From positions 2,480,001 to 2,544,000 of the forward strand of contig NZ_CP116034.1 of NCBI RefSeq assembly GCF_027945075.1: a DNA stretch of 64,000 nucleotides. The letters are read 5' to 3'. This stretch comes from Chryseobacterium sp. CY350 (lineage in GTDB: Bacteria; Bacteroidota; Bacteroidia; Flavobacteriales; Weeksellaceae). The position numbers and the translations under genes are program-made. Below are positions 1 to 64,000 of this stretch, piece after piece. Position 1 is the stretch's first letter. Each line of letters starts with the position of its first letter. The notes beneath the pieces were generated by a model. The model saw nothing but the letters and a program-made list of their open reading frames with translations. It did not search any database and was not told where the DNA came from.

Positions 1-1566
1 TAAATACGGACCGTCATGATTTAAACAGTCTGTAATAGCTCCTACAACGTCTTCTGGTTTATGAACATTTTTTCCGGGATAACCCATTGCCTGTGCAATC
101 ATCGCAAAATCCGGATTAATCATATCGGTCTCATTATCTGGCATTCCGCCGACTTCCATTTCCAGTTTTACCATCCCAAGACTTCTGTTGTTGAAAACAA
201 TAAGTTTTACAGGAAGCCTATACTGAAAAATGGTTGCCATATCGCCCAAAAGCATCGACAAACCGCCGTCACCACACATTGCAATGACCTGTCGTCCGGG
301 ATAGGCCAATGAAGCTCCTATCGCCATTGGCATTGCATTCGCCATCGATCCGTGGTTAAATGATCCCAACATTTTTCGTTCACCGGTTCCTGTAATAAAT
401 CTTGCGCCCCAGACACAGCACATTCCGGTATCTACCGTAAAAATCGCATCATTTTTGGCTATCTGATCCAAAGTATGGGCAACATATTCGGGTTGAATAT
501 TATCTTCTGTCCCAGATTCTTTTACATAAGTCAATTGATGTTCTTTTACTTTTCCGTAAAATTCCAATTGCTGATTGAGGAAGTTTACATCTGTCTTTTC
601 TTTTAATAATGGAAGTAAGGCTTTGATGGTTTCTTTCACATCACCTGTAAGACCCAATTCCAGTTTTGCCCTTCTGCCTAATCTTTCCGGACTTTCGTCG
701 ATCTGAACAATTTTATTTTTTACAGGCATAAATTTTTCATAAGGGAAATCTGTTCCCAATAGCAGAACAAGATCAGCCTCGTGCATTGCGTGATAAGCTG
801 ATGGTAATCCCAAAAGACCTGTCAAACCCACTTCATTAGGATTATTTGGCTGAATAGACATTTTTCCTCTGAAAGAATATCCAACCGGAGCTTTCAAAAA
901 TTTTGCTAATTCTACAACCTCAACATTTGATTTTTCGGCTCCGATACCACAGTAAATCGTTACCTTTTTGCTTTCATTAATTAAATTTGCCAAATGAGTT
1001 AATTCTTCATCGGAAGGACGAATCACAGGATTTGTTTTGAAAATCTGATTAGAAGTTGTTGCCTCTTCAGCATCAAGTTCAGAAACATCACCGGGAAGTC
1101 CGATCACGGCTACACCTTTTTTAGAAATAGCATGCTGAATTGCCGTCTGCAAAGTTCTCTGAACCTGCTCTGGTCTTGTAATCATTTGATTATAATAACT
1201 GCAATCGTCAAATAATTTGATGGTGTTTGTTTCCTGAAAATAATCCATTCCCATCTCATTACTCGGAATTGTAGAGGCAATCACCAACATCGGAACATGT
1301 GAACGGTGCGCTTCGTAAACACCATTGATTAAGTGAACGTGGCCTGGACCGCAACTTCCGGCACAAACAGCAAAACCATCCAATTCCGCTTCGGCTGCTG
1401 CTGCGTAGGCTCCGACCTCTTCATGCCTCACATGAATCCATTCGATACTGCTTTTTTTCACAGCAATATTCAGATGATTCAAACTGTCGCCTGTAACAGC
1501 ATAAATTCTTTTCACATTGGCATTTTCGAGCATCTCAACAATTTGCTCTGCGATATTTTTAGCCAT
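1..1566 (-). CDS. poxB: Pyruvate dehydrogenase (quinone)/pyruvate oxidase, 3' end cut by window
   Basis: A thiamine-diphosphate enzyme that most likely decarboxylates pyruvate to acetate and passes electrons to the quinone pool at the membrane. The frame starts at the ATG complementary to 1564-1566 (MAKNIAEQIVEML) and is open to base 1, giving 522 codons. E. coli PoxB has 572 residues, so roughly the last 50, the membrane-binding tail in that enzyme, lie outside. Visible are the N-terminal domain with RHEEVGAYAAAAEAEL (catalytic Glu region), a central domain with LLLGTDFPYEKF, and the cofactor motif CGDGGLSMLLGDM followed by FNN (GDG...N). The gene lies downstream of lysA on the same strand, but the lysA terminator separates them, so it is probably its own unit. 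Acetolactate synthase-type enzymes share the fold and are the main alternative. Confidence 0.88.
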   Translation of the reverse strand, partial: MAKNIAEQIVEMLENANVKRIYAVTGDSLNHLNIAVKKSSIEWIHVRHEEVGAYAAAAEAELDGFAVCAGSCGPGHVHLINGVYEAHRSHVPMLVIASTIPSNEMGMDYFQETNTIKLFDDCSYYNQMITRPEQVQRTLQTAIQHAISKKGVAVIGLPGDVSELDAEEATTSNQIFKTNPVIRPSDEELTHLANLINESKKVTIYCGIGAEKSNVEVVELAKFLKAPVGYSFRGKMSIQPNNPNEVGLTGLLGLPSAYHAMHEADLVLLLGTDFPYEKFMPVKNKIVQIDESPERLGRRAKLELGLTGDVKETIKALLPLLKEKTDVNFLNQQLEFYGKVKEHQLTYVKESGTEDNIQPEYVAHTLDQIAKNDAIFTVDTGMCCVWGARFITGTGERKMLGSFNHGSMANAMPMAIGASLAYPGRQVIAMCGDGGLSMLLGDMATIFQYRLPVKLIVFNNRSLGMVKLEMEVGGMPDNETDMINPDFAMIAQAMGYPGKNVHKPEDVVGAITDCLNHDGPYL

Positions 1567-1734
1567 AATTACTATTTTTTTTGATTAATTTGGTTCTGAT
1601 ATTAAATTTGAATCATATGACTCTCAGTATTTTTCCAAAAAACAATGAGTAATCAAATGTAGTCATTAAAAGATTCTAAAAGAAGCATTGATTGTGTTTT
1701 TATTCAACTTCTTATTTTTCAGTATAAAGCAAAA

Positions 1735-1762
1735 AATACTCCGCAATTTCTCACGGAGTATT
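1735..1762 (-). terminator. Rho-independent terminator of lysA
   Basis: An eight-base stem ATACTCCG/CGGAGTAT with a ten-base loop lies 37 bases beyond the lysA stop. On the minus strand it is followed by a T run, and A/T runs on both sides mean it could work in either direction. It separates lysA from poxB. Confidence 0.85.
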
Positions 1763-1797
1763 TTTTTATTAAAAATTATATTATCTTAAAAAGGCTA

Positions 1798-2997
1798 TTA
1801 TAAAACTTCAATCTGATTTCTCAAAAGATCTTCAAATTCATCTCTTTTTCTGATCAGATGAGCTTTTCCGTCTAAGAAAAGAACTTCCGCCGGTTTTAGT
1901 CTCGAATTGAAATTCGTACTCATCTCAAAACCGTAAGCTCCCGCAGTATGGAAAGCCAAAACATCGCCTTCTCTTACCTCATTCAGCTTTCTGTCCCAAG
2001 CAAAAGTATCTGTCTCACAGATATTTCCAACTACCGTATAAATTCTTTCCGCACCTTTTGGGTTTGATAAATTTTCGATGGTATGATAAGAATCGTAGAA
2101 CATAGGACGAATCAAATGGTTGAATCCCGAATTTACTCCAACAAAAACAGTTGCCGTAGTTTGCTTGATGACATTAGCTTTCACTAATAAATAACCACAT
2201 TTCCCAACGAGAAATTTCCCAGGCTCGAACCAAAGCTCAAACTTCTTTCCTGTTTCTTTAGAAAAATCAGCAATTGCTTTTTCAACTTTTTTGCCTAGAG
2301 ATTTCACATCAGTTTCCATATCGCTTTCCTGATAAGGAATTTTGAAGCCGCTTCCCATATCGAGATATTTCAGATTCGGAAAATGTTCAGACAACTCAAG
2401 CATGATTTCCAGTGCCTGTAAAAACACTTCAGGATCTTTAATTTCGCTTCCTGTGTGCATATGAAGACCTTCTACATTCAGATTGGTGCTTTTCATCACA
2501 CGCTCAATGTGACGCATTTGATGAATAGAAATTCCGAATTTAGAATCGATATGTCCTGTAGAAATTTTATGATTTCCGCCCGCATAAATGTGCGGATTGA
2601 TTCTTACAAAAATAGGATATGTATTCCCGTATTTGTTCCCGAACTGCTCAAGAATTGATATATTATCAATGTTGATATGAACACCGTGCATCATCGCCTC
2701 TTCAATTTCAGCTAAATCAACACAATTGGGAGTAAATAGTATTTTATCTTTCGTAAAGCCAGCCTTTAAGCCTAATTTTACTTCGCTGATGGAGACACAA
2801 TCCAAAGAAGCGCCAAGATTCTTAATGTATTTTAATATATTGATGTTCGTTAAAGCCTTTGCAGCATAAAAGAACTTGGTATGTTTCAGAAAAGAAGACG
2901 TAAGTTTCTCGTATTGATTTTTAATAGATTCGGCATCATAAACATATACCGGTGTGCCAAATTCCTGGGCAATCTTCAATAATTCTTTTGGGTTCAT
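1798..2997 (-). CDS. lysA: Diaminopimelate decarboxylase
   Basis: Catalyses the last step of lysine synthesis, meso-diaminopimelate to L-lysine plus CO2, using pyridoxal phosphate in the cytoplasm. The 399-residue length suits the family. Visible are the cofactor lysine K47 in FFYAAKALTN, HMHTGSEI, a glycine-rich phosphate-binding stretch GSGFKIPY, EPGKFLV, and the substrate-side motif CETDTF near residue 323. The ATG start (MNPKELLKIA) lies 16 bases after the T run of a terminator hairpin. That hairpin is preceded by a 25-codon lysine-rich ORF and a competing hairpin arm, which together suggest attenuation by lysine supply (see findings). The gene has its own terminator and no co-transcribed partner. 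Confidence 0.95.
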   Translation of the reverse strand: MNPKELLKIAQEFGTPVYVYDAESIKNQYEKLTSSFLKHTKFFYAAKALTNINILKYIKNLGASLDCVSISEVKLGLKAGFTKDKILFTPNCVDLAEIEEAMMHGVHINIDNISILEQFGNKYGNTYPIFVRINPHIYAGGNHKISTGHIDSKFGISIHQMRHIERVMKSTNLNVEGLHMHTGSEIKDPEVFLQALEIMLELSEHFPNLKYLDMGSGFKIPYQESDMETDVKSLGKKVEKAIADFSKETGKKFELWFEPGKFLVGKCGYLLVKANVIKQTTATVFVGVNSGFNHLIRPMFYDSYHTIENLSNPKGAERIYTVVGNICETDTFAWDRKLNEVREGDVLAFHTAGAYGFEMSTNFNSRLKPAEVLFLDGKAHLIRKRDEFEDLLRNQIEVL

Positions 2998-3013
2998 AAT
3001 TTCAATTTAACAT

Positions 3014-3046
3014 AAAAAAAGGCAGATCCTTCGAAAAGAGTCTGCC
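3014..3046 (-). terminator. Terminator in the lysA leader (candidate attenuator)
   Basis: On the minus strand the stem GGCAGA/TCTGCC, extended inward through one mismatch to a TTCG loop, is followed by seven T residues, ending 16 bases before the lysA ATG. The left arm GGCAGACT (3046-3039) can instead pair over eight bases, one a G-U wobble, with AGTTTGCC (3075-3068), which lies just after the stop codon of the small upstream ORF. The two structures exclude each other, as in classical transcription attenuation. Confidence 0.7.
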
Positions 3047-3076
3047 ACATTCATTATTTTTATGCAAGGCAAACTT

Positions 3077-3154
3077 CTAGGTATTCCAAACCTTTGAAAA
3101 CTTTACAGCTCCCTTCTTTCCGGTTTGTTTTTGTTTAAAATTCTGCATTGCCAT
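3077..3154 (-). CDS. Putative lysine-rich leader peptide of lysA, 25 aa
   Basis: A 25-codon ORF (begins MAMQNFKQKQTGKK, ends KVWNT) lies between a promoter-like TATTTTTG element and the lysA leader terminator. Six of 25 residues are lysine (positions 7, 9, 13, 14, 18, 21). The stop TAG at 3079-3077 is one base upstream of the arm AGTTTGCC that can pair with the terminator. A ribosome finishing the ORF would cover that arm, while one stalled at Lys18 or Lys21 would leave it free. This is the arrangement expected of a leader peptide that senses charged tRNA-Lys. The start could also be Met3. No homologue is known to me, and the peptide role is inference. Confidence 0.5.
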   Translation of the reverse strand: MAMQNFKQKQTGKKGAVKFSKVWNT

Positions 3155-3168
3155 TTTTAATTCTATTG

Positions 3169-3176
3169 CAAAAATA
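3169..3176 (-). promoter_or_regulatory. -7 element for the lysA leader transcript
   Basis: TATTTTTG on the minus strand matches the Bacteroidota -7 consensus TAnnTTTG and ends 14 bases before the leader-peptide ATG at 3154. It predicts a very short untranslated leader before the small ORF. No clear TTG lies at the -33 position, so the match is to the -7 element only. Confidence 0.5.
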
Positions 3177-3251
3177 CTATTTATTTTGAGAAATTAAATC
3201 TGAAAAGTGTTTTCTTCCGAATAAAAATTCATCTGATGATAAAATGTTCTC

Positions 3252-4475
3252 TTATTTCGGTAATGCCAGCGTTTCAAAATCCCCACGAAGCAAGGCCAGT
3301 TGCAATTCGTTGTTCATATCTGCCGTAGAAAGCGGTAAATCTAATTTTAATTTTGAAATTTTACTTAAAGTCTGAATTTGAGTAAACAAATCATAAAAGC
3401 CATAGGAAACCACTCGTCCGTTTTCGATGATCAAAAATAATTTTTCACCCAGTTTTCTTCCTGCGCCCAACCACATTTCGTTTCTCTTTTTAAAATCAAT
3501 CTTCTTTTTAAAAACCTCAACATCAGCATATTCTTCAAATTTCGCAATATACTGTACCGCTTTAGAACCCTGTGTAAAAGATCTGAATTTTAGGATTGGC
3601 TTCTCATTTTTGTTAAGGGTATTTTTTTCTACGATATATTTATTATTCCTAAAATAAAGTCCGTAAGCAAGCGTTTCTCGCTTCTTAATATTTTTAGAAT
3701 TCTGAATTAGTTTAGCAATAATATCTGTTCCCGTCAGTTCAAAATGAATCTGTTCCACTTCCTTTTGAATCTCAACAAACTTCTTTGATTTTGAATTAAA
3801 AAGTTTCTTCGAAAACCTGTTGATATCCTGAACGTAATCTGAAAAAATAATTTTCCCCGATTCGTTCTGAAAATAAACAAACCCTTTTTCTCCGGGTAAA
3901 TCCTGAGTTAAAACCTTTATCTTATTAATGTAAGTTTTCGCATTTGTTTCCTCGTGCTGTTTCTGAATAATTTCATTCTCGGTATCTTTAGAAACCAGCA
4001 GTCTGAATAATTCTAAAGTAGCCCTCGCATCACCTTCTGCCCTGTGTGCATTAACCAACGGAATCCCCAATGATCGCACAAGTTTTCCTAAAGAATAACT
4101 TACCTCATCCGGAATCAGTTTTTTCGCTAAAGGAATTGTATCTAAAGTATTGATCTTATAATCGTAACCCAACCTCTGAAAAGATTGCCGAAGCATTCTG
4201 TAATCAAAATCGATATTGTGCCCCACCAAAGTTGTACCTTCTGTAATTTCAATGACTCTTTTTGCCAATTCATGAAATTTTGGGGCAGTTTTCACCATAT
4301 TGGGTGTAATATTCGTCAGTTTCTGCACAAAAGGGGTAATATCGCTTTCCGGATTTACGAGAGAGATAAACTGGTCGACAATTTTATGACCATCGTATCT
4401 GTAGATGGCAATATCTATAATGCATTCTTTCCTGAAACCTGCACCATTACTTTCTATGTCTATTATTGAATACAT
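3252..4475 (-). CDS. DnaQ-like 3'-5' exonuclease fused to a GIY-YIG-like domain
   Basis: A probable DNA repair or proofreading-type nuclease of 407 residues. Residues 1-165 form a DEDDh exonuclease: D6 and E8 in IIDIESNG, VGHNIDFDYRML, and the final NAHRAEGDARAT with the catalytic His and Asp. A second region from about 195 (PGEKGFVYFQNESGKIIFSDYV) looks like a degenerate GIY-YIG core of the UvrC/Cho type. The rest, to residue 407, is not recognised. The same two-domain layout is common in Bacteroidota proteins annotated as exonuclease domain-containing. ATG start; the gene is followed by the lysA leader region and has no evident operon partner. The molecular substrate is unknown. Confidence 0.8.
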   Translation of the reverse strand: MYSIIDIESNGAGFRKECIIDIAIYRYDGHKIVDQFISLVNPESDITPFVQKLTNITPNMVKTAPKFHELAKRVIEITEGTTLVGHNIDFDYRMLRQSFQRLGYDYKINTLDTIPLAKKLIPDEVSYSLGKLVRSLGIPLVNAHRAEGDARATLELFRLLVSKDTENEIIQKQHEETNAKTYINKIKVLTQDLPGEKGFVYFQNESGKIIFSDYVQDINRFSKKLFNSKSKKFVEIQKEVEQIHFELTGTDIIAKLIQNSKNIKKRETLAYGLYFRNNKYIVEKNTLNKNEKPILKFRSFTQGSKAVQYIAKFEEYADVEVFKKKIDFKKRNEMWLGAGRKLGEKLFLIIENGRVVSYGFYDLFTQIQTLSKISKLKLDLPLSTADMNNELQLALLRGDFETLALPK

Positions 4476-4592
4476 TTAATCTTACCTGAGCTTTACATCA
4501 AAAATTACAACTTTTTTGAAAATGCTGTTTTTTAAAAAGGGAATTTTGCTAAAATAATGAAAATACATTAAATAATGCAAAAAGAAAGAGTC

Positions 4593-6119
4593 TTATCTTT
4601 TTCTGCCTCCCAAACCGAACATTCCCAGAATAGCTTTTGCCCCTTCTCTCATCAAAGTGTTGGCAAAAGTTCTGCCAGCTCGGCTTTTTAAAACCTGCTC
4701 AAACATTCCTGGTTCTTCCTTTATGGGTTTTGTCTTTTGCGTTGGTGCAGAATTTTGAACCGCCTTCTCCATTCTTTCAGCTAAAATTTCATACGCAGAT
4801 TCGCTGTCGATAGCCTTTTCGTATTTTGAAACCAATTCAGAATTTGAAACCAGATCAGAAACTTCTGCATCATTCAGAACATCCATTCTTGACTCTGGAG
4901 AGATTAAATAAGTATGAACAAGCGGTGTCGGAATTCCTTTTTCATCCAAAGCAGTGATGAAAGCTTCACCAATTCCGAGATTTTGAATCAATTCAGAAGC
5001 ATTGTAAAACTCTGTAGTCGGATAATTTTCAACAGCTTTAGAAATTTCTTTTTTATCTTTTGCAGTAAAACCTCTCAGCGCATGCTGGATTTTTAAACCT
5101 AATTGCGAAAGCACATTTTCCGGAACGTCACCCGGAATTTGGGTAATAAAATATATTCCGACTCCTTTCGAGCGTATTAATTTTACCATGGTCTCAATCT
5201 GAGAAGCCAGCGCTTTGGAAGCCTCATCAAATATTAAATGTGCTTCGTCGATAAAGAGAACCAATTTCGGTTTTCCGCTGTCGCCTTCTTCTGGAAACGT
5301 CATGTAAATTTCAGCAAAGAGAGAGAGCATAAATGTCGAAAACAGCTGAGGTTTACTTTGAATATCTGCAACTCTTAAAATGTTGACAACACCTTTACCA
5401 TCTCTTTTTTCAAGTAAATCGTGAACATCAAAACTCAATTCTCCAAAGAAATCTGCTGCTCCCTGCTGCTCCAAAGCAACAATTGATCTTAAAATTGTTC
5501 CCAAAGAAGCCGAAGCGATAGATCCGTAATTGGCCGACAATTCTGCCTTACCTTGCGGATTATCGGTAACATACTGCAAAACTTTTTTTAAATCATTTAA
5601 ATCAATTAAAGGCAAACCTTTGTCGTCACAATACTTAAAGACGATTGACATGATGCTTTGCTGAGTATCATTTAACTCTAAAATTTTACTTAACAAAACA
5701 GGACCAAATTCTGTCACCGTTGCTCTCAACTTCACACCTTTACCGCCGGAAATACTCATTAATTCTACCGGAAAAGCTTGTGGATTGTAAGGAAGTTTTG
5801 TTTTTGCGTAGCGCTCTTCGATGATTGCATTCATTTCTCCACTTGCTGCAATACCAGAAAAATCCCCCTTAATATCTAAAACCAAAGAAGGAACTCCCGC
5901 GTGTGAAAGCTGTTCTGCAAAAACCTGAAGCGTTTTGGTTTTTCCGGTTCCTGTAGCGCCGGCAATCAAACCATGACGGTTGATTGTTTTTAAAGGAATC
6001 GTAACATTTACTTCTGTGACGACATCGCCATCTAGCATTCCCTTTCCGAGAATAATGTGCTCACCTTTTGGAGTATATCGTTTTGAAAGTTCGTCAATAA
6101 ATTTTGTTTTGTCTGCCAT
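4593..6119 (-). CDS. DUF853/HerA-like ATPase (YjgR family)
   Basis: A RecA-fold ATPase of the HerA/FtsK class, 508 residues. Walker A is GATGTGKTKTLQ at about residues 53-64 and Walker B is LVLFIDEAHLIF near residue 290. FITQIPGDVPENVLSQLG is the conserved sensor region that gives the DUF853 family its profile. The C-terminus is basic (GLGGRKR), after a variable linker around 425-465. Family members are often called helicase HerA-like or YjgR, but the cellular role is not established. The start codon is the ATG at 6119. It appears to be a single gene, with 117 bases to the exonuclease gene downstream. Confidence 0.85.
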   Translation of the reverse strand: MADKTKFIDELSKRYTPKGEHIILGKGMLDGDVVTEVNVTIPLKTINRHGLIAGATGTGKTKTLQVFAEQLSHAGVPSLVLDIKGDFSGIAASGEMNAIIEERYAKTKLPYNPQAFPVELMSISGGKGVKLRATVTEFGPVLLSKILELNDTQQSIMSIVFKYCDDKGLPLIDLNDLKKVLQYVTDNPQGKAELSANYGSIASASLGTILRSIVALEQQGAADFFGELSFDVHDLLEKRDGKGVVNILRVADIQSKPQLFSTFMLSLFAEIYMTFPEEGDSGKPKLVLFIDEAHLIFDEASKALASQIETMVKLIRSKGVGIYFITQIPGDVPENVLSQLGLKIQHALRGFTAKDKKEISKAVENYPTTEFYNASELIQNLGIGEAFITALDEKGIPTPLVHTYLISPESRMDVLNDAEVSDLVSNSELVSKYEKAIDSESAYEILAERMEKAVQNSAPTQKTKPIKEEPGMFEQVLKSRAGRTFANTLMREGAKAILGMFGLGGRKR

Positions 6120-6405
6120 TTGATATTTTTAACTCTTAAAGGTAAATATTTTTATAAAAGATTTGAGTGTTGAAGCTAATTTCTTAATAATTTAAATTTA
6201 AAAACTGTTTCCTTCCGTATGATATAAAACAGTTCAAATTATTGTACCAAGAAGCCGATACACTTCTGTTTGAAACTTAACCTGTTGAAACTATTTTCTG
6301 ACAAAGCAAATTTTTGAGATTGAGAAAAACTATCGTGCATAATTATCTTTTCTTTATAATTAATCCATTACTTTGTATCTTTATAATCATTTTAAATAAG
6401 AATCA

Positions 6406-7815
6406 ATGAAAATTGAGCAAATATATACCGGCTGTTTAGCACAAGGCGCATACTATATCGTATCGGAAAACGAAGCCGCAATCATAGACCCATTGAGGGA
6501 AGTAAAACCTTATCTTGACCGTCTAGAAAAAGACAATGTAACCTTAAAATATATATTTGAAACTCATTTTCATGCAGATTTTGTTTCCGGACATTTAGAT
6601 TTGAGCAAAAAAACAGATGCTCCGATTGTATACGGACCCACCGCAGAACCAGATTTTGAAGCAATTATTGCTGAAGACAATCAGATTTTCGAAATAGGAA
6701 AAGTAAAAATAAAAGCGCTACACACTCCGGGTCACACGATGGAAAGTACAACTTACCTTTTGATCGATGAAAACGGAGTTGAAACTGCAATCTTCACAGG
6801 AGACACTTTATTTTTAGGTGATGTTGGCCGTCCTGATCTTGCTCAGAAAGCAGGAAGTATGACTCAGGAAGATCTTGCCGGAATTTTATACGAAAGTTTA
6901 CACAGCAAAATTTTACCTTTAGACGACACCGTTACGGTTTATCCGGCTCACGGCGCAGGCTCGGCATGTGGAAAAAATATGCAGAAAGAAACGGTTGACA
7001 TCCTAGGTAATCAAAGAAAAACGAATTACGCTCTCAATCAACCGGATAAAGAATCATTTATTAAAGAAGTTCTTGACGGATTAACAGCTCCACCGAAATA
7101 TTTCGGGATGAATGTAGCAATGAATAAAGGAGGTTATGAGAGTCTGGACGACGTTATGACAAAAGGCTTAAACCCAATTTCTGTTGAAGATTTTGAAAGC
7201 TTTGCAGAAGAAACCGGAGCTTTGATTTTAGATACGAGAAGTCCGGGTGAATTTCATAAAGGTTTTATTCCAAACTCTATAAATATTGGCTTGAAAGGCG
7301 ATTTTGCGCCGTGGGTAGGAAGTCTTATTGTTGATGTAAAACATCCTTTATTGCTGGTTTCAGATGAAGGAACTGAAGAGGAAGTGATTACGAGATTGAG
7401 CAGAGTTGGTTTTGACAATGTTTTGGGATATTTAAAAGGTGGTTTTCAATCCTGGAGAAATTCAGAAAATGAAATTGATGAAATAAAAAGAATTTCACCT
7501 GAAGAATTCGCAGAACAGTTCATTCCCGAATCTAAAGTGATCGATGTAAGAAAAATCACTGAATATTCTTCGGAACACATAAACAATGCATACAATAAGC
7601 CTTTGGATACGATCAGTGACTGGGTTTCTACGATTGATGATTCTGAACATTTCTTTTTACATTGTGCCGGAGGCTACCGCAGCATGATTGCAGCAAGCAT
7701 TCTTAACTCACATGGTATCAGAAACTTCACAGAAATAGAAGGTGGTTTTAACGGAATAAAAAAAACAGATAAATTTCCGACTTCAGATTTTGTTTGTCAG
7801 TCAAAAACTCTTTAA
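6406..7815 (+). CDS. Metallo-beta-lactamase fold hydrolase with two rhodanese domains
   Basis: Probably a sulfur-metabolism enzyme related to persulfide dioxygenases, 469 residues. Residues 1-250 carry the metal site: THFHADF (H54, H56, D58), HTPGHTMES and FTGDTLFLGDVGRPDL. The first rhodanese domain (about 255-355) has the scaffold LDTRSPGEFHKGFIPN, but where the active-site Cys loop should be it reads LLLVSDEGTEEE, so it is probably inactive. The second (about 365-460) keeps an active loop, HCAGGYRS. A thioredoxin gene follows 54 bases downstream, fitting joint handling of persulfides or thiol oxidation. The exact substrate (glutathione, CoA or bacillithiol persulfide) cannot be told from sequence. 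Confidence 0.85.
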   Translation: MKIEQIYTGCLAQGAYYIVSENEAAIIDPLREVKPYLDRLEKDNVTLKYIFETHFHADFVSGHLDLSKKTDAPIVYGPTAEPDFEAIIAEDNQIFEIGKVKIKALHTPGHTMESTTYLLIDENGVETAIFTGDTLFLGDVGRPDLAQKAGSMTQEDLAGILYESLHSKILPLDDTVTVYPAHGAGSACGKNMQKETVDILGNQRKTNYALNQPDKESFIKEVLDGLTAPPKYFGMNVAMNKGGYESLDDVMTKGLNPISVEDFESFAEETGALILDTRSPGEFHKGFIPNSINIGLKGDFAPWVGSLIVDVKHPLLLVSDEGTEEEVITRLSRVGFDNVLGYLKGGFQSWRNSENEIDEIKRISPEEFAEQFIPESKVIDVRKITEYSSEHINNAYNKPLDTISDWVSTIDDSEHFFLHCAGGYRSMIAASILNSHGIRNFTEIEGGFNGIKKTDKFPTSDFVCQSKTL

Positions 7816-7869
7816 AATCTCAGATTTATTTGGAATTATTCTTGCAGCAAATTGATTAAAAATATAGTA

Positions 7870-8169
7870 ATGTCACAAAAATTTCAAGAACTTATAGAAT
7901 CAGAAAGACCTGTTTTAATTGACTTTTTCGCAACTTGGTGTCAACCTTGCAAAGTGCAGTCATCGGTTTTAACGACAGTAAAAGAGAATGTGGGCGAAGG
8001 CGCAAGAATTGTAAAAATAGATGTAGATCAATATCCTGCGATTGCTTCTCAATACGGCGTACGAGGAGTTCCGACATTAGCGGTCTTCAAGAAAGGCGAA
8101 CTTCTTTACAAAGAAAGCGGCGTACATGATGTAAATCGGTTGACTCAACTTTTACAACAGTATATTTAA
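7870..8169 (+). CDS. Thioredoxin family protein
   Basis: A small cytoplasmic dithiol-disulfide oxidoreductase of 99 residues. The active site is FFATWCQPCK, with Gln in place of the usual Gly of WCGPC; the cis-proline segment is RGVPTLAVF. No signal peptide or membrane segment is seen. I chose the ATG at 7870 (MSQKFQEL); a TTG six codons upstream would add MIKNIV, which is not typical. It follows the rhodanese hydrolase by 54 bases and is probably co-transcribed, so it may reduce that enzyme or its persulfide products. Confidence 0.88.
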   Translation: MSQKFQELIESERPVLIDFFATWCQPCKVQSSVLTTVKENVGEGARIVKIDVDQYPAIASQYGVRGVPTLAVFKKGELLYKESGVHDVNRLTQLLQQYI

Positions 8170-8286
8170 TTACGGTTTAGATTAAATTTGTATAATTTTC
8201 CCCGTCAGATTTCCCGGGGAGAATAATAAATATCTGAATATTGGCGTAGTCTTTAAAAATTGAACTGCTTTGCCTTAGCCTTAAAC

Positions 8287-9039
8287 TTAGCCTACAATCT
8301 CAAAATCATCTCTATCATTCAAGAACTGAAAATGATTTCTAAAATCTTTCAATTCTGCTAAATTCAATTCTGCGGAGACCAAATTTCCGTTCTTATTGGC
8401 AATTTCTTTTCCGTCAGCAAAAAAGCAGTGAGAACTTTCTTTATAGAAAAGATCATTCCCGTCAGTTCCGATTCTGTTTAAACCAAAAACATAGGCTAAA
8501 TTCTCAATCGCTCTTCCTTTTAACAAATGCTCCCACGCGTCTACTCTCTTTTCCGGCCAATTGGCAACATATAAAATGACATCATAATCATCATTATTTC
8601 TTGCAAAAACTGGGAATCTCAAATCATAGCAGACCTGCAGCAGAAAACGGATCCCGAGATATTCTACAATCACTCTATCTTTGCCGGGAGTATAAACTTT
8701 GTCTTCGCCCGAAAAAGAAAACAAATGTCTTTTATCATAAAAAATAATTTCAGAATCTGGCTTTACGAAATACATTCTGTTAAAAAACTTACCATTAACT
8801 TCCACAGAAGCACTTCCGCAAAATGCAGCGTTTTTCTCGTTCGAAATTCTTTTCAAAAACTCAAGAGATTCTTCATTCTTATCCGAAATCTCAGCCGCAT
8901 CCATGCAAAAACCCGTCGAAAACATTTCAGGTAAAAGAAACAGATCGGCCTCCTGATTTTGAAGCTGATTTTCTATTAAATTAAAATTTTCGTCTTTATT
9001 TTTCCAGATAATATCTTGATTTAATGCTGTAATTTTCAT
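8287..9039 (-). CDS. Carbon-nitrogen hydrolase (omega-amidase/YafV-like)
   Basis: A nitrilase-superfamily amidase of 250 residues. The Glu-Lys-Cys triad is visible: LLPEMFSTGF (Glu), YDKRHLFSF (Lys), and LQVCYDLRFPVF (Cys). ANWPEKRVDAWEHLLKGRAIEN is the conserved downstream segment (shown in part). This pattern is typical of omega-amidases acting on alpha-ketoglutaramate or ketosuccinamate, part of glutamine transaminase salvage. I use the ATG at 9039 (MKITALNQ); an ATG nine bases upstream would add MRI. No operon partner: it converges with the thioredoxin gene and is divergent from the next gene. Confidence 0.85.
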   Translation of the reverse strand: MKITALNQDIIWKNKDENFNLIENQLQNQEADLFLLPEMFSTGFCMDAAEISDKNEESLEFLKRISNEKNAAFCGSASVEVNGKFFNRMYFVKPDSEIIFYDKRHLFSFSGEDKVYTPGKDRVIVEYLGIRFLLQVCYDLRFPVFARNNDDYDVILYVANWPEKRVDAWEHLLKGRAIENLAYVFGLNRIGTDGNDLFYKESSHCFFADGKEIANKNGNLVSAELNLAELKDFRNHFQFLNDRDDFEIVG

Positions 9040-9091
9040 AATTCTCATTCAAAACTTCCCTAAAATTACTGTTTTTATTTGATTTCGGTTT

Positions 9092-9099
9092 TATATTTG
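9092..9099 (+). promoter_or_regulatory. -7 promoter element
   Basis: TATATTTG matches TAnnTTTG and lies 39 bases before the ATG at 9139. Because transcription should begin a few bases downstream, it argues against the upstream in-frame start at 9079. Confidence 0.5.
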
Positions 9100-9138
9100 C
9101 TGCAAATTGTCATTAGTAATAATTTAAAAATAAAATCT

Positions 9139-9579
9139 ATGAAGAAATTGGTTTTTATGCTAATGTTTGTTCTTACAGGAACTGCAGTAAGCGCACAAGC
9201 CTGGACAGGAAAGGGAGATCAGAAGGTAAACTTAGGCCTCAACGCATGGGGATATGGAACCGGAATTACCGCTACTTACGATTACGGACTGAATCAGCTT
9301 TTGTCTGTAGGTGCAGGAGTTAATGCTTACTTCGATGGCTACAAAGACAATGATAAAGACAATAGAGTTTTTATTTTCGGAAGAGTAAATTTCCACCTGA
9401 AAGAAGCTTTGGATCTGCCGGAGCAGCTAGACATTTATCCCGGAGTTGATCTAGGAGTTCTTGGAAGAGACTTCGGAATTGGCGCACACATTGGCGCGAG
9501 ATATTTCTTCACAGATAAGGTAGGCGTTTTTGCCGAAATCGGAAACAACGGCAGTCTCGGTGTTTCTTTTAATTTCTAA
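9139..9579 (+). CDS. Small outer membrane protein (DUF6646-like)
   Basis: A 146-residue exported protein with a clear signal peptide MKKLVFMLMFVLTGTAVSAQ (cleavage after AQ likely). The mature part alternates short strands rich in Gly, Tyr and aromatic residues and ends NNGSLGVSFNF, with the C-terminal Phe typical of outer membrane barrels. It resembles flavobacterial proteins annotated as DUF6646; function unknown. The ATG at 9139 is chosen because it begins the signal peptide and lies downstream of the -7 element. A terminator follows directly. Confidence 0.7.
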   Translation: MKKLVFMLMFVLTGTAVSAQAWTGKGDQKVNLGLNAWGYGTGITATYDYGLNQLLSVGAGVNAYFDGYKDNDKDNRVFIFGRVNFHLKEALDLPEQLDIYPGVDLGVLGRDFGIGAHIGARYFFTDKVGVFAEIGNNGSLGVSFNF

Positions 9580-9601
9580 AATCAAGCCACAATATATGAC
9601 A

Positions 9602-9629
9602 AAGCTTCTCATTTCGAGGAGCTTTTTTG
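9602..9629 (+). terminator. Rho-independent terminator
   Basis: The stem AAGCTTCTC/GAGGAGCTT (one G-U pair) with loop ATTTC is followed by a run of T, 22 bases after the stop of the outer membrane protein gene. Confidence 0.85.
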
Positions 9630-9630
9630 T

Positions 9631-9660
9631 TTGGCATCCTTTTGATAATTGTTACCTTTG
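9631..9660 (+). promoter_or_regulatory. rseP promoter (TTG-N19-TACCTTTG)
   Basis: TTG at 9631-9633 and TACCTTTG at 9653-9660 are spaced by 19 bases, a good match to the Bacteroidota -33/-7 pattern. The rseP ATG is 24 bases downstream. Confidence 0.6.
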
Positions 9661-9684
9661 CAAATTAAAATCTAAAAACAATTA

Positions 9685-11031
9685 ATGGAATTAGCAATTA
9701 AGATCTTTCAATTTATATTAAGTATATCTATCTTAGTAATTCTTCACGAACTTGGGCATTTCTTACCCGCAAAATATTTTAAAACAAAAGTTGAAAAATT
9801 TTACCTCTTCTTTGACCCTTACTTTTCTTTAGTTAAGAAAAAAATTGGTGAGACAGAATATGGTATCGGCTGGCTTCCTTTCGGTGGATATGTGAAAATC
9901 GCCGGGATGGTAGACGAAAGCATGGATACTGAGCAGCTGAAGCAACCTGCACAGCCTTGGGAATTCCGAGCAAAACCAGCTTGGCAGAGATTAATCATCA
10001 TGATGGGTGGAGTAACAGTAAACTTCTTTTTAGCCTGGATCATCTTCGGATGTCTTTCATACTTCAACGGCGAAACTACTTTTGATACCGCGAAAGTTGA
10101 TGCTCCTATGAATTATACAAGCGTTGCAAAAGGAATGGGTTTTCAGGACGGAGATAAAATCTTAAAAGTTGATGGTAAAACTCAGAATAACCTTGATAAA
10201 CTTGCTTTAGACGTTTTATTGAGCGACGAAGTCACAGTTTTGAGAAAGGGAAAAGAGGTAACATTTCCTACTAATGATGATGGTAAAGCAATGGCTTTCA
10301 GTGACGAAAATCCAAAAGCATTTCTTACTCCAAGAATGCCTGCTATAATTGATTCTATCTACAATCCTAAAACTGCACAAGCGGGATTAAAAGTTGGCGA
10401 CCAGGTAGTTTCTGTAGATGGTAAGAAAATTACTTATTACGACGAATTTCAAGAAACCGTAAGAAACAACCCGGGGAAAAATCTAAAAGTAGATGTAATA
10501 AGAGCAGGTGCCGTTCAGCCGCTTATATTACCTGTATCAAAAGAAGGTACATTAGGATTAGCATCGTACAAGCAACTTAAAAAATTCTACGAAACAAAAC
10601 ATTTTACTTTCGGAGAATCCATTGGAAGAGGTTTCACAAGAAGTATTGAAAGTTTAACGTATCAGGTAAAACAGTTTAAACTGATCTTCAACAAAAAAGT
10701 TCAGGGCTATAAAAAAGTGGGTGGTCCATTAGCAATTATCAAAAATATGCAGGTAGAAAAGGCCAAAGACGGAAGTCTTTCTATTGACTGGACTTGGTTT
10801 TGGAGTTTTACAGCTATGTTTTCTGTATGGTTGGCATTTTTAAACTTAATTCCTATCCCGGGATTAGACGGTGGACACGTTATTTTCACTTTATATGAAA
10901 TGATTGTAGGAAAACCAGTACCACAAAAGGTTTTAGAAAATGCCCAGATGGTAGGAGTTATCTTCCTGTTAGGCTTAATGTTACTGATTTTCGGCGCAGA
11001 TATTTTTAAAATCGTTACCAATAAATTTTAA
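9685..11031 (+). CDS. rseP: RIP metalloprotease, site-2 protease
   Basis: An inner membrane zinc protease that cuts transmembrane segments, in other bacteria anti-sigma factors and leftover signal peptides. It has 448 residues. The zinc site HELGH is at residues 21-25 in the first membrane helix. The second metal-binding motif NLIPIPGLDGGH is near residue 390, within the C-terminal membrane helices. Between them lies the PDZ region (about 120-290), with two PDZ-like segments around GFQDGDKILKVDGK and AGLKVGDQVVSVDGK. This is the usual order for the family. It has its own promoter and is followed by tRNA genes, not by bamA as in proteobacteria. Confidence 0.93.
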   Translation: MELAIKIFQFILSISILVILHELGHFLPAKYFKTKVEKFYLFFDPYFSLVKKKIGETEYGIGWLPFGGYVKIAGMVDESMDTEQLKQPAQPWEFRAKPAWQRLIIMMGGVTVNFFLAWIIFGCLSYFNGETTFDTAKVDAPMNYTSVAKGMGFQDGDKILKVDGKTQNNLDKLALDVLLSDEVTVLRKGKEVTFPTNDDGKAMAFSDENPKAFLTPRMPAIIDSIYNPKTAQAGLKVGDQVVSVDGKKITYYDEFQETVRNNPGKNLKVDVIRAGAVQPLILPVSKEGTLGLASYKQLKKFYETKHFTFGESIGRGFTRSIESLTYQVKQFKLIFNKKVQGYKKVGGPLAIIKNMQVEKAKDGSLSIDWTWFWSFTAMFSVWLAFLNLIPIPGLDGGHVIFTLYEMIVGKPVPQKVLENAQMVGVIFLLGLMLLIFGADIFKIVTNKF

Positions 11032-11058
11032 TTTTTTCTAAAAATTTATTTAAAAAAC

Positions 11059-11089
11059 TTGCGTGGTTTAAATATCAGTCCTATATTTG
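11059..11089 (+). promoter_or_regulatory. Promoter of first tRNA-Asn
   Basis: TTG (11059-11061), 20 bases, TATATTTG (11082-11089): close to the Bacteroidota consensus. It is followed by GCACCACC and, 23 bases after the element, the tRNA 5' end. Confidence 0.75.
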
Positions 11090-11111
11090 CACCACCTAAA
11101 AATAGGGACAT

Positions 11112-11185
11112 TCCTCCTTAGCTCAGTTGGTTAGAGCATCTGACTGTTAATCAGAGGGTCCTTGGTTCGAGCCCAAGAGGAGGAG
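11112..11185 (+). tRNA. tRNA-Asn (GTT)
   Basis: A 74-base cloverleaf: acceptor TCCTCCT/AGGAGGA, D arm GCTCAGTTGGTTAGAGC, anticodon stem TCTGA/TCAGA with loop CTGTTAA giving anticodon GTT, T arm CTTGG/CCAAG with TTCGAGC, and discriminator G as expected for asparagine. The 3' CCA is not encoded. A second identical copy lies at 11367. Confidence 0.95.
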
Positions 11186-11186
11186 C

Positions 11187-11218
11187 AAAAAAGACTTACA
11201 GCAATGTAGGTCTTTTTT
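11187..11218 (+). terminator. Terminator of first tRNA-Asn
   Basis: A 14-base-pair hairpin (one G-U) with GCAA loop, ending in six T, directly after the tRNA. It shows that the two tRNAs are separate transcription units. Confidence 0.85.
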
Positions 11219-11313
11219 GATTTTAATACATTTGTTTTTTAATTAATTTAAAAATTTAAATTCCTGAAAAATAATCTGATAGCATGCTTCACGCAATTTT
11301 GCTCAAAAAATAT

Positions 11314-11344
11314 TTGCTTGATATTACTTTTCATACTATCTTTG
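11314..11344 (+). promoter_or_regulatory. Promoter of second tRNA-Asn
   Basis: TTG (11314-11316), 20 bases, TATCTTTG (11337-11344), followed by the same GCACCACC sequence as in the first tRNA promoter. The downstream leader is also similar, which suggests that promoter and tRNA were duplicated together. Confidence 0.75.
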
Positions 11345-11366
11345 CACCACCTTAAAAGAGGAACAT

Positions 11367-11440
11367 TCCTCCTTAGCTCAGTTGGTTAGAGCATCTGACT
11401 GTTAATCAGAGGGTCCTTGGTTCGAGCCCAAGAGGAGGAG
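11367..11440 (+). tRNA. tRNA-Asn (GTT), second copy
   Basis: Identical over all 74 bases to the tRNA at 11112-11185, with the same anticodon GTT and discriminator G. The flanking DNA after the tRNA is unrelated and has a different terminator. Confidence 0.95.
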
Positions 11441-11441
11441 C

Positions 11442-11475
11442 AAAAACCACAATCTACAACGATTGTGGTTTTTTT
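11442..11475 (+). terminator. Terminator of second tRNA-Asn
   Basis: A 13-base-pair perfect stem AAAAACCACAATC/GATTGTGGTTTTT with loop TACAAC, ending in a T run. Confidence 0.85.
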
Positions 11476-11629
11476 ATGTGATGAAGTTAAATCATTACTC
11501 GGTTTCTAATTCAAATTTTCCAAAACCTTCTTCGGTACTTTTTTTCTTAAAAACAACTTTAATTTTCCCCCTAAATTTTATAATATTCCTCACAAAATAA
11601 AACATATATTATAAACCGACAAAAATCAC

Positions 11630-11637
11630 TAAATTTG
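11630..11637 (+). promoter_or_regulatory. -7 element of ileS
   Basis: TAAATTTG matches TAnnTTTG and lies 35 bases before the ileS ATG. No good -33 TTG is seen at the right distance. A perfect 12-base palindrome TTGATTAATCAA (11643-11654) covers the predicted transcript start. Confidence 0.5.
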
Positions 11638-11672
11638 CCAACTTGATTAATCAACGAAATTGAGAAATTACA

Positions 11673-14600
11673 ATGAGCCAATTTAAAGAATATAAAAACC
11701 TCAACCTGATAGACGTAGCCGAGAATGTTGCGGAATTTTGGAAAGCCAATAAAACCTTTGAAAAAAGTGTTGAAACACGTGAAGGAAATCCTGAGTTTGT
11801 GTTTTATGAAGGTCCACCTTCCGCAAACGGAATGCCCGGAATTCACCACGTTATGGCGAGAGCGTTGAAAGATATTTTCTGTCGTTACCAAACACAAAAC
11901 GGGAAACAGGTTTTCCGTAAAGCGGGTTGGGATACGCACGGACTGCCCGTAGAACTTGGAGTTGAAAAAGAACTCGGCATCACGAAAGAAGATATTGGCA
12001 AAAAAATTTCGATTGAAGATTATAACAAAGCATGTCGTGAAGCGGTAATGCGTTATACCGATGTTTGGAATCACCTGACCGAAAAAATCGGATATTGGGT
12101 CGATCTTGAAGATCCGTATATCACGTACAAATCAAAATACATGGAAACCGTTTGGTGGCTTTTGAAGCAATTGTACAGCAAAGATCTGTTGTATAAAGGT
12201 TATACTATTCAGCCTTATTCTCCAAAAGCAGGAACCGGACTTTCTTCTCACGAAGTAAATCAACCCGGAGCTTACCGTGACGTTACCGACACAACGATTG
12301 TTGCACAATTTAAAACGCTGTCGGAAACATTGCCTGTATTTTTACAAGGTTTTGGAGACGTACATTTCTTAGCATGGACGACAACTCCATGGACTTTACC
12401 TTCGAATACTGCCTTAACTGTCGGACCTAAAATTGATTACGTTTTAGTTAAAACTTTTAACCAATATACTTTTGAGCCTGTCAATATTGTTTTGGCTAAA
12501 CCTTTGGTTGGAAAACAGTTCGGGAAAAAATTCGTTGAGGGTACGGATGAGGATTTTGCAAATTACACTTCATCAAGCAAAACCATTCCTTTCCAAATTC
12601 TTGGAGAATTTAAAGGTTCTGATTTGGTTGGAATTAAATACGAACAACTTTTACCATACGCTTTACCGTACCAAAACCCAGAAAATGCTTTCAGAGTAAT
12701 TTCCGGAGACTTTGTGACGACAGAAGACGGTACAGGAATCGTTCATACAGCACCAACTTTCGGTGCGGACGATGCGAAAGTTGCCAAAGAAGCGAAACCA
12801 GAAGTTCCTCCAATGTTGGTTTTAAATGAATTTGGAAATCCGGTTCCGTTGGTAGATTTACAAGGAAAATTCACTTCGCATATGGGAGATTTTGCTGGTA
12901 AATATGTAAAAAACGAATATTATGATGCAGGAACAGCACCCGAAAAGTCTGTTGATGTAGAAATTGCTATCCGTTTAAAAGAAGAAAATAAAGCTTTTAA
13001 AGTTGAAAAATACGTTCACAGTTACCCACACAGTTGGAGAACTGATGAGCCGCTTTTATATTATCCTCTGGATTCCTGGTTCGTGAAAATGACCGCGGTA
13101 AAAGACCGTTTGGTAGATTTAAACAAAGAAATCAATTGGAAGCCAAAATCAACCGGAGAAGGACGTTTCGGCAACTGGCTGGAAAACGTCAACGACTGGA
13201 ACCTTTCCCGTTCAAGATATTGGGGAATTCCTTTGCCAATCTGGAGAACTGATCCTTCGACAGGCTCAGCTCAGGAAGAAATCATCATTGGTTCTGTTGA
13301 GGAATTATACAACGAAATCGAAAAATCTATCGCAGCAGGATTGATGAAAGAAAATCCGTTCAAAGGATTTGAGATCGGAAATATGTCTGAAGAAAATTAT
13401 TCTTTAGTTGATTTACATAAAAATATCGTTGATAAAATAGTTTTGGTTTCAGAATCTGGGAAAGCGATGAACCGTGAGAGCGATCTGATCGACGTTTGGT
13501 TCGATTCGGGTTCTATGCCTTATGCGCAGCTGCATTATCCGTTTGAAAACAAAGAATTAATTGACAATAATAAAGCATTCCCTGCAGATTTCATTGCGGA
13601 AGGCGTTGACCAGACTCGTGGATGGTTTTATACACTTCATGCTATTGGAACCGCAGTTTTTGATTCAGTTGCCTATAAAAATGTGATGAGTAACGGACTT
13701 GTTTTGGATAAAAACGGTCTTAAAATGTCAAAATCTAAAGGCAATGCAGTTGATCCGTTTGAGACCTTAGCCGTTTATGGACCGGATGCAACACGTTGGT
13801 ACATGGTTTCGAATGCAAACCCTTGGGAAAACCTGAAATTTGACATCGAAGGAATTGACGAAGTAAGAAGAAAGTTCTTTGGAACGCTTTACAACACGTA
13901 TTCATTCTTCACTTTATATGCCAATGTTGACGGATTTAAATATGCAGAAAAAGACATTGAAAACCGTCCGGAAATCGACCGTTGGATTTTATCTGAATTG
14001 AATCTTTTAATTAAAGAAGTAAAAGCATTCTACGAAGATTACGAGCCTACAAGAGTTGCAAGATCAATCAGCACTTTTGTAAATGACAACTTAAGTAACT
14101 GGTATGTAAGATTATGCAGAAGACGTTTCTGGAAAGGAGATTATTCTGATGACAAAATTTCTGCTTACCAGACTTTATACACGTGTCTTGAAACTGTTGC
14201 GAAATTATCTGCACCAATCGCTCCATTCTTTATGGATCAGTTGTATCAGGATTTGAATGCAGCTACCGGAAAAGAAACATTTGAATCAGTTCACCTGACA
14301 GATTTCCCGGTTGCCGATGAAAGTTTAATCGATCAGGATCTGGTTGAGAAAACGCATTTAGCACAAAGCATTACAAGTATGGTTTTCTCTTTGCGAAAAA
14401 AGGAAAATGTAAAAGTGCGTCAACCTTTACAGAAAGTGTTGATTCCAGTTCTGGATAAGAAAACTGAAGAGCAGATTTTAGCGGTTTCAGAATTAATTAA
14501 ACAAGAAGTTAACGTTAAAGAATTGCAGTTGATTAATGCTGAAGAAGCATCACATTTAATTGTAAAACAGATCAAACCAAATTTCAAAACATTGGGTTCC

Positions 14601-15071
14601 AGACTTGGAAAAGATATGAAAGTGGTTGGTAACGAAATTGCTAATCTTACTTCAGAAAAAATCTCATCTCTAGAGAAAGAAGGAAGTCTGGAAATTCAAG
14701 GTTATGAAATTACTACTGCTGATGTTGAGATTTCTACAAAAGATATTCCAGGGTGGACGGTAACTTCAGACGGAAAAACAACTGTGGCATTAGATTTGAA
14801 GATCACTGATGAGTTAAAATCTGAAGGTATTGCAAGAGAATTTATCAACAGGATCCAAAATCTCAGAAAAGAGAAAGATTTTGAATTAACAGATAGAATT
14901 AGCATCATTTTGGAAGAAAATAGTCCTTTTTTGGATCAAATCAAGCAAAATGAAGACTATATTTCATCTGAGGTCTTGTCGAATACAATAGAAATTGTAC
15001 CTTCACTTTCAAGTTTTAACGAAATTGATATTGATGACATTAATTTTAAAGTAAATGTTGAAAAAAATTAA
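11673..15071 (+). CDS. ileS: Isoleucine-tRNA ligase
   Basis: Charges tRNA-Ile with isoleucine in the cytoplasm and edits valine. It has 1132 residues, a usual length for the flavobacterial/eukaryote-like type. The class I signature appears as GMPGIHH (residues 53-59), the editing domain includes LAWTTTPWTLPSNT, and KMSKSKGN lies near residue 685. The zinc-ribbon C-terminus of E. coli IleRS is absent. Residues 526-534 read TDPSTGSAQ and are encoded by a sequence that looks like an inserted dispersed repeat (13251-13276; see findings). A small dksA-like gene follows after 59 bases. Confidence 0.96.
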   Translation: MSQFKEYKNLNLIDVAENVAEFWKANKTFEKSVETREGNPEFVFYEGPPSANGMPGIHHVMARALKDIFCRYQTQNGKQVFRKAGWDTHGLPVELGVEKELGITKEDIGKKISIEDYNKACREAVMRYTDVWNHLTEKIGYWVDLEDPYITYKSKYMETVWWLLKQLYSKDLLYKGYTIQPYSPKAGTGLSSHEVNQPGAYRDVTDTTIVAQFKTLSETLPVFLQGFGDVHFLAWTTTPWTLPSNTALTVGPKIDYVLVKTFNQYTFEPVNIVLAKPLVGKQFGKKFVEGTDEDFANYTSSSKTIPFQILGEFKGSDLVGIKYEQLLPYALPYQNPENAFRVISGDFVTTEDGTGIVHTAPTFGADDAKVAKEAKPEVPPMLVLNEFGNPVPLVDLQGKFTSHMGDFAGKYVKNEYYDAGTAPEKSVDVEIAIRLKEENKAFKVEKYVHSYPHSWRTDEPLLYYPLDSWFVKMTAVKDRLVDLNKEINWKPKSTGEGRFGNWLENVNDWNLSRSRYWGIPLPIWRTDPSTGSAQEEIIIGSVEELYNEIEKSIAAGLMKENPFKGFEIGNMSEENYSLVDLHKNIVDKIVLVSESGKAMNRESDLIDVWFDSGSMPYAQLHYPFENKELIDNNKAFPADFIAEGVDQTRGWFYTLHAIGTAVFDSVAYKNVMSNGLVLDKNGLKMSKSKGNAVDPFETLAVYGPDATRWYMVSNANPWENLKFDIEGIDEVRRKFFGTLYNTYSFFTLYANVDGFKYAEKDIENRPEIDRWILSELNLLIKEVKAFYEDYEPTRVARSISTFVNDNLSNWYVRLCRRRFWKGDYSDDKISAYQTLYTCLETVAKLSAPIAPFFMDQLYQDLNAATGKETFESVHLTDFPVADESLIDQDLVEKTHLAQSITSMVFSLRKKENVKVRQPLQKVLIPVLDKKTEEQILAVSELIKQEVNVKELQLINAEEASHLIVKQIKPNFKTLGSRLGKDMKVVGNEIANLTSEKISSLEKEGSLEIQGYEITTADVEISTKDIPGWTVTSDGKTTVALDLKITDELKSEGIAREFINRIQNLRKEKDFELTDRISIILEENSPFLDQIKQNEDYISSEVLSNTIEIVPSLSSFNEIDIDDINFKVNVEKN
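13251..13276 (+). repeat. Dispersed-repeat-like element inside ileS
   Basis: The stretch contains CCTTCGACAGGCTCAGC followed by TCAGG. From general knowledge this core (CTTCGACAGGCTCAG) is a well-known short dispersed repeat in many bacterial genomes, usually intergenic. Here it is in frame and codes for DPSTGSAQ within a variable loop of IleRS. No second copy was seen in this window. Confidence 0.55.
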
Positions 15072-15130
15072 CGTATAGTTATTGTTTTTTCAATTTCCAA
15101 TTCATAATTTTATTAAAAAAGAAAAAGACC

Positions 15131-15511
15131 ATGCAAGACGAAAGAGTAAGATATAACGATGCTGATTTACAGGAATTTAAAAAAATAATCAGAGAAAAAA
15201 TAGAGAAAGCAGAAAAAGATCTGCAATTGATCAGAGAAAGTTTCATTAATGACCAGAATAACGGAACGGATGATACTTCACCTACTTTCAAAGCTTTTGA
15301 AGAAGGCGCAGAAACTCTGAGCAAAGAGCAAAACTCTATTTTGGCAGGAAGACAGGAGAAATTTGTGCGTGATCTTAAGAATGCTTTGATCAGAATAGAA
15401 AATAAAACCTACGGTGTTTGCAGAGTTACAGGAAAGCTTATTCCAAAGGAAAGACTTTTGGCTGTTCCACACGCTACTTTGAGCATCGAAGCTAAAAATA
15501 TGCAGAGATAA
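15131..15511 (+). CDS. TraR/DksA family protein lacking the zinc cysteines
   Basis: A 126-residue protein with an N-terminal coiled-coil region (about 10-75, rich in Lys/Glu) and the C-terminal fold of the DksA/TraR family, which binds the RNA polymerase secondary channel. The expected four-cysteine zinc finger is reduced to a single cysteine in YGVCRVTGKLIPKERLLAVP. Such degenerate forms are frequent in flavobacteria, so the fold probably holds without zinc. It lies 59 bases after ileS and may be read from the same transcript. The regulatory role is inferred from the family only. Confidence 0.8.
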   Translation: MQDERVRYNDADLQEFKKIIREKIEKAEKDLQLIRESFINDQNNGTDDTSPTFKAFEEGAETLSKEQNSILAGRQEKFVRDLKNALIRIENKTYGVCRVTGKLIPKERLLAVPHATLSIEAKNMQR

Positions 15512-15544
15512 AATTTTTATCTTATTTTTGTAAATAAATTATTG

Positions 15545-15578
15545 GGTTTATGAAATGTTGAATTACATTTCATAAACC
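15545..15578 (+). terminator. Terminator after the DksA-like gene
   Basis: A 13-base-pair perfect stem GGTTTATGAAATG/CATTTCATAAACC with an eight-base loop, followed by CTAATTTTT. It lies 33 bases after the stop codon. Confidence 0.75.
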
Positions 15579-15596
15579 TAATTTTTAATTATATCT

Positions 15597-15842
15597 ATGA
15601 GCGAATATTTGATTTTAGGAATTATTATTATCGCCATTATATGGTTTTTAAACAGAGATAGGATCAAAAACAGATTCTATCCCGACAAACCAAAAAATCT
15701 GACGATAGATCAACAATTTAATTCTGATAAACGCGAAAGAGAAAAGGAAATCGACCGTCTTCTCAGTAAAATGGGTAAAAACGGAATCAATGATCTGTCT
15801 GCAAAAGACAGAAAAAGATTAGACGAACTTTCTAAACATTAA
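15597..15842 (+). CDS. Small membrane-anchored protein (DUF6576-like)
   Basis: An 81-residue protein with one N-terminal membrane helix (ILGIIIIAIIWFL) and a charged cytoplasmic tail ending LLSKMGKNGINDLSAKDRKR. The tail motif, in which a glycine follows a helical stretch and precedes L(S/T)..(D/E)R..L, is seen in flavobacterial small proteins and in rhomboid C-terminal tails (DUF6576). Function unknown. The ATG at 15597 is supported by the helix starting at once. Confidence 0.65.
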   Translation: MSEYLILGIIIIAIIWFLNRDRIKNRFYPDKPKNLTIDQQFNSDKREREKEIDRLLSKMGKNGINDLSAKDRKRLDELSKH

Positions 15843-15899
15843 TATTAAACACAAAGCGTTGCTAAAGTTTTGGCTTTAATACGTTTCAAATACATTAAA

Positions 15900-16094
15900 A
15901 TGGAAGCATTAATTGTACACCCAAAAAACCAAATGGAGCTGAATGCGCTGAAAAGCGTAATGAAAGATATGGGAATTCGCTATGAAAAATTTCATACAAG
16001 AGGAATGAAAACTCAAACAGTAGAGAGAAAAGCTCCTGCAAAAAAAGAAAATCCTGTAAAAAACTTTAAAGACAAACCAAAGACCAATCTGTAA
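15900..16094 (+). CDS. Small conserved hypothetical protein (DUF2683-like)
   Basis: A 64-residue cytoplasmic protein beginning MEALIVHPKNQMELNALKSV, which resembles DUF2683 proteins, followed by a basic lysine-rich tail (KAPAKKENPVKNFKDKPK). The ATG at 15900 is chosen over an upstream non-ATG start ten codons earlier. Its stop codon overlaps the lspA start by one base (TAATG), so it is translationally coupled to lspA. DUF2683 relatives sometimes sit beside toxin genes, but no toxin is seen here. Confidence 0.6.
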   Translation: MEALIVHPKNQMELNALKSVMKDMGIRYEKFHTRGMKTQTVERKAPAKKENPVKNFKDKPKTNL

Positions 16095-16732
16095 TGAAAA
16101 AGATCTTAGCTATCACATTTCTTATATTATTTATAGATCAGGCTTCAAAAATTTATATTAAAACACATTTCAGTTTAGGCGAAAGTGTTTCTGTTTTACC
16201 ATTTTTTAAACTTACTTTCGTAGAAAATCCAGGAATGGCTTATGGGCTACATTTTGGTGGCCTCATTGGAAAATACCTTCTTGTGGTTTTAAGACTTTTC
16301 TTAATCGGAGGAATGATTTATTTATTCAAAAAATGGCTGGCGCAGGGAGCATCAAACTATTTGATCATTCCGATGTCTATTATTTTTGCAGGAGCCATCG
16401 GAAATATCATTGACGGAATGTTCTACGGATTGATTTTCGACAGCGGAACAGTTTATGACGAAAGTATCGGCAGATGGATTGATTATGGTGGAATTTCTAA
16501 AATCACTTCTTTCGGGGACGGTTATTCTAATTTTATGAAAGGTTGCGTTGTTGATATGCTTCATTTCCCGTTGGTTGACTGGACAGTTCCTGAAAACTGG
16601 CCGGTAATTGGAGGAAAACACATCGAATTTTTTAAGTATATCTTTAATATTGCCGATTCTGCAATTACGGTTGGAGCTGCATTATTATTGATCTTCAGAA
16701 AGAAAGCTTTCCCGAATGGATTAGAATTTTAA
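16094..16732 (+). CDS. lspA: Lipoprotein signal peptidase (signal peptidase II)
   Basis: An inner membrane aspartyl protease that removes signal peptides from prolipoproteins. It has 212 residues, longer than the approx. 160-170 of proteobacteria because of an extra loop between the catalytic helices (about 115-165), as is common in Bacteroidota. The two catalytic aspartates are in GNIIDGMFYG and IFNIADSAITVG. Helices are seen at the N-terminus (LAITFLILFIDQASK) and C-terminus. It overlaps the upstream small gene by one base and is followed by the YdcF-like gene after three bases. Confidence 0.93.
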   Translation: MKKILAITFLILFIDQASKIYIKTHFSLGESVSVLPFFKLTFVENPGMAYGLHFGGLIGKYLLVVLRLFLIGGMIYLFKKWLAQGASNYLIIPMSIIFAGAIGNIIDGMFYGLIFDSGTVYDESIGRWIDYGGISKITSFGDGYSNFMKGCVVDMLHFPLVDWTVPENWPVIGGKHIEFFKYIFNIADSAITVGAALLLIFRKKAFPNGLEF

Positions 16733-16735
16733 TCA

Positions 16736-17377
16736 ATGAAAATTTTAAAAAAAATATTTTTTATCGGACTGATATTCCTAGGAGTATCAGTTCTTTTTAT
16801 TTTCTGGGCCAACTTTAAGATTGATTCGGAATCAGAAGATTATGTGACTTCAGATTTATCAAAACTACCGAATAAGAAAACAGGCCTTTTGTTGGGAACA
16901 AGCAAGACCCTTTCAAACGGAAGTCCAAATGCTTATTTTTTCAATAGAATAGAAGCTGCAGTGAAATTATATAAATCCGGAAAAGTTCAAAATATCATTG
17001 TAAGCGGAGATAATTCTAAAAAAGATTACAACGAGCCCGAAGAAATGAAAAATGAGCTCATCAAAGCTGGTGTTCCCGCAGAAAGAATCTTCGAAGATTT
17101 TGCAGGTTTCAGAACTTTGGATTCTGTAGTTCGAGCGAAGGAAATTTTCGGACAAAATTCTTTTATTGTCATTTCACAAAAATTCCACAACGAAAGAGCA
17201 GTTTATCTTGCACGAAAAAACGGCATCGAAGCTTACGGTTACAATGCCGCAGATGTAAATAAATATGCCGGAATCAAAACTAATGCGAGAGAAAAATTAG
17301 CACGAGCAAAAGTTTTTTGGGATTTTATTTTTGGAGTAGAACCGAAATATGGAGGAGATAAGATTTTAATTCGTTAA
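16736..17377 (+). CDS. SanA/YdcF-like DUF218 protein
   Basis: A 213-residue protein with an N-terminal membrane anchor (FFIGLIFLGVSVLFIFWA) and an extracytoplasmic DUF218 domain. Family markers are GLLLGTSKTL, NIIVSGDNSKKDYNEPEEM, GVPAERIFEDFAGFRTLDSV and VISQKFHNERA. E. coli SanA of this family affects envelope permeability to vancomycin. The gene begins three bases after lspA and is probably in the same operon, which fits an envelope role. Confidence 0.82.
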   Translation: MKILKKIFFIGLIFLGVSVLFIFWANFKIDSESEDYVTSDLSKLPNKKTGLLLGTSKTLSNGSPNAYFFNRIEAAVKLYKSGKVQNIIVSGDNSKKDYNEPEEMKNELIKAGVPAERIFEDFAGFRTLDSVVRAKEIFGQNSFIVISQKFHNERAVYLARKNGIEAYGYNAADVNKYAGIKTNAREKLARAKVFWDFIFGVEPKYGGDKILIR

Positions 17378-17470
17378 AAGTTTACGCTCTATTTTAATCC
17401 TTCTTAAACCCTTTAATAGGGCAAAGCAAGAAATAAGTATTCCTTTTTTAGTAAACTTAAATAGTTTCCC

Positions 17471-17478
17471 TAAATTTG
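17471..17478 (+). promoter_or_regulatory. -7 element of trpS
   Basis: TAAATTTG, a match to TAnnTTTG, 34 bases before the trpS ATG. The -33 position reads TAG rather than TTG. Confidence 0.5.
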
Positions 17479-17512
17479 CAGTTCATTAATTTTTTAAAAT
17501 ATTTTAAAACAA

Positions 17513-18481
17513 ATGTCAAGAATTCTTACCGGCATACAAGCCACCGGAACTCCGCACCTTGGAAACCTTTTAGGTGCTATTATTCCTGCTGTTGAATTAT
17601 CAAAACAGTCTGGAAACGAATCATTTTTATTCATTGCAAATCTTCATTCGCTTACGCAGATTAAAGATGCAAAAGAACTTAAACAAAACACCTACGAAAT
17701 TGCTGCGGCTTGGCTTGCTTGTGGATTAGATACAGAAAAAACATTCTTTTACAGACAGAGCGACATCCCTGAAACCTGTGAACTATCTTGGCATTTATCA
17801 TGTTTTTTTCCTTATCAGAGACTGACTTTAGCGCATTCTTTTAAAGATAAAGCAGACAGACTTCAGGATGTGAATGCAGGTTTATTTACCTATCCAATTT
17901 TAATGGCAGCAGATATTTTGTTGTATGATGCAGAAATCGTTCCCGTAGGAAAAGATCAGCTTCAACATTTGGAAATTGCACGTGATGTCGCTTCAAGATT
18001 CAATAATCAAATGGGAGAAGTTTTGGTTTTGCCTCAGGCTGAATTGCAGGAAGACACCAAATATGTCCCTGGGGTGGACGGTCACAAAATGTCAAAATCC
18101 AGAGGAAACATCATCAATATTTTCTTACCTGAAAAGGAATTGAAAAAACAGGTCATGAGCATCGAAAGTGATTCTAAATCTTTAGAAGAACCAAAAGATC
18201 CGTCTACAGATAAGACTTTTGCTATTTTTGAATTAATTGCTACACCGGAACAGACTGAAGAATTAAGAGCTAAGTATTTAGCAGGAAATTTCGGTTACGG
18301 TCATGCTAAAAAAGAACTTTTGGATTTAATTCTGACAAGATTTGAAAAAGAAAGAGAACTATTTTCTTACTATATGAACAATCTTGATGAACTGGAATCA
18401 AAACTTCAGGAAGGCGCAGTAAAAACAAGAGCAATTGCTACTCAAACCATTCAGCGAGTACGAGAAAGTTTGGGAATTTAA
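17513..18481 (+). CDS. trpS: Tryptophan-tRNA ligase
   Basis: Charges tRNA-Trp. The 322 residues show the class I signatures ATGTPHLGNLLGA (HIGH-like, residues 10-22) and GHKMSKSRGN near residue 190. LLYDAEIVPVGKDQLQHLE is the tryptophan/ATP site segment of bacterial TrpRS. The length is normal. It is a single gene with its own -7 element and a strong terminator. Confidence 0.96.
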   Translation: MSRILTGIQATGTPHLGNLLGAIIPAVELSKQSGNESFLFIANLHSLTQIKDAKELKQNTYEIAAAWLACGLDTEKTFFYRQSDIPETCELSWHLSCFFPYQRLTLAHSFKDKADRLQDVNAGLFTYPILMAADILLYDAEIVPVGKDQLQHLEIARDVASRFNNQMGEVLVLPQAELQEDTKYVPGVDGHKMSKSRGNIINIFLPEKELKKQVMSIESDSKSLEEPKDPSTDKTFAIFELIATPEQTEELRAKYLAGNFGYGHAKKELLDLILTRFEKERELFSYYMNNLDELESKLQEGAVKTRAIATQTIQRVRESLGI

Positions 18482-18504
18482 TCTGAATACTTCTAATAAA
18501 TAAC

Positions 18505-18535
18505 GTTTCGGCGGCACCCTTTGGTGCCCCGAAAC
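18505..18535. terminator. Terminator between trpS and the HAD gene
   Basis: A strong GC-rich hairpin, GTTTCGG-c-GGCACC / GGTGCC-CCGAAAC with loop CTTT and one bulged base, followed on the plus strand by TGTTTTT. It lies between converging genes and probably serves trpS, possibly both. Confidence 0.85.
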
Positions 18536-18552
18536 TGTTTTTCAATATGGTT

Positions 18553-19248
18553 TTATAAATATTCTTTAATTTGTAAAAGATGTTCAATAACTTTTAAATT
18601 TTCACGATCTGGATTTTCATTTAAAACATTAAAGAAAATCACATCTATTCCAAAATTCTGTGCTCCAACCACATCAGCAACCCAGTCGTCGCCAATCAAT
18701 ATACTTTCATCTTTTTCAGCTTTCGCAAGATTTAAAGAATATTCGAAAATTTCAGGATTTGGTTTTCTAATTCCTACAGAATCTGCACTGGTGATGGTGT
18801 TGAAGTAGTGATCAATTCCGGACAAAATACATTTTCTCTCCGTCACTTCCTGAAAGCCGTTTGATATAATGTGAAGCGTATAATCTTTAGATTTTAAATA
18901 ATCTAAAATAACCTCCGCACTTTCTACCAAATGATTATAATTAAGAATTTTATCTAAAAAATGTTCTTCAAAAAACATCGACAATGTCAAATCATCAATT
19001 TCGAAACGTTTGAAAGTATCGTAGAAACGGTGTTTTCTGAGATATTCCTTATCAATTTCACCGTCTCTTATTTGCTCCCAAAGTCTTTCATTGATTTCGT
19101 GGTAAACAGAATGAAATTCTTCAAAATCAATGTTGTATTTTAATGTAATTTCTTCCTTTTCAAAAAGATCTTTGATGGTAAGATAAGCGTTTTTACGGTG
19201 ATCCCAGAGTGTATTATCGAGATCAAAAAAAATGTGCTGAATTTTCAT
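18553..19248 (-). CDS. HAD-superfamily phosphatase (YjjG-like)
   Basis: A 231-residue hydrolase of the YjjG family, which includes pyrimidine nucleotide 5'-phosphatases. Motif I is FFDLDNTLWDH with the nucleophile Asp, motif II is LHIISNGF, and motifs III/IV are RKPNPEIF and LIGDDWVADVVGA. The ATG at 19248 (MKIQHIFFD) is chosen because a TAATTTTG -7 element ends seven bases upstream of it, which would place the longer non-ATG start inside the promoter. It appears to be a single gene. Confidence 0.85.
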   Translation of the reverse strand: MKIQHIFFDLDNTLWDHRKNAYLTIKDLFEKEEITLKYNIDFEEFHSVYHEINERLWEQIRDGEIDKEYLRKHRFYDTFKRFEIDDLTLSMFFEEHFLDKILNYNHLVESAEVILDYLKSKDYTLHIISNGFQEVTERKCILSGIDHYFNTITSADSVGIRKPNPEIFEYSLNLAKAEKDESILIGDDWVADVVGAQNFGIDVIFFNVLNENPDRENLKVIEHLLQIKEYL

Positions 19249-19254
19249 ACAGCA

Positions 19255-19262
19255 CAAAATTA
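19255..19262 (-). promoter_or_regulatory. -7 element of the HAD gene
   Basis: TAATTTTG on the minus strand (TAnnTTTG), with TTG at 19288-19286, a spacing of 23. It predicts a leader of only a few bases and sets the start codon at 19248. Confidence 0.5.
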
Positions 19263-19446
19263 ATGATTAATTTTTTGAAATGTGACAAAGATTACTTTTG
19301 GTCTTTATCACATCAAGATTTTTTGAGAAACTTAGCAAAAAATCAATGGTTTGTTTTTTGGGTTTCAAACTTTTCATTTTTAAAGAATCGTTATTTTTCA
19401 TAGGCAAAAATTGTTTTTTCTTTAAAACGAAGAAGTAAGTGAATTA

Positions 19447-20034
19447 TTATCTTGTTAAGATAATATTATTTTCCTCCATGATTTTTCTTAAGTTAATTAA
19501 TGCGTACCGAACACGTCCTAAAGTCGTATTAATACTCATATCTGTGTGTTCTGCGATTTCTTTAAAACTCAACCCGTCAAAAAACCTGAGTTTTATCACC
19601 TCTTGCTGATTTTCCGGAAGACACTGCAACATTTTAAGCAAATCTTCCTGAATTTGTAAACTCACCAGCTGATCTTCGATATTTTCTGATGGCTCCCGAA
19701 TGAGATCAAAAATCGAAAACTCCTCATTATCGAAGGTCGTCTCCGAAACTTTTACATTTTTAGATTTTGCTCTGAAATGATCAATAATAAGATTTTGGGC
19801 AATTCTTTTCGCCCAAAGAATAAATTTACCTTCTTCATTATAACGACCTTCTTTCAGCATAATAATGATTTTAATAAATGTATCCTGGAAAACATCATTT
19901 GCCAAATCTTCATCATTTATTTTGTAAAGAATAAATGAAAAGAGGTCTTTCTGATGACGATGTATAAGGGTTGATAATGCTTCTTCGTCTCCTTGTTGGT
20001 AAAGAGATATTAATAGGCTATCTGTTGACTTCAT
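19447..20034 (-). CDS. RNA polymerase sigma factor, ECF/sigma-70 family
   Basis: A 195-residue alternative sigma factor. Region 2 includes DLANDVFQDTFIKIIIML and KFILWAKRIAQNLIIDHFR, and region 4 includes LPENQQEVIKLRFFDGLSF and the helix-turn-helix IAEHTDMSINTTLGRVRYAL. No anti-sigma factor gene lies next to it, unlike most ECF factors. Standalone flavobacterial factors of this size are common. The ATG at 20034 starts MKSTDSLLISLY. What signal it answers is unknown. Confidence 0.88.
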   Translation of the reverse strand: MKSTDSLLISLYQQGDEEALSTLIHRHQKDLFSFILYKINDEDLANDVFQDTFIKIIIMLKEGRYNEEGKFILWAKRIAQNLIIDHFRAKSKNVKVSETTFDNEEFSIFDLIREPSENIEDQLVSLQIQEDLLKMLQCLPENQQEVIKLRFFDGLSFKEIAEHTDMSINTTLGRVRYALINLRKIMEENNIILTR

Positions 20035-20223
20035 GACTTTTCTTCTCAGTATTTATCTTGTAGACTTACAGTCTCCCAACATTCTGTTAGGTTTTTTGTC
20101 AGCTACAAGTTGTATTAGAGTAAAGTCGTGTCAATAAGCATTTTAATTATGTTGTAAATATAAATAAAATTTTAATAACTGTTAACAATTTATTAAATAT
20201 TTAGAACAAATTTGTAAAAAAAT

Positions 20224-20715
20224 CTACTTAAACATATCATGTAAGAATGCTGTCGGTAGATTTAGTGTGAAATTAATATTTAAACCTTTTAATTCTTTAC
20301 CATTTAATGTGCTATCTGCTATTGAAAATGCATAACCACCCGTCAAATCTAAAAGACCAAAAAGCGAAACTCCGATTTTGGGAGCAACATATTTATTTGT
20401 TCCTTCAACTCCTGCCAGAAAATAATAAGAATGCTTAAAGTCAACGTTTTTTTCAAAATTCAACAAAACATCGGCATTCACTTTTGGCATGATCGCAAAT
20501 TCAGAATTGGCAGATCCCATCAACGCAGATGCTCCCAGACGGTAAATGACGTCGTCAGTTTTAAGAAAAAGCAACTTCCCTCCTACTTCTCCGAAGCTTT
20601 GATTTTGATAAACATAGCCTACATTCACCATTTTATGTATCGTAACCTGAGCTTTTGAAAAAGCATTTAAAAAACATATACACACGATTGCCGCTACCCA
20701 ACGAAAGTTCTTCAT
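20224..20715 (-). CDS. Exported protein of unknown function
   Basis: A 163-residue protein with a signal peptide (MKNFRWVAAIVCICFLNAFS, cleavage near SKAQ). The mature part has alternating hydrophobic strands (VGYVYQNQSFGEVGGKLLFL, YYFLAGVEG, IGVSLFGLLDLTGGYAFSI) like a small outer membrane barrel. I do not recognise the family. A separate unit from metK, whose terminator lies beyond metK's own end, 30 bases from this gene's start. Confidence 0.6.
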   Translation of the reverse strand: MKNFRWVAAIVCICFLNAFSKAQVTIHKMVNVGYVYQNQSFGEVGGKLLFLKTDDVIYRLGASALMGSANSEFAIMPKVNADVLLNFEKNVDFKHSYYFLAGVEGTNKYVAPKIGVSLFGLLDLTGGYAFSIADSTLNGKELKGLNINFTLNLPTAFLHDMFK

Positions 20716-20745
20716 CCTATTTTATTTAAAACGTAAATTTAAAAA

Positions 20746-20778
20746 AAACTGCCTTATCTCATGAAGATAAAGCAGTTT
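20746..20778 (-). terminator. metK terminator
   Basis: On the minus strand AAACTGC-TTTATCT / AGATAAG-GCAGTTT (one mismatch) closes on a short loop and is followed by a run of T, about 20 bases after the metK stop. Confidence 0.85.
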
Positions 20779-20797
20779 ATATATCTAAAAGAAAATA

Positions 20798-22078
20798 TTA
20801 AATTCCGAAAGCGGATTTAATTTCTTCTACTTTGTCTAATTTTTCCCAGGTAAAGAATTCCAGACCTGTAAGAGTTAGTTCATTTTTATGACCTTTATTG
20901 AAAGTTTTATCAGCAACAAAATGCTCTCTTCCCATGTGACCGTAAGAAGCAGTTTCCTGATAAATAGGATTTCTCAACTTCAAATTTTGCTCTATTGCAT
21001 AAGGTCTAAGATCGAAAATTGTAGAAACTTTTTTAGCAATTTCTCCATCATTCAAATCTGTTTTTGAAGTTCCGTAAGTGTTGATGTACAAACCACAAGG
21101 TTCAGCAACACCAATTGCATAAGAAACCTGTACCAAAACTTCATCTGCAACACCTGCAGCTACTAAATTCTTAGCAATGTGTCTTGTTGCATAAGCAGCA
21201 CTTCTGTCAACTTTTGAAGGATCTTTTCCAGAGAAAGCACCACCACCGTGAGCTCCTTTTCCACCGTAAGTATCAACGATGATTTTTCTTCCTGTCAAAC
21301 CTGTATCTCCGTGAGGACCTCCGATTACGAATTTTCCGGTTGGATTGATGTGATATTTAATTTGATCGTTGAATAAAGCTTTGATTTCCTCAGTCTGCAA
21401 AGCAACAACTCTAGGAATCAAAATATTTTTGATGTCTTCTCTGATTTTATTCAGCATTTCCTCTTCAGCAGCAAAATCATCATGCTGAGTAGAAACTACG
21501 ATAGAATCAATTCTTACCGGTTTGTGATCGTCAGAATACTCGATTGTTACCTGAGATTTCGCATCCGGACGAAGATATTTTATTTCAGAATCTTCTCTTC
21601 TTATCGCAGAAAGTTCTTTAAGAATTGTATGTGCCAAATCCAAAGCCAAAGGCATATAATTTGCCGTTTCGTTGGTTGCATAACCGAACATCATTCCCTG
21701 ATCGCCAGCTCCTTGTGCATTTGCTTTAGCTTCGAAAGACTCGTCATTTACAGCTCTGTCGACACCTTGATTAATATCCGGAGATTGCTCATGAATTGCA
21801 GAGATCACCCCGCAAGAATCACCATTGAACATATATTCACCTTTTGTATAACCAATTCCGTTGATTACTTCTCTTGCAATCGTCTGTACATCGAGATAAG
21901 CACCAGATTTTACCTCACCTGCCAAAACTACCTGACCCGTAGTCACCAAAGTTTCACAAGCTACTTTTGAAGTTTTGTCGTATGCTAAAAAATTATCGAT
22001 TAGTGCATCAGAAATCTGATCGGCAATTTTATCCGGATGACCTTCTGAAACTGATTCAGACGTAAATAAATAAGACAT
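20798..22078 (-). CDS. metK: S-adenosylmethionine synthetase
   Basis: Makes S-adenosylmethionine from methionine and ATP in the cytoplasm. The 426 residues show [20 protein letters not shown] at the N-terminus, [12 protein letters not shown] in the middle, and the P-loop-like [19 protein letters not shown]. The length is slightly above the approx. 384 of E. coli, as in other Bacteroidota. It has a textbook promoter at 22218-22248 and a leader of about 130 bases containing a SAM-II riboswitch, so its own product should switch it off. Confidence 0.97.
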
Positions 22079-22153
22079 ATTATTCTTGTATTTTTAAATT
22101 AAATGTAGAAGAAAAAAATGAATAACTGCCCAGAAAAAGCTAAAAAGAATATA

Positions 22154-22203
22154 CTGTTTTAGCATTTTTTTAGAGAGGTTGCAATCAGGTCAAATTTTTC
22201 CTC
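22154..22203 (-). ncRNA. SAM-II riboswitch upstream of metK
   Basis: On the minus strand the leader reads GAGG, then AUUUGACC and UUGCAA in the loop, CCUC closing P1 (22203-22200 with 22178-22175), then UAAAAAAAUGCUAAAACAG. The order AUUUGACC...UUGCA...UAAA..GCUAAAA is the conserved signature of SAM-II (the metA motif of alphaproteobacteria and Bacteroidota). CUG in the loop can pair with the final CAG as the pseudoknot. The pattern was recognised from memory of the family, not by a covariance search. Confidence 0.82.
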
Positions 22204-22217
22204 GTTAATAACGATGG

Positions 22218-22248
22218 CAAATTTAAGCACTATTTTCGTAATACTCAA
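22218..22248 (-). promoter_or_regulatory. metK promoter (TTG-N20-TAAATTTG)
   Basis: On the minus strand TTTTG (TTG at 22248-22246), 20 bases, TAAATTTG (22225-22218). This is a near-perfect Bacteroidota promoter and places the transcript start about ten bases before the riboswitch P1 stem. Confidence 0.8.
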
Positions 22249-22310
22249 AACTTTTGCCAGGTAATTGTAATTTTCTTGAAATTAATGATTTAGATCAGTT
22301 CTGATCAGGA

Positions 22311-23261
22311 TTACTGAGGTTTGATGCTCACGTAATCTTTAGGATTTTCATTATAATTAAGCTTTTCGGAAAGTGAATTTTTTATAAATGTTCCTAATTC
22401 ATCAATAATTTTCTGCTTAAAGGTCGGCTTATAATAAATGATACTGATTTCTCTGTAAGGGAAAGGCTTTTTAAACCTGAAAACTTTGCTTTTTTGCTCT
22501 TCAGACAATTGATTTAAAGCTAATTCCGGCAAAATACTGATTCCGCCAACTTTATCAACCATGTGAACTAATGTCTGAATATTAGAAGCTAAGAAATCAA
22601 GATTTTTTGGCTTTAATCTGTTTTCTTTTAGATGGCAGATATTTTCAAACTGATTTCTCAGGCAGTTTCCTTCTTCTAAAAGCCAAACTTTTTCAACATT
22701 CAATTCATCGGGAACGATAAATGTATTTTTCTTATTCGCTTCGGTGTCTGAACTGTAAATCATCAGCTCTTCATTAAATAAGAAATCCTGATAAAATTCG
22801 TTGGCATTATCGTAAGGAGTAGAAATTATTCCTGCATCTAATTCACCAGACTTTAAGGCTTTAATAATATTATCTGTGGTCATTTCTTTCACATTCATCA
22901 GAATTTTCGGATTCTCTTCGAGGAAATGAAAAATTTCTGTTGGTAAAATAAATGATGAAACGGTCGGGATAATCCCCAAGTTAATAGTTCCGCCCAAAAT
23001 ATTATTCAATAGATTGGCCTTATTTTTAAGCTCATTGACGGCTTCGATAATTACCTTTGCCTGATCTATGATTTGTAACCCTACATCTGTGGTGCGGATT
23101 GGGTGAGTTGTTCTGTCAAAAACCTTCACATCCAGCTCATCCTCAAACTTCTGTATCATTGCACTTAACGTTGGCTGGGTTATAAAACAAGCCTGAGCAG
23201 CTTTACCAAAATGTTTGTACTTATCGACAGCGATAAGATATTCCAATTGCTGAATGTTCAT
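22311..23261 (-). CDS. oxyR: Hydrogen peroxide-sensing LysR regulator
   Basis: A LysR-type activator of 316 residues. The N-terminal helix-turn-helix includes FGKAAQACFITQPTLSAMI. The effector domain carries both redox cysteines, C200 and C209, in EEGNCLRNQFENICHLKENR, equivalent to C199 and C208 of E. coli OxyR, which form the disulfide on peroxide exposure. It is divergent from katA, its probable target. A TATCTTTG -7 element (23289-23282, minus strand) lies 20 bases before the ATG. Confidence 0.93.
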   Translation of the reverse strand: MNIQQLEYLIAVDKYKHFGKAAQACFITQPTLSAMIQKFEDELDVKVFDRTTHPIRTTDVGLQIIDQAKVIIEAVNELKNKANLLNNILGGTINLGIIPTVSSFILPTEIFHFLEENPKILMNVKEMTTDNIIKALKSGELDAGIISTPYDNANEFYQDFLFNEELMIYSSDTEANKKNTFIVPDELNVEKVWLLEEGNCLRNQFENICHLKENRLKPKNLDFLASNIQTLVHMVDKVGGISILPELALNQLSEEQKSKVFRFKKPFPYREISIIYYKPTFKQKIIDELGTFIKNSLSEKLNYNENPKDYVSIKPQ

Positions 23262-23281
23262 TTGATTAATATTATCTATGA

Positions 23282-23289
23282 CAAAGATA
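23282..23289 (-). promoter_or_regulatory. -7 element of oxyR
   Basis: TATCTTTG on the minus strand, with a TTG 18 bases further upstream (23310-23308). It lies in the 129-base region shared with katA. Confidence 0.5.
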
Positions 23290-23323
23290 TGATGTTTTTG
23301 GCAGAACCAATTAAAAATTCGAG

Positions 23324-23331
23324 TAAATTTG
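23324..23331 (+). promoter_or_regulatory. -7 element of katA
   Basis: TAAATTTG, 59 bases before the katA ATG. The -33 position has no clear TTG, as expected for a promoter that needs an activator such as OxyR. Confidence 0.5.
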
Positions 23332-23390
23332 ATAATTATTAGGCTGATTACAGCTCTTTAAATTATCAATAATGATCAAAATATAATTCT

Positions 23391-24878
23391 ATGGATTCTA
23401 AGAAATTAACTTCAAGCAGCGGTGCACCTTATTATGAGCATCAAGACTCACAAACTGTAGGTTCCCGAGGTCCTGTTTTGCTGCAAGACTTCATTCTACA
23501 GGAAAACCTTGCTCATTTTGTGAGAGAAAGAATCCCGGAAAGAATAGTTCACGCCAAAGGAAGCGGTGCTTACGGAAAATTTACGGTAACCCATGATATC
23601 TCAAAATATACAAAAGCAAAACTTTTTTCTCAGATCGGAAATTCTTGTAAAATGTTCGCACGTTTCTCAACCGTTGGTGGTGAAAAAGGAAGTGCAGACA
23701 CTGCAAGAGATCCTCGAGGATTTGCTCTTAAATTTTATACTGAAGACGGAAACTGGGATTTAGTAGGTAATAATACGCCCGTTTTCTTTATTAAGGATGC
23801 TAAAAAATTTCCAGATTTTATTCATACTCAGAAAAGAGTTCCGAAAACTAATCTTAAAAGCCCGACCATGATGTGGGATTTCTGGAGTCTGAACCCGGAA
23901 TCACTTCATCAGGTTTTAATTTTAATGTCTGAAAGAGGAACGCCTTACGGTTACAGGCACATGCACGGATTTGGGACTCACACATTCTCGATGATCAATG
24001 CTGGCAACGAAAGAACTTGGGTGAAATTTCATTTTAAAACAAAGCAGGGTATAAAAAACTTCACCAACGAAGAGGCTACAAAAATGGCAGGTGAAAACCC
24101 AGACTTTGCCCAGGAAGATCTTTGCAATGCCATTGACAGCGGCGACTTCCCAAAATGGACGATGTATATTCAGACGATGACCGAAGAACAGGCAAACGAA
24201 TTCAGATGGAATCCTTTTGACATTACAAAGGTCTGGTCTCAGGCAGATTTCCCACTTATTGAAGTAGGTGAAATGGAATTAAATGAAATCCCAAATAACT
24301 TTTTTGCGCATGTGGAACAATCGATATTCTCACCAAGTAATTTAATCAACGGAATCAGTTTCTCACCAGATAAAATGCTTCAGGGAAGATTGTTTTCTTA
24401 TCCCGATGCTCACCGATACAGAGTTGGAGTGAATGCACACTTATTAGAAGTTAATAGATGTCCTTTTGCTGTAAATAATTATCAGAGAGACGGTTTTATG
24501 GCAGATTCCAGCGAGTATCAGGACAAACCAAACTATCATCCTAATAGTTTTGACGATATTCAACCGGATTCTTCATATAAAGATTTCGAATATGAGCTAG
24601 ACAGTAAGCACGTAGCGAATTTTAATAGAAATGAAAATGATGATGACCACTACACGCAACCAGGATTGTTATATACAAAAGCAATGAATCAGGAAGACAG
24701 AGATCACTTGGTAAAAAACATCATCGATCATATGAGCGGCATAGACGGCCCAAAAAGAGATGAAATCATCAACCGCCAGCTTTGTCATTTTTTCAGAGCA
24801 AACATTGAACTTGGGATGAAAGTAGCGTCTGGTTTGAGCATCAATATTGATTCTAATATGATGAATCACACAAAATAA
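23391..24878 (+). CDS. katA: Catalase (monofunctional, haem)
   Basis: Breaks hydrogen peroxide into water and oxygen. The 495 residues correspond to the small-subunit (clade 3) class. The catalytic His54 is in ERIPERIVHAKGSGAYG, the catalytic Asn is in DLVGNNTPVFF, and the haem-ligand Tyr is in GRLFSYPDAHRYRVG. No signal peptide, so cytoplasmic. It is transcribed divergently from oxyR and ends at a strong terminator. Confidence 0.96.
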   Translation: MDSKKLTSSSGAPYYEHQDSQTVGSRGPVLLQDFILQENLAHFVRERIPERIVHAKGSGAYGKFTVTHDISKYTKAKLFSQIGNSCKMFARFSTVGGEKGSADTARDPRGFALKFYTEDGNWDLVGNNTPVFFIKDAKKFPDFIHTQKRVPKTNLKSPTMMWDFWSLNPESLHQVLILMSERGTPYGYRHMHGFGTHTFSMINAGNERTWVKFHFKTKQGIKNFTNEEATKMAGENPDFAQEDLCNAIDSGDFPKWTMYIQTMTEEQANEFRWNPFDITKVWSQADFPLIEVGEMELNEIPNNFFAHVEQSIFSPSNLINGISFSPDKMLQGRLFSYPDAHRYRVGVNAHLLEVNRCPFAVNNYQRDGFMADSSEYQDKPNYHPNSFDDIQPDSSYKDFEYELDSKHVANFNRNENDDDHYTQPGLLYTKAMNQEDRDHLVKNIIDHMSGIDGPKRDEIINRQLCHFFRANIELGMKVASGLSINIDSNMMNHTK

Positions 24879-24895
24879 ATTAGATAAAGTAATAG

Positions 24896-24929
24896 AAAAA
24901 GGGAAAAAATATATTTTTTTCCCTTTTTT
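24896..24929. terminator. katA terminator
   Basis: AAAAAGGGAAAAAA / TTTTTTTCCCTTTTT hairpin with a short ATAT loop, 17 bases after the katA stop. It is symmetric and could work both ways. Confidence 0.8.
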
Positions 24930-24977
24930 ATGCAAAAAAATCTTTAATTTGCAGGTTATTAAAGATATAGGCACTTA

Positions 24978-25745
24978 ATGAGCTACGATAATATAATATT
25001 AGAAAAAGAAGATAAAATTGCGGTTGTGACGATTAACAGACCTGAAAGTCTGAATGCTCTGAACGCAAAGACAATAAAAGAAATAAGTTCTGCGTTAGAT
25101 TTAATAGCTGCTGATGACGAAGTAAGGGTATTAATTTTAACAGGAAGTGGTGAAAAATCTTTTGTAGCAGGAGCCGATATCAAAGAATTCAGTGATTTTA
25201 ATCAGGAAAAAGCAGAAGAGCTGGCGAAAAACGGACAGGAAATTCTATTTAACAAAATTGAAAATCTTTCAAAACCTGTAATTGCAGCGGTAAACGGTTT
25301 TGCATTAGGTGGTGGTCTAGAATTAGCAATGTCGTGTCATATAAGATACGCATCTGAAAATGCGCGCATGGGACTTCCTGAAGTTACATTAGGCCTTATA
25401 CCGGGATATGGAGGAACTCAGAGACTTCCCAAGTTGGTAGGAAAAGGAATAGCCAATGAGATGATTTTCTCAGCAAAGATGATTCCTGCGCAAAAAGCAA
25501 AAGAAATCGGTCTTGTAAATGAAGTTTATACAATCGACGAACTTTTAACAAAAACGAAGGAACTGGCAAAGGTGATTTCTAATAATTCTCCTATGGCAAT
25601 CTCTAAAGCAATACATGCGACCAATCTATCAGACACAGATAAAGGCTTTGAAACTGAAATTAAATATTTCGGAGAGCTTTTTGAAATGGAAGATAAAAAA
25701 GAAGGAGTTTCGGCTTTCCTTGAAAAAAGAAAACCGAATTTCTAA
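24978..25745 (+). CDS. Enoyl-CoA hydratase/crotonase family protein
   Basis: A crotonase-fold enzyme of 255 residues that probably hydrates 2-enoyl-CoA in fatty acid or amino acid breakdown. The oxyanion-hole segments are SFVAGADIKEF and ALGGGLELAMSCH, and the two catalytic glutamates are in GGGLELA and LPEVTLGLIPGYGGTQRL. This pattern is typical of genuine hydratases. No beta-oxidation partner lies nearby. The dCMP deaminase gene starts 35 bases downstream on the same strand. Confidence 0.88.
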   Translation: MSYDNIILEKEDKIAVVTINRPESLNALNAKTIKEISSALDLIAADDEVRVLILTGSGEKSFVAGADIKEFSDFNQEKAEELAKNGQEILFNKIENLSKPVIAAVNGFALGGGLELAMSCHIRYASENARMGLPEVTLGLIPGYGGTQRLPKLVGKGIANEMIFSAKMIPAQKAKEIGLVNEVYTIDELLTKTKELAKVISNNSPMAISKAIHATNLSDTDKGFETEIKYFGELFEMEDKKEGVSAFLEKRKPNF

Positions 25746-25780
25746 ATATATCATATCACAAATTATTTCGAAATCAATTG

Positions 25781-26206
25781 ATGCAGACGTACAGTAAGTT
25801 TGACAAAGCTTATCTAAAAATGGCTCTCGAATGGGCAAAACTCTCCTACTGCGAAAGAAAACAGGTAGGTGCTCTTATCGTAAAAGATAGGATGATTATT
25901 TCAGATGGTTACAATGGTACCCCTTCAGGATCAGAAAACTGCTGCGAAGATGAAAACGGAAAAACACATTGGTACGTTTTGCATGCAGAAGCAAACGCAA
26001 TTTTGAAATTAGCCGGATCTACCCAATCAGCAAGCGGAGCTACATTATACCTCACGCTATCACCCTGCAAAGATTGCAGCAAACTGATTTTACAGGCCGG
26101 GATTAAGAAACTTGTCTACATCAACGCGTATTCAGACAATGAAGGAATAACATTTTTACAAAACCACGGAATAGAAATAATACAAGTATCAGAAAATGAA
26201 TTATAA
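25781..26206 (+). CDS. dCMP/cytidine deaminase family protein
   Basis: A zinc deaminase of 141 residues, most like dCMP deaminase (ComEB), which turns dCMP into dUMP for dTTP synthesis. The zinc site is LHAEANAIL (His and catalytic Glu) and SPCKDCSKLI (two Cys). GYNGTPSGSENC is the substrate loop characteristic of dCMP deaminases. I use the ATG at 25781; the preceding TTG would add one residue. It sits between the crotonase and xerD genes with short gaps and is probably co-transcribed. Confidence 0.88.
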   Translation: MQTYSKFDKAYLKMALEWAKLSYCERKQVGALIVKDRMIISDGYNGTPSGSENCCEDENGKTHWYVLHAEANAILKLAGSTQSASGATLYLTLSPCKDCSKLILQAGIKKLVYINAYSDNEGITFLQNHGIEIIQVSENEL

Positions 26207-26225
26207 ATAAAAAAAACACAACACA

Positions 26226-27143
26226 ATGACTTGGGATGAAAAAATTAAAGACTTTGAAATTTTTCTACGATTCGAAAGAAATTTCTCAGAAAACACACTT
26301 GATGCTTACGTAAGAGACATCAAAAAACTTAAAGAATATGCAGAAGAAGATCTGGAAAACATCGGCCCCGATGTTATTTCTTACGATAATCTTCAGGAAT
26401 ACATCTTTAAACTATCCAAACAGAAATTCAGCGAAAGATCTCAGGCGAGATGGATCTCTTCTATCAAAGCTTTTTTCAGATTTCTGCTGGAGGACGAGAT
26501 ACGAGAAGACAATCCGTCATCACTTCTGGAAGGTCCAAAATTAGGACTTTATTTACCTGACACATTGAGTCTTACCGATATCAATAAAATCATCGATGCA
26601 ATTGATATGAGTACAGATCTCGGACAGAGAAATCACTCTATTGTAGAAGTACTCTACGGCTGTGGATTGCGTGTATCAGAGCTTATTGACGTTAAAATCT
26701 CGAATATCAACTTTAAGGAGAATTACATTAAAGTAGTAGGAAAAGGAAATAAAGTACGTTTTGTCCCTTTGGCTCATTACACTGCAGATTTACTAAAATC
26801 TTACATTCGCGAGGCTCGTTCGAAAATCAAGATCAACAAAAAGCATGAAGATACTTTGTTTCTAAACAGCAGAGGAACATCAATGTCTAGAGTGATTGTT
26901 TTTCTTATTATTAAAGAATTAACGGACAAAGCCGGTGTAAGCAAAAAAATATCTCCTCACACTTTCAGACATTCATTTGCAACGCATCTAATGCAGAATG
27001 GTGCAGATCTTCGTTTTATACAGGAAATGCTGGGACATTCCAGCATTACAACAACGCAGGTATATACGCATTTGAAGACTGAAGAACTTCGTGATGTGAT
27101 ATTAACCTTTCACCCTAGAAACAAGACTAAAATTGTTGAATGA
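26226..27143 (+). CDS. xerD: Site-specific tyrosine recombinase
   Basis: A chromosome-dimer resolution type recombinase of 305 residues. The N-terminal SAM-like domain includes RNFSENTLDAYVRDIKKL. The catalytic residues are visible as GCGLRVSELID (Arg), VVGKGNKVRFVPL (Lys), HTFRHSFATHLM (His, Arg), LGHSSITTTQVYTH (His, Tyr nucleophile). The length and the context of housekeeping genes argue for XerD rather than a phage or transposon integrase. The last four bases overlap the Nudix start (ATGA). Confidence 0.93.
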   Translation: MTWDEKIKDFEIFLRFERNFSENTLDAYVRDIKKLKEYAEEDLENIGPDVISYDNLQEYIFKLSKQKFSERSQARWISSIKAFFRFLLEDEIREDNPSSLLEGPKLGLYLPDTLSLTDINKIIDAIDMSTDLGQRNHSIVEVLYGCGLRVSELIDVKISNINFKENYIKVVGKGNKVRFVPLAHYTADLLKSYIREARSKIKINKKHEDTLFLNSRGTSMSRVIVFLIIKELTDKAGVSKKISPHTFRHSFATHLMQNGADLRFIQEMLGHSSITTTQVYTHLKTEELRDVILTFHPRNKTKIVE

Positions 27144-27655
27144 AAATATTGAAATTTTGCCCTAATTGTGGCAAAGAATCATTGAATTGGGACGGCGAAA
27201 AAAAATGGAGCTGTCCCAATTGCAATTTCACCCTACACAGTAACGTTGCAGGAGCAGTTGCTGTTGTGATAAGGTTCGGGGATGAAGTTTATCTTACCAG
27301 AAGAAATCAGGAACCCAAAAAAGGTAAATTAGATTTGGCAGGTGGTTTTGTAGATCCTAAGGAAAGTGCAGAGCAAACTTGCAAACGCGAACTTTTTGAA
27401 GAGCTGCAGCTTGATATAGATATTGATAAGCTCAAGTATCTCACAAGTCTTCCCAATGTGTATCAATACAAAGAGATAGATTATAATACGATCGATCTTT
27501 TCTACGAATACGAAGTTTCGGAAAAATTTGAAGTAAATTTAGCGCTCTCCGAAATCTCGGAAACACATTGGATTTCCTTACAAGAACTCAATCCGGATGA
27601 TATAGCTTTTGACTCTCAGAAAATATTTTTTAAAGAATATTTAAAAAAATTCTAA
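27140..27655 (+). CDS. Nudix hydrolase with N-terminal zinc ribbon
   Basis: A pyrophosphohydrolase of 171 residues. An N-terminal ribbon FCPNCG...WSCPNCNF with four cysteines (residues 6-30) precedes the Nudix box, GGFVDPKESAEQTCKRELFEEL (21-23 residue motif, shown in part), near residues 73-94. The architecture recalls NADH pyrophosphatase NudC and ADP-ribose enzymes, but the substrate cannot be assigned. It overlaps xerD by four bases and is translationally coupled to it. Confidence 0.85.
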   Translation: MKILKFCPNCGKESLNWDGEKKWSCPNCNFTLHSNVAGAVAVVIRFGDEVYLTRRNQEPKKGKLDLAGGFVDPKESAEQTCKRELFEELQLDIDIDKLKYLTSLPNVYQYKEIDYNTIDLFYEYEVSEKFEVNLALSEISETHWISLQELNPDDIAFDSQKIFFKEYLKKF

Positions 27656-27660
27656 AAAAA

Positions 27661-27692
27661 AAACTCCCGCATTTTATTAATGTGGGAGTTTT
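27661..27692. terminator. Bidirectional terminator
   Basis: AAACTCCCGCATT / AATGTGGGAGTTT, 13 base pairs with one wobble and loop TTATT, between converging genes (Nudix and haem-binding protein). A and T runs on both sides fit use in both directions. Confidence 0.85.
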
Positions 27693-27696
27693 AATT

Positions 27697-28155
27697 TTAA
27701 TAAGATTTAGTTTCAATAATTTCTTCAAAATATTTGACTAAAACTTTCCGATCTGCATCAGATAAATTGGCATCTTCGTGATAAATAATGTACGCCGGCA
27801 AAGGCATCGATTTATTCTCCAGCGTCTGAACAGTTTTCTTCAGCATACTTTCCTTTAATTCTTTATTATAGGAACTCCAAACCGAGAAGTTAAGATGTTC
27901 CCGACCTTCGTTGATATGATCTTTAACAGACCACGAAAAAGGAGCAATATAAGCGTATTTGGGATAAACTGTTTCATTTGAATGACAATCATAACAAGCA
28001 TTTTTTAGTAATGCTGCAACCTTGGGTGGCGATTTCTTGACGTCAATAAAATTAACTGATTTATTGATTGGCTGGTTAGTCTTATCAACGGGGATAAACT
28101 GAATGATCGCAAAGGAAACAAAAATCCAGAAAACTACTTTTTTGAATGTTTTCAT
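27697..28155 (-). CDS. Haem-binding domain protein (single CxxCH)
   Basis: A 152-residue exported or membrane-anchored protein with an N-terminal hydrophobic segment (VVFWIFVSFAIIQFIPV) and one haem-c motif NACYDCHSNET at about residues 54-64. The fold resembles the haem-binding domain family of Bacteroidota (short c-type cytochrome-like proteins with a PAYIIYHEDANLS C-terminal part). The redox partner is unknown. The start overlaps the stop of the upstream lipoprotein gene by one base (TAATG), so they are translationally coupled. Confidence 0.78.
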   Translation of the reverse strand: MKTFKKVVFWIFVSFAIIQFIPVDKTNQPINKSVNFIDVKKSPPKVAALLKNACYDCHSNETVYPKYAYIAPFSWSVKDHINEGREHLNFSVWSSYNKELKESMLKKTVQTLENKSMPLPAYIIYHEDANLSDADRKVLVKYFEEIIETKSY

Positions 28156-29915
28156 TATCGGGTTAATTGTCTCGTGTTATTTAATCTCGTACTGTTATTC
28201 AAATTTGTACTGTTGTTATTATTATTATTCAAATTATTCTGATTGGTCTTGTTATCCTCTTTTTCAGTAGGCTTTGGTGCTTTTACACCTTCAAATACTC
28301 TTTTATCATTAAGATCCCAGGTTTCTTTTGTTTCCCATAAAGGCCTTGCAACCACCATTTTGTAATAGATATAAGAATCTTCTGCAAAAGTCTCGTTTAC
28401 AAAATCTGCCTCATCCCAATGATTATTTTCATTGTTATCTACCAAAATTCTGACAATATAATCGCCAGGTTTTACAATACTAAAATCAGCCTGTGCGCCG
28501 CTAGTATATTTTTGATAAACAGCTTTTTCCGAAGAGTCTAAAAGCTGAATCCAATATTTTGTCTTTGGCTCATTCGTAAGAGTAAAATTGAGACTACCAT
28601 AATTTTCAACTTTATCAGCCTCAAAATCAAATCGTTTCGATTCTGCATTTTTTTCGTAAAAAGAAGAAACCGTGGTTTTAGGAATTGTCAGTTGATATTT
28701 TTTACCCGCTACAAAATCAGACTGTACCAAAATTTCATAAGGATTTGAAGATGAAACTTTTGCCGTAAAATTCTGACTGATGCTATCTGTCTTTAACGTC
28801 CACTTTTCGGAGTCAATCTTATCTACAACATAATTTGAGATCAGCCTGAAATCTGTCTTAGGAGGCAAAAGCGAGCCGCCGATATTATTATCGACCGTCA
28901 TTTTGTTTTTAGTGTTGTATTTGTAGAACACCGATGTAGAATCTTTTTTGCCGTCAGCTTCGTAGCCAAACTTGAGATTTTCGGTTACTGTTTGTCCGAC
29001 ATCACTTTTTACGGCATCAAACCATATACGTACAGAATCAGATTTTGATCTGTGTGTAACTTTAAAATCCTGGAGTTTTTCGTTTCTAGAAGTCACTTTC
29101 ACATCTGTAGGATTTCCTTCAAATGCCATGAGGATTCCACCCGGAATTTCCTTTAATTCAGGTTTTTTAAATGCTTTTTTGGAAGGATATAATTTTAAAT
29201 TTAAACCTGAAATTGATTTCTCAATATTGACTGTATCTTTTCTGAAGCCTATCTTTTCTTTCCCCGGATCGTAGGTAGAGTTTCCGTTTTCATCATCAAA
29301 CGCGATGATTTTATATTTTCCGGGAGCCAGATAATTCAGTTCGTAGTAACCGTCATCATCGACTTTGGTAATGTAATAAGGTTTCTTTTTATAGTCGATC
29401 GTGTCTTTTAGCTGATAAAGACCTACAACCATTTTGTTTTCGCTGTTGTTCTGTTTTGTAATTGCAAAAGCATCTTTCACCTCGCCGCTCATGTACAGAT
29501 CATCCAGCTTTTCGCCTGTAGAAAAAGCGAAATTAAAATATCTGAGTATATTTCCTTCACTATTGTCTGCAATTGAATTTCCAAAGTTAAAATTGTACGT
29601 AGTATTGGCCTGAAGTGTGTCTGACCATTGAATAATCAAAAACTTATTGGCAATATTTGAAGGAAGGATTCTGGTAACATTCTCAATTGGCGGAGAAATG
29701 TTGAGGTTTTTACTCACATCTTTCAGCGTAATATATTCATCAAAGTCTATTCTCAGTTCCTTGATATCTCTCTTTATATTAATTCTCGTCGTATCAATAT
29801 TTGAACTTAAAAACCTTGGAGCTATCGTATCTTTCGGTCCGCCGATAGGAGAACCCACTCTCGCACATGAAAGTACAAGAAAACTGGCAATCAGTAAGAG
29901 AAAAATTCTTTTCAT
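28155..29915 (-). CDS. Lipoprotein with N-terminal Ig-like (Big_5) domain
   Basis: A 586-residue lipoprotein. The signal ends FLVLSC, with the lipidated Cys of the mature protein followed by ARVGSPIGGPKDT. An Ig-like Big_5/SbsA-type domain spans about 30-130 (IAPRFLSSNIDTTRIN, NLNISPPIENV, YNFNFGNSIADNSEGN). Carboxypeptidase-regulatory-like strands follow (YYELNYLAPGKYKIIAFDDE). The C-terminus is an asparagine-rich low-complexity tail (NNLNNNNNNSTNLNN). I use the ATG at 29915; the longer frame begins with a non-ATG codon and would hide the signal peptide. Common in Flavobacteriia; function unknown. Likely co-transcribed with its neighbours. Confidence 0.8.
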   Translation of the reverse strand: MKRIFLLLIASFLVLSCARVGSPIGGPKDTIAPRFLSSNIDTTRINIKRDIKELRIDFDEYITLKDVSKNLNISPPIENVTRILPSNIANKFLIIQWSDTLQANTTYNFNFGNSIADNSEGNILRYFNFAFSTGEKLDDLYMSGEVKDAFAITKQNNSENKMVVGLYQLKDTIDYKKKPYYITKVDDDGYYELNYLAPGKYKIIAFDDENGNSTYDPGKEKIGFRKDTVNIEKSISGLNLKLYPSKKAFKKPELKEIPGGILMAFEGNPTDVKVTSRNEKLQDFKVTHRSKSDSVRIWFDAVKSDVGQTVTENLKFGYEADGKKDSTSVFYKYNTKNKMTVDNNIGGSLLPPKTDFRLISNYVVDKIDSEKWTLKTDSISQNFTAKVSSSNPYEILVQSDFVAGKKYQLTIPKTTVSSFYEKNAESKRFDFEADKVENYGSLNFTLTNEPKTKYWIQLLDSSEKAVYQKYTSGAQADFSIVKPGDYIVRILVDNNENNHWDEADFVNETFAEDSYIYYKMVVARPLWETKETWDLNDKRVFEGVKAPKPTEKEDNKTNQNNLNNNNNNSTNLNNSTRLNNTRQLTR

Positions 29916-29940
29916 GAATATATTTGAACAAAAATAAACA

Positions 29941-31203
29941 TTATTCTCCAAAAACTTCCGTTCCTGTTTTTAATGTATCTTTATTATCATTCATAATATG
30001 TATCAGCTTATCTTTTTGCGGTGGAAAATCTTCAAATAAACCTGCCAGAGCAAGAGCTGTATACACTTTCCCGGAATATTTATTCCCAATTGCAACGATG
30101 GTAACTTTAGATTTTAAAAGATGAGCAAAAACAGAATTTGTGCCGTGCCACCAACCATTATGATAAGTCAGTTTTTCTCCGTTATCAAAAATTTTCATTC
30201 TGAATCCTAAACCATAATTATTCTGCCCGGCTTTTTCGTTGCTGTATGGTTCGAATATCATTGCTTTTAATTCCGGTTTCAGAAAATCTTTCGAAAACAT
30301 TGCTTTTGAAAATGCATATAAATCTCTTGGCGTCGTATACACATTTTTGTCACCATAAATTAAATCTAACCGGTCTAAAGGATACAATCTGTTTCCACCA
30401 TAATAAAATGACTGAGCTGCTGTCGGAATATCTTTTTCTTGAAAAATGTAGCTGTTCGTCATTTTTAGAGGAGTGAAAATCATCTCTTTCATCGCCTGAG
30501 GAAAAGGCGTTTTTGTCACTTTCTCAATCAGTAGAGCCAAAAGAGCAAAGTTGGTATTGCAATACATAAAGCCGGTATCTGTCTCACGTGCAAGATCTGG
30601 TTTGTATTTGACAAGCATATTCAAAACATCCTGATTGGTAATATATGTTTTTGAAAGCTCTGCCGGAGCCGGCTGTATTTTTGTGATGAAATATTCGTAT
30701 TTCGGCAGTCCGCTTCTTTGATCTAATAAAGTCTGAACCGTAACATTCGGATACGGAAACCCTGGAAAAAACTGAGTGAGATGATCAGATAATTTTATCT
30801 TTCCTGCTTCCACCAATTTCAGCATTGCCATTGCCGTCAAAGTTTTTGAAACTGAAGCTACATGCAAAGGTGTATTTTTATCAATAGGATTTTGATTTCC
30901 CTCTCTCGCGAAACCACGATAGTTTTCAAATAAAATCTCGTTGCCTTTTGCTACTAAAACGCCACCGCTGAGATCTCCGCTTTCCCAAACTTTCTTATAA
31001 TACTGATCAATGTAGTTGGTAATAAAATCTTTATTCGACAGTACTGCATCTTCAGGAGAAAACACTTTTCCCAAATCTACATTACCGTAATTCGGAAGAT
31101 TGGTGCTGTTTTCTATAAGAGATTCTTTATTTTCGGATTTGTTTTTACAAGAAAAAAGAAATAAAAATAAGGTTGCAGCGAGTACAAAAGTAAGCTTCTT
31201 CAT
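29941..31203 (-). CDS. Serine hydrolase, class C beta-lactamase fold, lipoprotein
   Basis: A 420-residue lipoprotein (MKKLTFVLAATLFLFLFSCK) of the beta-lactamase/DD-peptidase clan. The nucleophile motif SVSK lies in HVASVSKTLTAMAML, the second motif is YCN in FMYCNTNFALL, and the third is HNGWWHGTN in place of KTG. Such proteins are mostly peptidases or esterases and only rarely antibiotic-degrading. The ATG at 31203 is used because the longer start is TTG. It is the first gene of a likely three-gene unit, 25 bases before the Ig-like lipoprotein. Confidence 0.85.
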   Translation of the reverse strand: MKKLTFVLAATLFLFLFSCKNKSENKESLIENSTNLPNYGNVDLGKVFSPEDAVLSNKDFITNYIDQYYKKVWESGDLSGGVLVAKGNEILFENYRGFAREGNQNPIDKNTPLHVASVSKTLTAMAMLKLVEAGKIKLSDHLTQFFPGFPYPNVTVQTLLDQRSGLPKYEYFITKIQPAPAELSKTYITNQDVLNMLVKYKPDLARETDTGFMYCNTNFALLALLIEKVTKTPFPQAMKEMIFTPLKMTNSYIFQEKDIPTAAQSFYYGGNRLYPLDRLDLIYGDKNVYTTPRDLYAFSKAMFSKDFLKPELKAMIFEPYSNEKAGQNNYGLGFRMKIFDNGEKLTYHNGWWHGTNSVFAHLLKSKVTIVAIGNKYSGKVYTALALAGLFEDFPPQKDKLIHIMNDNKDTLKTGTEVFGE

Positions 31204-31296
31204 GAGTTTCAAAAATGAGTGGCAATTTAATAAAACTCAAAATGATTCCTGAAAAATCATTACAAATTATGAATTATTTAACATAATCACAAATAA

Positions 31297-32229
31297 CTAA
31301 TTGCAATAAGACCCCAAGATTTTATCAACAATAACCTTCGCTAATTTTTGCTTGCTCTGATGTGTCCAGCCAGCAATATGAGGTGTTACGATGGTTTTTT
31401 CTGAATGTAAAAGATAATTTAAATCTTCATTTTCTGTCTCTAAATTCTCAAACGATGCTTTCTCGTATTCCAAAACATCAAGACAAGCTCCCTTAACTTT
31501 GCCTGATTCCAAAGCTTTAACTAAACTTTTCGTTTCCACATTCTTTCCTCTTGCCGTATTCACAAAATAGAAATTGTTTTTCATTTCAGAAATAAATATA
31601 TCATCTATTAAATAATTTGTAGAATCCGTCAAAGGAATGTGCAAACTGAGTACCTCAGCCTCATTTTTCAATTCTTCTAAAGAAACCTGCGTTGCATATT
31701 CATCAGAAAGATCAGTTAAAATATCATGAAAAATCACTTTACAACCAAAACCGGAAAGTCTTTTTGCCGTAGCTTTTCCCATATTTCCGTAACCGATTAA
31801 TCCTACTGTTTTCCCCAGCAATTCGTCACCTCGGTTTTCTTCACGCAGCCAAATTCCGTTTTTCACTTCGTTGGATGCGATGAAAAGTCGATTCATTAAA
31901 ATTAAAAGCATTCCAACAACATGTTCGGCGACAGAATCTCTGTTACCTTCTGGAGAATTAATTAACTGAATTCCTAATTTTTCGGCAACAGGAATATCGA
32001 TATTTTCCATTCCGGCTCCTACTCTTGCAATGAATTTCAGATTTTTCGCTTTCTCTAAAAAGTTTTTATCTAAAGGAATTCTGCTTCTGATAATTACTCC
32101 ATCATACTTTTGAATCTTAGCGCAGACCTCATCGTAAGAAGAGGTAAAATCTTCTTCCAGAATAAAATTTTTTGCTAAAAGCTGTTCGGTGATAAGTGGA
32201 TGGTTTTTATCTAAAAGTAGAATTTTCAT
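31297..32229 (-). CDS. D-isomer-specific 2-hydroxyacid dehydrogenase
   Basis: An NAD-dependent oxidoreductase of 310 residues. The Rossmann motif is GLIGYGNMGKATAKRL near residues 145-160. The catalytic Arg is in FVNTARGKN, the Glu in the CLDVLEYEKAS region, and the His in TPHIAGWTH. The nearest named relatives are phosphoglycerate dehydrogenases (SerA), but no ACT domain is present and no serC lies next to it, so I leave the symbol open. ATG start at 32229. Confidence 0.85.
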   Translation of the reverse strand: MKILLLDKNHPLITEQLLAKNFILEEDFTSSYDEVCAKIQKYDGVIIRSRIPLDKNFLEKAKNLKFIARVGAGMENIDIPVAEKLGIQLINSPEGNRDSVAEHVVGMLLILMNRLFIASNEVKNGIWLREENRGDELLGKTVGLIGYGNMGKATAKRLSGFGCKVIFHDILTDLSDEYATQVSLEELKNEAEVLSLHIPLTDSTNYLIDDIFISEMKNNFYFVNTARGKNVETKSLVKALESGKVKGACLDVLEYEKASFENLETENEDLNYLLHSEKTIVTPHIAGWTHQSKQKLAKVIVDKILGSYCN

Positions 32230-32340
32230 TTTTCAAATATTAACTATTGACATTTCGTCTTAAAATACAAAACTCTGCACAGATTGATTGTTTTGTATGT
32301 TATCAAGCTGGGCAGATTCGTAAATCACCATTAATTTATC

Positions 32341-32862
32341 TTAAATAGGATCTTGGAACAATTTTTTAAGTTCCACAGATTCAGAAGGTTTCATTCTTCC
32401 TGAAAGAATCAGAGAAAGCTCTTTTCTTCTTAAAGCAGCATCAAATCTTTCCACTTCAAGTTCGGTTTCAGGCTCCATTGCAGGGATTGGAATCGGTCTA
32501 TTGAATTCATCAACTGCTACGAAAGTATAAATTCCTTTATTGGTCTGTATTTTTTTATGATTGATGGGGTCGTCTAGCCAAACATCCACATAAATTTCCA
32601 TTGAAGTAGAAAATGCACGAGAAACTTTAGATTCCATAACGACAATTCCGCCTTCGGGAATTGGGTGATCAAACGAAACATGATTTACAGATGCGGTAAC
32701 TACTCTTCTTTCACAATGTCTTGTTGCAGAAATTGACGCACAACGATCCATTCTTGCCAACAATTCTCCTCCGAAAAGGTTCCTCAACTGGTTGGTATCA
32801 TTGGGAAGTACAATATTCGTCATGATCGTCAACGAATCTGACGCTTTTTTTATTTTTGCCAT
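32341..32862 (-). CDS. Acyl-CoA thioesterase (YciA/BACH-type hotdog)
   Basis: A 173-residue hotdog-fold thioesterase that splits acyl-CoA to free acid and CoA. Visible are VLPNDTNQLRNLFGGELLARMD, with the catalytic Asn/Asp loop, and VVTASVNHVSFDHPIPEGG (each shown in part). The ATG at 32862 (MAKIKKASDSL) is preferred because the longer frame starts at TTG. With this start the gene overlaps the 3' end of the upstream HU-like gene by 13 bases, so the two are translationally coupled. Confidence 0.88.
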   Translation of the reverse strand: MAKIKKASDSLTIMTNIVLPNDTNQLRNLFGGELLARMDRCASISATRHCERRVVTASVNHVSFDHPIPEGGIVVMESKVSRAFSTSMEIYVDVWLDDPINHKKIQTNKGIYTFVAVDEFNRPIPIPAMEPETELEVERFDAALRRKELSLILSGRMKPSESVELKKLFQDPI

Positions 32863-33611
32863 CTTGATTTTCTTTTTTTGTACTTGGGTCTCCAAGTTTT
32901 TGCTGCCTTTTTGATAGAATCTGTTTTCAGAGAATCTGTTTTAAAAGCTTTAATAGAATCTGCTTTTTTAATCTGCGCCGAATCAATTTTTACGGGAACT
33001 TTCTTTTCAATTCTCTTTGTTTTAGTCTGTATAGAAACATCATCAAAAGATTTTTTTCCAAAGATCAAATCTTGCTGAGTGTATGCTAAATACAACATTC
33101 CCAAAACCGGAACAATAAAAAGGAAAATCCAGAGGATCGATTTGTTGAACATATAATCTTTCTCGGTATTTTTTGGAGTTTCAAAAGTTTCACCTTTGTT
33201 AAAATCTGAAAAATGTATTTCTTCCAACCCATAAAAATCGGGATGATCAGATTCCAGACGGTTTCCTTTAAAATGAAGTTGTCCGTCTTCTATAAAAATT
33301 GTTCCGAGATTCTGAATCTCCAAAACCTGCTCAGCCTGAATTTTTTTCTTCCAAAAATCGGTCTGAATCTGCAATTCGCTCTCTGCAACTTCCTTGGAAA
33401 CAGATTTCTGACTCGCTATAAACTGCGCCAAATCATCAGACAAAATCTGATAATCTGAATGAAATGCAATTTTTGTAGATGGCGGAAGAATGCTTCCGTT
33501 TTCTGAGTTGATGACTGCTTTAGAATTTTCCAGGGAAAACACACCAAACATAGGAACAGTAACTGTTCCAAATTGTTTCAAATAGTCTAAAATGTAGGCT
33601 GAAATATTCAT
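32850..33611 (-). CDS. HU-domain-like (HU-CCDC81 type) membrane protein
   Basis: A 253-residue protein starting MNISAYILDYLKQFGTVTVP, the pattern of the HU-CCDC81 family of Bacteroidota, in which an HU-like DNA- or protein-binding fold is repeated at the N-terminus (about 1-120). One membrane helix follows (SILWIFLFIVPVLGMLYLAY, about 165-184), then a Lys/Ser-rich tail (KADSIKAFKTDSLKTDSIKK). Relatives carry a SPOR domain, not seen here. A possible link to peptidoglycan or nucleoid is inference. The -7 element is only about eight bases before the ATG, suggesting a leaderless transcript. Confidence 0.65.
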   Translation of the reverse strand: MNISAYILDYLKQFGTVTVPMFGVFSLENSKAVINSENGSILPPSTKIAFHSDYQILSDDLAQFIASQKSVSKEVAESELQIQTDFWKKKIQAEQVLEIQNLGTIFIEDGQLHFKGNRLESDHPDFYGLEEIHFSDFNKGETFETPKNTEKDYMFNKSILWIFLFIVPVLGMLYLAYTQQDLIFGKKSFDDVSIQTKTKRIEKKVPVKIDSAQIKKADSIKAFKTDSLKTDSIKKAAKTWRPKYKKRKSRWQK

Positions 33612-33618
33612 TTGGTCG

Positions 33619-33626
33619 CAAATTTA
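33619..33626 (-). promoter_or_regulatory. -7 element of the HU-like gene
   Basis: TAAATTTG on the minus strand, ending eight bases from the ATG at 33611. Transcription is expected to start within a few bases of the start codon. Confidence 0.5.
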
Positions 33627-33714
33627 TAACTTTTTCATGACTTTTTCAGAGATTTGTTTGTGTCATATATTATGAAGTGAGCTTCCCGAAGATTACAAAG
33701 ATCTGTGTAGAATT

Positions 33715-33757
33715 TTTTGTCTTTGTTTGCGATTATTTAACGCAAAGAAAGACAAAG
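33715..33757. repeat. Orphan inverted repeat
   Basis: TTTGTCTTTGTTTGCG and CGCAAAGAAAGACAAA form a 16-base stem with one mismatch around a nine-base AT loop. On the plus strand GCTTTTTT follows, but no plus-strand gene lies upstream. It resembles a short palindromic intergenic repeat of the CGCAAAG type seen in related genomes (from memory). Confidence 0.5.
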
Positions 33758-33881
33758 CTTTTTTCAGTAAGCAACATTTAGATAAAGAGAAACAAAGGCA
33801 TTTCATTTAAGAAAGAAAAACCATGTATATTACCTAGATTCAAAACTAAAAATAAATTAAAATGGGTCAATAATTATAAAT

Positions 33882-33906
33882 AAAAAAAGGCCGCCGAAGC
33901 AGCCCT
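33882..33906 (-). terminator. Terminator of the TonB receptor gene
   Basis: On the minus strand GGCTGC-TTCG-GCGGCC (one G-U pair) followed by seven T, 60 bases after the receptor stop codon. Confidence 0.85.
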
Positions 33907-33963
33907 CAAAAATTTAATCTGAACTTAACTGAAATATAATAATATGAATGGTGTCTGATCTAA

Positions 33964-36063
33964 TTATTGAATTTTCCAGCTGATCCCGAACATAAAGTTG
34001 GTTCCTGCCTGAGAAAAATAAATCGGTCCGTCATAAACGTAACCGTTGTTTACGTATTTCTGATTAAAAATATTATTGACCAAAAGTTTCAAAGCGACAT
34101 CATGCTTTGCAACTTTAAACTGATACTGAGCATTAAAATCCGTCAGAAGATAGTCTTTCAACTGTAAGTCCTGAGTTTCCGTGTTGTCTAAATACTGTTT
34201 CCCAACATATTGATTCATCAGCGCAAACTGGAAATTTTTATTAGGATTAAATTTCAATCCTAAGTTGGCAATAACGTTGGGTGAAAAAGAGATTTCTGTA
34301 TTTCCCAATTGATTAACGACCGTTTCGTTTTCAATTCTGAAATCAAGATTTCTGTTTTGGCTTACACTTACATTTCCCGAAATCTCCCATTGTTTTGAAA
34401 GTTTTGCCAAAGCTCCGACCTCAATTCCTCTTCTGTAGCTTTTCCCGGAATTGGTTCTGATGAATTCTCCGATATTGCTGATCTGCCCGTTTAAAACCAA
34501 CTGATTAAGATAATACATATAATAAAGATTGGCTGTGAACGCAACTTTTCCGAACTGTTTTTCGATTCCAGCTTCAAAATCGTGAAGCTTTTCAGATTTC
34601 ACGTCATTATTTGCGATCAAATCATCCCGATTCGGTTCTCTTTGCGCATGAGCGTAAGAAATGAATACTTTTCCGTTGCCTAATTTATAATTTACGCCCG
34701 CTTTTGGATTAAAAAACAGCCAGTTTTTATTTAAATCTGCACCTTCGCCATCACCTTCCACTAATATTTCTGTGTCGTAATCGATGTTTCTTAATTGTAG
34801 ATCTAAGAAGAAATCAAAGTCATTTACTTTCAACAAACCCTTAGCAAAACCAGCCACTTCATTTTTCACGGAACGGTTTCTGTAATATTCATGCTCCTGA
34901 ATCTGAGGAACAAAAACATCGGTTACATTTCCATAATGTCTTCCGTAATATTGATTTCCGACAACGCCGAAATTCAGATCAAGATTGTCAAACTTTCCGT
35001 ATAGCGTTGAAACAATCCCGTAGAAATCATTATTCAGCCATTTTTTTCTGATAAAATCTGAATATTCTTCACCGTTGAAATCAGGCAGAGCGTATCTTGC
35101 ATAAGGATCTCCCTGCTTGTAGTTTTCGTAATATCCTCTTCCTTTTGTGTAGTGCAAAGTGGTTTCTAAATTCCATTTTTCATTAAGACCTTGCTCCCAA
35201 AGTAATTGATAATGATTTTGTCTATAATTATCGGTTTCATTATCGTAAAATCCAGAAATATCTCCGTTTGTATCATAAATTGCTCCAGAAGGATTGAATC
35301 TTGGATTGGTTTCCCAGGTTTTTCTATCAACACCGTTCCAGGCCTGATATGTTTTTTCTTTTCCACCAAAAGCCATCAGACGAAGTTTTGTTTTTCCTTC
35401 TTCAAATAGAGCGGTAAAATTGTAAGAATTTAAATCTGAAAAAGCTCTGTCGATATATCCGTCTGAATGAATATTGGTATATCGTCCCATTACAGAAAGT
35501 CGGTCTTTCCAGAATTTTCCCGAGCCAACCTCAGCAGAGTATTTGTAGGTATTGAATGATCCGTAGCTGTCATCTGTTTTAAGATAAAACTTCTCTTCCG
35601 GATCTTTTGAAATCACATTAATACTCGCTCCAAAAGCAGAAACTCCATTGTTTGAAGTTCCGACACCTCTCTGGATAACAATTTGCGATGCAGAACTCGT
35701 CAAATCCGGAACATTGACAAAAAAAGTTCCCTGACTTTCAGAATCGTTAAACGGAACGCCATTCATCATGACATTAATTCCTCTTCCGGCAACTCCCCGA
35801 ATTCTAAAACCCGTGTAGCCTACTCCGTTTCCGGCGTCAGAAGTGGAGATAATGGAAGTTTGATTTTTTAAGAGAATTGGTAAATCCTGACCAAGATTTC
35901 TGGTGTCGAGATCTTTTTGTACATTAATGATTTCTTTGGCGACGGGAAGTCGTTTTGTAAAGTTGACAGCTTCAATTTCTCTGATTTTCAGAGAATCTGT
36001 GTTCTGAGTTTGTGCTAAACCCAGAGAACTTGCGGTAAGTCCTAAAAAAATAAATCCTTTCAT
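33964..36063 (-). CDS. TonB-dependent receptor, probable thiamine uptake
   Basis: An outer membrane transporter of 699 residues with a signal peptide (MKGFIFLGLTASSLGLAQ). The plug domain (about 45-150) contains DLPILLKNQTSI, FRIRGVAGRGINVMMNGVPF and a TonB-type barrel follows, ending with MFGISWKIQ. It lacks the N-terminal carboxypeptidase-like domain found in SusC relatives. The TPP riboswitch directly upstream strongly suggests that its substrate is thiamine or a thiamine precursor, the OMR1-type system predicted for Bacteroidota. No inner membrane transporter lies next to it. Confidence 0.85.
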   Translation of the reverse strand: MKGFIFLGLTASSLGLAQTQNTDSLKIREIEAVNFTKRLPVAKEIINVQKDLDTRNLGQDLPILLKNQTSIISTSDAGNGVGYTGFRIRGVAGRGINVMMNGVPFNDSESQGTFFVNVPDLTSSASQIVIQRGVGTSNNGVSAFGASINVISKDPEEKFYLKTDDSYGSFNTYKYSAEVGSGKFWKDRLSVMGRYTNIHSDGYIDRAFSDLNSYNFTALFEEGKTKLRLMAFGGKEKTYQAWNGVDRKTWETNPRFNPSGAIYDTNGDISGFYDNETDNYRQNHYQLLWEQGLNEKWNLETTLHYTKGRGYYENYKQGDPYARYALPDFNGEEYSDFIRKKWLNNDFYGIVSTLYGKFDNLDLNFGVVGNQYYGRHYGNVTDVFVPQIQEHEYYRNRSVKNEVAGFAKGLLKVNDFDFFLDLQLRNIDYDTEILVEGDGEGADLNKNWLFFNPKAGVNYKLGNGKVFISYAHAQREPNRDDLIANNDVKSEKLHDFEAGIEKQFGKVAFTANLYYMYYLNQLVLNGQISNIGEFIRTNSGKSYRRGIEVGALAKLSKQWEISGNVSVSQNRNLDFRIENETVVNQLGNTEISFSPNVIANLGLKFNPNKNFQFALMNQYVGKQYLDNTETQDLQLKDYLLTDFNAQYQFKVAKHDVALKLLVNNIFNQKYVNNGYVYDGPIYFSQAGTNFMFGISWKIQ

Positions 36064-36115
36064 TCTTATAAATTTTAAAAATTTAATGGAATAAAAGGGG
36101 CGATTATGATGAAGA

Positions 36116-36175
36116 ATGAGTAATGTTTAATATTTAGAGAATTACTTATTCTAATTACTCATTGCTCATTTTTTA
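36116..36175 (-). repeat. AATGAG-type inverted repeat between riboswitch and receptor gene
   Basis: On the minus strand AATGAGTAAT and ATTACTCATT form a ten-base perfect stem around about 28 bases. A similar ATGAGTAATGAG word occurs at 49893-49904. The hairpin lacks a T run, so it is not a standard terminator. It may be a dispersed intergenic repeat. Confidence 0.45.
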
Positions 36176-36247
36176 ACTTCCCTAAACAGCATTATCTGTT
36201 CCAGGTTCATTGGGTATAATCTCAGCCCCCGTTGGAGCACCCCTTTA
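36176..36247 (-). ncRNA. TPP (THI element) riboswitch
   Basis: The minus strand reads GGGGTGCTCC, GGGGGCTGAGATTATACCC, then TGAACCTGGAACAGATAATGC and AGGGAA. These are the conserved CUGAGA, ACCC, GAACCUG and UAAUGC elements of the thiamine pyrophosphate aptamer in the right order. It ends about 110 bases before the TonB receptor ATG. Expected effect: thiamine pyrophosphate lowers receptor expression. Confidence 0.95.
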
Positions 36248-36287
36248 ATTTCAGCGCGAAATTACAAAAATTTAATGATCTTCCAAA

Positions 36288-37028
36288 TTAATAAGACTTG
36301 TTATCGGTATCAATGTAATAATAGTTGATATCGTCTTTGGTAACTTCGAACATTTTTCCCAGTTTCCAACTGTAATTCCTTTTTATATCGGAATATTCGA
36401 AAGGAATAATGATATTATTGTTGACATCAATGACACCAAATTTATCTTTGTGAGAAGCCACAATCATCGGATTGAGAAGATCATCGCTCTCCAAGATATG
36501 TAAATATTGATATTTCGGATAAATTCTAAACTGTGAATGATCAGATGGGTTGCTAAATTTTGAATCTTCAATTACTCCGTACAAACCGTTTAAAATATAG
36601 GCGTGGAAAAGCTGCTTTGTAAACGCTGTCTGACATCTTCCTAAATCTTCATTTCTGTATTGATAGACTTTCCGACCGGTTTGATCGATCCTGTAAGAAA
36701 TATTGTTTTTTTCAACGGTAGCATATTTTGACGTACCAAATTTTTTAGCTTTAGGATTAGTAGAATTTAAAAGATTACAGTCTTCAGCAAAAAACATGGC
36801 AATATGATATTCCGGTGTGATGATGAATTTGCCTTTCTGGTTCACATATCCGTAGCTATCGTTCTTTTTTTGAGGAATCAGCAGCGGAACATTTTCTTTA
36901 AGAGCAATGAGATTACTTTCAGGAGCCTTAATTGTAGGATGTTTTGTTTTATTATTCTTTAAACTTTTAGACTGCGAAAACAGACTTAGAGACAAAAGGA
37001 TAAAAATAACATCAAAAACTTTCTTCAT
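36288..37028 (-). CDS. WG-repeat protein, exported
   Basis: A 246-residue protein with a signal peptide (MKKVFDVIFILLSLSLFSQS). WG-like repeats of about 40 residues are visible as YGYVNQKGKFIITPEY and FGVIDVNNNIIIPFEYSDI, with a partial one at YGVIEDSKF. WG repeats are structural and found in many exported Bacteroidota proteins; no catalytic motif is seen. It lies upstream of the TPP riboswitch and is probably a separate transcript. Confidence 0.75.
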   Translation of the reverse strand: MKKVFDVIFILLSLSLFSQSKSLKNNKTKHPTIKAPESNLIALKENVPLLIPQKKNDSYGYVNQKGKFIITPEYHIAMFFAEDCNLLNSTNPKAKKFGTSKYATVEKNNISYRIDQTGRKVYQYRNEDLGRCQTAFTKQLFHAYILNGLYGVIEDSKFSNPSDHSQFRIYPKYQYLHILESDDLLNPMIVASHKDKFGVIDVNNNIIIPFEYSDIKRNYSWKLGKMFEVTKDDINYYYIDTDNKSY

Positions 37029-37417
37029 AACCGGTTGTGTTCAAAATATCTGCCAAAAATAGAAAATATAAAATTCATATTTATATAGAATCTAAATAAT
37101 TTAATCTTGAAAAAATGTTAAAAATTCGTATTTTTGGACACATTTTTAAATGAATGATAATTTCGAAACGGCTTAAAGACATCTTTTGTTCTCTATTGGC
37201 TCAAAATGATGATAAATCGTTTTCTATAAGAGAGTTCTTGTGACAGAAACAGACCATTCTGTATGCCACTTACTTATTCAGCAGAAATCCTTATTTTCTC
37301 ACTTTAGGGACTGAATGTAACTTATATATTTAAAAATGATGCAGATTATAATAAATAGGTCAAATCAGATCACGATTAAAATCTGCAATTAACTTAGAAA
37401 AAAAAGAACTTCTATTT
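37029..37417. other. 389-base region upstream of acnB
   Basis: Holds one good promoter (37107-37136, plus strand) and a leader of about 275 bases before acnB. In the leader a 29-codon ORF (37154-37243, starting MIISKRLKDIFCSLL) follows the promoter closely, and a seven-base inverted repeat GCAGATT/AATCTGC lies near the 3' end. No known riboswitch was recognised. Whether the small ORF is translated is unknown. Confidence 0.5.
37107..37136 (+). promoter_or_regulatory. acnB promoter (TTG-N19-TATTTTTG)
   Basis: TTG at 37107-37109 and TATTTTTG at 37129-37136, spacing 19. It predicts a long leader of about 275 bases before the acnB start codon. Confidence 0.65.
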
Positions 37418-40198
37418 ATGAATATTTATCAGGATTACATCCAAGAGATTGAAGAAAGAAAAACTCAGGGTCTTCACCCGAAACCAATTGATGCTGCAGA
37501 ACTTTTAAGCGCTATCATTACACAAATAAAGGATAAAAATAACGAATACAGAGCAGACTCTCTGAAATTTTTTATCTACAACACTTTACCGGGTACAACT
37601 CCCGCGGCAAGTGTGAAAGCTCAATTTTTAAAAGAAATCATTTTAGGTGAATCCGTATTAGAAGAAATATCTCCGGCTTTTGCATTTGAGTTATTATCTC
37701 ACATGAAAGGCGGTCCTTCGATCGAGGTATTGTTGGATTTAGCTTTAGGTAATGATGCTAATATTGCTAAAGAAGCTGCAAACGTTCTAAAAACTCAGGT
37801 TTTCCTTTACGAAGCTGACACTGATCGTTTAAAAGAAGCATTCCACAACGGTAACGAAATCGCAAAAGAAATTATTGAAAGCTACGCACAGGCAGACTTC
37901 TTTACAAAACTTCCCGAAGCTCCGGAAGAAATTAAAGTGGTTACTTATATTGCTGGTGAAGGTGATATTTCTACCGATTTATTGTCTCCGGGAAATCAGG
38001 CGCACTCAAGATCAGACCGTGAACTTCATGGTTTATGCATGATGACTCCTGAAGCTCAGAAAGAAATTCAGGCTTTGCAGGCACAACATCCTGACAAAAG
38101 TGTCATGTTGATCGCTGAAAAAGGTACAATGGGTGTTGGATCATCCAGAATGTCTGGTGTAAACAACGTTGCACTTTGGACAGGTAAGCAGGCAAGCCCT
38201 TATATTCCATTCGTAAATATTGCTCCGATTGTAGCGGGAACAAACGGTATTTCTCCGATTTTCCTGACTACGGTTGATGTAACCGGTGGAATTGGCATCG
38301 ACCTTCAGAACTGGGTGAAAAAGCTGGATGCAGAAGGTAATGTGATCCGTAACGAAAACAACGAACCTATTCTTGAGGAAGTTTATTCTGTAGCAACCGG
38401 AACTGTTCTTACGATTAATACAAAGACTAAAAAATTATACAACGGCGATCAGGAATTGAAAGATATTTCCAAATCATTTACGCCGCAAAAGATGGAATTC
38501 ATCAAAGCGGGTGGTTCTTACGCTATCGTTTTTGGTAAAAAATTGCAGACTTGGGCTTCAGGGATTTTAGGAATTGAAATTCCTTTGGTTTACGCTCCAT
38601 CAAAAGAAATTACAAAAGAAGGTGTTGGTCTTACGGCTGTTGAAAAAATATTTAATAAAAATGCTGTTGGTTTAGCTCCTGGAAAAGTTTTGCATGCTGG
38701 TTCAGATGTAAGAGTTGAGGTAAACATTGTTGGTTCACAAGATACAACCGGTTTGATGACTGCTCAGGAATTAGAATCTATGGCTGCGACGGTGATTTCT
38801 CCAATCGTTGATGGTGCGTACCAATCTGGATGTCACACTGCTTCGGTTTGGGATAAAAAAGCTCAGGCAAACATTCCTAGATTGATGAAATTCATGAATG
38901 ATTTCGGTTTGATCACTGCAAGAGACCCGAAAGGCGAATATCACGCAATGACTGACGTTATTCACAAAGTACTAAATGATATTACGATTGACGAATGGGC
39001 AATCATCATTGGTGGAGATTCACACACAAGAATGTCAAAAGGTGTTGCTTTTGGAGCTGACTCAGGAACGGTAGCTTTGGCTTTAGCGACTGGTGAAGCA
39101 TCAATGCCAATCCCGGAATCTGTGAAAGTGACTTTCAAAGGCGATATGAAACACCACATGGATTTCCGTGATGTGGTACACGCAACTCAATTACAAATGC
39201 TTCAGCAGTTTGGAGGAGAAAATGTTTTCCAGGGTAGAATTATTGAGGTTCACATCGGAACACTTCCTGCTGATCAGGCATTTACATTCACAGACTGGAC
39301 TGCAGAAATGAAAGCAAAAGCGTCAATCTGTATTTCTGAAGACGATACTTTGATCGAATCATTGGAAATTGCAAAAGGCAGAATCCAAATCATGATCGAC
39401 AAAGGAATGGATAATCACAATCAGGTTCTTCAGGGATTAATCAACAAAGCGAACAAGAGAATTACAGAGATCAAATCTGGTGAAAAACCGGCTTTAACTC
39501 CGGATTCAAATGCAAGTTATTATGCAGAAGTAGTTGTTGATCTAGACATGATTGTTGAGCCAATGATCGCTGACCCAGATGTAAACAACGAAGATGTTTC
39601 TAAAAGATATACGCACGACACGATCAGAGACCTTACTTATTATGGAGGTGACAAAAAAGTTGATCTTGGTTTCGTAGGATCATGTATGGTTCACAAAGGC
39701 GATTTAAAAATCGTTTCTCAAATGCTAAGAAATATCGAAAAAAGAGACGGTAAAGTTGAGTTCTTGGCACCACTTGTTGTTGCAGCTCCTACTTACAACA
39801 TCATCGATGAGCTAAAAGCTGAAGGTGACTGGGAATTGTTAGAGAAATATTCAGGTTTTGAATTTGACGACAATGCTCCAAAAGGTGCAGCACGTGTTGA
39901 GTACAAAAACATGATGTATCTTGAGCGTCCGGGATGTAATCTTTGTATGGGTAACCAGGAAAAAGCTGAGAAAGGAGATACTGTTTTAGCAACTTCTACC
40001 AGACTTTTCCAGGGAAGAGTAGTTGAAGATTCTGAGCGCAAAAAAGGAGAATCTTTATTGGCATCAACTCCTGTTGTTGTGCTTTCAGCAATTATGGGTA
40101 GAATTCCTAATATTGCAGAGTACAAAGCAGCAGTTGAAGGTATTGACTTAACGACTTTTGTTCCATCTATCAAAGAATTGGTTACCGTTGGTCACTAA
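37418..40198 (+). CDS. acnB: Bifunctional aconitate hydratase 2 / 2-methylisocitrate dehydratase
   Basis: A TCA-cycle enzyme converting citrate to isocitrate through a [4Fe-4S] cluster, 926 residues. It has the AcnB order: an N-terminal HEAT-like domain (about 1-160), then the swivel domain, then the cluster-binding domains. The cluster ligands are C756 in GSCMVHKGDL and C840 and C843 in RPGCNLCMGNQ. The length (E. coli AcnB 865) is slightly greater. It has its own promoter, a 14-base-pair terminator, and is followed by a second, unrelated-type aconitase. Confidence 0.95.
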   Translation: MNIYQDYIQEIEERKTQGLHPKPIDAAELLSAIITQIKDKNNEYRADSLKFFIYNTLPGTTPAASVKAQFLKEIILGESVLEEISPAFAFELLSHMKGGPSIEVLLDLALGNDANIAKEAANVLKTQVFLYEADTDRLKEAFHNGNEIAKEIIESYAQADFFTKLPEAPEEIKVVTYIAGEGDISTDLLSPGNQAHSRSDRELHGLCMMTPEAQKEIQALQAQHPDKSVMLIAEKGTMGVGSSRMSGVNNVALWTGKQASPYIPFVNIAPIVAGTNGISPIFLTTVDVTGGIGIDLQNWVKKLDAEGNVIRNENNEPILEEVYSVATGTVLTINTKTKKLYNGDQELKDISKSFTPQKMEFIKAGGSYAIVFGKKLQTWASGILGIEIPLVYAPSKEITKEGVGLTAVEKIFNKNAVGLAPGKVLHAGSDVRVEVNIVGSQDTTGLMTAQELESMAATVISPIVDGAYQSGCHTASVWDKKAQANIPRLMKFMNDFGLITARDPKGEYHAMTDVIHKVLNDITIDEWAIIIGGDSHTRMSKGVAFGADSGTVALALATGEASMPIPESVKVTFKGDMKHHMDFRDVVHATQLQMLQQFGGENVFQGRIIEVHIGTLPADQAFTFTDWTAEMKAKASICISEDDTLIESLEIAKGRIQIMIDKGMDNHNQVLQGLINKANKRITEIKSGEKPALTPDSNASYYAEVVVDLDMIVEPMIADPDVNNEDVSKRYTHDTIRDLTYYGGDKKVDLGFVGSCMVHKGDLKIVSQMLRNIEKRDGKVEFLAPLVVAAPTYNIIDELKAEGDWELLEKYSGFEFDDNAPKGAARVEYKNMMYLERPGCNLCMGNQEKAEKGDTVLATSTRLFQGRVVEDSERKKGESLLASTPVVVLSAIMGRIPNIAEYKAAVEGIDLTTFVPSIKELVTVGH

Positions 40199-40496
40199 TA
40201 GATTTTAAATTTAGTCGAAAGACTTTGTTATATATAAAATGGAAGATTTCTTGCGAAGTCTTCCATTTTTTTGTTTAGAACATTTCTATTTAAGCCGCAA
40301 TCAAAATTATTTTGACTTAAATCAATAACTGAAATTTTATTTATTCATAACTTGATAGAAATAAAACATGCTCGTGATTCATTAGTATTATCCTTTATGT
40401 TGATTGAAGGAACAGAATTTGATGGAAATGAGTATGATCCGTTTTTATTAAATATAAATCGGATAATTTACTGGAATTAGAAAAAATAAATTAGAT
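40199..40496. other. Spacer between the two aconitase genes
   Basis: 298 bases with the acnB terminator (40237-40273) and an AT-rich remainder. In the second half a short ORF (40397-40480, 27 codons, MLIEGTEFDGNEYDPFLL) has a protein-like composition. The same frame extends upstream without a start codon (to a stop near 40314), so it could be a remnant or a small gene. The promoter of the second aconitase was not recognised. Confidence 0.4.
40237..40273 (+). terminator. acnB terminator
   Basis: AAATGGAAGATTTC-TTGC-GAAGTCTTCCATTT, 14 base pairs with one wobble, then a T run, 39 bases after the acnB stop. Confidence 0.85.
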
Positions 40497-42764
40497 ATGA
40501 CTTTCGACATTGACATGATCAAAAAAGTGTACGAACGTTATCCTGAACGTATTGCAGCAGCAAGACAAATTACAGGAAAACCGTTGACGCTTTCAGAAAA
40601 AATTCTTTACACACACCTGTGGGAAGGAAACGCAACAAAAGAACATGAAAGAGGAAATTCTTATGTGGATTTCGCTCCGGACAGAGTGGCGATGCAGGAT
40701 GCAACGGCTCAGATGGCTCTTTTACAATTTATGCAAGCCGGGAAACCTAAAGTTGCCGTGCCTTCAACCGCTCACGCAGATCACCTGATTCAGGCGAGAG
40801 TAGGCGCAGAATCAGATTTACAGGAAGGTATTAATAAGAACTCTGAGGTTTTCAACTTCTTGGGTTCTGTTTGTGATAAATACGGAATCGGTTTCTGGAA
40901 ACCGGGAGCCGGAATTATCCACCAGGTTGTTTTAGAAAATTACGCATTCCCGGGAGGAATGATGATCGGAACTGACTCACATACTGTAAACGCAGGAGGA
41001 TTAGGAATGGTTGCCATCGGAGTTGGTGGTGCAGATGCCGTTGATGTAATGGCAGGAATGGCCTGGGAATTGAAAATGCCTAAATTAATCGGTGTAAAAT
41101 TGACCGGTAAAATGTCTGGCTGGACTTCCGCAAAAGATGTTATCCTGAAAGTAGCAGGAATTCTTACCGTGAAAGGCGGAACAGGCTGTATCGTAGAATA
41201 TTTCGGAGAAGGAGCTCAGTCTCTTTCTGCAACCGGAAAAGGCACAATCTGTAATATGGGAGCTGAGGTTGGTGCTACCACTTCGACTTTCGGATATGAC
41301 GATTCTATGAGAAGATATCTGGCTTCAACAGGAAGACAGGATGTGGTAGATGCTGCCGATCAAGTTGCTGAACATTTGACAGGTGATGCAGAAGTTTATG
41401 CAAATCCGGAACAATACTTTGATCAGGTTATTGAAATCAATTTATCTGAATTGGCTCCTCATTTGAACGGACCTTTTACACCAGATTTAGCAACTCCAGT
41501 ATCAGAATTCAGAGAAAAAGCAGTCGCAAACGGATGGCCAATTGAAGTAGAATGGGCACTGATCGGTTCTTGTACCAACTCTTCGTATGAAGATTTATCA
41601 AGAGCTGCTTCTATTGTTGAAGATGCAGTTGCAAAAGGAGTAAAACCTAAAGCAATTTTAGGTATCAATCCAGGTTCAGAACAGGTAAAATTCACTGCAG
41701 AAAGAGACGGATTCTTAGATTCTTTCAGAAAATTTGAAAATGCAAGAATTTTCACCAACGCCTGCGGACCTTGTATCGGGCAGTGGGATAGAGAAGGCGC
41801 TGATAAAGGCGAAAAAAATTCAATCATTCACTCTTTCAACAGAAACTTTGCGAAAAGAGCAGATGGAAACCCGAATACTCACGCATTCGTAGCTTCACCG
41901 GAAATGGTGGCAGCGATTGCAATTTCAGGAAGATTAGATTTTAATCCAATTACCGATACTTTAACAGCTGAAAACGGCGAGCAGATAAAATTAAATGAAC
42001 CAAGCGGCTCTGAGTTACCTTCAAGAGGTTTTGACGTTGGAGACAATGGTTATCAAGCGCCATCAGAAGATGGGTCAAATGTTGAAGTAAAAGTAAGTCC
42101 AACTTCTGACAGACTTCAGTTATTGGAAGAATTCCCTGCTTGGGATGGTAAAAATATTACGGGAGCGAGAGTTTTAATTAAAGCGTTCGGAAAATGTACG
42201 ACTGACCACATTTCAATGGCCGGACCGTGGCTGAAATACAGAGGACATTTAGATAATATTTCAAATAACATGTTGATCGGAGCTGTAAATGCCTACAACA
42301 TGGAAACCAACAAAGTGAAAAACCAGTTAGACGGCACTTATGGTGAAGTTCCTGCTGTACAGAGAGCTTACAAAGCTGCGGGAATTCCTTCTATTGTTGT
42401 GGGAGATCAGAACTATGGTGAAGGTTCTTCAAGAGAACACGCCGCGATGGAACCGAGACATCTTGGTGTAAAAGCGGTTCTTGTAAAATCGTTCGCAAGA
42501 ATTCATGAGACCAATCTGAAAAAACAGGGAATGCTGGGATTGACTTTCGCTGATGAAGCAGATTATGATAAAATTCAGGAAGATGATGTGGTCAATTTCC
42601 TTGATTTGGATCAGTTTGCTCCGGGAAAACAACTGACTTTAGAATTCATTCACACAGACGGAACGAAAGACATTGTTTTGGCAAATCACACGTATAACGA
42701 TCAGCAGATTGATTGGTTTAAAGCAGGTTCTGCCTTAAATTTGATTAAGCAACAGGAGAATTAA
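40497..42764 (+). CDS. Aconitate hydratase, mitochondrial type
   Basis: A second aconitase of 755 residues, of the mitochondrial-like family rather than AcnB. The cluster cysteines are C359 in [11 protein letters not shown], and C423 and C426 in [21 protein letters not shown] and [21 protein letters not shown] carry active-site residues; the swivel domain near the C-terminus includes [15 protein letters not shown]. It probably duplicates the function of the upstream acnB, with different stability to oxygen or iron limitation; this is inference. A terminator follows. Confidence 0.95.
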
Positions 42765-42804
42765 TCATATAGTTTTATTAAGATAAAATTAAAAAGTTAA
42801 TATC

Positions 42805-42836
42805 ATTCCGTCCGATTTTTTCGGGCGGAATTTTTG
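42805..42836 (+). terminator. Terminator after second aconitase
   Basis: ATTCCGTCCGA / TCGGGCGGAAT, 11 base pairs with one G-U and a TTTTT loop, then a T run. Confidence 0.85.
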
Positions 42837-42872
42837 TTTAAAATAATTATCTTTACGGCATAGACACAAGAT

Positions 42873-45800
42873 ATGCCGCTTTTCCAGAAAACGATCATCA
42901 ACAAATATTTAAAGACTCAAAACACAAAAGAACTTCAGCAGAAATGGGAAGTTTTTCATCAGCATTTTCACAATCCTGTAATTCAGGAAAATATTAGAAA
43001 TTCTAAAGAAGAACAGTATCAGGGAGAGTTTCTTATTGATCTTTTTGTGAATGTTTTAGGCTACATCAAAAACCCTGTGCCAGATTTTAATCTGACTACA
43101 GAATATAAAAACGTAAAAGACAGCAAAAAAGCTGACGGAGCTATTGTTATCAACAGTAAAGTAGCCGGGATCATTGAGCTGAAAGGAACTAATACAACAG
43201 ATCTTTCTAAAATAGAAGACCAGGCTTTCGGATACAAAAACAATCAGAAAGACTGCAAATATGTGATCACTTCCAATTTTGAGAAACTCAGATTTTATAT
43301 AGACAATGCCATCGAGCATTTAGAATTTAATCTTTTTGAGCTTACGCAGGAAGATTTTGAACTGCTCTATCTCTGCCTCGCTTTCCAGAATATTTCAGCA
43401 GATATTCCCGCGAAAATAAAGGAAGAGTCTCTCAGTCAGGAAGATGTGATTACTAAAAAGCTGTATAAAGACTATTCACTTTTCAAGCGCGAACTTTTTC
43501 AGAATCTGCTGGTGCTGAATCCTGAGATTGATCAGCTCGAGCTCTTTAAAAAATCTCAAAAACTGCTCGATCGTTTTCTATTCTTATTTTTCGGTGAAGA
43601 CAGCGGTTTACTTCCACCCAACTCGGTGAGGATGATCCTTGAGCAATGGGACAAACTGCGTGATCTTGATGAATACGTTCCGCTTTACGACAGATTCAGG
43701 AAATATTTTACCTACCTGAATACCGGATTCAAAGGAAAACAATTTGATGTATTTGCCTACAACGGAGGATTATTTAAACCCGATGAAATTCTCGATACTA
43801 TAAAAATTAACGATCAGATACTTTATACTCACACTTTAAAACTTGCAGAATACGATTTTGAAAGTGAAGTAGATGTGAATATTTTGGGTCACATTTTTGA
43901 AAATTCCCTTAACGAAATTGATGAAATTAAAGCTCAGCTTGCCGGCGAAGTCATTGATAAATCAAAAACCAAACGTAAGAAAGACGGCGTATTTTATACC
44001 CCGAAATACATTACAAAATACATTGTAGAAAATACCGTTGGGAAACTCTGCACAGAAAAGAAAGCTGAGATAAAAATTGTAGACGAAGAGTATTTTACGG
44101 ATAAAAAACGACAGACAAAAACCAAAGAAGCACTTTTGCTGAAACTCAAAACGTACAGAGACTGGCTTCTTCAAATAACCATCATTGATCCTGCCTGTGG
44201 AAGCGGTGCTTTTCTGAATGAAGCCCTGAATTTCCTGATGGCAGAACACCAATATCTTGATGAGCTGGAAACCAAACTTCTGGGCGGCGGTTTTGTTTTC
44301 CCGAATATTGAAAACAGCATTCTGGAAAACAATCTTTTTGGCGTAGATCTCAATGAAGAATCGGTAGAGATTGCCAAGCTTTCGCTGTGGTTGCGCACTG
44401 CCCAGCCTTACCGAAAACTCAATGACCTGAACAACAACATCAAATGCGGAAACTCTCTGATAGACAACCCTGCAATTGCAGGTGACAAAGCCTTCAACTG
44501 GGAACAGGAATTCCCGCAGGTTTTTGTGAAAGGTGGTTTTGATGTGGTGATTGGGAATCCGCCGTATGGAGCATATCTTAATGATTTCGAAAAATTATAC
44601 TTAGAAAGTACTTTCAGTGTTTTTGAATATCAAGTAAATACTTATGTCTTATTTTACGAACAAGGGATTAAAATTCTGAAACAAAATGGTTTATTAGGTT
44701 TTATCACTCCTGCAACTTTCCTTTCTCAATTTTATTTCAGAAAACTGCGAAATTTCCTCCAACAATTTTGCTTATTGTCCATCGCAAAATATTCTTACGA
44801 GGTATTTAATGACGCTGATATAGGAGATGCTGTTTCATGGATTATGAAAAAATCTTCAGAAAACATAAAAGTAGAAATATCTAACTTTAAAAATCTACAT
44901 GAAGCTGTGGAAGCAAAAATAGATTTATTTGAAATCAACGATATCATAAATGAAGACAAAACATATAATATTAATTCAGGTTTACTTAATTTCAGTAAGT
45001 TTAAAAACGCAGAATTTGTTGATTTATCACAAATAGCGAACATAATTGTAGGTATTAAACCATATCAAAAAGGCAAAGGCAAACCTATGCAATCTGAAAG
45101 CGATGTGATAAATAAAAATTTTACAGCAATTTACCAAGTCGATGAATCATATATTCCCTGTATAATTGGAAAAGACTTCCACAGATATAAATTTTTAAGT
45201 GAACCAGAAATGTATTTAAGTTATGGTGTTTGGCTGGCAGAACCAAGACAATCAGCGCCATTTTTTGAGGAAAAGATTATCATTAGACAAACAGCTGATT
45301 CTCTCATATGTAACTTAGACTTAAATAAAAGAATAAATCTAAATAATGTTTATAATGTTGGACTGCTTAATAAAGATTTTGATCTTAGATATTTATTATC
45401 ACTATTAAATAGCAAAATTTTGAATTTATACTATCAAAATATTTCTCAAGAAAAAGGAAGACTATTTGCTGAAGTAAAAAAAACTTATTTAAGTCAATTA
45501 CCTATCAAAAAAACTCCTTTAGAATCCCAGCAACCTTTCATCGCAAAAGCCGACCAAATGCTTTCCCTCAATAAAGAATTGCAGGAAGTCAACGGGAAAT
45601 TCCAACGAAATGTAAAACGTGAGTTTTCACTTGAAAAACTCAGCAAAAAACTGGAAGGCTGGTACAAATTACCGTTTTCAGATTACCTTACAGAACTTAA
45701 AAAACTAAAAGTGGAACTTACGCTTTCCCAAAAAGCAGAACTCGAAGATTATTTCATTAAAGAACAGCAAATAGCAACCGCCCTGCAATCTGAAATCACA

Positions 45801-45884
45801 AAAACCGATGCCGAAATCGATCAAATGGTGTATGAACTCTATGGTTTGACAGAAGAGGAAATCCGTATTGTAGAAAAGGATTAG
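42873..45884 (+). CDS. Type IIG restriction-modification enzyme (Eco57I-like)
   Basis: A single polypeptide with nuclease, N6-adenine methyltransferase and specificity parts, 1003 residues. The N-terminal PD-(D/E)xK nuclease shows E52, D88 in ADGAIVINS, and E102-L-K104 in GIIELKG. Motif I of the methylase is DPACGSGAFLNEALNF (about residue 438) and motif IV is IGNPPYG (N562). The C-terminal part (about 590-880) has TaqI-like specificity features (GIKPYQKGKGKP, ISQEKGRLFAEVKKTYLSQLP). Some specificity-region DNA is far more AT-rich (20 percent GC at 45301-45360, against 40 percent at 43501-43560). It lies alone between metabolic genes, suggesting acquisition. Confidence 0.9.
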   Translation: MPLFQKTIINKYLKTQNTKELQQKWEVFHQHFHNPVIQENIRNSKEEQYQGEFLIDLFVNVLGYIKNPVPDFNLTTEYKNVKDSKKADGAIVINSKVAGIIELKGTNTTDLSKIEDQAFGYKNNQKDCKYVITSNFEKLRFYIDNAIEHLEFNLFELTQEDFELLYLCLAFQNISADIPAKIKEESLSQEDVITKKLYKDYSLFKRELFQNLLVLNPEIDQLELFKKSQKLLDRFLFLFFGEDSGLLPPNSVRMILEQWDKLRDLDEYVPLYDRFRKYFTYLNTGFKGKQFDVFAYNGGLFKPDEILDTIKINDQILYTHTLKLAEYDFESEVDVNILGHIFENSLNEIDEIKAQLAGEVIDKSKTKRKKDGVFYTPKYITKYIVENTVGKLCTEKKAEIKIVDEEYFTDKKRQTKTKEALLLKLKTYRDWLLQITIIDPACGSGAFLNEALNFLMAEHQYLDELETKLLGGGFVFPNIENSILENNLFGVDLNEESVEIAKLSLWLRTAQPYRKLNDLNNNIKCGNSLIDNPAIAGDKAFNWEQEFPQVFVKGGFDVVIGNPPYGAYLNDFEKLYLESTFSVFEYQVNTYVLFYEQGIKILKQNGLLGFITPATFLSQFYFRKLRNFLQQFCLLSIAKYSYEVFNDADIGDAVSWIMKKSSENIKVEISNFKNLHEAVEAKIDLFEINDIINEDKTYNINSGLLNFSKFKNAEFVDLSQIANIIVGIKPYQKGKGKPMQSESDVINKNFTAIYQVDESYIPCIIGKDFHRYKFLSEPEMYLSYGVWLAEPRQSAPFFEEKIIIRQTADSLICNLDLNKRINLNNVYNVGLLNKDFDLRYLLSLLNSKILNLYYQNISQEKGRLFAEVKKTYLSQLPIKKTPLESQQPFIAKADQMLSLNKELQEVNGKFQRNVKREFSLEKLSKKLEGWYKLPFSDYLTELKKLKVELTLSQKAELEDYFIKEQQIATALQSEITKTDAEIDQMVYELYGLTEEEIRIVEKD

Positions 45885-46055
45885 TGAAACAGATTAGAAA
45901 ATATAAAGATTGAACAAATTGCTTTCGTGAAAGGTGTACAATATTCACTGCAACTCATCAATTTCTCTATATTTTTTATGTAAGTTTCATAGTTTCAAAC
46001 AAAGAAATTCTTTAGACTGATCTTGTAAAAAGTTATAACTAACAACTATGATAAA

Positions 46056-47441
46056 TTATTCCAGCTCACCAAAAAGGGTGTTAAGAGATTCAGAATAAGT
46101 AGGATGTGAAAACATAAAATTCTCCAGGTCTTTGGCAGGAATATTACCTTTCATCGCCATTTGAATCACAGTTGCGATTTCTCCGCCTTCGCTGCCGATG
46201 ATGGCGGCACCTAGAATTTGTCCGGTCTTTTTATCTACAATTGCTTTCCATAATCCTTGAACTGTGGCAGATTCTATTCCTCTTGTGATTCGCTTTCCGG
46301 GAATTTTTACTACTGAAAAATTCAGTTCTTTTTCTTTGGCCTGCTTTTCAGAAAGACCAATTCTACCAACCTGCGGATCCGTAAACATCGTGTAAGGAAT
46401 AACTCTGTCTTCAATAGAAATATTTTTTTTGTCTAAAATATTTTCCGAAACTACCACGTAATCATTATAAGCAACATGTGTAAACTGAGGCCCACCTTTG
46501 ATATCGCCCAATGCATAAACGCCATCAATATTTGTTTCTAATGCTTCAGTCACCGTAATATAGCCTTTCTGATCGGTCATGATACCCGCTTTGTCGAGAT
46601 CTAAGCTGTCGGCATTTGATTTTCTTCCGGTTACGACAAGAAGATGAGTTCCTTTTATTTTTTCTTTTTCATTGTTTTTGGTAATCGTTACCGTGATTTC
46701 GCCTTTGCTTTCCTCTACTTTGTCGACATTGGTATTAAGGTAGAATTTTAACCCTTCATCTTCTAATATCTTCTGCAGATCTTCTGCGACATCAGCATCT
46801 TCATTAGCCATGATTTGCCCCTGCTTTTCCACAATAATCACTTCACTTCCGAAACGACTGTACATCTGCCCTAGCTCCAGACCAATATAACCGCTTCCAA
46901 CGACGATCAATTTTTTGGGAATTTCTTTCAGCTCCAGTATTCCGGTAGAATTATACCATTTCACAGTTTCCAAACCATTGATTTCCGGAGTTGCAGGTCT
47001 GCACCCCGCATTAATAAAAATACACGGTGCTGTAAATTCCAAGGTTTTCTGGTCTCCCTGATCAACAGAAATGGTTTTTTCTCCGCTGAAAGATGCTGTT
47101 CCGAATACCACTTCCAGATTTTCTGCTTCACATAAATTTTTCTTTAAACCTTTTTTCGATGCCTTTACAATCACCTCCTTTCTTTCCTGAGTGTTTGTGA
47201 AGTTCATTTTTACATCTGATACAGAAATTCCGTGCTTATCGGAAGTTTTTATAGTATGCATTATTTTAGCGGACGCAATCAATGTTTTACTCGGTGTACA
47301 TCCCACGTTGACGCAGACACCACCCAACATTTCTTCAGATTTTTCTATTAAAACTGTTTTCCAGCCTGCCGCAGCTAATTTTATGGCAAGCGGATTTCCT
47401 GCCTGTCCGGAACCGATGATGATCGCATCTTTTTTTATCAT
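46056..47441 (-). CDS. Pyridine nucleotide-disulfide oxidoreductase (Lpd/MerA/RclA-like)
   Basis: An FAD flavoprotein of 461 residues. The FAD site is IIIGSGQAGNPLAIKLA, the redox-active pair is C43 and C48 in GGVCVNVGCTPSK, the NAD site is LIVVGSGYIGLELGQ, and the dimerisation domain ends with FSHPTYSESLN. Dihydrolipoyl dehydrogenases read HAHPTLSE at this point, and no E1/E2 genes are nearby, so it is more likely a MerA- or RclA-like reductase of unknown substrate. No N-terminal metal-binding domain. ATG at 47441. Confidence 0.8.
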   Translation of the reverse strand: MIKKDAIIIGSGQAGNPLAIKLAAAGWKTVLIEKSEEMLGGVCVNVGCTPSKTLIASAKIMHTIKTSDKHGISVSDVKMNFTNTQERKEVIVKASKKGLKKNLCEAENLEVVFGTASFSGEKTISVDQGDQKTLEFTAPCIFINAGCRPATPEINGLETVKWYNSTGILELKEIPKKLIVVGSGYIGLELGQMYSRFGSEVIIVEKQGQIMANEDADVAEDLQKILEDEGLKFYLNTNVDKVEESKGEITVTITKNNEKEKIKGTHLLVVTGRKSNADSLDLDKAGIMTDQKGYITVTEALETNIDGVYALGDIKGGPQFTHVAYNDYVVVSENILDKKNISIEDRVIPYTMFTDPQVGRIGLSEKQAKEKELNFSVVKIPGKRITRGIESATVQGLWKAIVDKKTGQILGAAIIGSEGGEIATVIQMAMKGNIPAKDLENFMFSHPTYSESLNTLFGELE

Positions 47442-47657
47442 TATTCTGATATTTTATTTAGTGAAAAGGAATTCATTCAACGTTTCAATTACCATTCCTT
47501 TATGCCTCAATTGCTAAAAGATATGAAAGTTTATTTAAATCATAAAATAGTTGTAACTAAATAAATATTTTATCCTGCTGTTTTCTTAACCGTTTTCTCC
47601 TCTTCTGTGTAACAAAATCAATCTTTATGCGTCTAACAGATTAAAGTAAATCCCATA

Positions 47658-49889
47658 ATGAAGAAAATCCTACTTTCTCTTTCTGTATTGCTGTCGGCGA
47701 TGGTAATAGCACAACAAACGAATGAAACTACAAATTCTAAAATTAAAGAAAAGGAAATTGAAGGTGTGGTGATGACGAAAACCAAAAAAGCCGTTGAGCA
47801 AAAAGCCGATCGTACAATTTTTGATTTTTCGGAGCAGGCTCACCTCAACAACGGTAATGTTCTGGAAGGCATTAAAAAACTTCCGGGTCTTGTCGCCACA
47901 GATATTGCAGGGATGATGTATCAGGGAAAAATACTTGATGTCTATCTCAATGGGAGGCCTTTAAATATCAGCAGCAATGAGCTTAATTCTTTTCTGGAAG
48001 GAATGCCTGCCAATTCTGTTGAGAAAATAGAAGTGATTACTCAGCCAGGCGCAGAATTTCCTGCTACTTCCGGCGGTGCGATCATGAATATTATCACCAA
48101 TAAGAATGCGAATAAATATTTGACCGCAACCTACTCCGGAAACTATAATTTTTCTAATGAAGACAAACTGAGAAGCCGTACAAGCAACTCTTTAAACTTA
48201 AATGCGAGAAACAAACTCTTTGGCTGGCAATTGAGCGTGGGGCAAAATTACAGAGAAAGTAATCTCAATTCTAACCAAGATAATCTGATGTTTGCCAACA
48301 CCGACAGAATCGGGCGAGGTTATTTTGCCAAATCCGGACTTACTTTTGATCTTGGCGAAGACCGATTACTTTTGAATTATGACATTTACCATAACAAGAA
48401 TGATAATTACACTTCCAGCAATGGTTTGGCCGATATTTTAACAAAAAAAAATCCTGACGTTTATAGAGAAGTGAGATTTAATGCTCTTGATGCCGCAGAT
48501 ACCAACAATCTTAGACAGGAAGGCGTACTGACTTACCAGAAAAGGTTTGCAGATGATAAATCTAAAAAGCTTGATTTCCAGTTTGGATATACAAAATCTG
48601 ACAGTAAATTCGGACAGGATAATATCTTCAGAACCGGCTTCTTTACAGACAGCAATCTTGGTGAACCTTATGACTTCAGCGCCGGTAGTGTTTTGGAAAA
48701 CAGTTCAGATATGAGAATCGCCAACTTTAAAGTAGACTATTCTCAACCTTTAAAAATTCTTGATGAAGGCAAAGTGAGTTTTGGAGGTTTATATGAAAAG
48801 CAAAATTTTGATACTGAAAGTAAAGGCCTAACCAATCTTGAATATCAAAGACAAACCGCTTCCACTTATCTTGAGTTTCAGGCAAAACTGAAAAAATTTG
48901 ATTTTATCGCGGGTGCAAGAGCTGAAAACTACGATATTTCGGGAATTACCCGAAGAGATAGTTCCAACACAATTATTCAGGAAAATCTGATTCCTTTTAA
49001 AAAGTTTAAAATTTTCCCAAACGCAAGCGTACAATACAACGTGATGAAACAGGTTTACGCATTGGCGAACTATAATAAGAAGATCAATCTGCCCAGTATT
49101 TCTGCCCTAAACCCAAACAACAATACTTTTCAGGGTCCAAATACTCAGGTGACAGGAAATCCTTTTCTTCAACCGACGATTTTTGATAATTACGAAGTGA
49201 AAATTTCAGCATTTGATTATGCGTTTATTGGGTACAGCGTGAGTAATGCGAAAAATCAGGTGGCGCAGATCATCAGAAGAGAAGGCAAAAGCATCTTTAA
49301 CGAACAGGTGAATATTTCTAATATGAAAATTCATAATTTTAATGTCGGACTTCCTATTCCGTTTATGATTTTTACAAAGCCATTGAGCGAGATCATGAAG
49401 TTTGATTTTAATCCTGACAAGATAAATTTCATGTATCTGTATGCAGGTTATCAGAAACATGATATTGATAATTTAAAGAACAACGGTTTCTGGATTTTTA
49501 ATCTAATGACTCAGATTCTCCTTCCAAAAGATATTAAGCTAACAGCAAATTACAGTTATCTGACGCCGAGAGCAGGATATTTTTATTTCACTGCAGAAAA
49601 ACCATTCAATAATTCTGTAGATATTACTTTAACCAAAAAATTTATGGATAACCGTTTGACGGTTTCTATTTTCGGAAACGATATTCTGAACGGTCAGGTA
49701 ATGCAGATCAGAACCAATAACCCGACAGGTGGCGAAAGTCTTTTCATCAGAACAAAATATGACAGCCGAAATTTTGGTCTTTCAGTGAATTATAAAATTC
49801 CTACAAAGAATAAACTGGCCAAAGAAGATCAGAATATCCTTAATAATAAAAAAGAAGAAGCCGGTGGTGTTTTACAGCAAGGGCAATAG
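47658..49889 (+). CDS. Outer membrane TonB-family beta-barrel protein
   Basis: A 743-residue outer membrane protein with signal peptide MKKILLSLSVLLSAMVIAQ. The plug-like domain (about 30-150) contains VEQKADRTIFDFSEQAHLNN, VLEGIKKLPGLVAT, YLNGRPLNISSNEL and EKIEVITQPGAEFPATSGGA (each shown in part), which places it with outer membrane beta-barrel receptors that lack the usual carboxypeptidase-like N-terminal domain. The barrel ends KYDSRNFGLSVNYKI with a hydrophilic tail KEEAGGVLQQGQ. The ligand is unknown. Confidence 0.82.
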   Translation: MKKILLSLSVLLSAMVIAQQTNETTNSKIKEKEIEGVVMTKTKKAVEQKADRTIFDFSEQAHLNNGNVLEGIKKLPGLVATDIAGMMYQGKILDVYLNGRPLNISSNELNSFLEGMPANSVEKIEVITQPGAEFPATSGGAIMNIITNKNANKYLTATYSGNYNFSNEDKLRSRTSNSLNLNARNKLFGWQLSVGQNYRESNLNSNQDNLMFANTDRIGRGYFAKSGLTFDLGEDRLLLNYDIYHNKNDNYTSSNGLADILTKKNPDVYREVRFNALDAADTNNLRQEGVLTYQKRFADDKSKKLDFQFGYTKSDSKFGQDNIFRTGFFTDSNLGEPYDFSAGSVLENSSDMRIANFKVDYSQPLKILDEGKVSFGGLYEKQNFDTESKGLTNLEYQRQTASTYLEFQAKLKKFDFIAGARAENYDISGITRRDSSNTIIQENLIPFKKFKIFPNASVQYNVMKQVYALANYNKKINLPSISALNPNNNTFQGPNTQVTGNPFLQPTIFDNYEVKISAFDYAFIGYSVSNAKNQVAQIIRREGKSIFNEQVNISNMKIHNFNVGLPIPFMIFTKPLSEIMKFDFNPDKINFMYLYAGYQKHDIDNLKNNGFWIFNLMTQILLPKDIKLTANYSYLTPRAGYFYFTAEKPFNNSVDITLTKKFMDNRLTVSIFGNDILNGQVMQIRTNNPTGGESLFIRTKYDSRNFGLSVNYKIPTKNKLAKEDQNILNNKKEEAGGVLQQGQ

Positions 49890-49937
49890 AATATGAGTAA
49901 TGAGTGATAAGTTATAAATAATTATACTTACTTCTAG

Positions 49938-49977
49938 AAAAAGATCGGCTCCGAATAAATTCGGAGCCGATCTTTTT
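49938..49977. terminator. Bidirectional terminator
   Basis: A perfect 18-base-pair stem, AAAAAGATCGGCTCCGAA / TTCGGAGCCGATCTTTTT with loop TAAA, between two converging genes (the barrel gene and the T9SS cargo gene). Confidence 0.93.
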
Positions 49978-49997
49978 ATTTAGAAATTATTATAAAA

Positions 49998-52697
49998 CTA
50001 TTTCTTTATGATTTTAATAGTCTGTTTAGTACCATCTTTCATATCAAGCTGAAGAATATACATTCCTGCTGATAAATCCTGCAATCTCAAAACAGATTCT
50101 GGCTTATTGATTGTTTTAATCAATTTACCTGAAAGATCACTGATAATTATTGTTTTTACTAAATCATATTTATTGATCGTTATAAATTCTGAGAATGGGT
50201 TTGGATACACTTTCACCGAATCTTTTTTATCAATTTCTGAAGTAGAAAGGCAGTTGGTATCTACTGTAGCAGTAACCATGGTTCTCGCTGATTCACATGC
50301 TGATGCAATCTTCCAGTTGTACAGATAATAGTAGTAACCAGTAGTGGTAGATCCTGTGATCACGCAGACACTCGGAAAAGTGTATGGATAGTTAAAATTT
50401 GAAGTTTCGCTTTCTCTCAAGAAGTTTGAAATGGTAGCTGATTTACCAGTCACCACAAGTTTATATCCTGTTCCTGCGGGTACAGCAAAATTTAGCGGAA
50501 CTGTATTTAGCGCTCCTGCAACACTTACTGTAACGTTTGCGGTAATTGTTTGAAGTGTAGCATTAGAAGCATCTTTCAGCTCAATCGTTATAGTTCCGGA
50601 TGTGTTGGTGGCGTGCATAGGATAAACATCAACGGTTTCTATGGTCATTGGTCTCAAGGCATCAAAGATTAATCCCAAACTTGCTACACCAGAGTTCCCA
50701 CTTGTAGAGATCGGAGCAGGCAATCCTATGTATCCTGTGGTAGGAGTCGCAGCAGAAACCCAATAATCTGTAGATGTACTAAGACTTGGAGTATTAAATG
50801 TATTTCCGGTTGCTAATGATGTACCTCCCGAAGATGCACTATACCAATTCATTACTGCGCTTCCTGCAGTTGCTGATAATGTTGCAGGCTGATTCGGGCA
50901 AACAGTTGCGCCAGTAGTGGAAGTGATCACCGGAGCCTGGCAATTTGTATAAAAAGTAACAATCTGAGTACTCCAACTGCTGAAATCTGTAGCTGAACAT
51001 CTTGATCTTATCCATACATAATAACTCGAAGCTGGACTAAGTGAGCCAACAAGCTGAGAAGTTGAGGATACACCCGTCAATGTAGGAGTAGTAGACGAAG
51101 TGGGAGCAACATTATTAGTGCTTACATAAATATCATAACCATTTGCAGGAGTACTTACAGAGGCATTCCATTGTAGATTAACTGAATTTGACGTGATATT
51201 ACTTGTCACAATATTGGCAGGTGCAATACATGAAGGTTTTGCTTCCCAGTACACATCGTCGTAATAGTGTCCGGCTGTGGATGTTCCGCTATTTCTGATT
51301 GCCAATCTTGCATTTGCAGGAACCGATGATGGTACAATTACACTGTATTCTGCATCCTGAGCCGTGTAAGATGTATTTAAAATATTTAAAGTTTGAATAT
51401 TAACGAAGGTAGAAGCATCTGCTATATTCGTAACATAACCAACATCCAAAGATCCTGGAGCAACGGTAGTTCTAGCTTTAAATCTTAACCAATGCGTTCC
51501 GGCGTTTATATTACTGAATTCCGGAAGAACTACAACCGTAGCATTCGCTGCACTGGATGTCACCTGATAAAGATTTCTTGTTCCTGATGCAGGAGTTGCC
51601 GAACTGATCGTCTGAGCAGTGTTGCTTCCTCCAACTATTCTTGCCCAACAATCCGGAACTATATTTCCTGTTGCGTAGCTGTCAAAATTTTCAAACATAG
51701 AAGTTGCAGGCCCGCACAATGTTTTAAAAGTGTAAGGACCTTTCCATAAACTGTTACCGTTGGTTCCACCACAAGCTGCTCTTACATAAAACTCATAGTT
51801 AGTATTGGGTATAAGTGTGGTAGGGTTTAATGTATTGGTTGTTGAGTTGGCAAATGTCGTAGGAACTCCCGCTCCGGCTGCCTGAATAGAATAGTCCCAA
51901 GAAGTTTCTGATCCGCCCGCAACCCAACTGATATTTACGCTGTTTTGAGTAACTGCAGAAGTCACAATATTTGTTGGCGCTGGACAAGGAACAGGATAAT
52001 CAAAACCAATATATGGCCTTCTGGAATTTGTTGAAGCCAGTGATGTTGGTAATGTTCCTGTGGTATTGTTACTGTATTTAGTTTCCAGACCAGAACTTGA
52101 GCCGCTTACACAAGGGCTTGTGTATTCGTAAGACCATGAGACAGCGTTACTTGCCGTAGGGTTTTTATATTCAACAAAAAGAGCTAAATTTTGAGTTCCG
52201 GAGTAAGCAAAAGTAGTGGACAAAGGAATTTGCTTCCATCCGCCGGTAGTACCAACAAAAGGCGCAGGATTACCGTCAAACACCAACGTCGCTCCGGTAG
52301 ATGCAGTTGCCCAATCCAATGCTCCTGATCCCCAATCTAAATTGGAAACCTCTTTCAGATAAACCTTAAGATTTGGAGTACCCAAAATTCCTCCAGCATT
52401 GCCAGCTCCTGTATGAAAATAAATACTGGTCAGCGTTTGCGAAGCAATTCCTGTAAGCTGCGACGACGGATAAATAGAGGTAAGTCTGTTGGTAGCATTT
52501 GCCGTGGCTGTGGTGTACATCGGCCCATAAGTATTACTTTGCGTAGAACCCGGCATACCAGAACATACATTGATGGTCCAGATCTGAGATTTCACAGAAA
52601 TATTTCCCGCAGAAAGCAATGCGACACCCAATGCCAGATTTTTCACACACGAAGTGATTTTTTTCGGGAGAGAAATTAGATTGTAAAAATGTTTCAT
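49998..52697 (-). CDS. Type IX secretion cargo protein with fibronectin III domains
   Basis: An 899-residue secreted protein. The signal peptide begins MKHFYNLISLPKKITSCVKN; the ATG at 52697 is preferred over a TTG seven codons upstream. Fibronectin type III domains are visible at APTNIVTSAVTQNSVNISW (about 245) and APANIVTSNITSNSVNLQW (about 490), and an Ig-like segment at APVITSTTGATVCPNQPA. The C-terminal type A sorting domain (about 825-899) reads VKVYPNPFSEFITI, LSGKLIKTI, LSAGMYILQL and ends KIIKK. The T9SS removes this tail at the outer membrane. No enzymatic domain is seen, so an adhesin or matrix role is likely. Confidence 0.88.
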   Translation of the reverse strand: MKHFYNLISLPKKITSCVKNLALGVALLSAGNISVKSQIWTINVCSGMPGSTQSNTYGPMYTTATANATNRLTSIYPSSQLTGIASQTLTSIYFHTGAGNAGGILGTPNLKVYLKEVSNLDWGSGALDWATASTGATLVFDGNPAPFVGTTGGWKQIPLSTTFAYSGTQNLALFVEYKNPTASNAVSWSYEYTSPCVSGSSSGLETKYSNNTTGTLPTSLASTNSRRPYIGFDYPVPCPAPTNIVTSAVTQNSVNISWVAGGSETSWDYSIQAAGAGVPTTFANSTTNTLNPTTLIPNTNYEFYVRAACGGTNGNSLWKGPYTFKTLCGPATSMFENFDSYATGNIVPDCWARIVGGSNTAQTISSATPASGTRNLYQVTSSAANATVVVLPEFSNINAGTHWLRFKARTTVAPGSLDVGYVTNIADASTFVNIQTLNILNTSYTAQDAEYSVIVPSSVPANARLAIRNSGTSTAGHYYDDVYWEAKPSCIAPANIVTSNITSNSVNLQWNASVSTPANGYDIYVSTNNVAPTSSTTPTLTGVSSTSQLVGSLSPASSYYVWIRSRCSATDFSSWSTQIVTFYTNCQAPVITSTTGATVCPNQPATLSATAGSAVMNWYSASSGGTSLATGNTFNTPSLSTSTDYWVSAATPTTGYIGLPAPISTSGNSGVASLGLIFDALRPMTIETVDVYPMHATNTSGTITIELKDASNATLQTITANVTVSVAGALNTVPLNFAVPAGTGYKLVVTGKSATISNFLRESETSNFNYPYTFPSVCVITGSTTTGYYYYLYNWKIASACESARTMVTATVDTNCLSTSEIDKKDSVKVYPNPFSEFITINKYDLVKTIIISDLSGKLIKTINKPESVLRLQDLSAGMYILQLDMKDGTKQTIKIIKK

Positions 52698-52719
52698 ATA
52701 AGTTTGAATTAGTTTCAAA

Positions 52720-52727
52720 CAAATATA
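52720..52727 (-). promoter_or_regulatory. -7 element of the T9SS cargo gene
   Basis: TATATTTG on the minus strand, ending 22 bases before the ATG at 52697. No TTG was found 20 bases upstream. The position excludes the longer TTG start. Confidence 0.5.
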
Positions 52728-52862
52728 AAAAAATTTTCATTAAAATTAAATAAAACTTAAATAATCAATATTATAATCAAAATAATGACTATAATAATAA
52801 ACACTTATCATCATTTCTAGATATTGATTCAATATTAAGCAATAATGAAATACATACAAGGC

Positions 52863-53540
52863 TTAGTCTTCACATGCTCTCCAAATGGCATCATTTTGTG
52901 GAACTTGTGCCGTTATTGTGATATTTTCTTTAGTAACCGGGTGAATAAATTCCAGCTTTCTCGCATGAAGGTTTATTCCGCCATCAGGATTAGAACGCGA
53001 CGCTCCGTATTTCAAATCACCCTTAATAGGAACTCCAATTTTTGACAACTGAGCGCGAATTTGATGATGCCTTCCTGTTTCAAGATCTATTTCCAAAAGA
53101 AAATAATTATCTAAAGTTTTGATGATGTTATAGGTGAGAATAGATTCTTTGGCACCATCGGTAACTTTAGTAAAAACAATCGCCTTATTATTTTTCTCGT
53201 TCTTTTTTAAATAATGAACAAGCCTTTGACTTTGAGAAATCATTTCTTTCGCAACAACTGCCCAATATGTTTTTTTGATTTCTCTGTTTTTCACCATCTG
53301 CGTCAGGCGGGAAAGTGCTTTAGACGTCTTCGCATAAATCACCAAACCGGAAGTCGGCCGATCAATACGGTGAACCAAACCAAGAAAAACATTTCCCGGT
53401 TTGTTATCTCTTACTTTAATGAAATTTTTAATTGAATCTAAAAGCGGCTCGTCACCAGTTTTATCTCCCTGAACCAATTGGCCAACTTTCTTATTGATCA
53501 CCAAAAGATGGTTATCTTCATACAGAATCTGCTCCTTCAT
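52863..53540 (-). CDS. RluA-family pseudouridine synthase
   Basis: An RNA pseudouridine synthase of 225 residues. The catalytic Asp lies in GLVHRIDRPTSGLVIYAKTS, and LDNYFLLEIDLETGRHHQIR is another conserved block. No N-terminal S4 domain is present (the protein starts MKEQILYEDNHLLVINKKVG). The target uridine (rRNA or tRNA) cannot be assigned. It begins two bases after the stop of the upstream membrane protein gene and is in the panB operon. Confidence 0.9.
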   Translation of the reverse strand: MKEQILYEDNHLLVINKKVGQLVQGDKTGDEPLLDSIKNFIKVRDNKPGNVFLGLVHRIDRPTSGLVIYAKTSKALSRLTQMVKNREIKKTYWAVVAKEMISQSQRLVHYLKKNEKNNKAIVFTKVTDGAKESILTYNIIKTLDNYFLLEIDLETGRHHQIRAQLSKIGVPIKGDLKYGASRSNPDGGINLHARKLEFIHPVTKENITITAQVPQNDAIWRACED

Positions 53541-53542
53541 AC

Positions 53543-53869
53543 TTACTGACGCGTCGCTGATCTATTTGTAAAGGAAATAATTACACCGCCCAGCAGACCA
53601 ATTGTCTTGATGAATGACAAATTTGAATCAATAGGTAAAAACGCTCCTGCAATACACAATGCAGCGGCCGCATACATGGGATATTTAAATTTTTCGTTCG
53701 CCAGGAAAGGCGCCTGCAAAATAAAACTCAACCCTATCAGAAGATAAAACAGTTTTCTTGAAAGGATATCATTAATTTCGGGTGAAAATAAATGAAACCA
53801 CCCCACTACTAAACATAAAATTGCTAGAACAGAGATCACTCCCTGAGCCATTTGTAAATTATCTCTCAT
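53543..53869 (-). CDS. Small membrane protein of unknown function
   Basis: A 108-residue protein with about four hydrophobic helices (GVISVLAILCLVVGWF, LFYLLIGLSFILQAPFLA, YAAAALCIAGAFL, TIGLLGGVIISF). I do not recognise the family. The start ATG overlaps the panB stop by one base (TAATG), so it is translationally coupled to panB; a start at Met7 would also be possible. Conserved gene order panB-this-rluA is plausible but not checked. Confidence 0.7.
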   Translation of the reverse strand: MRDNLQMAQGVISVLAILCLVVGWFHLFSPEINDILSRKLFYLLIGLSFILQAPFLANEKFKYPMYAAAALCIAGAFLPIDSNLSFIKTIGLLGGVIISFTNRSATRQ

Positions 53870-54684
53870 TAGTAACTTTCATTTTGGTTAGGGAAATCAG
53901 CACTTTTCACATCCTTTACGTATTGTGCTACTGCTCCCGTTATCTCTGTATAAAGATCGAGGTATCTTCTTAAAAATTTCGGCGAAAAACCTTTATTCAT
54001 TCCTACCATATCATGATAAACAAGAACCTGACCGTCGCAATCTGGCCCTGCGCCTATTCCGATTGTCGGGATATTGATACTTTCTGAAACTTTTTTGGCC
54101 AAATCTGCCGGAATTTTCTCCAAAACAACCCCAAAACAGCCCAATTCTTCCAAAAGCTGAGCATCACTGATCAGTTTATCTGCTTCTGCCTCATCTTTAG
54201 CTCTTACTTTATACGTCCCAAACTGATAAATAGATTGAGGCGTCAATCCTAAATGTCCCATCACCGGAATTCCGGCATTGATGATTTTTTTGATGGATTT
54301 TGAAATTTCCTTTCCTCCTTCGATCTTTACAGCATGAGCTCCACCCTCTTTCATCATTCTCACAGCAGATTGCAATGCTATATCAGAATTACTTTGATAA
54401 GTTCCGAAAGGCAGATCAGCGATCACTAAAGCTCTGTCTATTCCTCTCACCACACTTTGGGTATGATAAATCATCTGGTCTAGTGTGATCGGCAAAGTAG
54501 TTTCGAAACCCGCCATTACATTCGCAGCAGAATCTCCGATCAGGACAGCATCAATTCCGCCTGCATCCACCATTTTTGCGGTCGTAAAATCATACGCCGT
54601 AAGCATGGTTATTTTCTCCTTATCGAATTTCATTTTCCGTAAAGTTTCCGTAGTAACTCTTTTTATTTCAGAATGAACAGACAT
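53869..54684 (-). CDS. panB: 3-methyl-2-oxobutanoate hydroxymethyltransferase
   Basis: The first step of pantothenate synthesis: ketoisovalerate plus 5,10-methylene-THF to ketopantoate. The 271 residues show MLTAYDFTTAKMVDAGGIDA, VLIGDSAANVMAGFETTLPI (metal-binding Asp region), HAVKIEGGKEI (catalytic Glu), PVMGHLGLTPQS and IGIGAGPDCDGQVLV. The pan genes C and D are not in the window. It begins a three-gene unit; the Crp gene lies upstream on the same strand but is separated by its terminator at 54708-54730. Confidence 0.95.
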   Translation of the reverse strand: MSVHSEIKRVTTETLRKMKFDKEKITMLTAYDFTTAKMVDAGGIDAVLIGDSAANVMAGFETTLPITLDQMIYHTQSVVRGIDRALVIADLPFGTYQSNSDIALQSAVRMMKEGGAHAVKIEGGKEISKSIKKIINAGIPVMGHLGLTPQSIYQFGTYKVRAKDEAEADKLISDAQLLEELGCFGVVLEKIPADLAKKVSESINIPTIGIGAGPDCDGQVLVYHDMVGMNKGFSPKFLRRYLDLYTEITGAVAQYVKDVKSADFPNQNESY

Positions 54685-54707
54685 AATATGTTTATTATTT
54701 AAAAGTT

Positions 54708-54730
54708 AAAAAGTCGGCTTGCGCCGACTT
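54708..54730 (-). terminator. Terminator of the Crp/Fnr gene
   Basis: AAGTCGGC / GCCGACTT, eight base pairs with a four-base loop; on the minus strand it is followed by TTTTT. It separates the regulator from panB. Confidence 0.85.
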
Positions 54731-54744
54731 GTGTTGTATATGAT

Positions 54745-55458
54745 TTATAAAACTACGTGACCGAGTTTCATGAGTTTATCGTGATTCAGAATCTTAATGT
54801 TTCGACCATCCACTTCGATGAGGCTGTCACCTTTAAATTCAGAAATTAATCTGATGGCACTTTCTGTCGCTGTACCTATAATATTGGCGATTTCCTCCCT
54901 TGTTAACGATATTTTGATGAAACCTTCAGGATCAGTACCCAATTTTTGTTCCAGCAGAATAAGGATCTCAGCCAATCTTTCTCTCACAGTTTTCTGAGCC
55001 AGGAAAGTGATCGTATTGGAAGATTCTCCTAATTCATAAGAGATTTTCTGAAGCATGATAAATGATAACTGAGGATCAACTTCAAGAAGATCCATAAAAA
55101 TATCTGCCGGAAGAAAAGTGCATTCTATATCAGTCATTGCCTCAGCTTTTGCCTGAAAATTTTCACCACAAAGTAAAGCACGATAACCGATGATATCGCC
55201 CTCTTTGATGAATCTTAGAATTTGATCTTTACCAAAAGAGCCGGATTTCGACAATTTTGCCGCACCCTTTTCTATAACGTAAACTCCTTTAGGAATTTCA
55301 CCATCATCGAAAATGATATCATGTTTCTGAAAACTCATTTTCTTTTTGGCATTCATGTACCTTTCAAAATCAGTATTGGAAAGCCTCTCTTTGAAGGATT
55401 TATCATTAAAAACCCTTGCAAATCTTTCTTCAATAGCAATCTGTTGTTCCTGCGACAT
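54745..55458 (-). CDS. Crp/Fnr family transcriptional regulator
   Basis: A 237-residue regulator. The cyclic nucleotide-binding-like fold (about 30-150) includes DIIFDDGEIPKGVYVIEKGA and KEGDIIGYRAL, and the helix-turn-helix (about 185-225) includes LTREEIANIIGTATESAIRL. Only two isolated cysteines are present, so an FNR-type iron-sulfur cluster is not supported. The start is ATG 55458 (MSQEQQIAIEE), since a promoter lies just upstream; longer starts fall in the promoter. It is divergent from the cbb3 oxidase cluster, which it probably controls, with a CRP-like site at 55464-55479. Confidence 0.88.
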   Translation of the reverse strand: MSQEQQIAIEERFARVFNDKSFKERLSNTDFERYMNAKKKMSFQKHDIIFDDGEIPKGVYVIEKGAAKLSKSGSFGKDQILRFIKEGDIIGYRALLCGENFQAKAEAMTDIECTFLPADIFMDLLEVDPQLSFIMLQKISYELGESSNTITFLAQKTVRERLAEILILLEQKLGTDPEGFIKISLTREEIANIIGTATESAIRLISEFKGDSLIEVDGRNIKILNHDKLMKLGHVVL

Positions 55459-55463
55459 TTTAA

Positions 55464-55479
55464 TATGACATTTATCACA
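55464..55479. promoter_or_regulatory. CRP-like dyad TATGA-N6-TCACA
   Basis: Nine of ten positions match the Crp-family consensus TGTGA-N6-TCACA. It sits over the predicted start of the regulator's own transcript and is centred about 61 bases before the predicted start of ccoI. Its place suggests self-repression and class I activation of ccoI. A second, weaker site is at 57973-57988. Confidence 0.6.
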
Positions 55480-55508
55480 AAAATAGAACATTTTAACTCG
55501 ATAAACAA
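55478..55508 (-). promoter_or_regulatory. Promoter of the Crp/Fnr gene
   Basis: Minus strand TTG (55508-55506), 20 bases, TATTTTTG (55485-55478). A near-perfect Bacteroidota promoter. It fixes the start codon at 55458. Confidence 0.75.
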
Positions 55509-55520
55509 AAAAAATTGTTA

Positions 55521-55528
55521 TAATTTTG
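55521..55528 (+). promoter_or_regulatory. -7 element of ccoI
   Basis: TAATTTTG (TAnnTTTG) 14 bases before the ccoI ATG. The -33 region reads TCG rather than TTG, a weak site that fits need for an activator. Confidence 0.5.
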
Positions 55529-55542
55529 TCAGTCAATAATTT

Positions 55543-57927
55543 ATGAAGGTGAGCGAGAACTGTTTTCATTGCGGACAAGACATAGAAAAAGAGAGAATTT
55601 CTTTTGATGAAAAAATTTTCTGTTGCAACGGTTGCAAATCTGTCTATGAGATTCTGAATATCAACAATCTCAGTAATTTTTACGAATTAAATAAAAGAGC
55701 CGGAATACGACCAAGCGACGAAAACTCTTCTCAGTTTGATTATCTTGATACTCCGGAAATTTTTGAAAAAATTACAGATTTTTCAGAAGGCAACACAAGT
55801 CTAGTTACTTTTAAAATTCCGGTAATTCACTGCTCATCCTGCATCTGGCTTTTAGAAAGCCTTCATACTTTACACAAAGATATTAAGTATTCTCAGGTCA
55901 ATTTTACGAGAAAGACCTTACAGATATCATTCAACCATAACGATTTAAAATTAAGCGAATTAGCTAAATTTTTAACAAACTTAGGTTACAAACCCGCCAT
56001 CAGTTTAGAAACCGCTGAAAAAAACGAAGATCATTTAGATAAATCTTTACTTATCAAACTGGCAATTGCCGGTTTTGCTTTCGGTAACGGAATGTTCCTT
56101 GCCTTCCCGGAATATATCGGTGGTGAAGATTACTGGATGGATCAATATAAAGGCCTTTTCAGATTTCTTATGTTTTTACTGGCAATTCCGGTTGTTTTTT
56201 ATTCTGCCTCAGATTACTATAAATCAGCATGGTACGGATTAAAAAACAAAATCGTGAATATTGATGTGCCGATTGTTTTGGGAATATTTGTGCTTTTTGG
56301 ACGAAGCGTTTATGAAGTAGCAACAGACTACGGACCAGGATATTTCGATACTTTATGTGGTCTATTATTCTTTATGCTTTTAGGCAAAATGTTCCAGAAA
56401 AGAACGTACAGTTCGTTGTCTTACGACAGAGATTACAAATCTTTTTATCCGATTGCCGTTACGAAAGTTGATTTTGGAGGAAAACAGGAAAATATTTTAC
56501 TTTCTGAAATTAAAATCGGAGACCGAATTCTGGTAAGAAATCAGGAAATTATTCCTGTAGATGCAGTTTTAATTAATGGTGAAGGAAATATCGACAACAG
56601 TTTTATTACCGGAGAAAGCGAAAGCATCAGCAAGCAACCTGGAGACAAAATTTTTGCAGGAGGAAAACAGATCGGTTCATCCCTTGAACTCGAAGTAATA
56701 AAAAATGTAGATCAAAGTTATCTTACCCAACTTTGGAATAAAGAAGCGTTTAAAAAACATGAAACCGGATTAGACACGTTAATCAATAATATCAGTAAAT
56801 ACTTCACATTCATTATTTTAGGAATTGCTTTGATCTCTGGAATTTACTGGTCGTTCATTGATTTAGAAAAAATGTTTCAGGTGATTTCTGCAATTTTGAT
56901 CATTGCATGTCCGTGTGCACTGGCACTTTCGTCTCCGTTTACTTTCGGTCATATTATGAGGATTTTAGGCAGGAATAAATTTTATGTAAAAGATACGTTG
57001 ACGATTGAAAAAATTTCAAAAATCAACGCAATCGTTTTCGACAAGACCGGAACGATTACCCAAAGAAAAAAAACAAACATCAAATTTGAAGGCTCAGAAA
57101 TACCCGAATTTGATTTAATAAATATCAAAACTTTACTTAAAAATTCGAATCATCCTCTTTCAAAATCATTGTATGAATTTTTAGAAATCGATGATGAATA
57201 TTTTCCAGTAGAAAACTTCGTGGAAATTTCAGGAAAGGGTTATGAAGCAACCGTAAGAGGAAATATCTACAAAATCGGATCTGCAAAATATAATGATCAG
57301 CAGTCTAAAAATCTTGAAACTGCAGTTTACATCAGCAAGAACAATGAATTTTTGGGAAAATTTATTTTTAAAAATGAATACCGCGAGAACTTAAAAAATC
57401 TTTTTGCCAAACTAAATTTCTACAAAATATTTATTTTAAGCGGAGACAATTCTTCAGAGGAAAATCAGCTGAAAACGATTATTCCAAATGTGAGCTCGAT
57501 GGCATTCAACCAAAGCCCTGAAGACAAACTGAATTACATTCAAAACTTACAAAACGACGGCATGAAAGTAGCCATGCTCGGTGACGGACTGAACGATGCA
57601 GGAGCTTTGAAGCAAAGTAATGTCGGGATTGCGATTTCTGATGACACCAACAGCTTTACGCCATCTTCAGACGTTATTATGAACGGCGAGAAAGTGTCGC
57701 AACTTGACCATTATCTGAACGTCTGTAAAGGATCAATAACGATTGTAAAATTAACATTCGTAATCAGTTTTCTTTACAATATCGTTGGATTAAGTTTTGC
57801 TGTTACCGGACATATGTCTCCATTATTTGCAGCGATCTTAATGCCGCTGAGTTCAATCACGGTGATCTCATTTACCACACTTTCGACCTGGCTCCTTGGT
57901 CGGAAATATTTTAAAAAAGCCGCTTAA
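55543..57927 (+). CDS. ccoI: Copper P1B-type ATPase for cbb3 oxidase assembly
   Basis: A membrane copper pump of 794 residues that supplies copper for the oxidase (CcoI/FixI/CopA2 group). An N-terminal cysteine-rich segment (FHCGQD, FCCNGCKSVYEI) is typical of this group. The HMA-like motif IHCSSCIW is near residue 96, the ion-channel motif CPCALAL is near 456, the phosphorylation site DKTGTITQRK near 500, and the hinge GDGLNDAGAL follows. It is divergent from the Crp/Fnr gene and is the first gene of the cco cluster. Confidence 0.93.
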   Translation: MKVSENCFHCGQDIEKERISFDEKIFCCNGCKSVYEILNINNLSNFYELNKRAGIRPSDENSSQFDYLDTPEIFEKITDFSEGNTSLVTFKIPVIHCSSCIWLLESLHTLHKDIKYSQVNFTRKTLQISFNHNDLKLSELAKFLTNLGYKPAISLETAEKNEDHLDKSLLIKLAIAGFAFGNGMFLAFPEYIGGEDYWMDQYKGLFRFLMFLLAIPVVFYSASDYYKSAWYGLKNKIVNIDVPIVLGIFVLFGRSVYEVATDYGPGYFDTLCGLLFFMLLGKMFQKRTYSSLSYDRDYKSFYPIAVTKVDFGGKQENILLSEIKIGDRILVRNQEIIPVDAVLINGEGNIDNSFITGESESISKQPGDKIFAGGKQIGSSLELEVIKNVDQSYLTQLWNKEAFKKHETGLDTLINNISKYFTFIILGIALISGIYWSFIDLEKMFQVISAILIIACPCALALSSPFTFGHIMRILGRNKFYVKDTLTIEKISKINAIVFDKTGTITQRKKTNIKFEGSEIPEFDLINIKTLLKNSNHPLSKSLYEFLEIDDEYFPVENFVEISGKGYEATVRGNIYKIGSAKYNDQQSKNLETAVYISKNNEFLGKFIFKNEYRENLKNLFAKLNFYKIFILSGDNSSEENQLKTIIPNVSSMAFNQSPEDKLNYIQNLQNDGMKVAMLGDGLNDAGALKQSNVGIAISDDTNSFTPSSDVIMNGEKVSQLDHYLNVCKGSITIVKLTFVISFLYNIVGLSFAVTGHMSPLFAAILMPLSSITVISFTTLSTWLLGRKYFKKAA

Positions 57928-57972
57928 ACACCCTTATTTAGACTGGTTTTAAATTAGCAAGAACGGCTATTT

Positions 57973-57988
57973 CGTGATTAATGTCATT
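57973..57988. promoter_or_regulatory. Second CRP-like dyad, upstream of ccoS
   Basis: CGTGA-TTAATG-TCATT: the inner six positions (TGA...TCA) match the core seen at 55464-55479, with weaker flanks. Two TAnnTTTG elements follow (57998-58005 and 58022-58029), so the ccoS operon may have an internal, Crp-controlled promoter. The spacing to these elements is not typical of CRP, so this is weak. Confidence 0.35.
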
Positions 57989-58036
57989 ATTTTTCACTAA
58001 TTTTGAACCCCGAAAATAGGTTAATTTTGTTGTCTA

Positions 58037-58264
58037 ATGGATATTCTATATTTAATGATCTTATGCAGTGCTTCTTTAGCTGCAGTTTTCCTGATCGTTT
58101 TTATAGTAAATGCGAGAAAAGGGCAGTTTGAAGATGATGAATCTCCTGCTGTTCGGATACTTTTTGAAGACGAGGTAAAACCCGAGAAAAAGGAAATTTC
58201 TGGCAACAAAAACGATAAAGAGGAAAAAGGAGAAAATAATAAAATTGAAGAAAAAAGTGAATAG
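58037..58264 (+). CDS. ccoS: cbb3 oxidase assembly protein CcoS
   Basis: A 75-residue protein with one N-terminal membrane helix (MDILYLMILCSASLAAVFLI) and a charged tail ending EEKSE, where family members are about 50-70 residues. CcoS is needed for cofactor insertion into the cbb3 oxidase. It lies between ccoI and ccoNO, five bases before ccoNO, as in other Bacteroidota. Confidence 0.85.
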   Translation: MDILYLMILCSASLAAVFLIVFIVNARKGQFEDDESPAVRILFEDEVKPEKKEISGNKNDKEEKGENNKIEEKSE

Positions 58265-58269
58265 TTAAT

Positions 58270-60531
58270 ATGGAGACACAAAAGTTTAGTTATGACAACA
58301 GTATTGTTCGGGCATTCCTATATGCGACCATAGTTTTTGGAATTATAGGATTTTTGTTCGGTCTTACTGCGGCATTAATGCTTTTCTACCCTGAACTACC
58401 TGAATTTTTATTCGGGACGGATGATACGACGATCAAAAGTCTGTCATCTGGAGATATTCAAGGTTTGATCAACACCCATGGCGCGTTCGGATTCGGAAGA
58501 ATCAGGATGTTGCATACCAATACGGTAATTTGGGCATTTGTATGTAATATCGTTTATACCGGTATTTATTACTCATTACAAAGATTATTAAAATCAAGAA
58601 TGTACAGCGATACATTATCTTGGTTACATTTCTGGACTTGGCAGTTTATGATCATTGCTACGTTTATCACATTCTTTATGGGAATCAATACTTCCAAAGA
58701 ATATGCTGAACACGAGTGGCCAATCGATATCTTAATTGCGTTCTCCTGGATTATATTTGGTGCAAACATGTTCCTTACGATCGCAAAAAGAAGAGTAAGA
58801 CACTTGTATGTGGCAATTTGGTTCTACATCGGTACCTGGATTGCGGTGGCAATGCTGCACATCTTCAACAATCTTGAAGTTCCTTTATCATTTACAGGAT
58901 TTAAATCTTATTCAGTTTATGCAGGGGTAAAAGATGCTATCGTTCAATGGTGGTATGGTCACAATGCGGTTGCATTCGTCCTTACAACTCCAGTTTTAGG
59001 TTTGATGTATTACTTCTTACCAAAAGCGGCTGACAGACCTGTATTTTCTTACAAGCTATCAATTATTCACTTCTGGTCATTAATTTTCGTTTATATCTGG
59101 GCAGGACCTCACCACCTTCAGTACACAGCTCTTCCGGCTTGGGTACAGGCGGTTTCTACAGGTTTCTCTATCATGCTTATCGCACCATCTTGGGGCGGTA
59201 TGCTAAACGGACTTCTTACATTAAGAGGTGCTTGGGATAAAGTAAGAGAAAACCCGATATTAAAATTCTTCGTAGTTGCAGTTACCTGTTATGGTATGGC
59301 AACTTTTGAAGGACCACTTTTGGCCACAAAGAACATCAACAAAATCGGTCACTTTACTGACTGGGTTATTGGTCACGTACATTTAGGTGCATTAGGATGG
59401 AATGGTTTCATGGCATTCGGTGTGATCTACTATTTGGTACCGATCATGTGGAGAACAAAAATTTGGTCTGTAAAATTAGCTAACTGGCATTTCTGGTTAG
59501 GTACTTTAGGAATTATTTTCTACGCAGTGCCAATGTATATTGCAGGATTCACTCAAGGTTTGATGTGGAAACAATTCAACCCGGATGGAACATTATTATG
59601 GAAAAACTGGTTGGATACCGTAACTGCAATTATTCCTTACTATAAATTGAGATTCGTAGGAGGTTTCCTATATCTTTCCGGAGGTTTATTGATGGTAGTA
59701 AACGTATTTGCTACGGTTAGAAAAGGTTCATTCCAAAAAGAAGTTCCTGCAGAAGCTCCGGCTTTGGCAATTATCAGCAAAAAGAGAAAAGAAGGAGAAG
59801 GTACTCACCTTTGGTTAGAAAGAATGCCGGTATTATTAGGTATTTTATCTTTCATCACGATATCAATTGGTAGTTTAATTGAAATTGTTCCTACACTTTC
59901 GCTAGATAAAAGTGTACCGACAATCTCAGCAGTAAAACCTTATTCTCCTTTAGAACTTGAAGGTAGAGATATCTACATCCGTGAAGGGTGTAATGCTTGT
60001 CACTCTCAGATGATCAGACCGTTCAGAGACGAAATTGTAAGATTTAACGGTAAAAACGGACAGTATTCTAAGGCAGGAGAATTTATTTATGACAGACCTT
60101 TCCTTTGGGGATCTAAAAGAACTGGTCCGGATTTACATAGAGAAGGTGGTAAAAACCCAAGTTCTTGGCATTACAAGCACATGTATAACCCGAGATCTAC
60201 ATCTGCCGGTTCTATCATGCCTCGTTACCCTTGGTTGATTGCTACAAACCTAGACAGATCTAAGATGGTTGATAAGATGACGTTGATGAAAAAGTCTTTT
60301 GAAGTACCTTATACTAAAGCTCAGATTGACTCCGCAGATAAGTGGGCAGACAATCAGGCGGCTAAAATTGTAAAAGATATCTTCTCTGAAGCAGCCGATT
60401 TAAAAACGGAATATGCAAAGAGACCAGATGTAAAACTTGAAAAGAAAGAAATTGTAGCATTAATTTCTTATCTTCAGAGATTAGGTACAGATATTAAAAC
60501 GACGGAAATAAAAACTGCGAGTAATAACTAA
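58270..60531 (+). CDS. ccoNO: cbb3 oxidase fused subunits I and II (CcoNO)
   Basis: The catalytic subunit of the high-affinity cytochrome cbb3 oxidase, 753 residues. Residues 1-490 are CcoN, the haem-copper subunit with about 12 membrane helices and conserved histidines (RMLHTNTVIWAF, WWYGHNAVAFV, GPHHLQYT, IGHVHLGALGWNG). From about 515 CcoO follows: one helix (LLGILSFITISIGSL) and a haem-c motif REGCNACHSQM (C574, C577, H578). The N-O fusion is characteristic of Bacteroidota. It reduces oxygen and pumps protons at low oxygen. Confidence 0.95.
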   Translation: METQKFSYDNSIVRAFLYATIVFGIIGFLFGLTAALMLFYPELPEFLFGTDDTTIKSLSSGDIQGLINTHGAFGFGRIRMLHTNTVIWAFVCNIVYTGIYYSLQRLLKSRMYSDTLSWLHFWTWQFMIIATFITFFMGINTSKEYAEHEWPIDILIAFSWIIFGANMFLTIAKRRVRHLYVAIWFYIGTWIAVAMLHIFNNLEVPLSFTGFKSYSVYAGVKDAIVQWWYGHNAVAFVLTTPVLGLMYYFLPKAADRPVFSYKLSIIHFWSLIFVYIWAGPHHLQYTALPAWVQAVSTGFSIMLIAPSWGGMLNGLLTLRGAWDKVRENPILKFFVVAVTCYGMATFEGPLLATKNINKIGHFTDWVIGHVHLGALGWNGFMAFGVIYYLVPIMWRTKIWSVKLANWHFWLGTLGIIFYAVPMYIAGFTQGLMWKQFNPDGTLLWKNWLDTVTAIIPYYKLRFVGGFLYLSGGLLMVVNVFATVRKGSFQKEVPAEAPALAIISKKRKEGEGTHLWLERMPVLLGILSFITISIGSLIEIVPTLSLDKSVPTISAVKPYSPLELEGRDIYIREGCNACHSQMIRPFRDEIVRFNGKNGQYSKAGEFIYDRPFLWGSKRTGPDLHREGGKNPSSWHYKHMYNPRSTSAGSIMPRYPWLIATNLDRSKMVDKMTLMKKSFEVPYTKAQIDSADKWADNQAAKIVKDIFSEAADLKTEYAKRPDVKLEKKEIVALISYLQRLGTDIKTTEIKTASNN

Positions 60532-60544
60532 ACATTAACCTGTC

Positions 60545-60742
60545 ATGATTCCTCAGAACTTTAAAGACATCTTATCCAATACCGAAAATGCAGGTTTGTA
60601 TCAAACTTTGGCTCTGATATTCTTTATGTTGTTCTTTATCGCCCTAGTAATATATGTTTTTAGCAGACCTAAAAAATATTACAGAGAAGAAGAACACGCA
60701 CCTCTCGAGGATGACGAAGATGATTTTAATTTAAAAGATTAA
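60545..60742 (+). CDS. ccoQ: cbb3 oxidase subunit CcoQ
   Basis: A 65-residue protein with one membrane helix (LALIFFMLFFIALVIYVF), followed by FSRPKKYYREEEHAPLEDDE, the pattern of FixQ/CcoQ. It stabilises the oxidase in other bacteria. It starts 13 bases after ccoNO. Confidence 0.85.
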   Translation: MIPQNFKDILSNTENAGLYQTLALIFFMLFFIALVIYVFSRPKKYYREEEHAPLEDDEDDFNLKD

Positions 60743-60791
60743 ACTATTTTTTATTCAATCGCTGCCACTGTCATTTAAAAAAATTACTTTA

Positions 60792-61715
60792 ATGGAACAG
60801 AGATTGGATGAGATAATAAACAATAAACACCTACTTATGAAACAAAGAACACCGGTTTTTGTAAACATCTTGATAATAACAGGACTGCTGATCGTTTTTT
60901 ATTATCTGTTTGTACAAAGCTACTCGTTTTTAGCTTCGCCATATTTTTGGGGAACTGTAGTGATCAGTGCTATTTTAGCGTATATTCATAGTGCTATTGG
61001 GGATTTGATTGAAAACAACAAATTCAAAAAACTTAGTGCAGAAGAAAAAGCAGCCTATCTCTCTGAAAAGAAAATTCCTTTTTTAAAGAGACAATATGAT
61101 GCTGCATTCAAGAAGCAATCTGAAACTGAAGAAAAAGACATTCTTATCGATCATGGTTTTGACGGTATTATGGAGCTTGATAATCAACTTCCAAAATGGT
61201 GGGTAGGATTATTCTGGTTCGGAACCGTATTCTGTGCAGTTTATATATCAGCATATTCATTCACAGACTTTGCTCATCCACTGACTGAGTATGAAGTAGA
61301 ATATAAAGAACAAATTGCAAGCATCGCAGCTTACGAAAAAGATCAGCCGCAGGTTACTATTGAATCAGCAGTTTTCGCTGAAGACAATATTGCAGCAGGC
61401 GAAGAGGTTTTCAAAACAAACTGTGTATCTTGTCACTCAGAAGGTGGTAAAGGAGGTATCGGACCAAACCTTACAGATAACTTCTGGCACAACCAACCTG
61501 AAAAAACATTATTCAAAAACGTATTCCACGTTGTAGAAAATGGAGTTACAGGAACTGCAATGCAGGCTTGGGGTAAAAATGGTGTACTTACAGGGCGAGA
61601 TATTCAGAATGTAGCTGCTTATGTATATCACATTAATCAGGAACAACCACCGATTACTCCGGCACAAGGCGGCGCACCAGCTTACGGTGACGAAGCGAAG
61701 TGGGAAAAACAGTAA
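60792..61715 (+). CDS. ccoP: cbb3 oxidase subunit III (CcoP), single haem
   Basis: A 307-residue subunit with an N-terminal hydrophobic segment (FVNILIITGLLIVFYYLFV), a second helix pair around 40-60 and 135-155, and the CcoP signature DNQLPKWWVGLFWFGTVF. Only one haem-c motif, TNCVSCHSEGGKG, is present (near residue 214), with a downstream Met ligand in GTAMQAWG. Proteobacterial CcoP has two CxxCH sites, so this is the shorter haem form. The transcript may end after this gene at a large hairpin. Confidence 0.93.
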   Translation: MEQRLDEIINNKHLLMKQRTPVFVNILIITGLLIVFYYLFVQSYSFLASPYFWGTVVISAILAYIHSAIGDLIENNKFKKLSAEEKAAYLSEKKIPFLKRQYDAAFKKQSETEEKDILIDHGFDGIMELDNQLPKWWVGLFWFGTVFCAVYISAYSFTDFAHPLTEYEVEYKEQIASIAAYEKDQPQVTIESAVFAEDNIAAGEEVFKTNCVSCHSEGGKGGIGPNLTDNFWHNQPEKTLFKNVFHVVENGVTGTAMQAWGKNGVLTGRDIQNVAAYVYHINQEQPPITPAQGGAPAYGDEAKWEKQ

Positions 61716-61741
61716 AGTAAATAAAACTTAAAATATATGAT

Positions 61742-61799
61742 AAAACATAATTTGTTATTAAATTAAAAAATAGTAACGAATTATGTTTTTTCTTTTTTT
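61742..61799 (+). terminator. Long hairpin between ccoP and ccoG
   Basis: AAAACATAATTTGTTA and TAACGAATTATGTTTT form a 16-base stem with one G-U pair around a 16-base AT loop, followed by T-rich DNA. It could end the ccoI-P transcript or be an mRNA processing/stability site separating ccoP from ccoG. Confidence 0.6.
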
Positions 61800-61814
61800 A
61801 TAACAAAACTAAAA

Positions 61815-63269
61815 ATGTCAGATAAAGAAGTAGAAATTCTACGCGGCGGACAAGGGCAGGTTTTAGATCCTGAAACTTATAGAGATTCTATAGGTACAAT
61901 GGAACAATCCGGTAAAAGAAAATGGGTTTTTCCTAAGAAACCAAAAGGTAAGTATACCAATTACCGAAACATCGTCAGCTATATTTTGTTAGCTATATAT
62001 TTTATCGTGCCGTTTATCAAAATCAACGGCAATCCTTTCTTTCTATTTAATGTAATCGATAGAGAGTTTTTCATCGTTGGACAACCATTTTATCCACAAG
62101 ATTTTTTCATTCTGACGTTGGGAGCGATCGCCTCACTGTTATTTATTATTATTTTTACGATTGCATTCGGAAGAATTTTCTGCGGGTGGATTTGCCCTCA
62201 GACAATTTTTATGGAATCTATATTTCGTAAAATAGAATATCTAATTGAAGGTGACCGAAACAAGCAGATGAAGCTTGACAGACAAGAATGGAATAGCGAG
62301 AAAATCTGGAAGAGAAGTTTGAAATGGTCAATCTACGTTATTATTTCATTGATCATCACTCATTTCATGTTTATGTATATTGTCGGTTATGAGCAGGTGT
62401 TGGATATCGTTTCTGACGGACCATTTGCTCATCCTACCAATTTTATTGTAATGATTCTTTTCACTGCGGCATTCTATTTTGTTTTTACATGGTTTAGAGA
62501 GCAGGTTTGTACATTAGTTTGTCCTTACGGAAGATTACAAGGAGTCTTGATTGATAAGGAAACAATTAATGTCTTCTACGATTTCAACAGAGGTGAAAAC
62601 CGTTCAAAATGGAGAAAAGGTGAAGATCGGAAAGCTGCCGGAAAAGGCGACTGTATCGATTGCTACCAGTGCGTTGTGGTGTGCCCAACGGGAATTGACA
62701 TCAGAGACGGTCAACAGTTGGAGTGCATTAATTGCACAGCTTGTATCGATGCGTGTGATGAAGTAATGGAAAAAGTTGGATTACCGAAGGGCTTGGTACG
62801 CTACGCGTCAGAAAAAGAAATAGAAACCGGAGCACCTTATAAGTTCACCGGAAGAATGAAAGGTTTTGCAATAGTTTTGGTTTTTCTAATGGGCTTTTTA
62901 GGCTTTTTATTATCAAGCCGAGGTGAGATGGAAGCTAAATTTATCAAGCCCGCAGGAAGTACATTTTTTGTAAGAGACGGTAAAATCACCAATACCTACA
63001 ACTATACTTTTCTTAACAAAACCAACGATAAAAAAATCGTTACCATTAAAGTCATTGAGCCAGCGAAAGGCGAAATCAGCTCTAGTGGATCAAGCAAAAT
63101 TACAGTGAATCGTGATAAAATCACAAAAGGTACCATCAATATCAGCTTCCCGGAAAATGCAATGAAATTGTCTAAACAAAATATAAAAATTGGAGTTTAT
63201 GACACTAAAGGAGAGCTTATAGATTCTTACGAAACTTATTTCGAAGGACCATTTAAATTACAATTTTAA
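61815..63269 (+). CDS. ccoG: cbb3 oxidase accessory protein CcoG
   Basis: A membrane ferredoxin-like protein of 484 residues (FixG/CcoG), which reduces copper for oxidase assembly. The membrane part (about 50-220) contains CGWICPQTIFMESIFRKIE. Cluster cysteines are in VCTLVCPYGRLQ, and two ferredoxin motifs CIDCYQCVVVCPTG and CINCTACIDACD are near residues 280-315. A periplasmic Ig-like C-terminal domain ends SYETYFEGPFKLQF. 99 bases after ccoP, across the hairpin. Confidence 0.94.
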   Translation: MSDKEVEILRGGQGQVLDPETYRDSIGTMEQSGKRKWVFPKKPKGKYTNYRNIVSYILLAIYFIVPFIKINGNPFFLFNVIDREFFIVGQPFYPQDFFILTLGAIASLLFIIIFTIAFGRIFCGWICPQTIFMESIFRKIEYLIEGDRNKQMKLDRQEWNSEKIWKRSLKWSIYVIISLIITHFMFMYIVGYEQVLDIVSDGPFAHPTNFIVMILFTAAFYFVFTWFREQVCTLVCPYGRLQGVLIDKETINVFYDFNRGENRSKWRKGEDRKAAGKGDCIDCYQCVVVCPTGIDIRDGQQLECINCTACIDACDEVMEKVGLPKGLVRYASEKEIETGAPYKFTGRMKGFAIVLVFLMGFLGFLLSSRGEMEAKFIKPAGSTFFVRDGKITNTYNYTFLNKTNDKKIVTIKVIEPAKGEISSSGSSKITVNRDKITKGTINISFPENAMKLSKQNIKIGVYDTKGELIDSYETYFEGPFKLQF

Positions 63270-63280
63270 TTTTTTAAAAA

Positions 63281-63733
63281 ATGAAAAACTTCACTTGGGG
63301 ACACGGCGTATTTATCGCTCTAGGATCATTTATTATATTTATTTTGTCAATGCTATTTCTGTTTCCAAACGGACAAAAAAACTCTGAAATGGTAACAGAT
63401 AAGTACTACGAAGAAGAACTGGAATATCAAACCGTAATTGATGCAAAAAGAAGAGCAGATACTTTGCAAGACAAGCCCGTCTATTCTCAGAATGCAGACG
63501 GTATAAAAATGACCTTTCCAAAAGATATTAACAACGCAAATTCTAAGATAAAATTTGTACTCAACAGATCAGATGATCAGAATTTAGACATCAAAAGATC
63601 TGAACAACTCGACGCCAATCAATCTTTTACGATTCCTGCAAAAGTTTTGACAAAAGGAAATTACACGTTACGATTGATGTGGACTACCAACAAAACAGAC
63701 TACCGACTGGATTATGATGTGATATGGAAATAG
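63281..63733 (+). CDS. ccoH: cbb3 oxidase assembly protein CcoH (FixH)
   Basis: A 150-residue membrane protein with one N-terminal helix (HGVFIALGSFIIFILSMLFLF) and a periplasmic FixH-type domain (DKYYEEELEYQTVIDAKRRA). CcoH is required for cbb3 assembly. It starts 11 bases after ccoG and overlaps the next gene by ten bases. Confidence 0.88.
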   Translation: MKNFTWGHGVFIALGSFIIFILSMLFLFPNGQKNSEMVTDKYYEEELEYQTVIDAKRRADTLQDKPVYSQNADGIKMTFPKDINNANSKIKFVLNRSDDQNLDIKRSEQLDANQSFTIPAKVLTKGNYTLRLMWTTNKTDYRLDYDVIWK

Positions 63734-64000
63734 CACTTGTAATATCGGCAATCGCTTTAGGTTTTGCTTCCGGTTTTCACTGTATCGGAATGTGCGGCCC
63801 TATTGCATTGTCAATGGGATTGACAAAAAAGCAGGCAACCAATTTCTACCTTCAAAATTTAACCTATCAATTCGGCAGAATTTTCACTTACGCTTTATTA
63901 GGTGGAATTCTAGGAATTATCGGTGAAGGTTTTGAAATGGCAGGTTTTCAACAGTATTTGACCATTGCAGTTGGTGTTTTATTAATTGTAATGGCTATAT
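63724..64000 (+). CDS. TauE/SafE-like membrane protein, 3' end cut by window
   Basis: A partial gene: 92 codons visible from the ATG at 63724. It starts MEIALVISAIALGFASGFHC and continues IGMCGPIALSMGL, the HCxxMCGP motif of the COG2836 (sulfite exporter TauE/SafE-like) group. These genes often follow ccoGH and probably help in copper or cofactor handling for the oxidase rather than export sulfite; this is inference. It overlaps ccoH by ten bases. Confidence 0.8.
   Translation, partial: MEIALVISAIALGFASGFHCIGMCGPIALSMGLTKKQATNFYLQNLTYQFGRIFTYALLGGILGIIGEGFEMAGFQQYLTIAVGVLLIVMAI

Follow-up and report, generated by a model that had tools for sequence, protein, structure and literature searches.

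Trp, His, Phe, Thr, Leu, and Ile/Val are the amino acids best known for control by leader attenuators, and the trp and his attenuators are represented by the Rfam families Trp_leader and His_leader; 1:2 pairing is not required in all ribosome-mediated attenuators. The control of lysine genes is textbook riboswitch territory, with the lysine riboswitch (L-box, RF00168) controlling lysine genes in other bacteria, partly by way of a terminator. In the portion of their paper drawn on here, Naville and Gautheret (2010) stated that, to their knowledge, leader peptide systems had been demonstrated in no groups other than Proteobacteria and Actinobacteria, the ermC leader aside, and added Firmicutes to these; the main text of the paper makes no mention of lysine (PMC2965389). 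A transcriptome study of F. psychrophilum, which belongs to the same phylum as the element described below, inferred leader-peptide attenuation before amino-acid operons and included pheA and hisG among the conserved structured 5′ elements, according to the sections of PMC9723704 used here, the main text of which mentions neither lysine nor lysA. Short ORFs resembling leader peptides have been noted in Bacteroides thetaiotaomicron (PMC7366714, in excerpt). The nearest case that we met, again in excerpt, is a leader proposed in Sinorhizobium, which contains six codons for Thr and three for Lys and precedes a gene for aspartate dehydrogenase (PMC10117765); Corbino 2005 concerns speF and not lysA in the part consulted (PMC1273637). 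Among the literature matches listed, mostly from outside subscription journals and in part as excerpts, no lysine leader attenuator before lysA was present, which is not proof of novelty.

The present analysis concerns the region upstream of lysA in Chryseobacterium sp. CY350, contained in a window of 64,000 nucleotides, by which we mean the whole stretch of DNA that was analyzed. A preliminary description had proposed a translation-coupled lysine attenuator here, and all of the features that it named (a −7 element, an ORF with six lysines, an arm, a spacer, a terminator, and lysA) were found on the minus strand where it had placed them. The features as we now read them are as follows, in window coordinates.

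1798..2997, minus strand: lysA, diaminopimelate decarboxylase, the presumed regulated gene (TIGR01048, 386.1 bits, cut-off 297.9)
3014..3020, minus strand: terminator U-tract, seven T in the sequence
3021..3046, minus strand: intrinsic terminator hairpin GGCAGACTCTTTTCGAAGGATCTGCC (93.6% of cells paired)
3064..3079, minus strand: region 2, comprising the stop codon, the antiterminator 5′ arm, and the following UUGC
3068..3078, minus strand: antiterminator 5′ arm AGAAGTTTGCC (paired with the left arm of the terminator in 88.0% of cells)
3077..3148, minus strand: leader ORF of 23 codons plus TAG, peptide MQNFKQKQTGKKGAVKFSKVWNT with six Lys, recognized by the invariance of Lys codons
3087..3092, minus strand: helix P2, 3′ strand, GGTTTG
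3095..3114, minus strand: hairpin P1 inside the ORF, in a fixed codon register (37 distinct 20-mers)
3122..3127, minus strand: helix P2, 5′ strand, CAAACC
3136..3151, minus strand: region 1, the leader start region, which can pair with region 2 according to the minimum free energy (MFE) structure of the window’s leader and pairing probabilities
3169..3176, minus strand: −7 promoter element TATTTTTG, of the form TAnnTTTG, which we take to be the Bacteroidetes-type −7 consensus
3252–4475, minus strand, in common with lysA: upstream gene with an exonuclease domain (PF00929)

The TAG stop of the leader lies at 3077, and the arm proper, AGTTTGCC at 3068–3075 on the minus strand, is separated by a 21-base spacer from the terminator, with whose left strand it forms eight pairs, one of them G-U (AGTTTGCC with GGCAGACT); the ATG of lysA at 2997 on the same strand follows downstream of the U-tract. 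The ORF had been read as 25 codons from an ATG at 3154, a start that occurred in no other leader locus compared; relatives read AGCAATGCA... at the start region, which places the conserved start at the ATG at 3148 and shortens the ORF to 23 codons.

For comparison, 195 loci were assembled, including same-species duplicates from two collections, of which 128 carried a leader by rule, two more (L152 and L161) by eye, and 65 none; the 130 elements reduced to 103 distinct ones, and a further 20 loci, from the order but outside the family, were counted apart. Four alignments were drawn from these: A1 with the 37 distinct P1 20-mers (L152 hand-shifted by one base), A2 with 44 of the 103 distinct elements (the T-run rule having mis-set several ends of the others), A3 with 43 of the 78 elements of the window’s type (VWN-type), and A4 with 20 of the 21 others. 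One locus, L153, was excluded from the peptide, spacing, pairing-probability, start-region-swap, promoter, and ribosome-model counts for having no ATG far enough upstream.

The preliminary description had looked to relatives for a conserved short ORF, conserved Lys codons, and compensatory changes among the arms and the terminator, and all three were found. The short ORF was kept in related genera, with 4–9 Lys codons per leader (81 elements), and Lys 5, 11, 12, and 19 were invariant in all 60 distinct VWN-type ORFs, in which position 8 was Lys in 47 and position 16 was Lys in 49 and Arg in 11. Lys codons amounted to about 25% in frame (80 distinct leader ORFs), against 16–18% in the other two frames of the 60 VWN-type ORFs and 9–13% in those of the 20 others. 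Peptides differed between genera, and the Lys codons, the distance from stop to arm, the arms, the terminator, and the −7 box were kept; in a single leader, L208, Glu replaces the last conserved Lys. The conserved codons are thus those of the pathway’s end product. Two stall codons had been suggested, Lys18 and Lys21 of the longer ORF, and the latter (K19 in the 23-codon numbering) is among the invariant positions but the former (K16) is the one held by Arg in 11 of 60; judged by conservation, K19 and the KK pair K11 and K12 appear to be the better sensing codons. Of 89 distinct upstream regions, 88 carried the motif TAnnTTTG in the 45 nt that precede the leader start, with its end 16–29 nt before that start, as compared with 1.2% of mononucleotide shuffles, and going by conservation a short leader ORF appears to be maintained between promoter and gene.

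Lysines are not the only residues retained. G13, F17, V20, W21, and N22 were also invariant in the 60 distinct ORFs and S18 was kept in 59, as might be expected if lysine, a lysine-related metabolite, or a drug caused the peptide itself (KGKKxFSK / GKKGxVKFSKVWN) to stall in the exit tunnel, in place of stalling on empty tRNA. Nascent-peptide arrest in the exit tunnel is the mechanism of the TnaC and Erm leaders. The codons for G13, F17, S18, and V20 sit, however, in P1 or in P2, and across genera residues change while the pairs stay (A-V-K versus K-K-F inside P1). P1 had 92.6% of its cells paired in the 37 distinct 20-mers, compared with 38–79% for slid versions, and changes on both sides in three pairs; pair 7–14 was C-G in 23 sequences, A-U in eight, and unpaired in six, and pair 8–13 was U-A, A-U, U-G, G-U, or C-G and unpaired in six, with C-G/A-U and U-A/A-U as the compensatory pair types. 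Its outer A-U pair is lost in the window. The pairing of P1 would help to account for the retention of G, F, and S, the non-Lys positions that KGKKFFSK and KGAVKFSK have in common. In helix P2 (CAAACC/GGUUUG in the window) all 43 sequences were paired (100%), with changes almost all one-sided. The C termini also vary in other genera (VD, GV, VT, or others), which again speaks against arrest by the peptide, while the conservation of W21 and N22, which P1 and P2 do not account for, speaks for it. Since P1 and P2 account for several of the conserved non-Lys residues, we do not adopt peptide arrest as the main reading and consider it improbable. The W21 and N22 codons (TGG AAT, 3083–3088, minus strand) are invariant in 60 of 60, lie outside P1, and are covered by P2 only in part.

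The terminator claimed earlier and its antiterminator are both present in the comparative data, although the structure as it had been drawn was incomplete, the ORF-internal hairpin P1 having been overlooked. An intrinsic terminator stands ahead of the structural gene, and its 93.6% of paired cells (44 sequences) was accompanied by both-side changes in five of 11 pairs; P1 and the terminator taken together had both-side changes in eight pairs, a number reached by three of 500 shuffles. The antiterminator was paired in 88.0% of cells in the same number of sequences, as compared with 36–58% for slid versions, with compensatory pair types C-G/U-A and both-side changes in three of 10 pairs; in its pair types it was matched or exceeded by 453 of 500 shuffles and in its number of pairs changed on both sides by 75 of 500, and neither measure stood above shuffles. 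Our model of it bulges one base of the 3′ strand, without which L152 and L174 seem by eye to be better paired, and the window’s own arm is weaker than in most of its relatives in A2. The share of paired cells exceeded all slid versions and all 500 shuffles for P1, for the antiterminator, and for P1 with the terminator. P1 alone also exceeded all 500 shuffles in both-side-change cells and covariation score, as it did in paired cells, and did not in both-side-change pairs (399 of 500 as high) or pair types (192 of 500); as the sequences are related, these shuffle counts are not probabilities.

The window’s leader folds into one extended hairpin plus the terminator (z-score −1.93, with five of 200 shuffles as stable), as do the leaders of many relatives, and such a fold could belong to a metabolite- or protein-binding switch, for instance a new lysine or DAP riboswitch, in which the ORF would be incidental. 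RNAalifold on the diverse set retained P1 and the terminator only, and an RNA that recognizes a ligand leaves unexplained the excess of in-frame Lys codons, the invariant start and Lys codons, and the spacing from stop to arm; we regard this as very unlikely. The search of the window against Rfam returned no match at gathering scores within the element. The absence of an L-box, which had also been asserted, was upheld, as RF00168 had no match in the window or in any of 60 family genomes including the window’s own (under stricter filters), while four of 14 control genomes were positive. Elsewhere in the window, the same collection of families identified a SAM-II riboswitch at 22149–22209 (minus strand, 68.8 bits), about 70 nt before an ORF at 20798–22078 (minus strand) that presumably encodes S-adenosylmethionine synthetase (metK), and two tRNA-Asn (GTT) genes lie about 180 nt apart at 11112–11186 and 11367–11441 (plus strand).

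The spacing of the element agrees with control by a translating ribosome. With the arm placed at its best duplex with the left terminator arm, it started in 77 of 81 elements 1–4 nt past the first base of the stop codon; the distance from the last Lys codon to the arm was 16–23 nt in 78 of 81. Since the footprint of a bacterial ribosome usually reaches about 12 nt past the first base of the A site, the arm would be covered by a ribosome at the stop codon and left free by one at the last Lys codon. In L142 and L169 (genus g11), the antiterminator arm lies within the leader ORF, before the stop codon and not after it. We modeled the nascent RNA up to the left terminator arm at equilibrium, and the expected number of antiterminator pairs in the 78 VWN-type leaders was 10.6 with the ribosome at the last Lys, 1.9 with the ribosome at the stop, and 9.5 in untranslated RNA; in 20 other leaders the corresponding values were 7.7, 0.7, and 5.0. 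With a Lys-stalled ribosome at least five pairs formed in all 78 VWN-type leaders and in 19 of the 20 others; with the ribosome at the stop, just 26 of the 78, and 18 of the 20, were left with fewer than two pairs. The footprint model fails for L142, because its last counted Lys codon overlaps the arm. The two translated states are thus clearly separated in their predicted means, and of the earlier proposal that a ribosome at the stop hides the arm and one stalled at Lys frees it, the second half holds in the model while the first holds largely and not fully. Alignment and folding model together point to an antiterminator that excludes the terminator, is hidden by the ribosome at the stop, and is freed at the control codons.

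Taken together, the ORF, its Lys codons, the arms, the terminator, P1, the spacing, and the link to lysA, as they appear from the comparison of sequences, lead us to regard the element as very probably a leader-peptide (ribosome-mediated) transcription attenuator that ties lysA to the supply of lysyl-tRNA. Transcription would start just ahead of the 23-codon Lys-rich ORF, and P1 would probably slow the RNA polymerase by pausing, keeping ribosome and polymerase in step. When charged tRNA-Lys is plentiful, the ribosome would reach the stop codon and cover the arm, the terminator would form, and lysA would be off; when lysine is short, the ribosome would stall at a conserved Lys codon, and the arm, left free, would capture the left terminator strand and allow read-through into lysA. 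We infer both the response to lysine and the stalling of the ribosome.

Pairing of the leader’s own start region would add a further layer to this attenuator. In the MFE structure of the window, the leader start region pairs with the stop codon and arm 2, and RNAalifold on the window’s group proposed part of this pairing unasked, in a slightly shifted register. The pairing probability of the start region was 0.69 in VWN-type leaders versus 0.24 with a shuffled start region (higher in 76 of 76) and 0.53 versus 0.25 in other leaders (higher in 18 of 20). Covariation in this pairing is weak, and swapping start regions between leaders gave no separation of own from foreign (−9.95 versus −9.29 and −10.00 versus −9.86) and no covariation support for 1:2, such that the extra pairing is weakly supported. 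In the spacer, TTGCAT (3062–3067, minus strand) is nearly invariant in the window’s group, which the start-region pairing may partly explain, except for the last two bases. By pairing with arm 2, the start region may hold untranslated RNA in the terminating form; in the equilibrium model, however, the antiterminator still forms in untranslated RNA of the window’s group (the 9.5 pairs given above). Termination without translation is thereby left unexplained, and because the untranslated state is not separated, either kinetic folding or an absence of control without translation must be assumed. It is conceivable, though we are doubtful, that the same RNA gates its own leader through the start region and the arm behind the stop, which would make it a three-state switch (initiation, Lys decoding, and termination), the first lysine-specific leader attenuator, and a coding sequence shaped mainly by RNA pairing.

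A terminator following the exonuclease gene would look much like the one before lysA, and the element might in principle be an ordinary terminator of the upstream transcript accompanied by a chance short ORF. Its distribution bears on this reading. Among 80 named loci fetched by LysA similarity, 79 titled Chryseobacterium and one titled “Weeksellaceae bacterium” with a contig holding only 252 nt upstream, the leader preceded lysA in 65 and was absent in 15. Three candidates (L011, L040, and L065) were dropped, their matches having fallen inside the upstream exonuclease gene. Seven changes between presence and absence were counted on the lysA tree, two of which are forced by well-supported branches; as the tree is unrooted, gain and loss of the leader cannot be told apart. 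Leaderless loci carried the −7 motif 34–44 nt before lysA in 31 of 34 cases (duplicates and three loci of other genera included). Leaderless Chryseobacterium loci include L049, L072, L091, and L102; such species may lack the leader control and offer a natural comparison. In genus g26, 17 of 23 fetched loci had the leader and six had none. It was not seen in the loci fetched from 16 further lysA-bearing genera of the family, at one to four loci per genus, nor in any of the 20 loci of the order that belong to other families; among these 20, a crude rule picked out five short ORFs containing four or more Lys, and as ORFs, compared by eye, none of the five resembled the element.

A covariance model (R1) built from 44 sequences matched 87 of 197 family genomes by hand count, of which at least 28 had supplied a sequence and so match by construction; this number comprises all matches at E ≤ 1.2e-4 except G141, which has no lysA match, and the automatic tally at E ≤ 0.1 was 120 of 197. 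In 71 of the 72 matched genomes in which lysA is known, 16–34 nt separate the end of the element from the beginning of the LysA match downstream; the other 15 of the 87 were outside the lysA searches, and in G255 leader and lysA lie on different contigs. The window’s own genome had one strong match (7e-11), and the next reached E 0.063 only, with no sign from R1 of a second leader elsewhere in it. Seven leaderless Chryseobacterium genomes (G087, G072, G203, G108, G008, G014, and G033) had no R1 match among the matches listed, and five other leaderless genomes (G009, G102, G117, G051, and G045) had matches at E 0.002 or weaker only. Across 296 genomes of the order, 28 of 29 matches at E ≤ 0.001 fell in Weeksellaceae and the remaining one was a gene-end terminator, and across 345 genomes of the class R1 matched only the window’s own genome and one gene-end terminator; since R1 was trained on this family, these searches bound the reach of this form and not of lysine leaders generally. 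Twelve weak R1 matches in 11 genomes (first 330 nt inspected) and the loci L259 and L258 had no lysA by tblastn, and L259 and L258 were rejected as leaders and read as gene ends. That the weak matches inspected were gene-end terminators or without lysA is what a plain terminator would predict; at the lysA locus, on the other hand, a promoter motif sits between the exonuclease gene and the ORF, the ORF has been kept across genera, and relatives, too, show the pairing of the antiterminator arm. The reading as an ordinary terminator is already contradicted by these, and we give it hardly any credence.

Attenuation of lysA in this manner would, from the sequences compared, be a property of part of one family, and it appears to be a known mechanism with an apparently new amino acid, in a lineage in which no L-box was found. 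The window’s own genome also contains a Trp leader, MINSVNKNWWWHSNSSSGLMLLSCC, with WWW before a trpE-like gene (best PF00425 match) and then a terminator (L254, near 4.04 Mb), as well as a His leader, MKPNFLTVHHYHHLC, with HHYHH before hisG (PF01634) and then a terminator (L253, near 0.725 Mb), leaders and terminators in both cases being read by eye; attenuation thus seems to be at home in this lineage. A lysine leader conserved in several genera of a single family extends the list of amino acids with leader attenuators and indicates how lysA may be controlled where the L-box is not found. It also provides a compact RNA family with clear predictions for the Lys codons, the stop-to-arm spacing, and arm swaps, and an example in which base pairing within the mRNA accounts in part for the residues of its leader peptide that are conserved without being regulatory. 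Like the L-box, the element would control a lysine gene by way of a terminator, but it has a conserved ORF in place of an aptamer. With the trp and his attenuators it shares a short ORF with regulatory codons, a stop-adjacent arm that pairs with the left terminator strand, and a U-tract terminator before a biosynthetic gene, and it possibly shares their 1:2, 2:3, and 3:4 logic; it differs from them in apparently sensing Lys, in its target lysA, in its occurrence in Bacteroidota, in having P1 contained entirely in the ORF and flanked on either side by Lys codons, and in having the leader start region as region 1.
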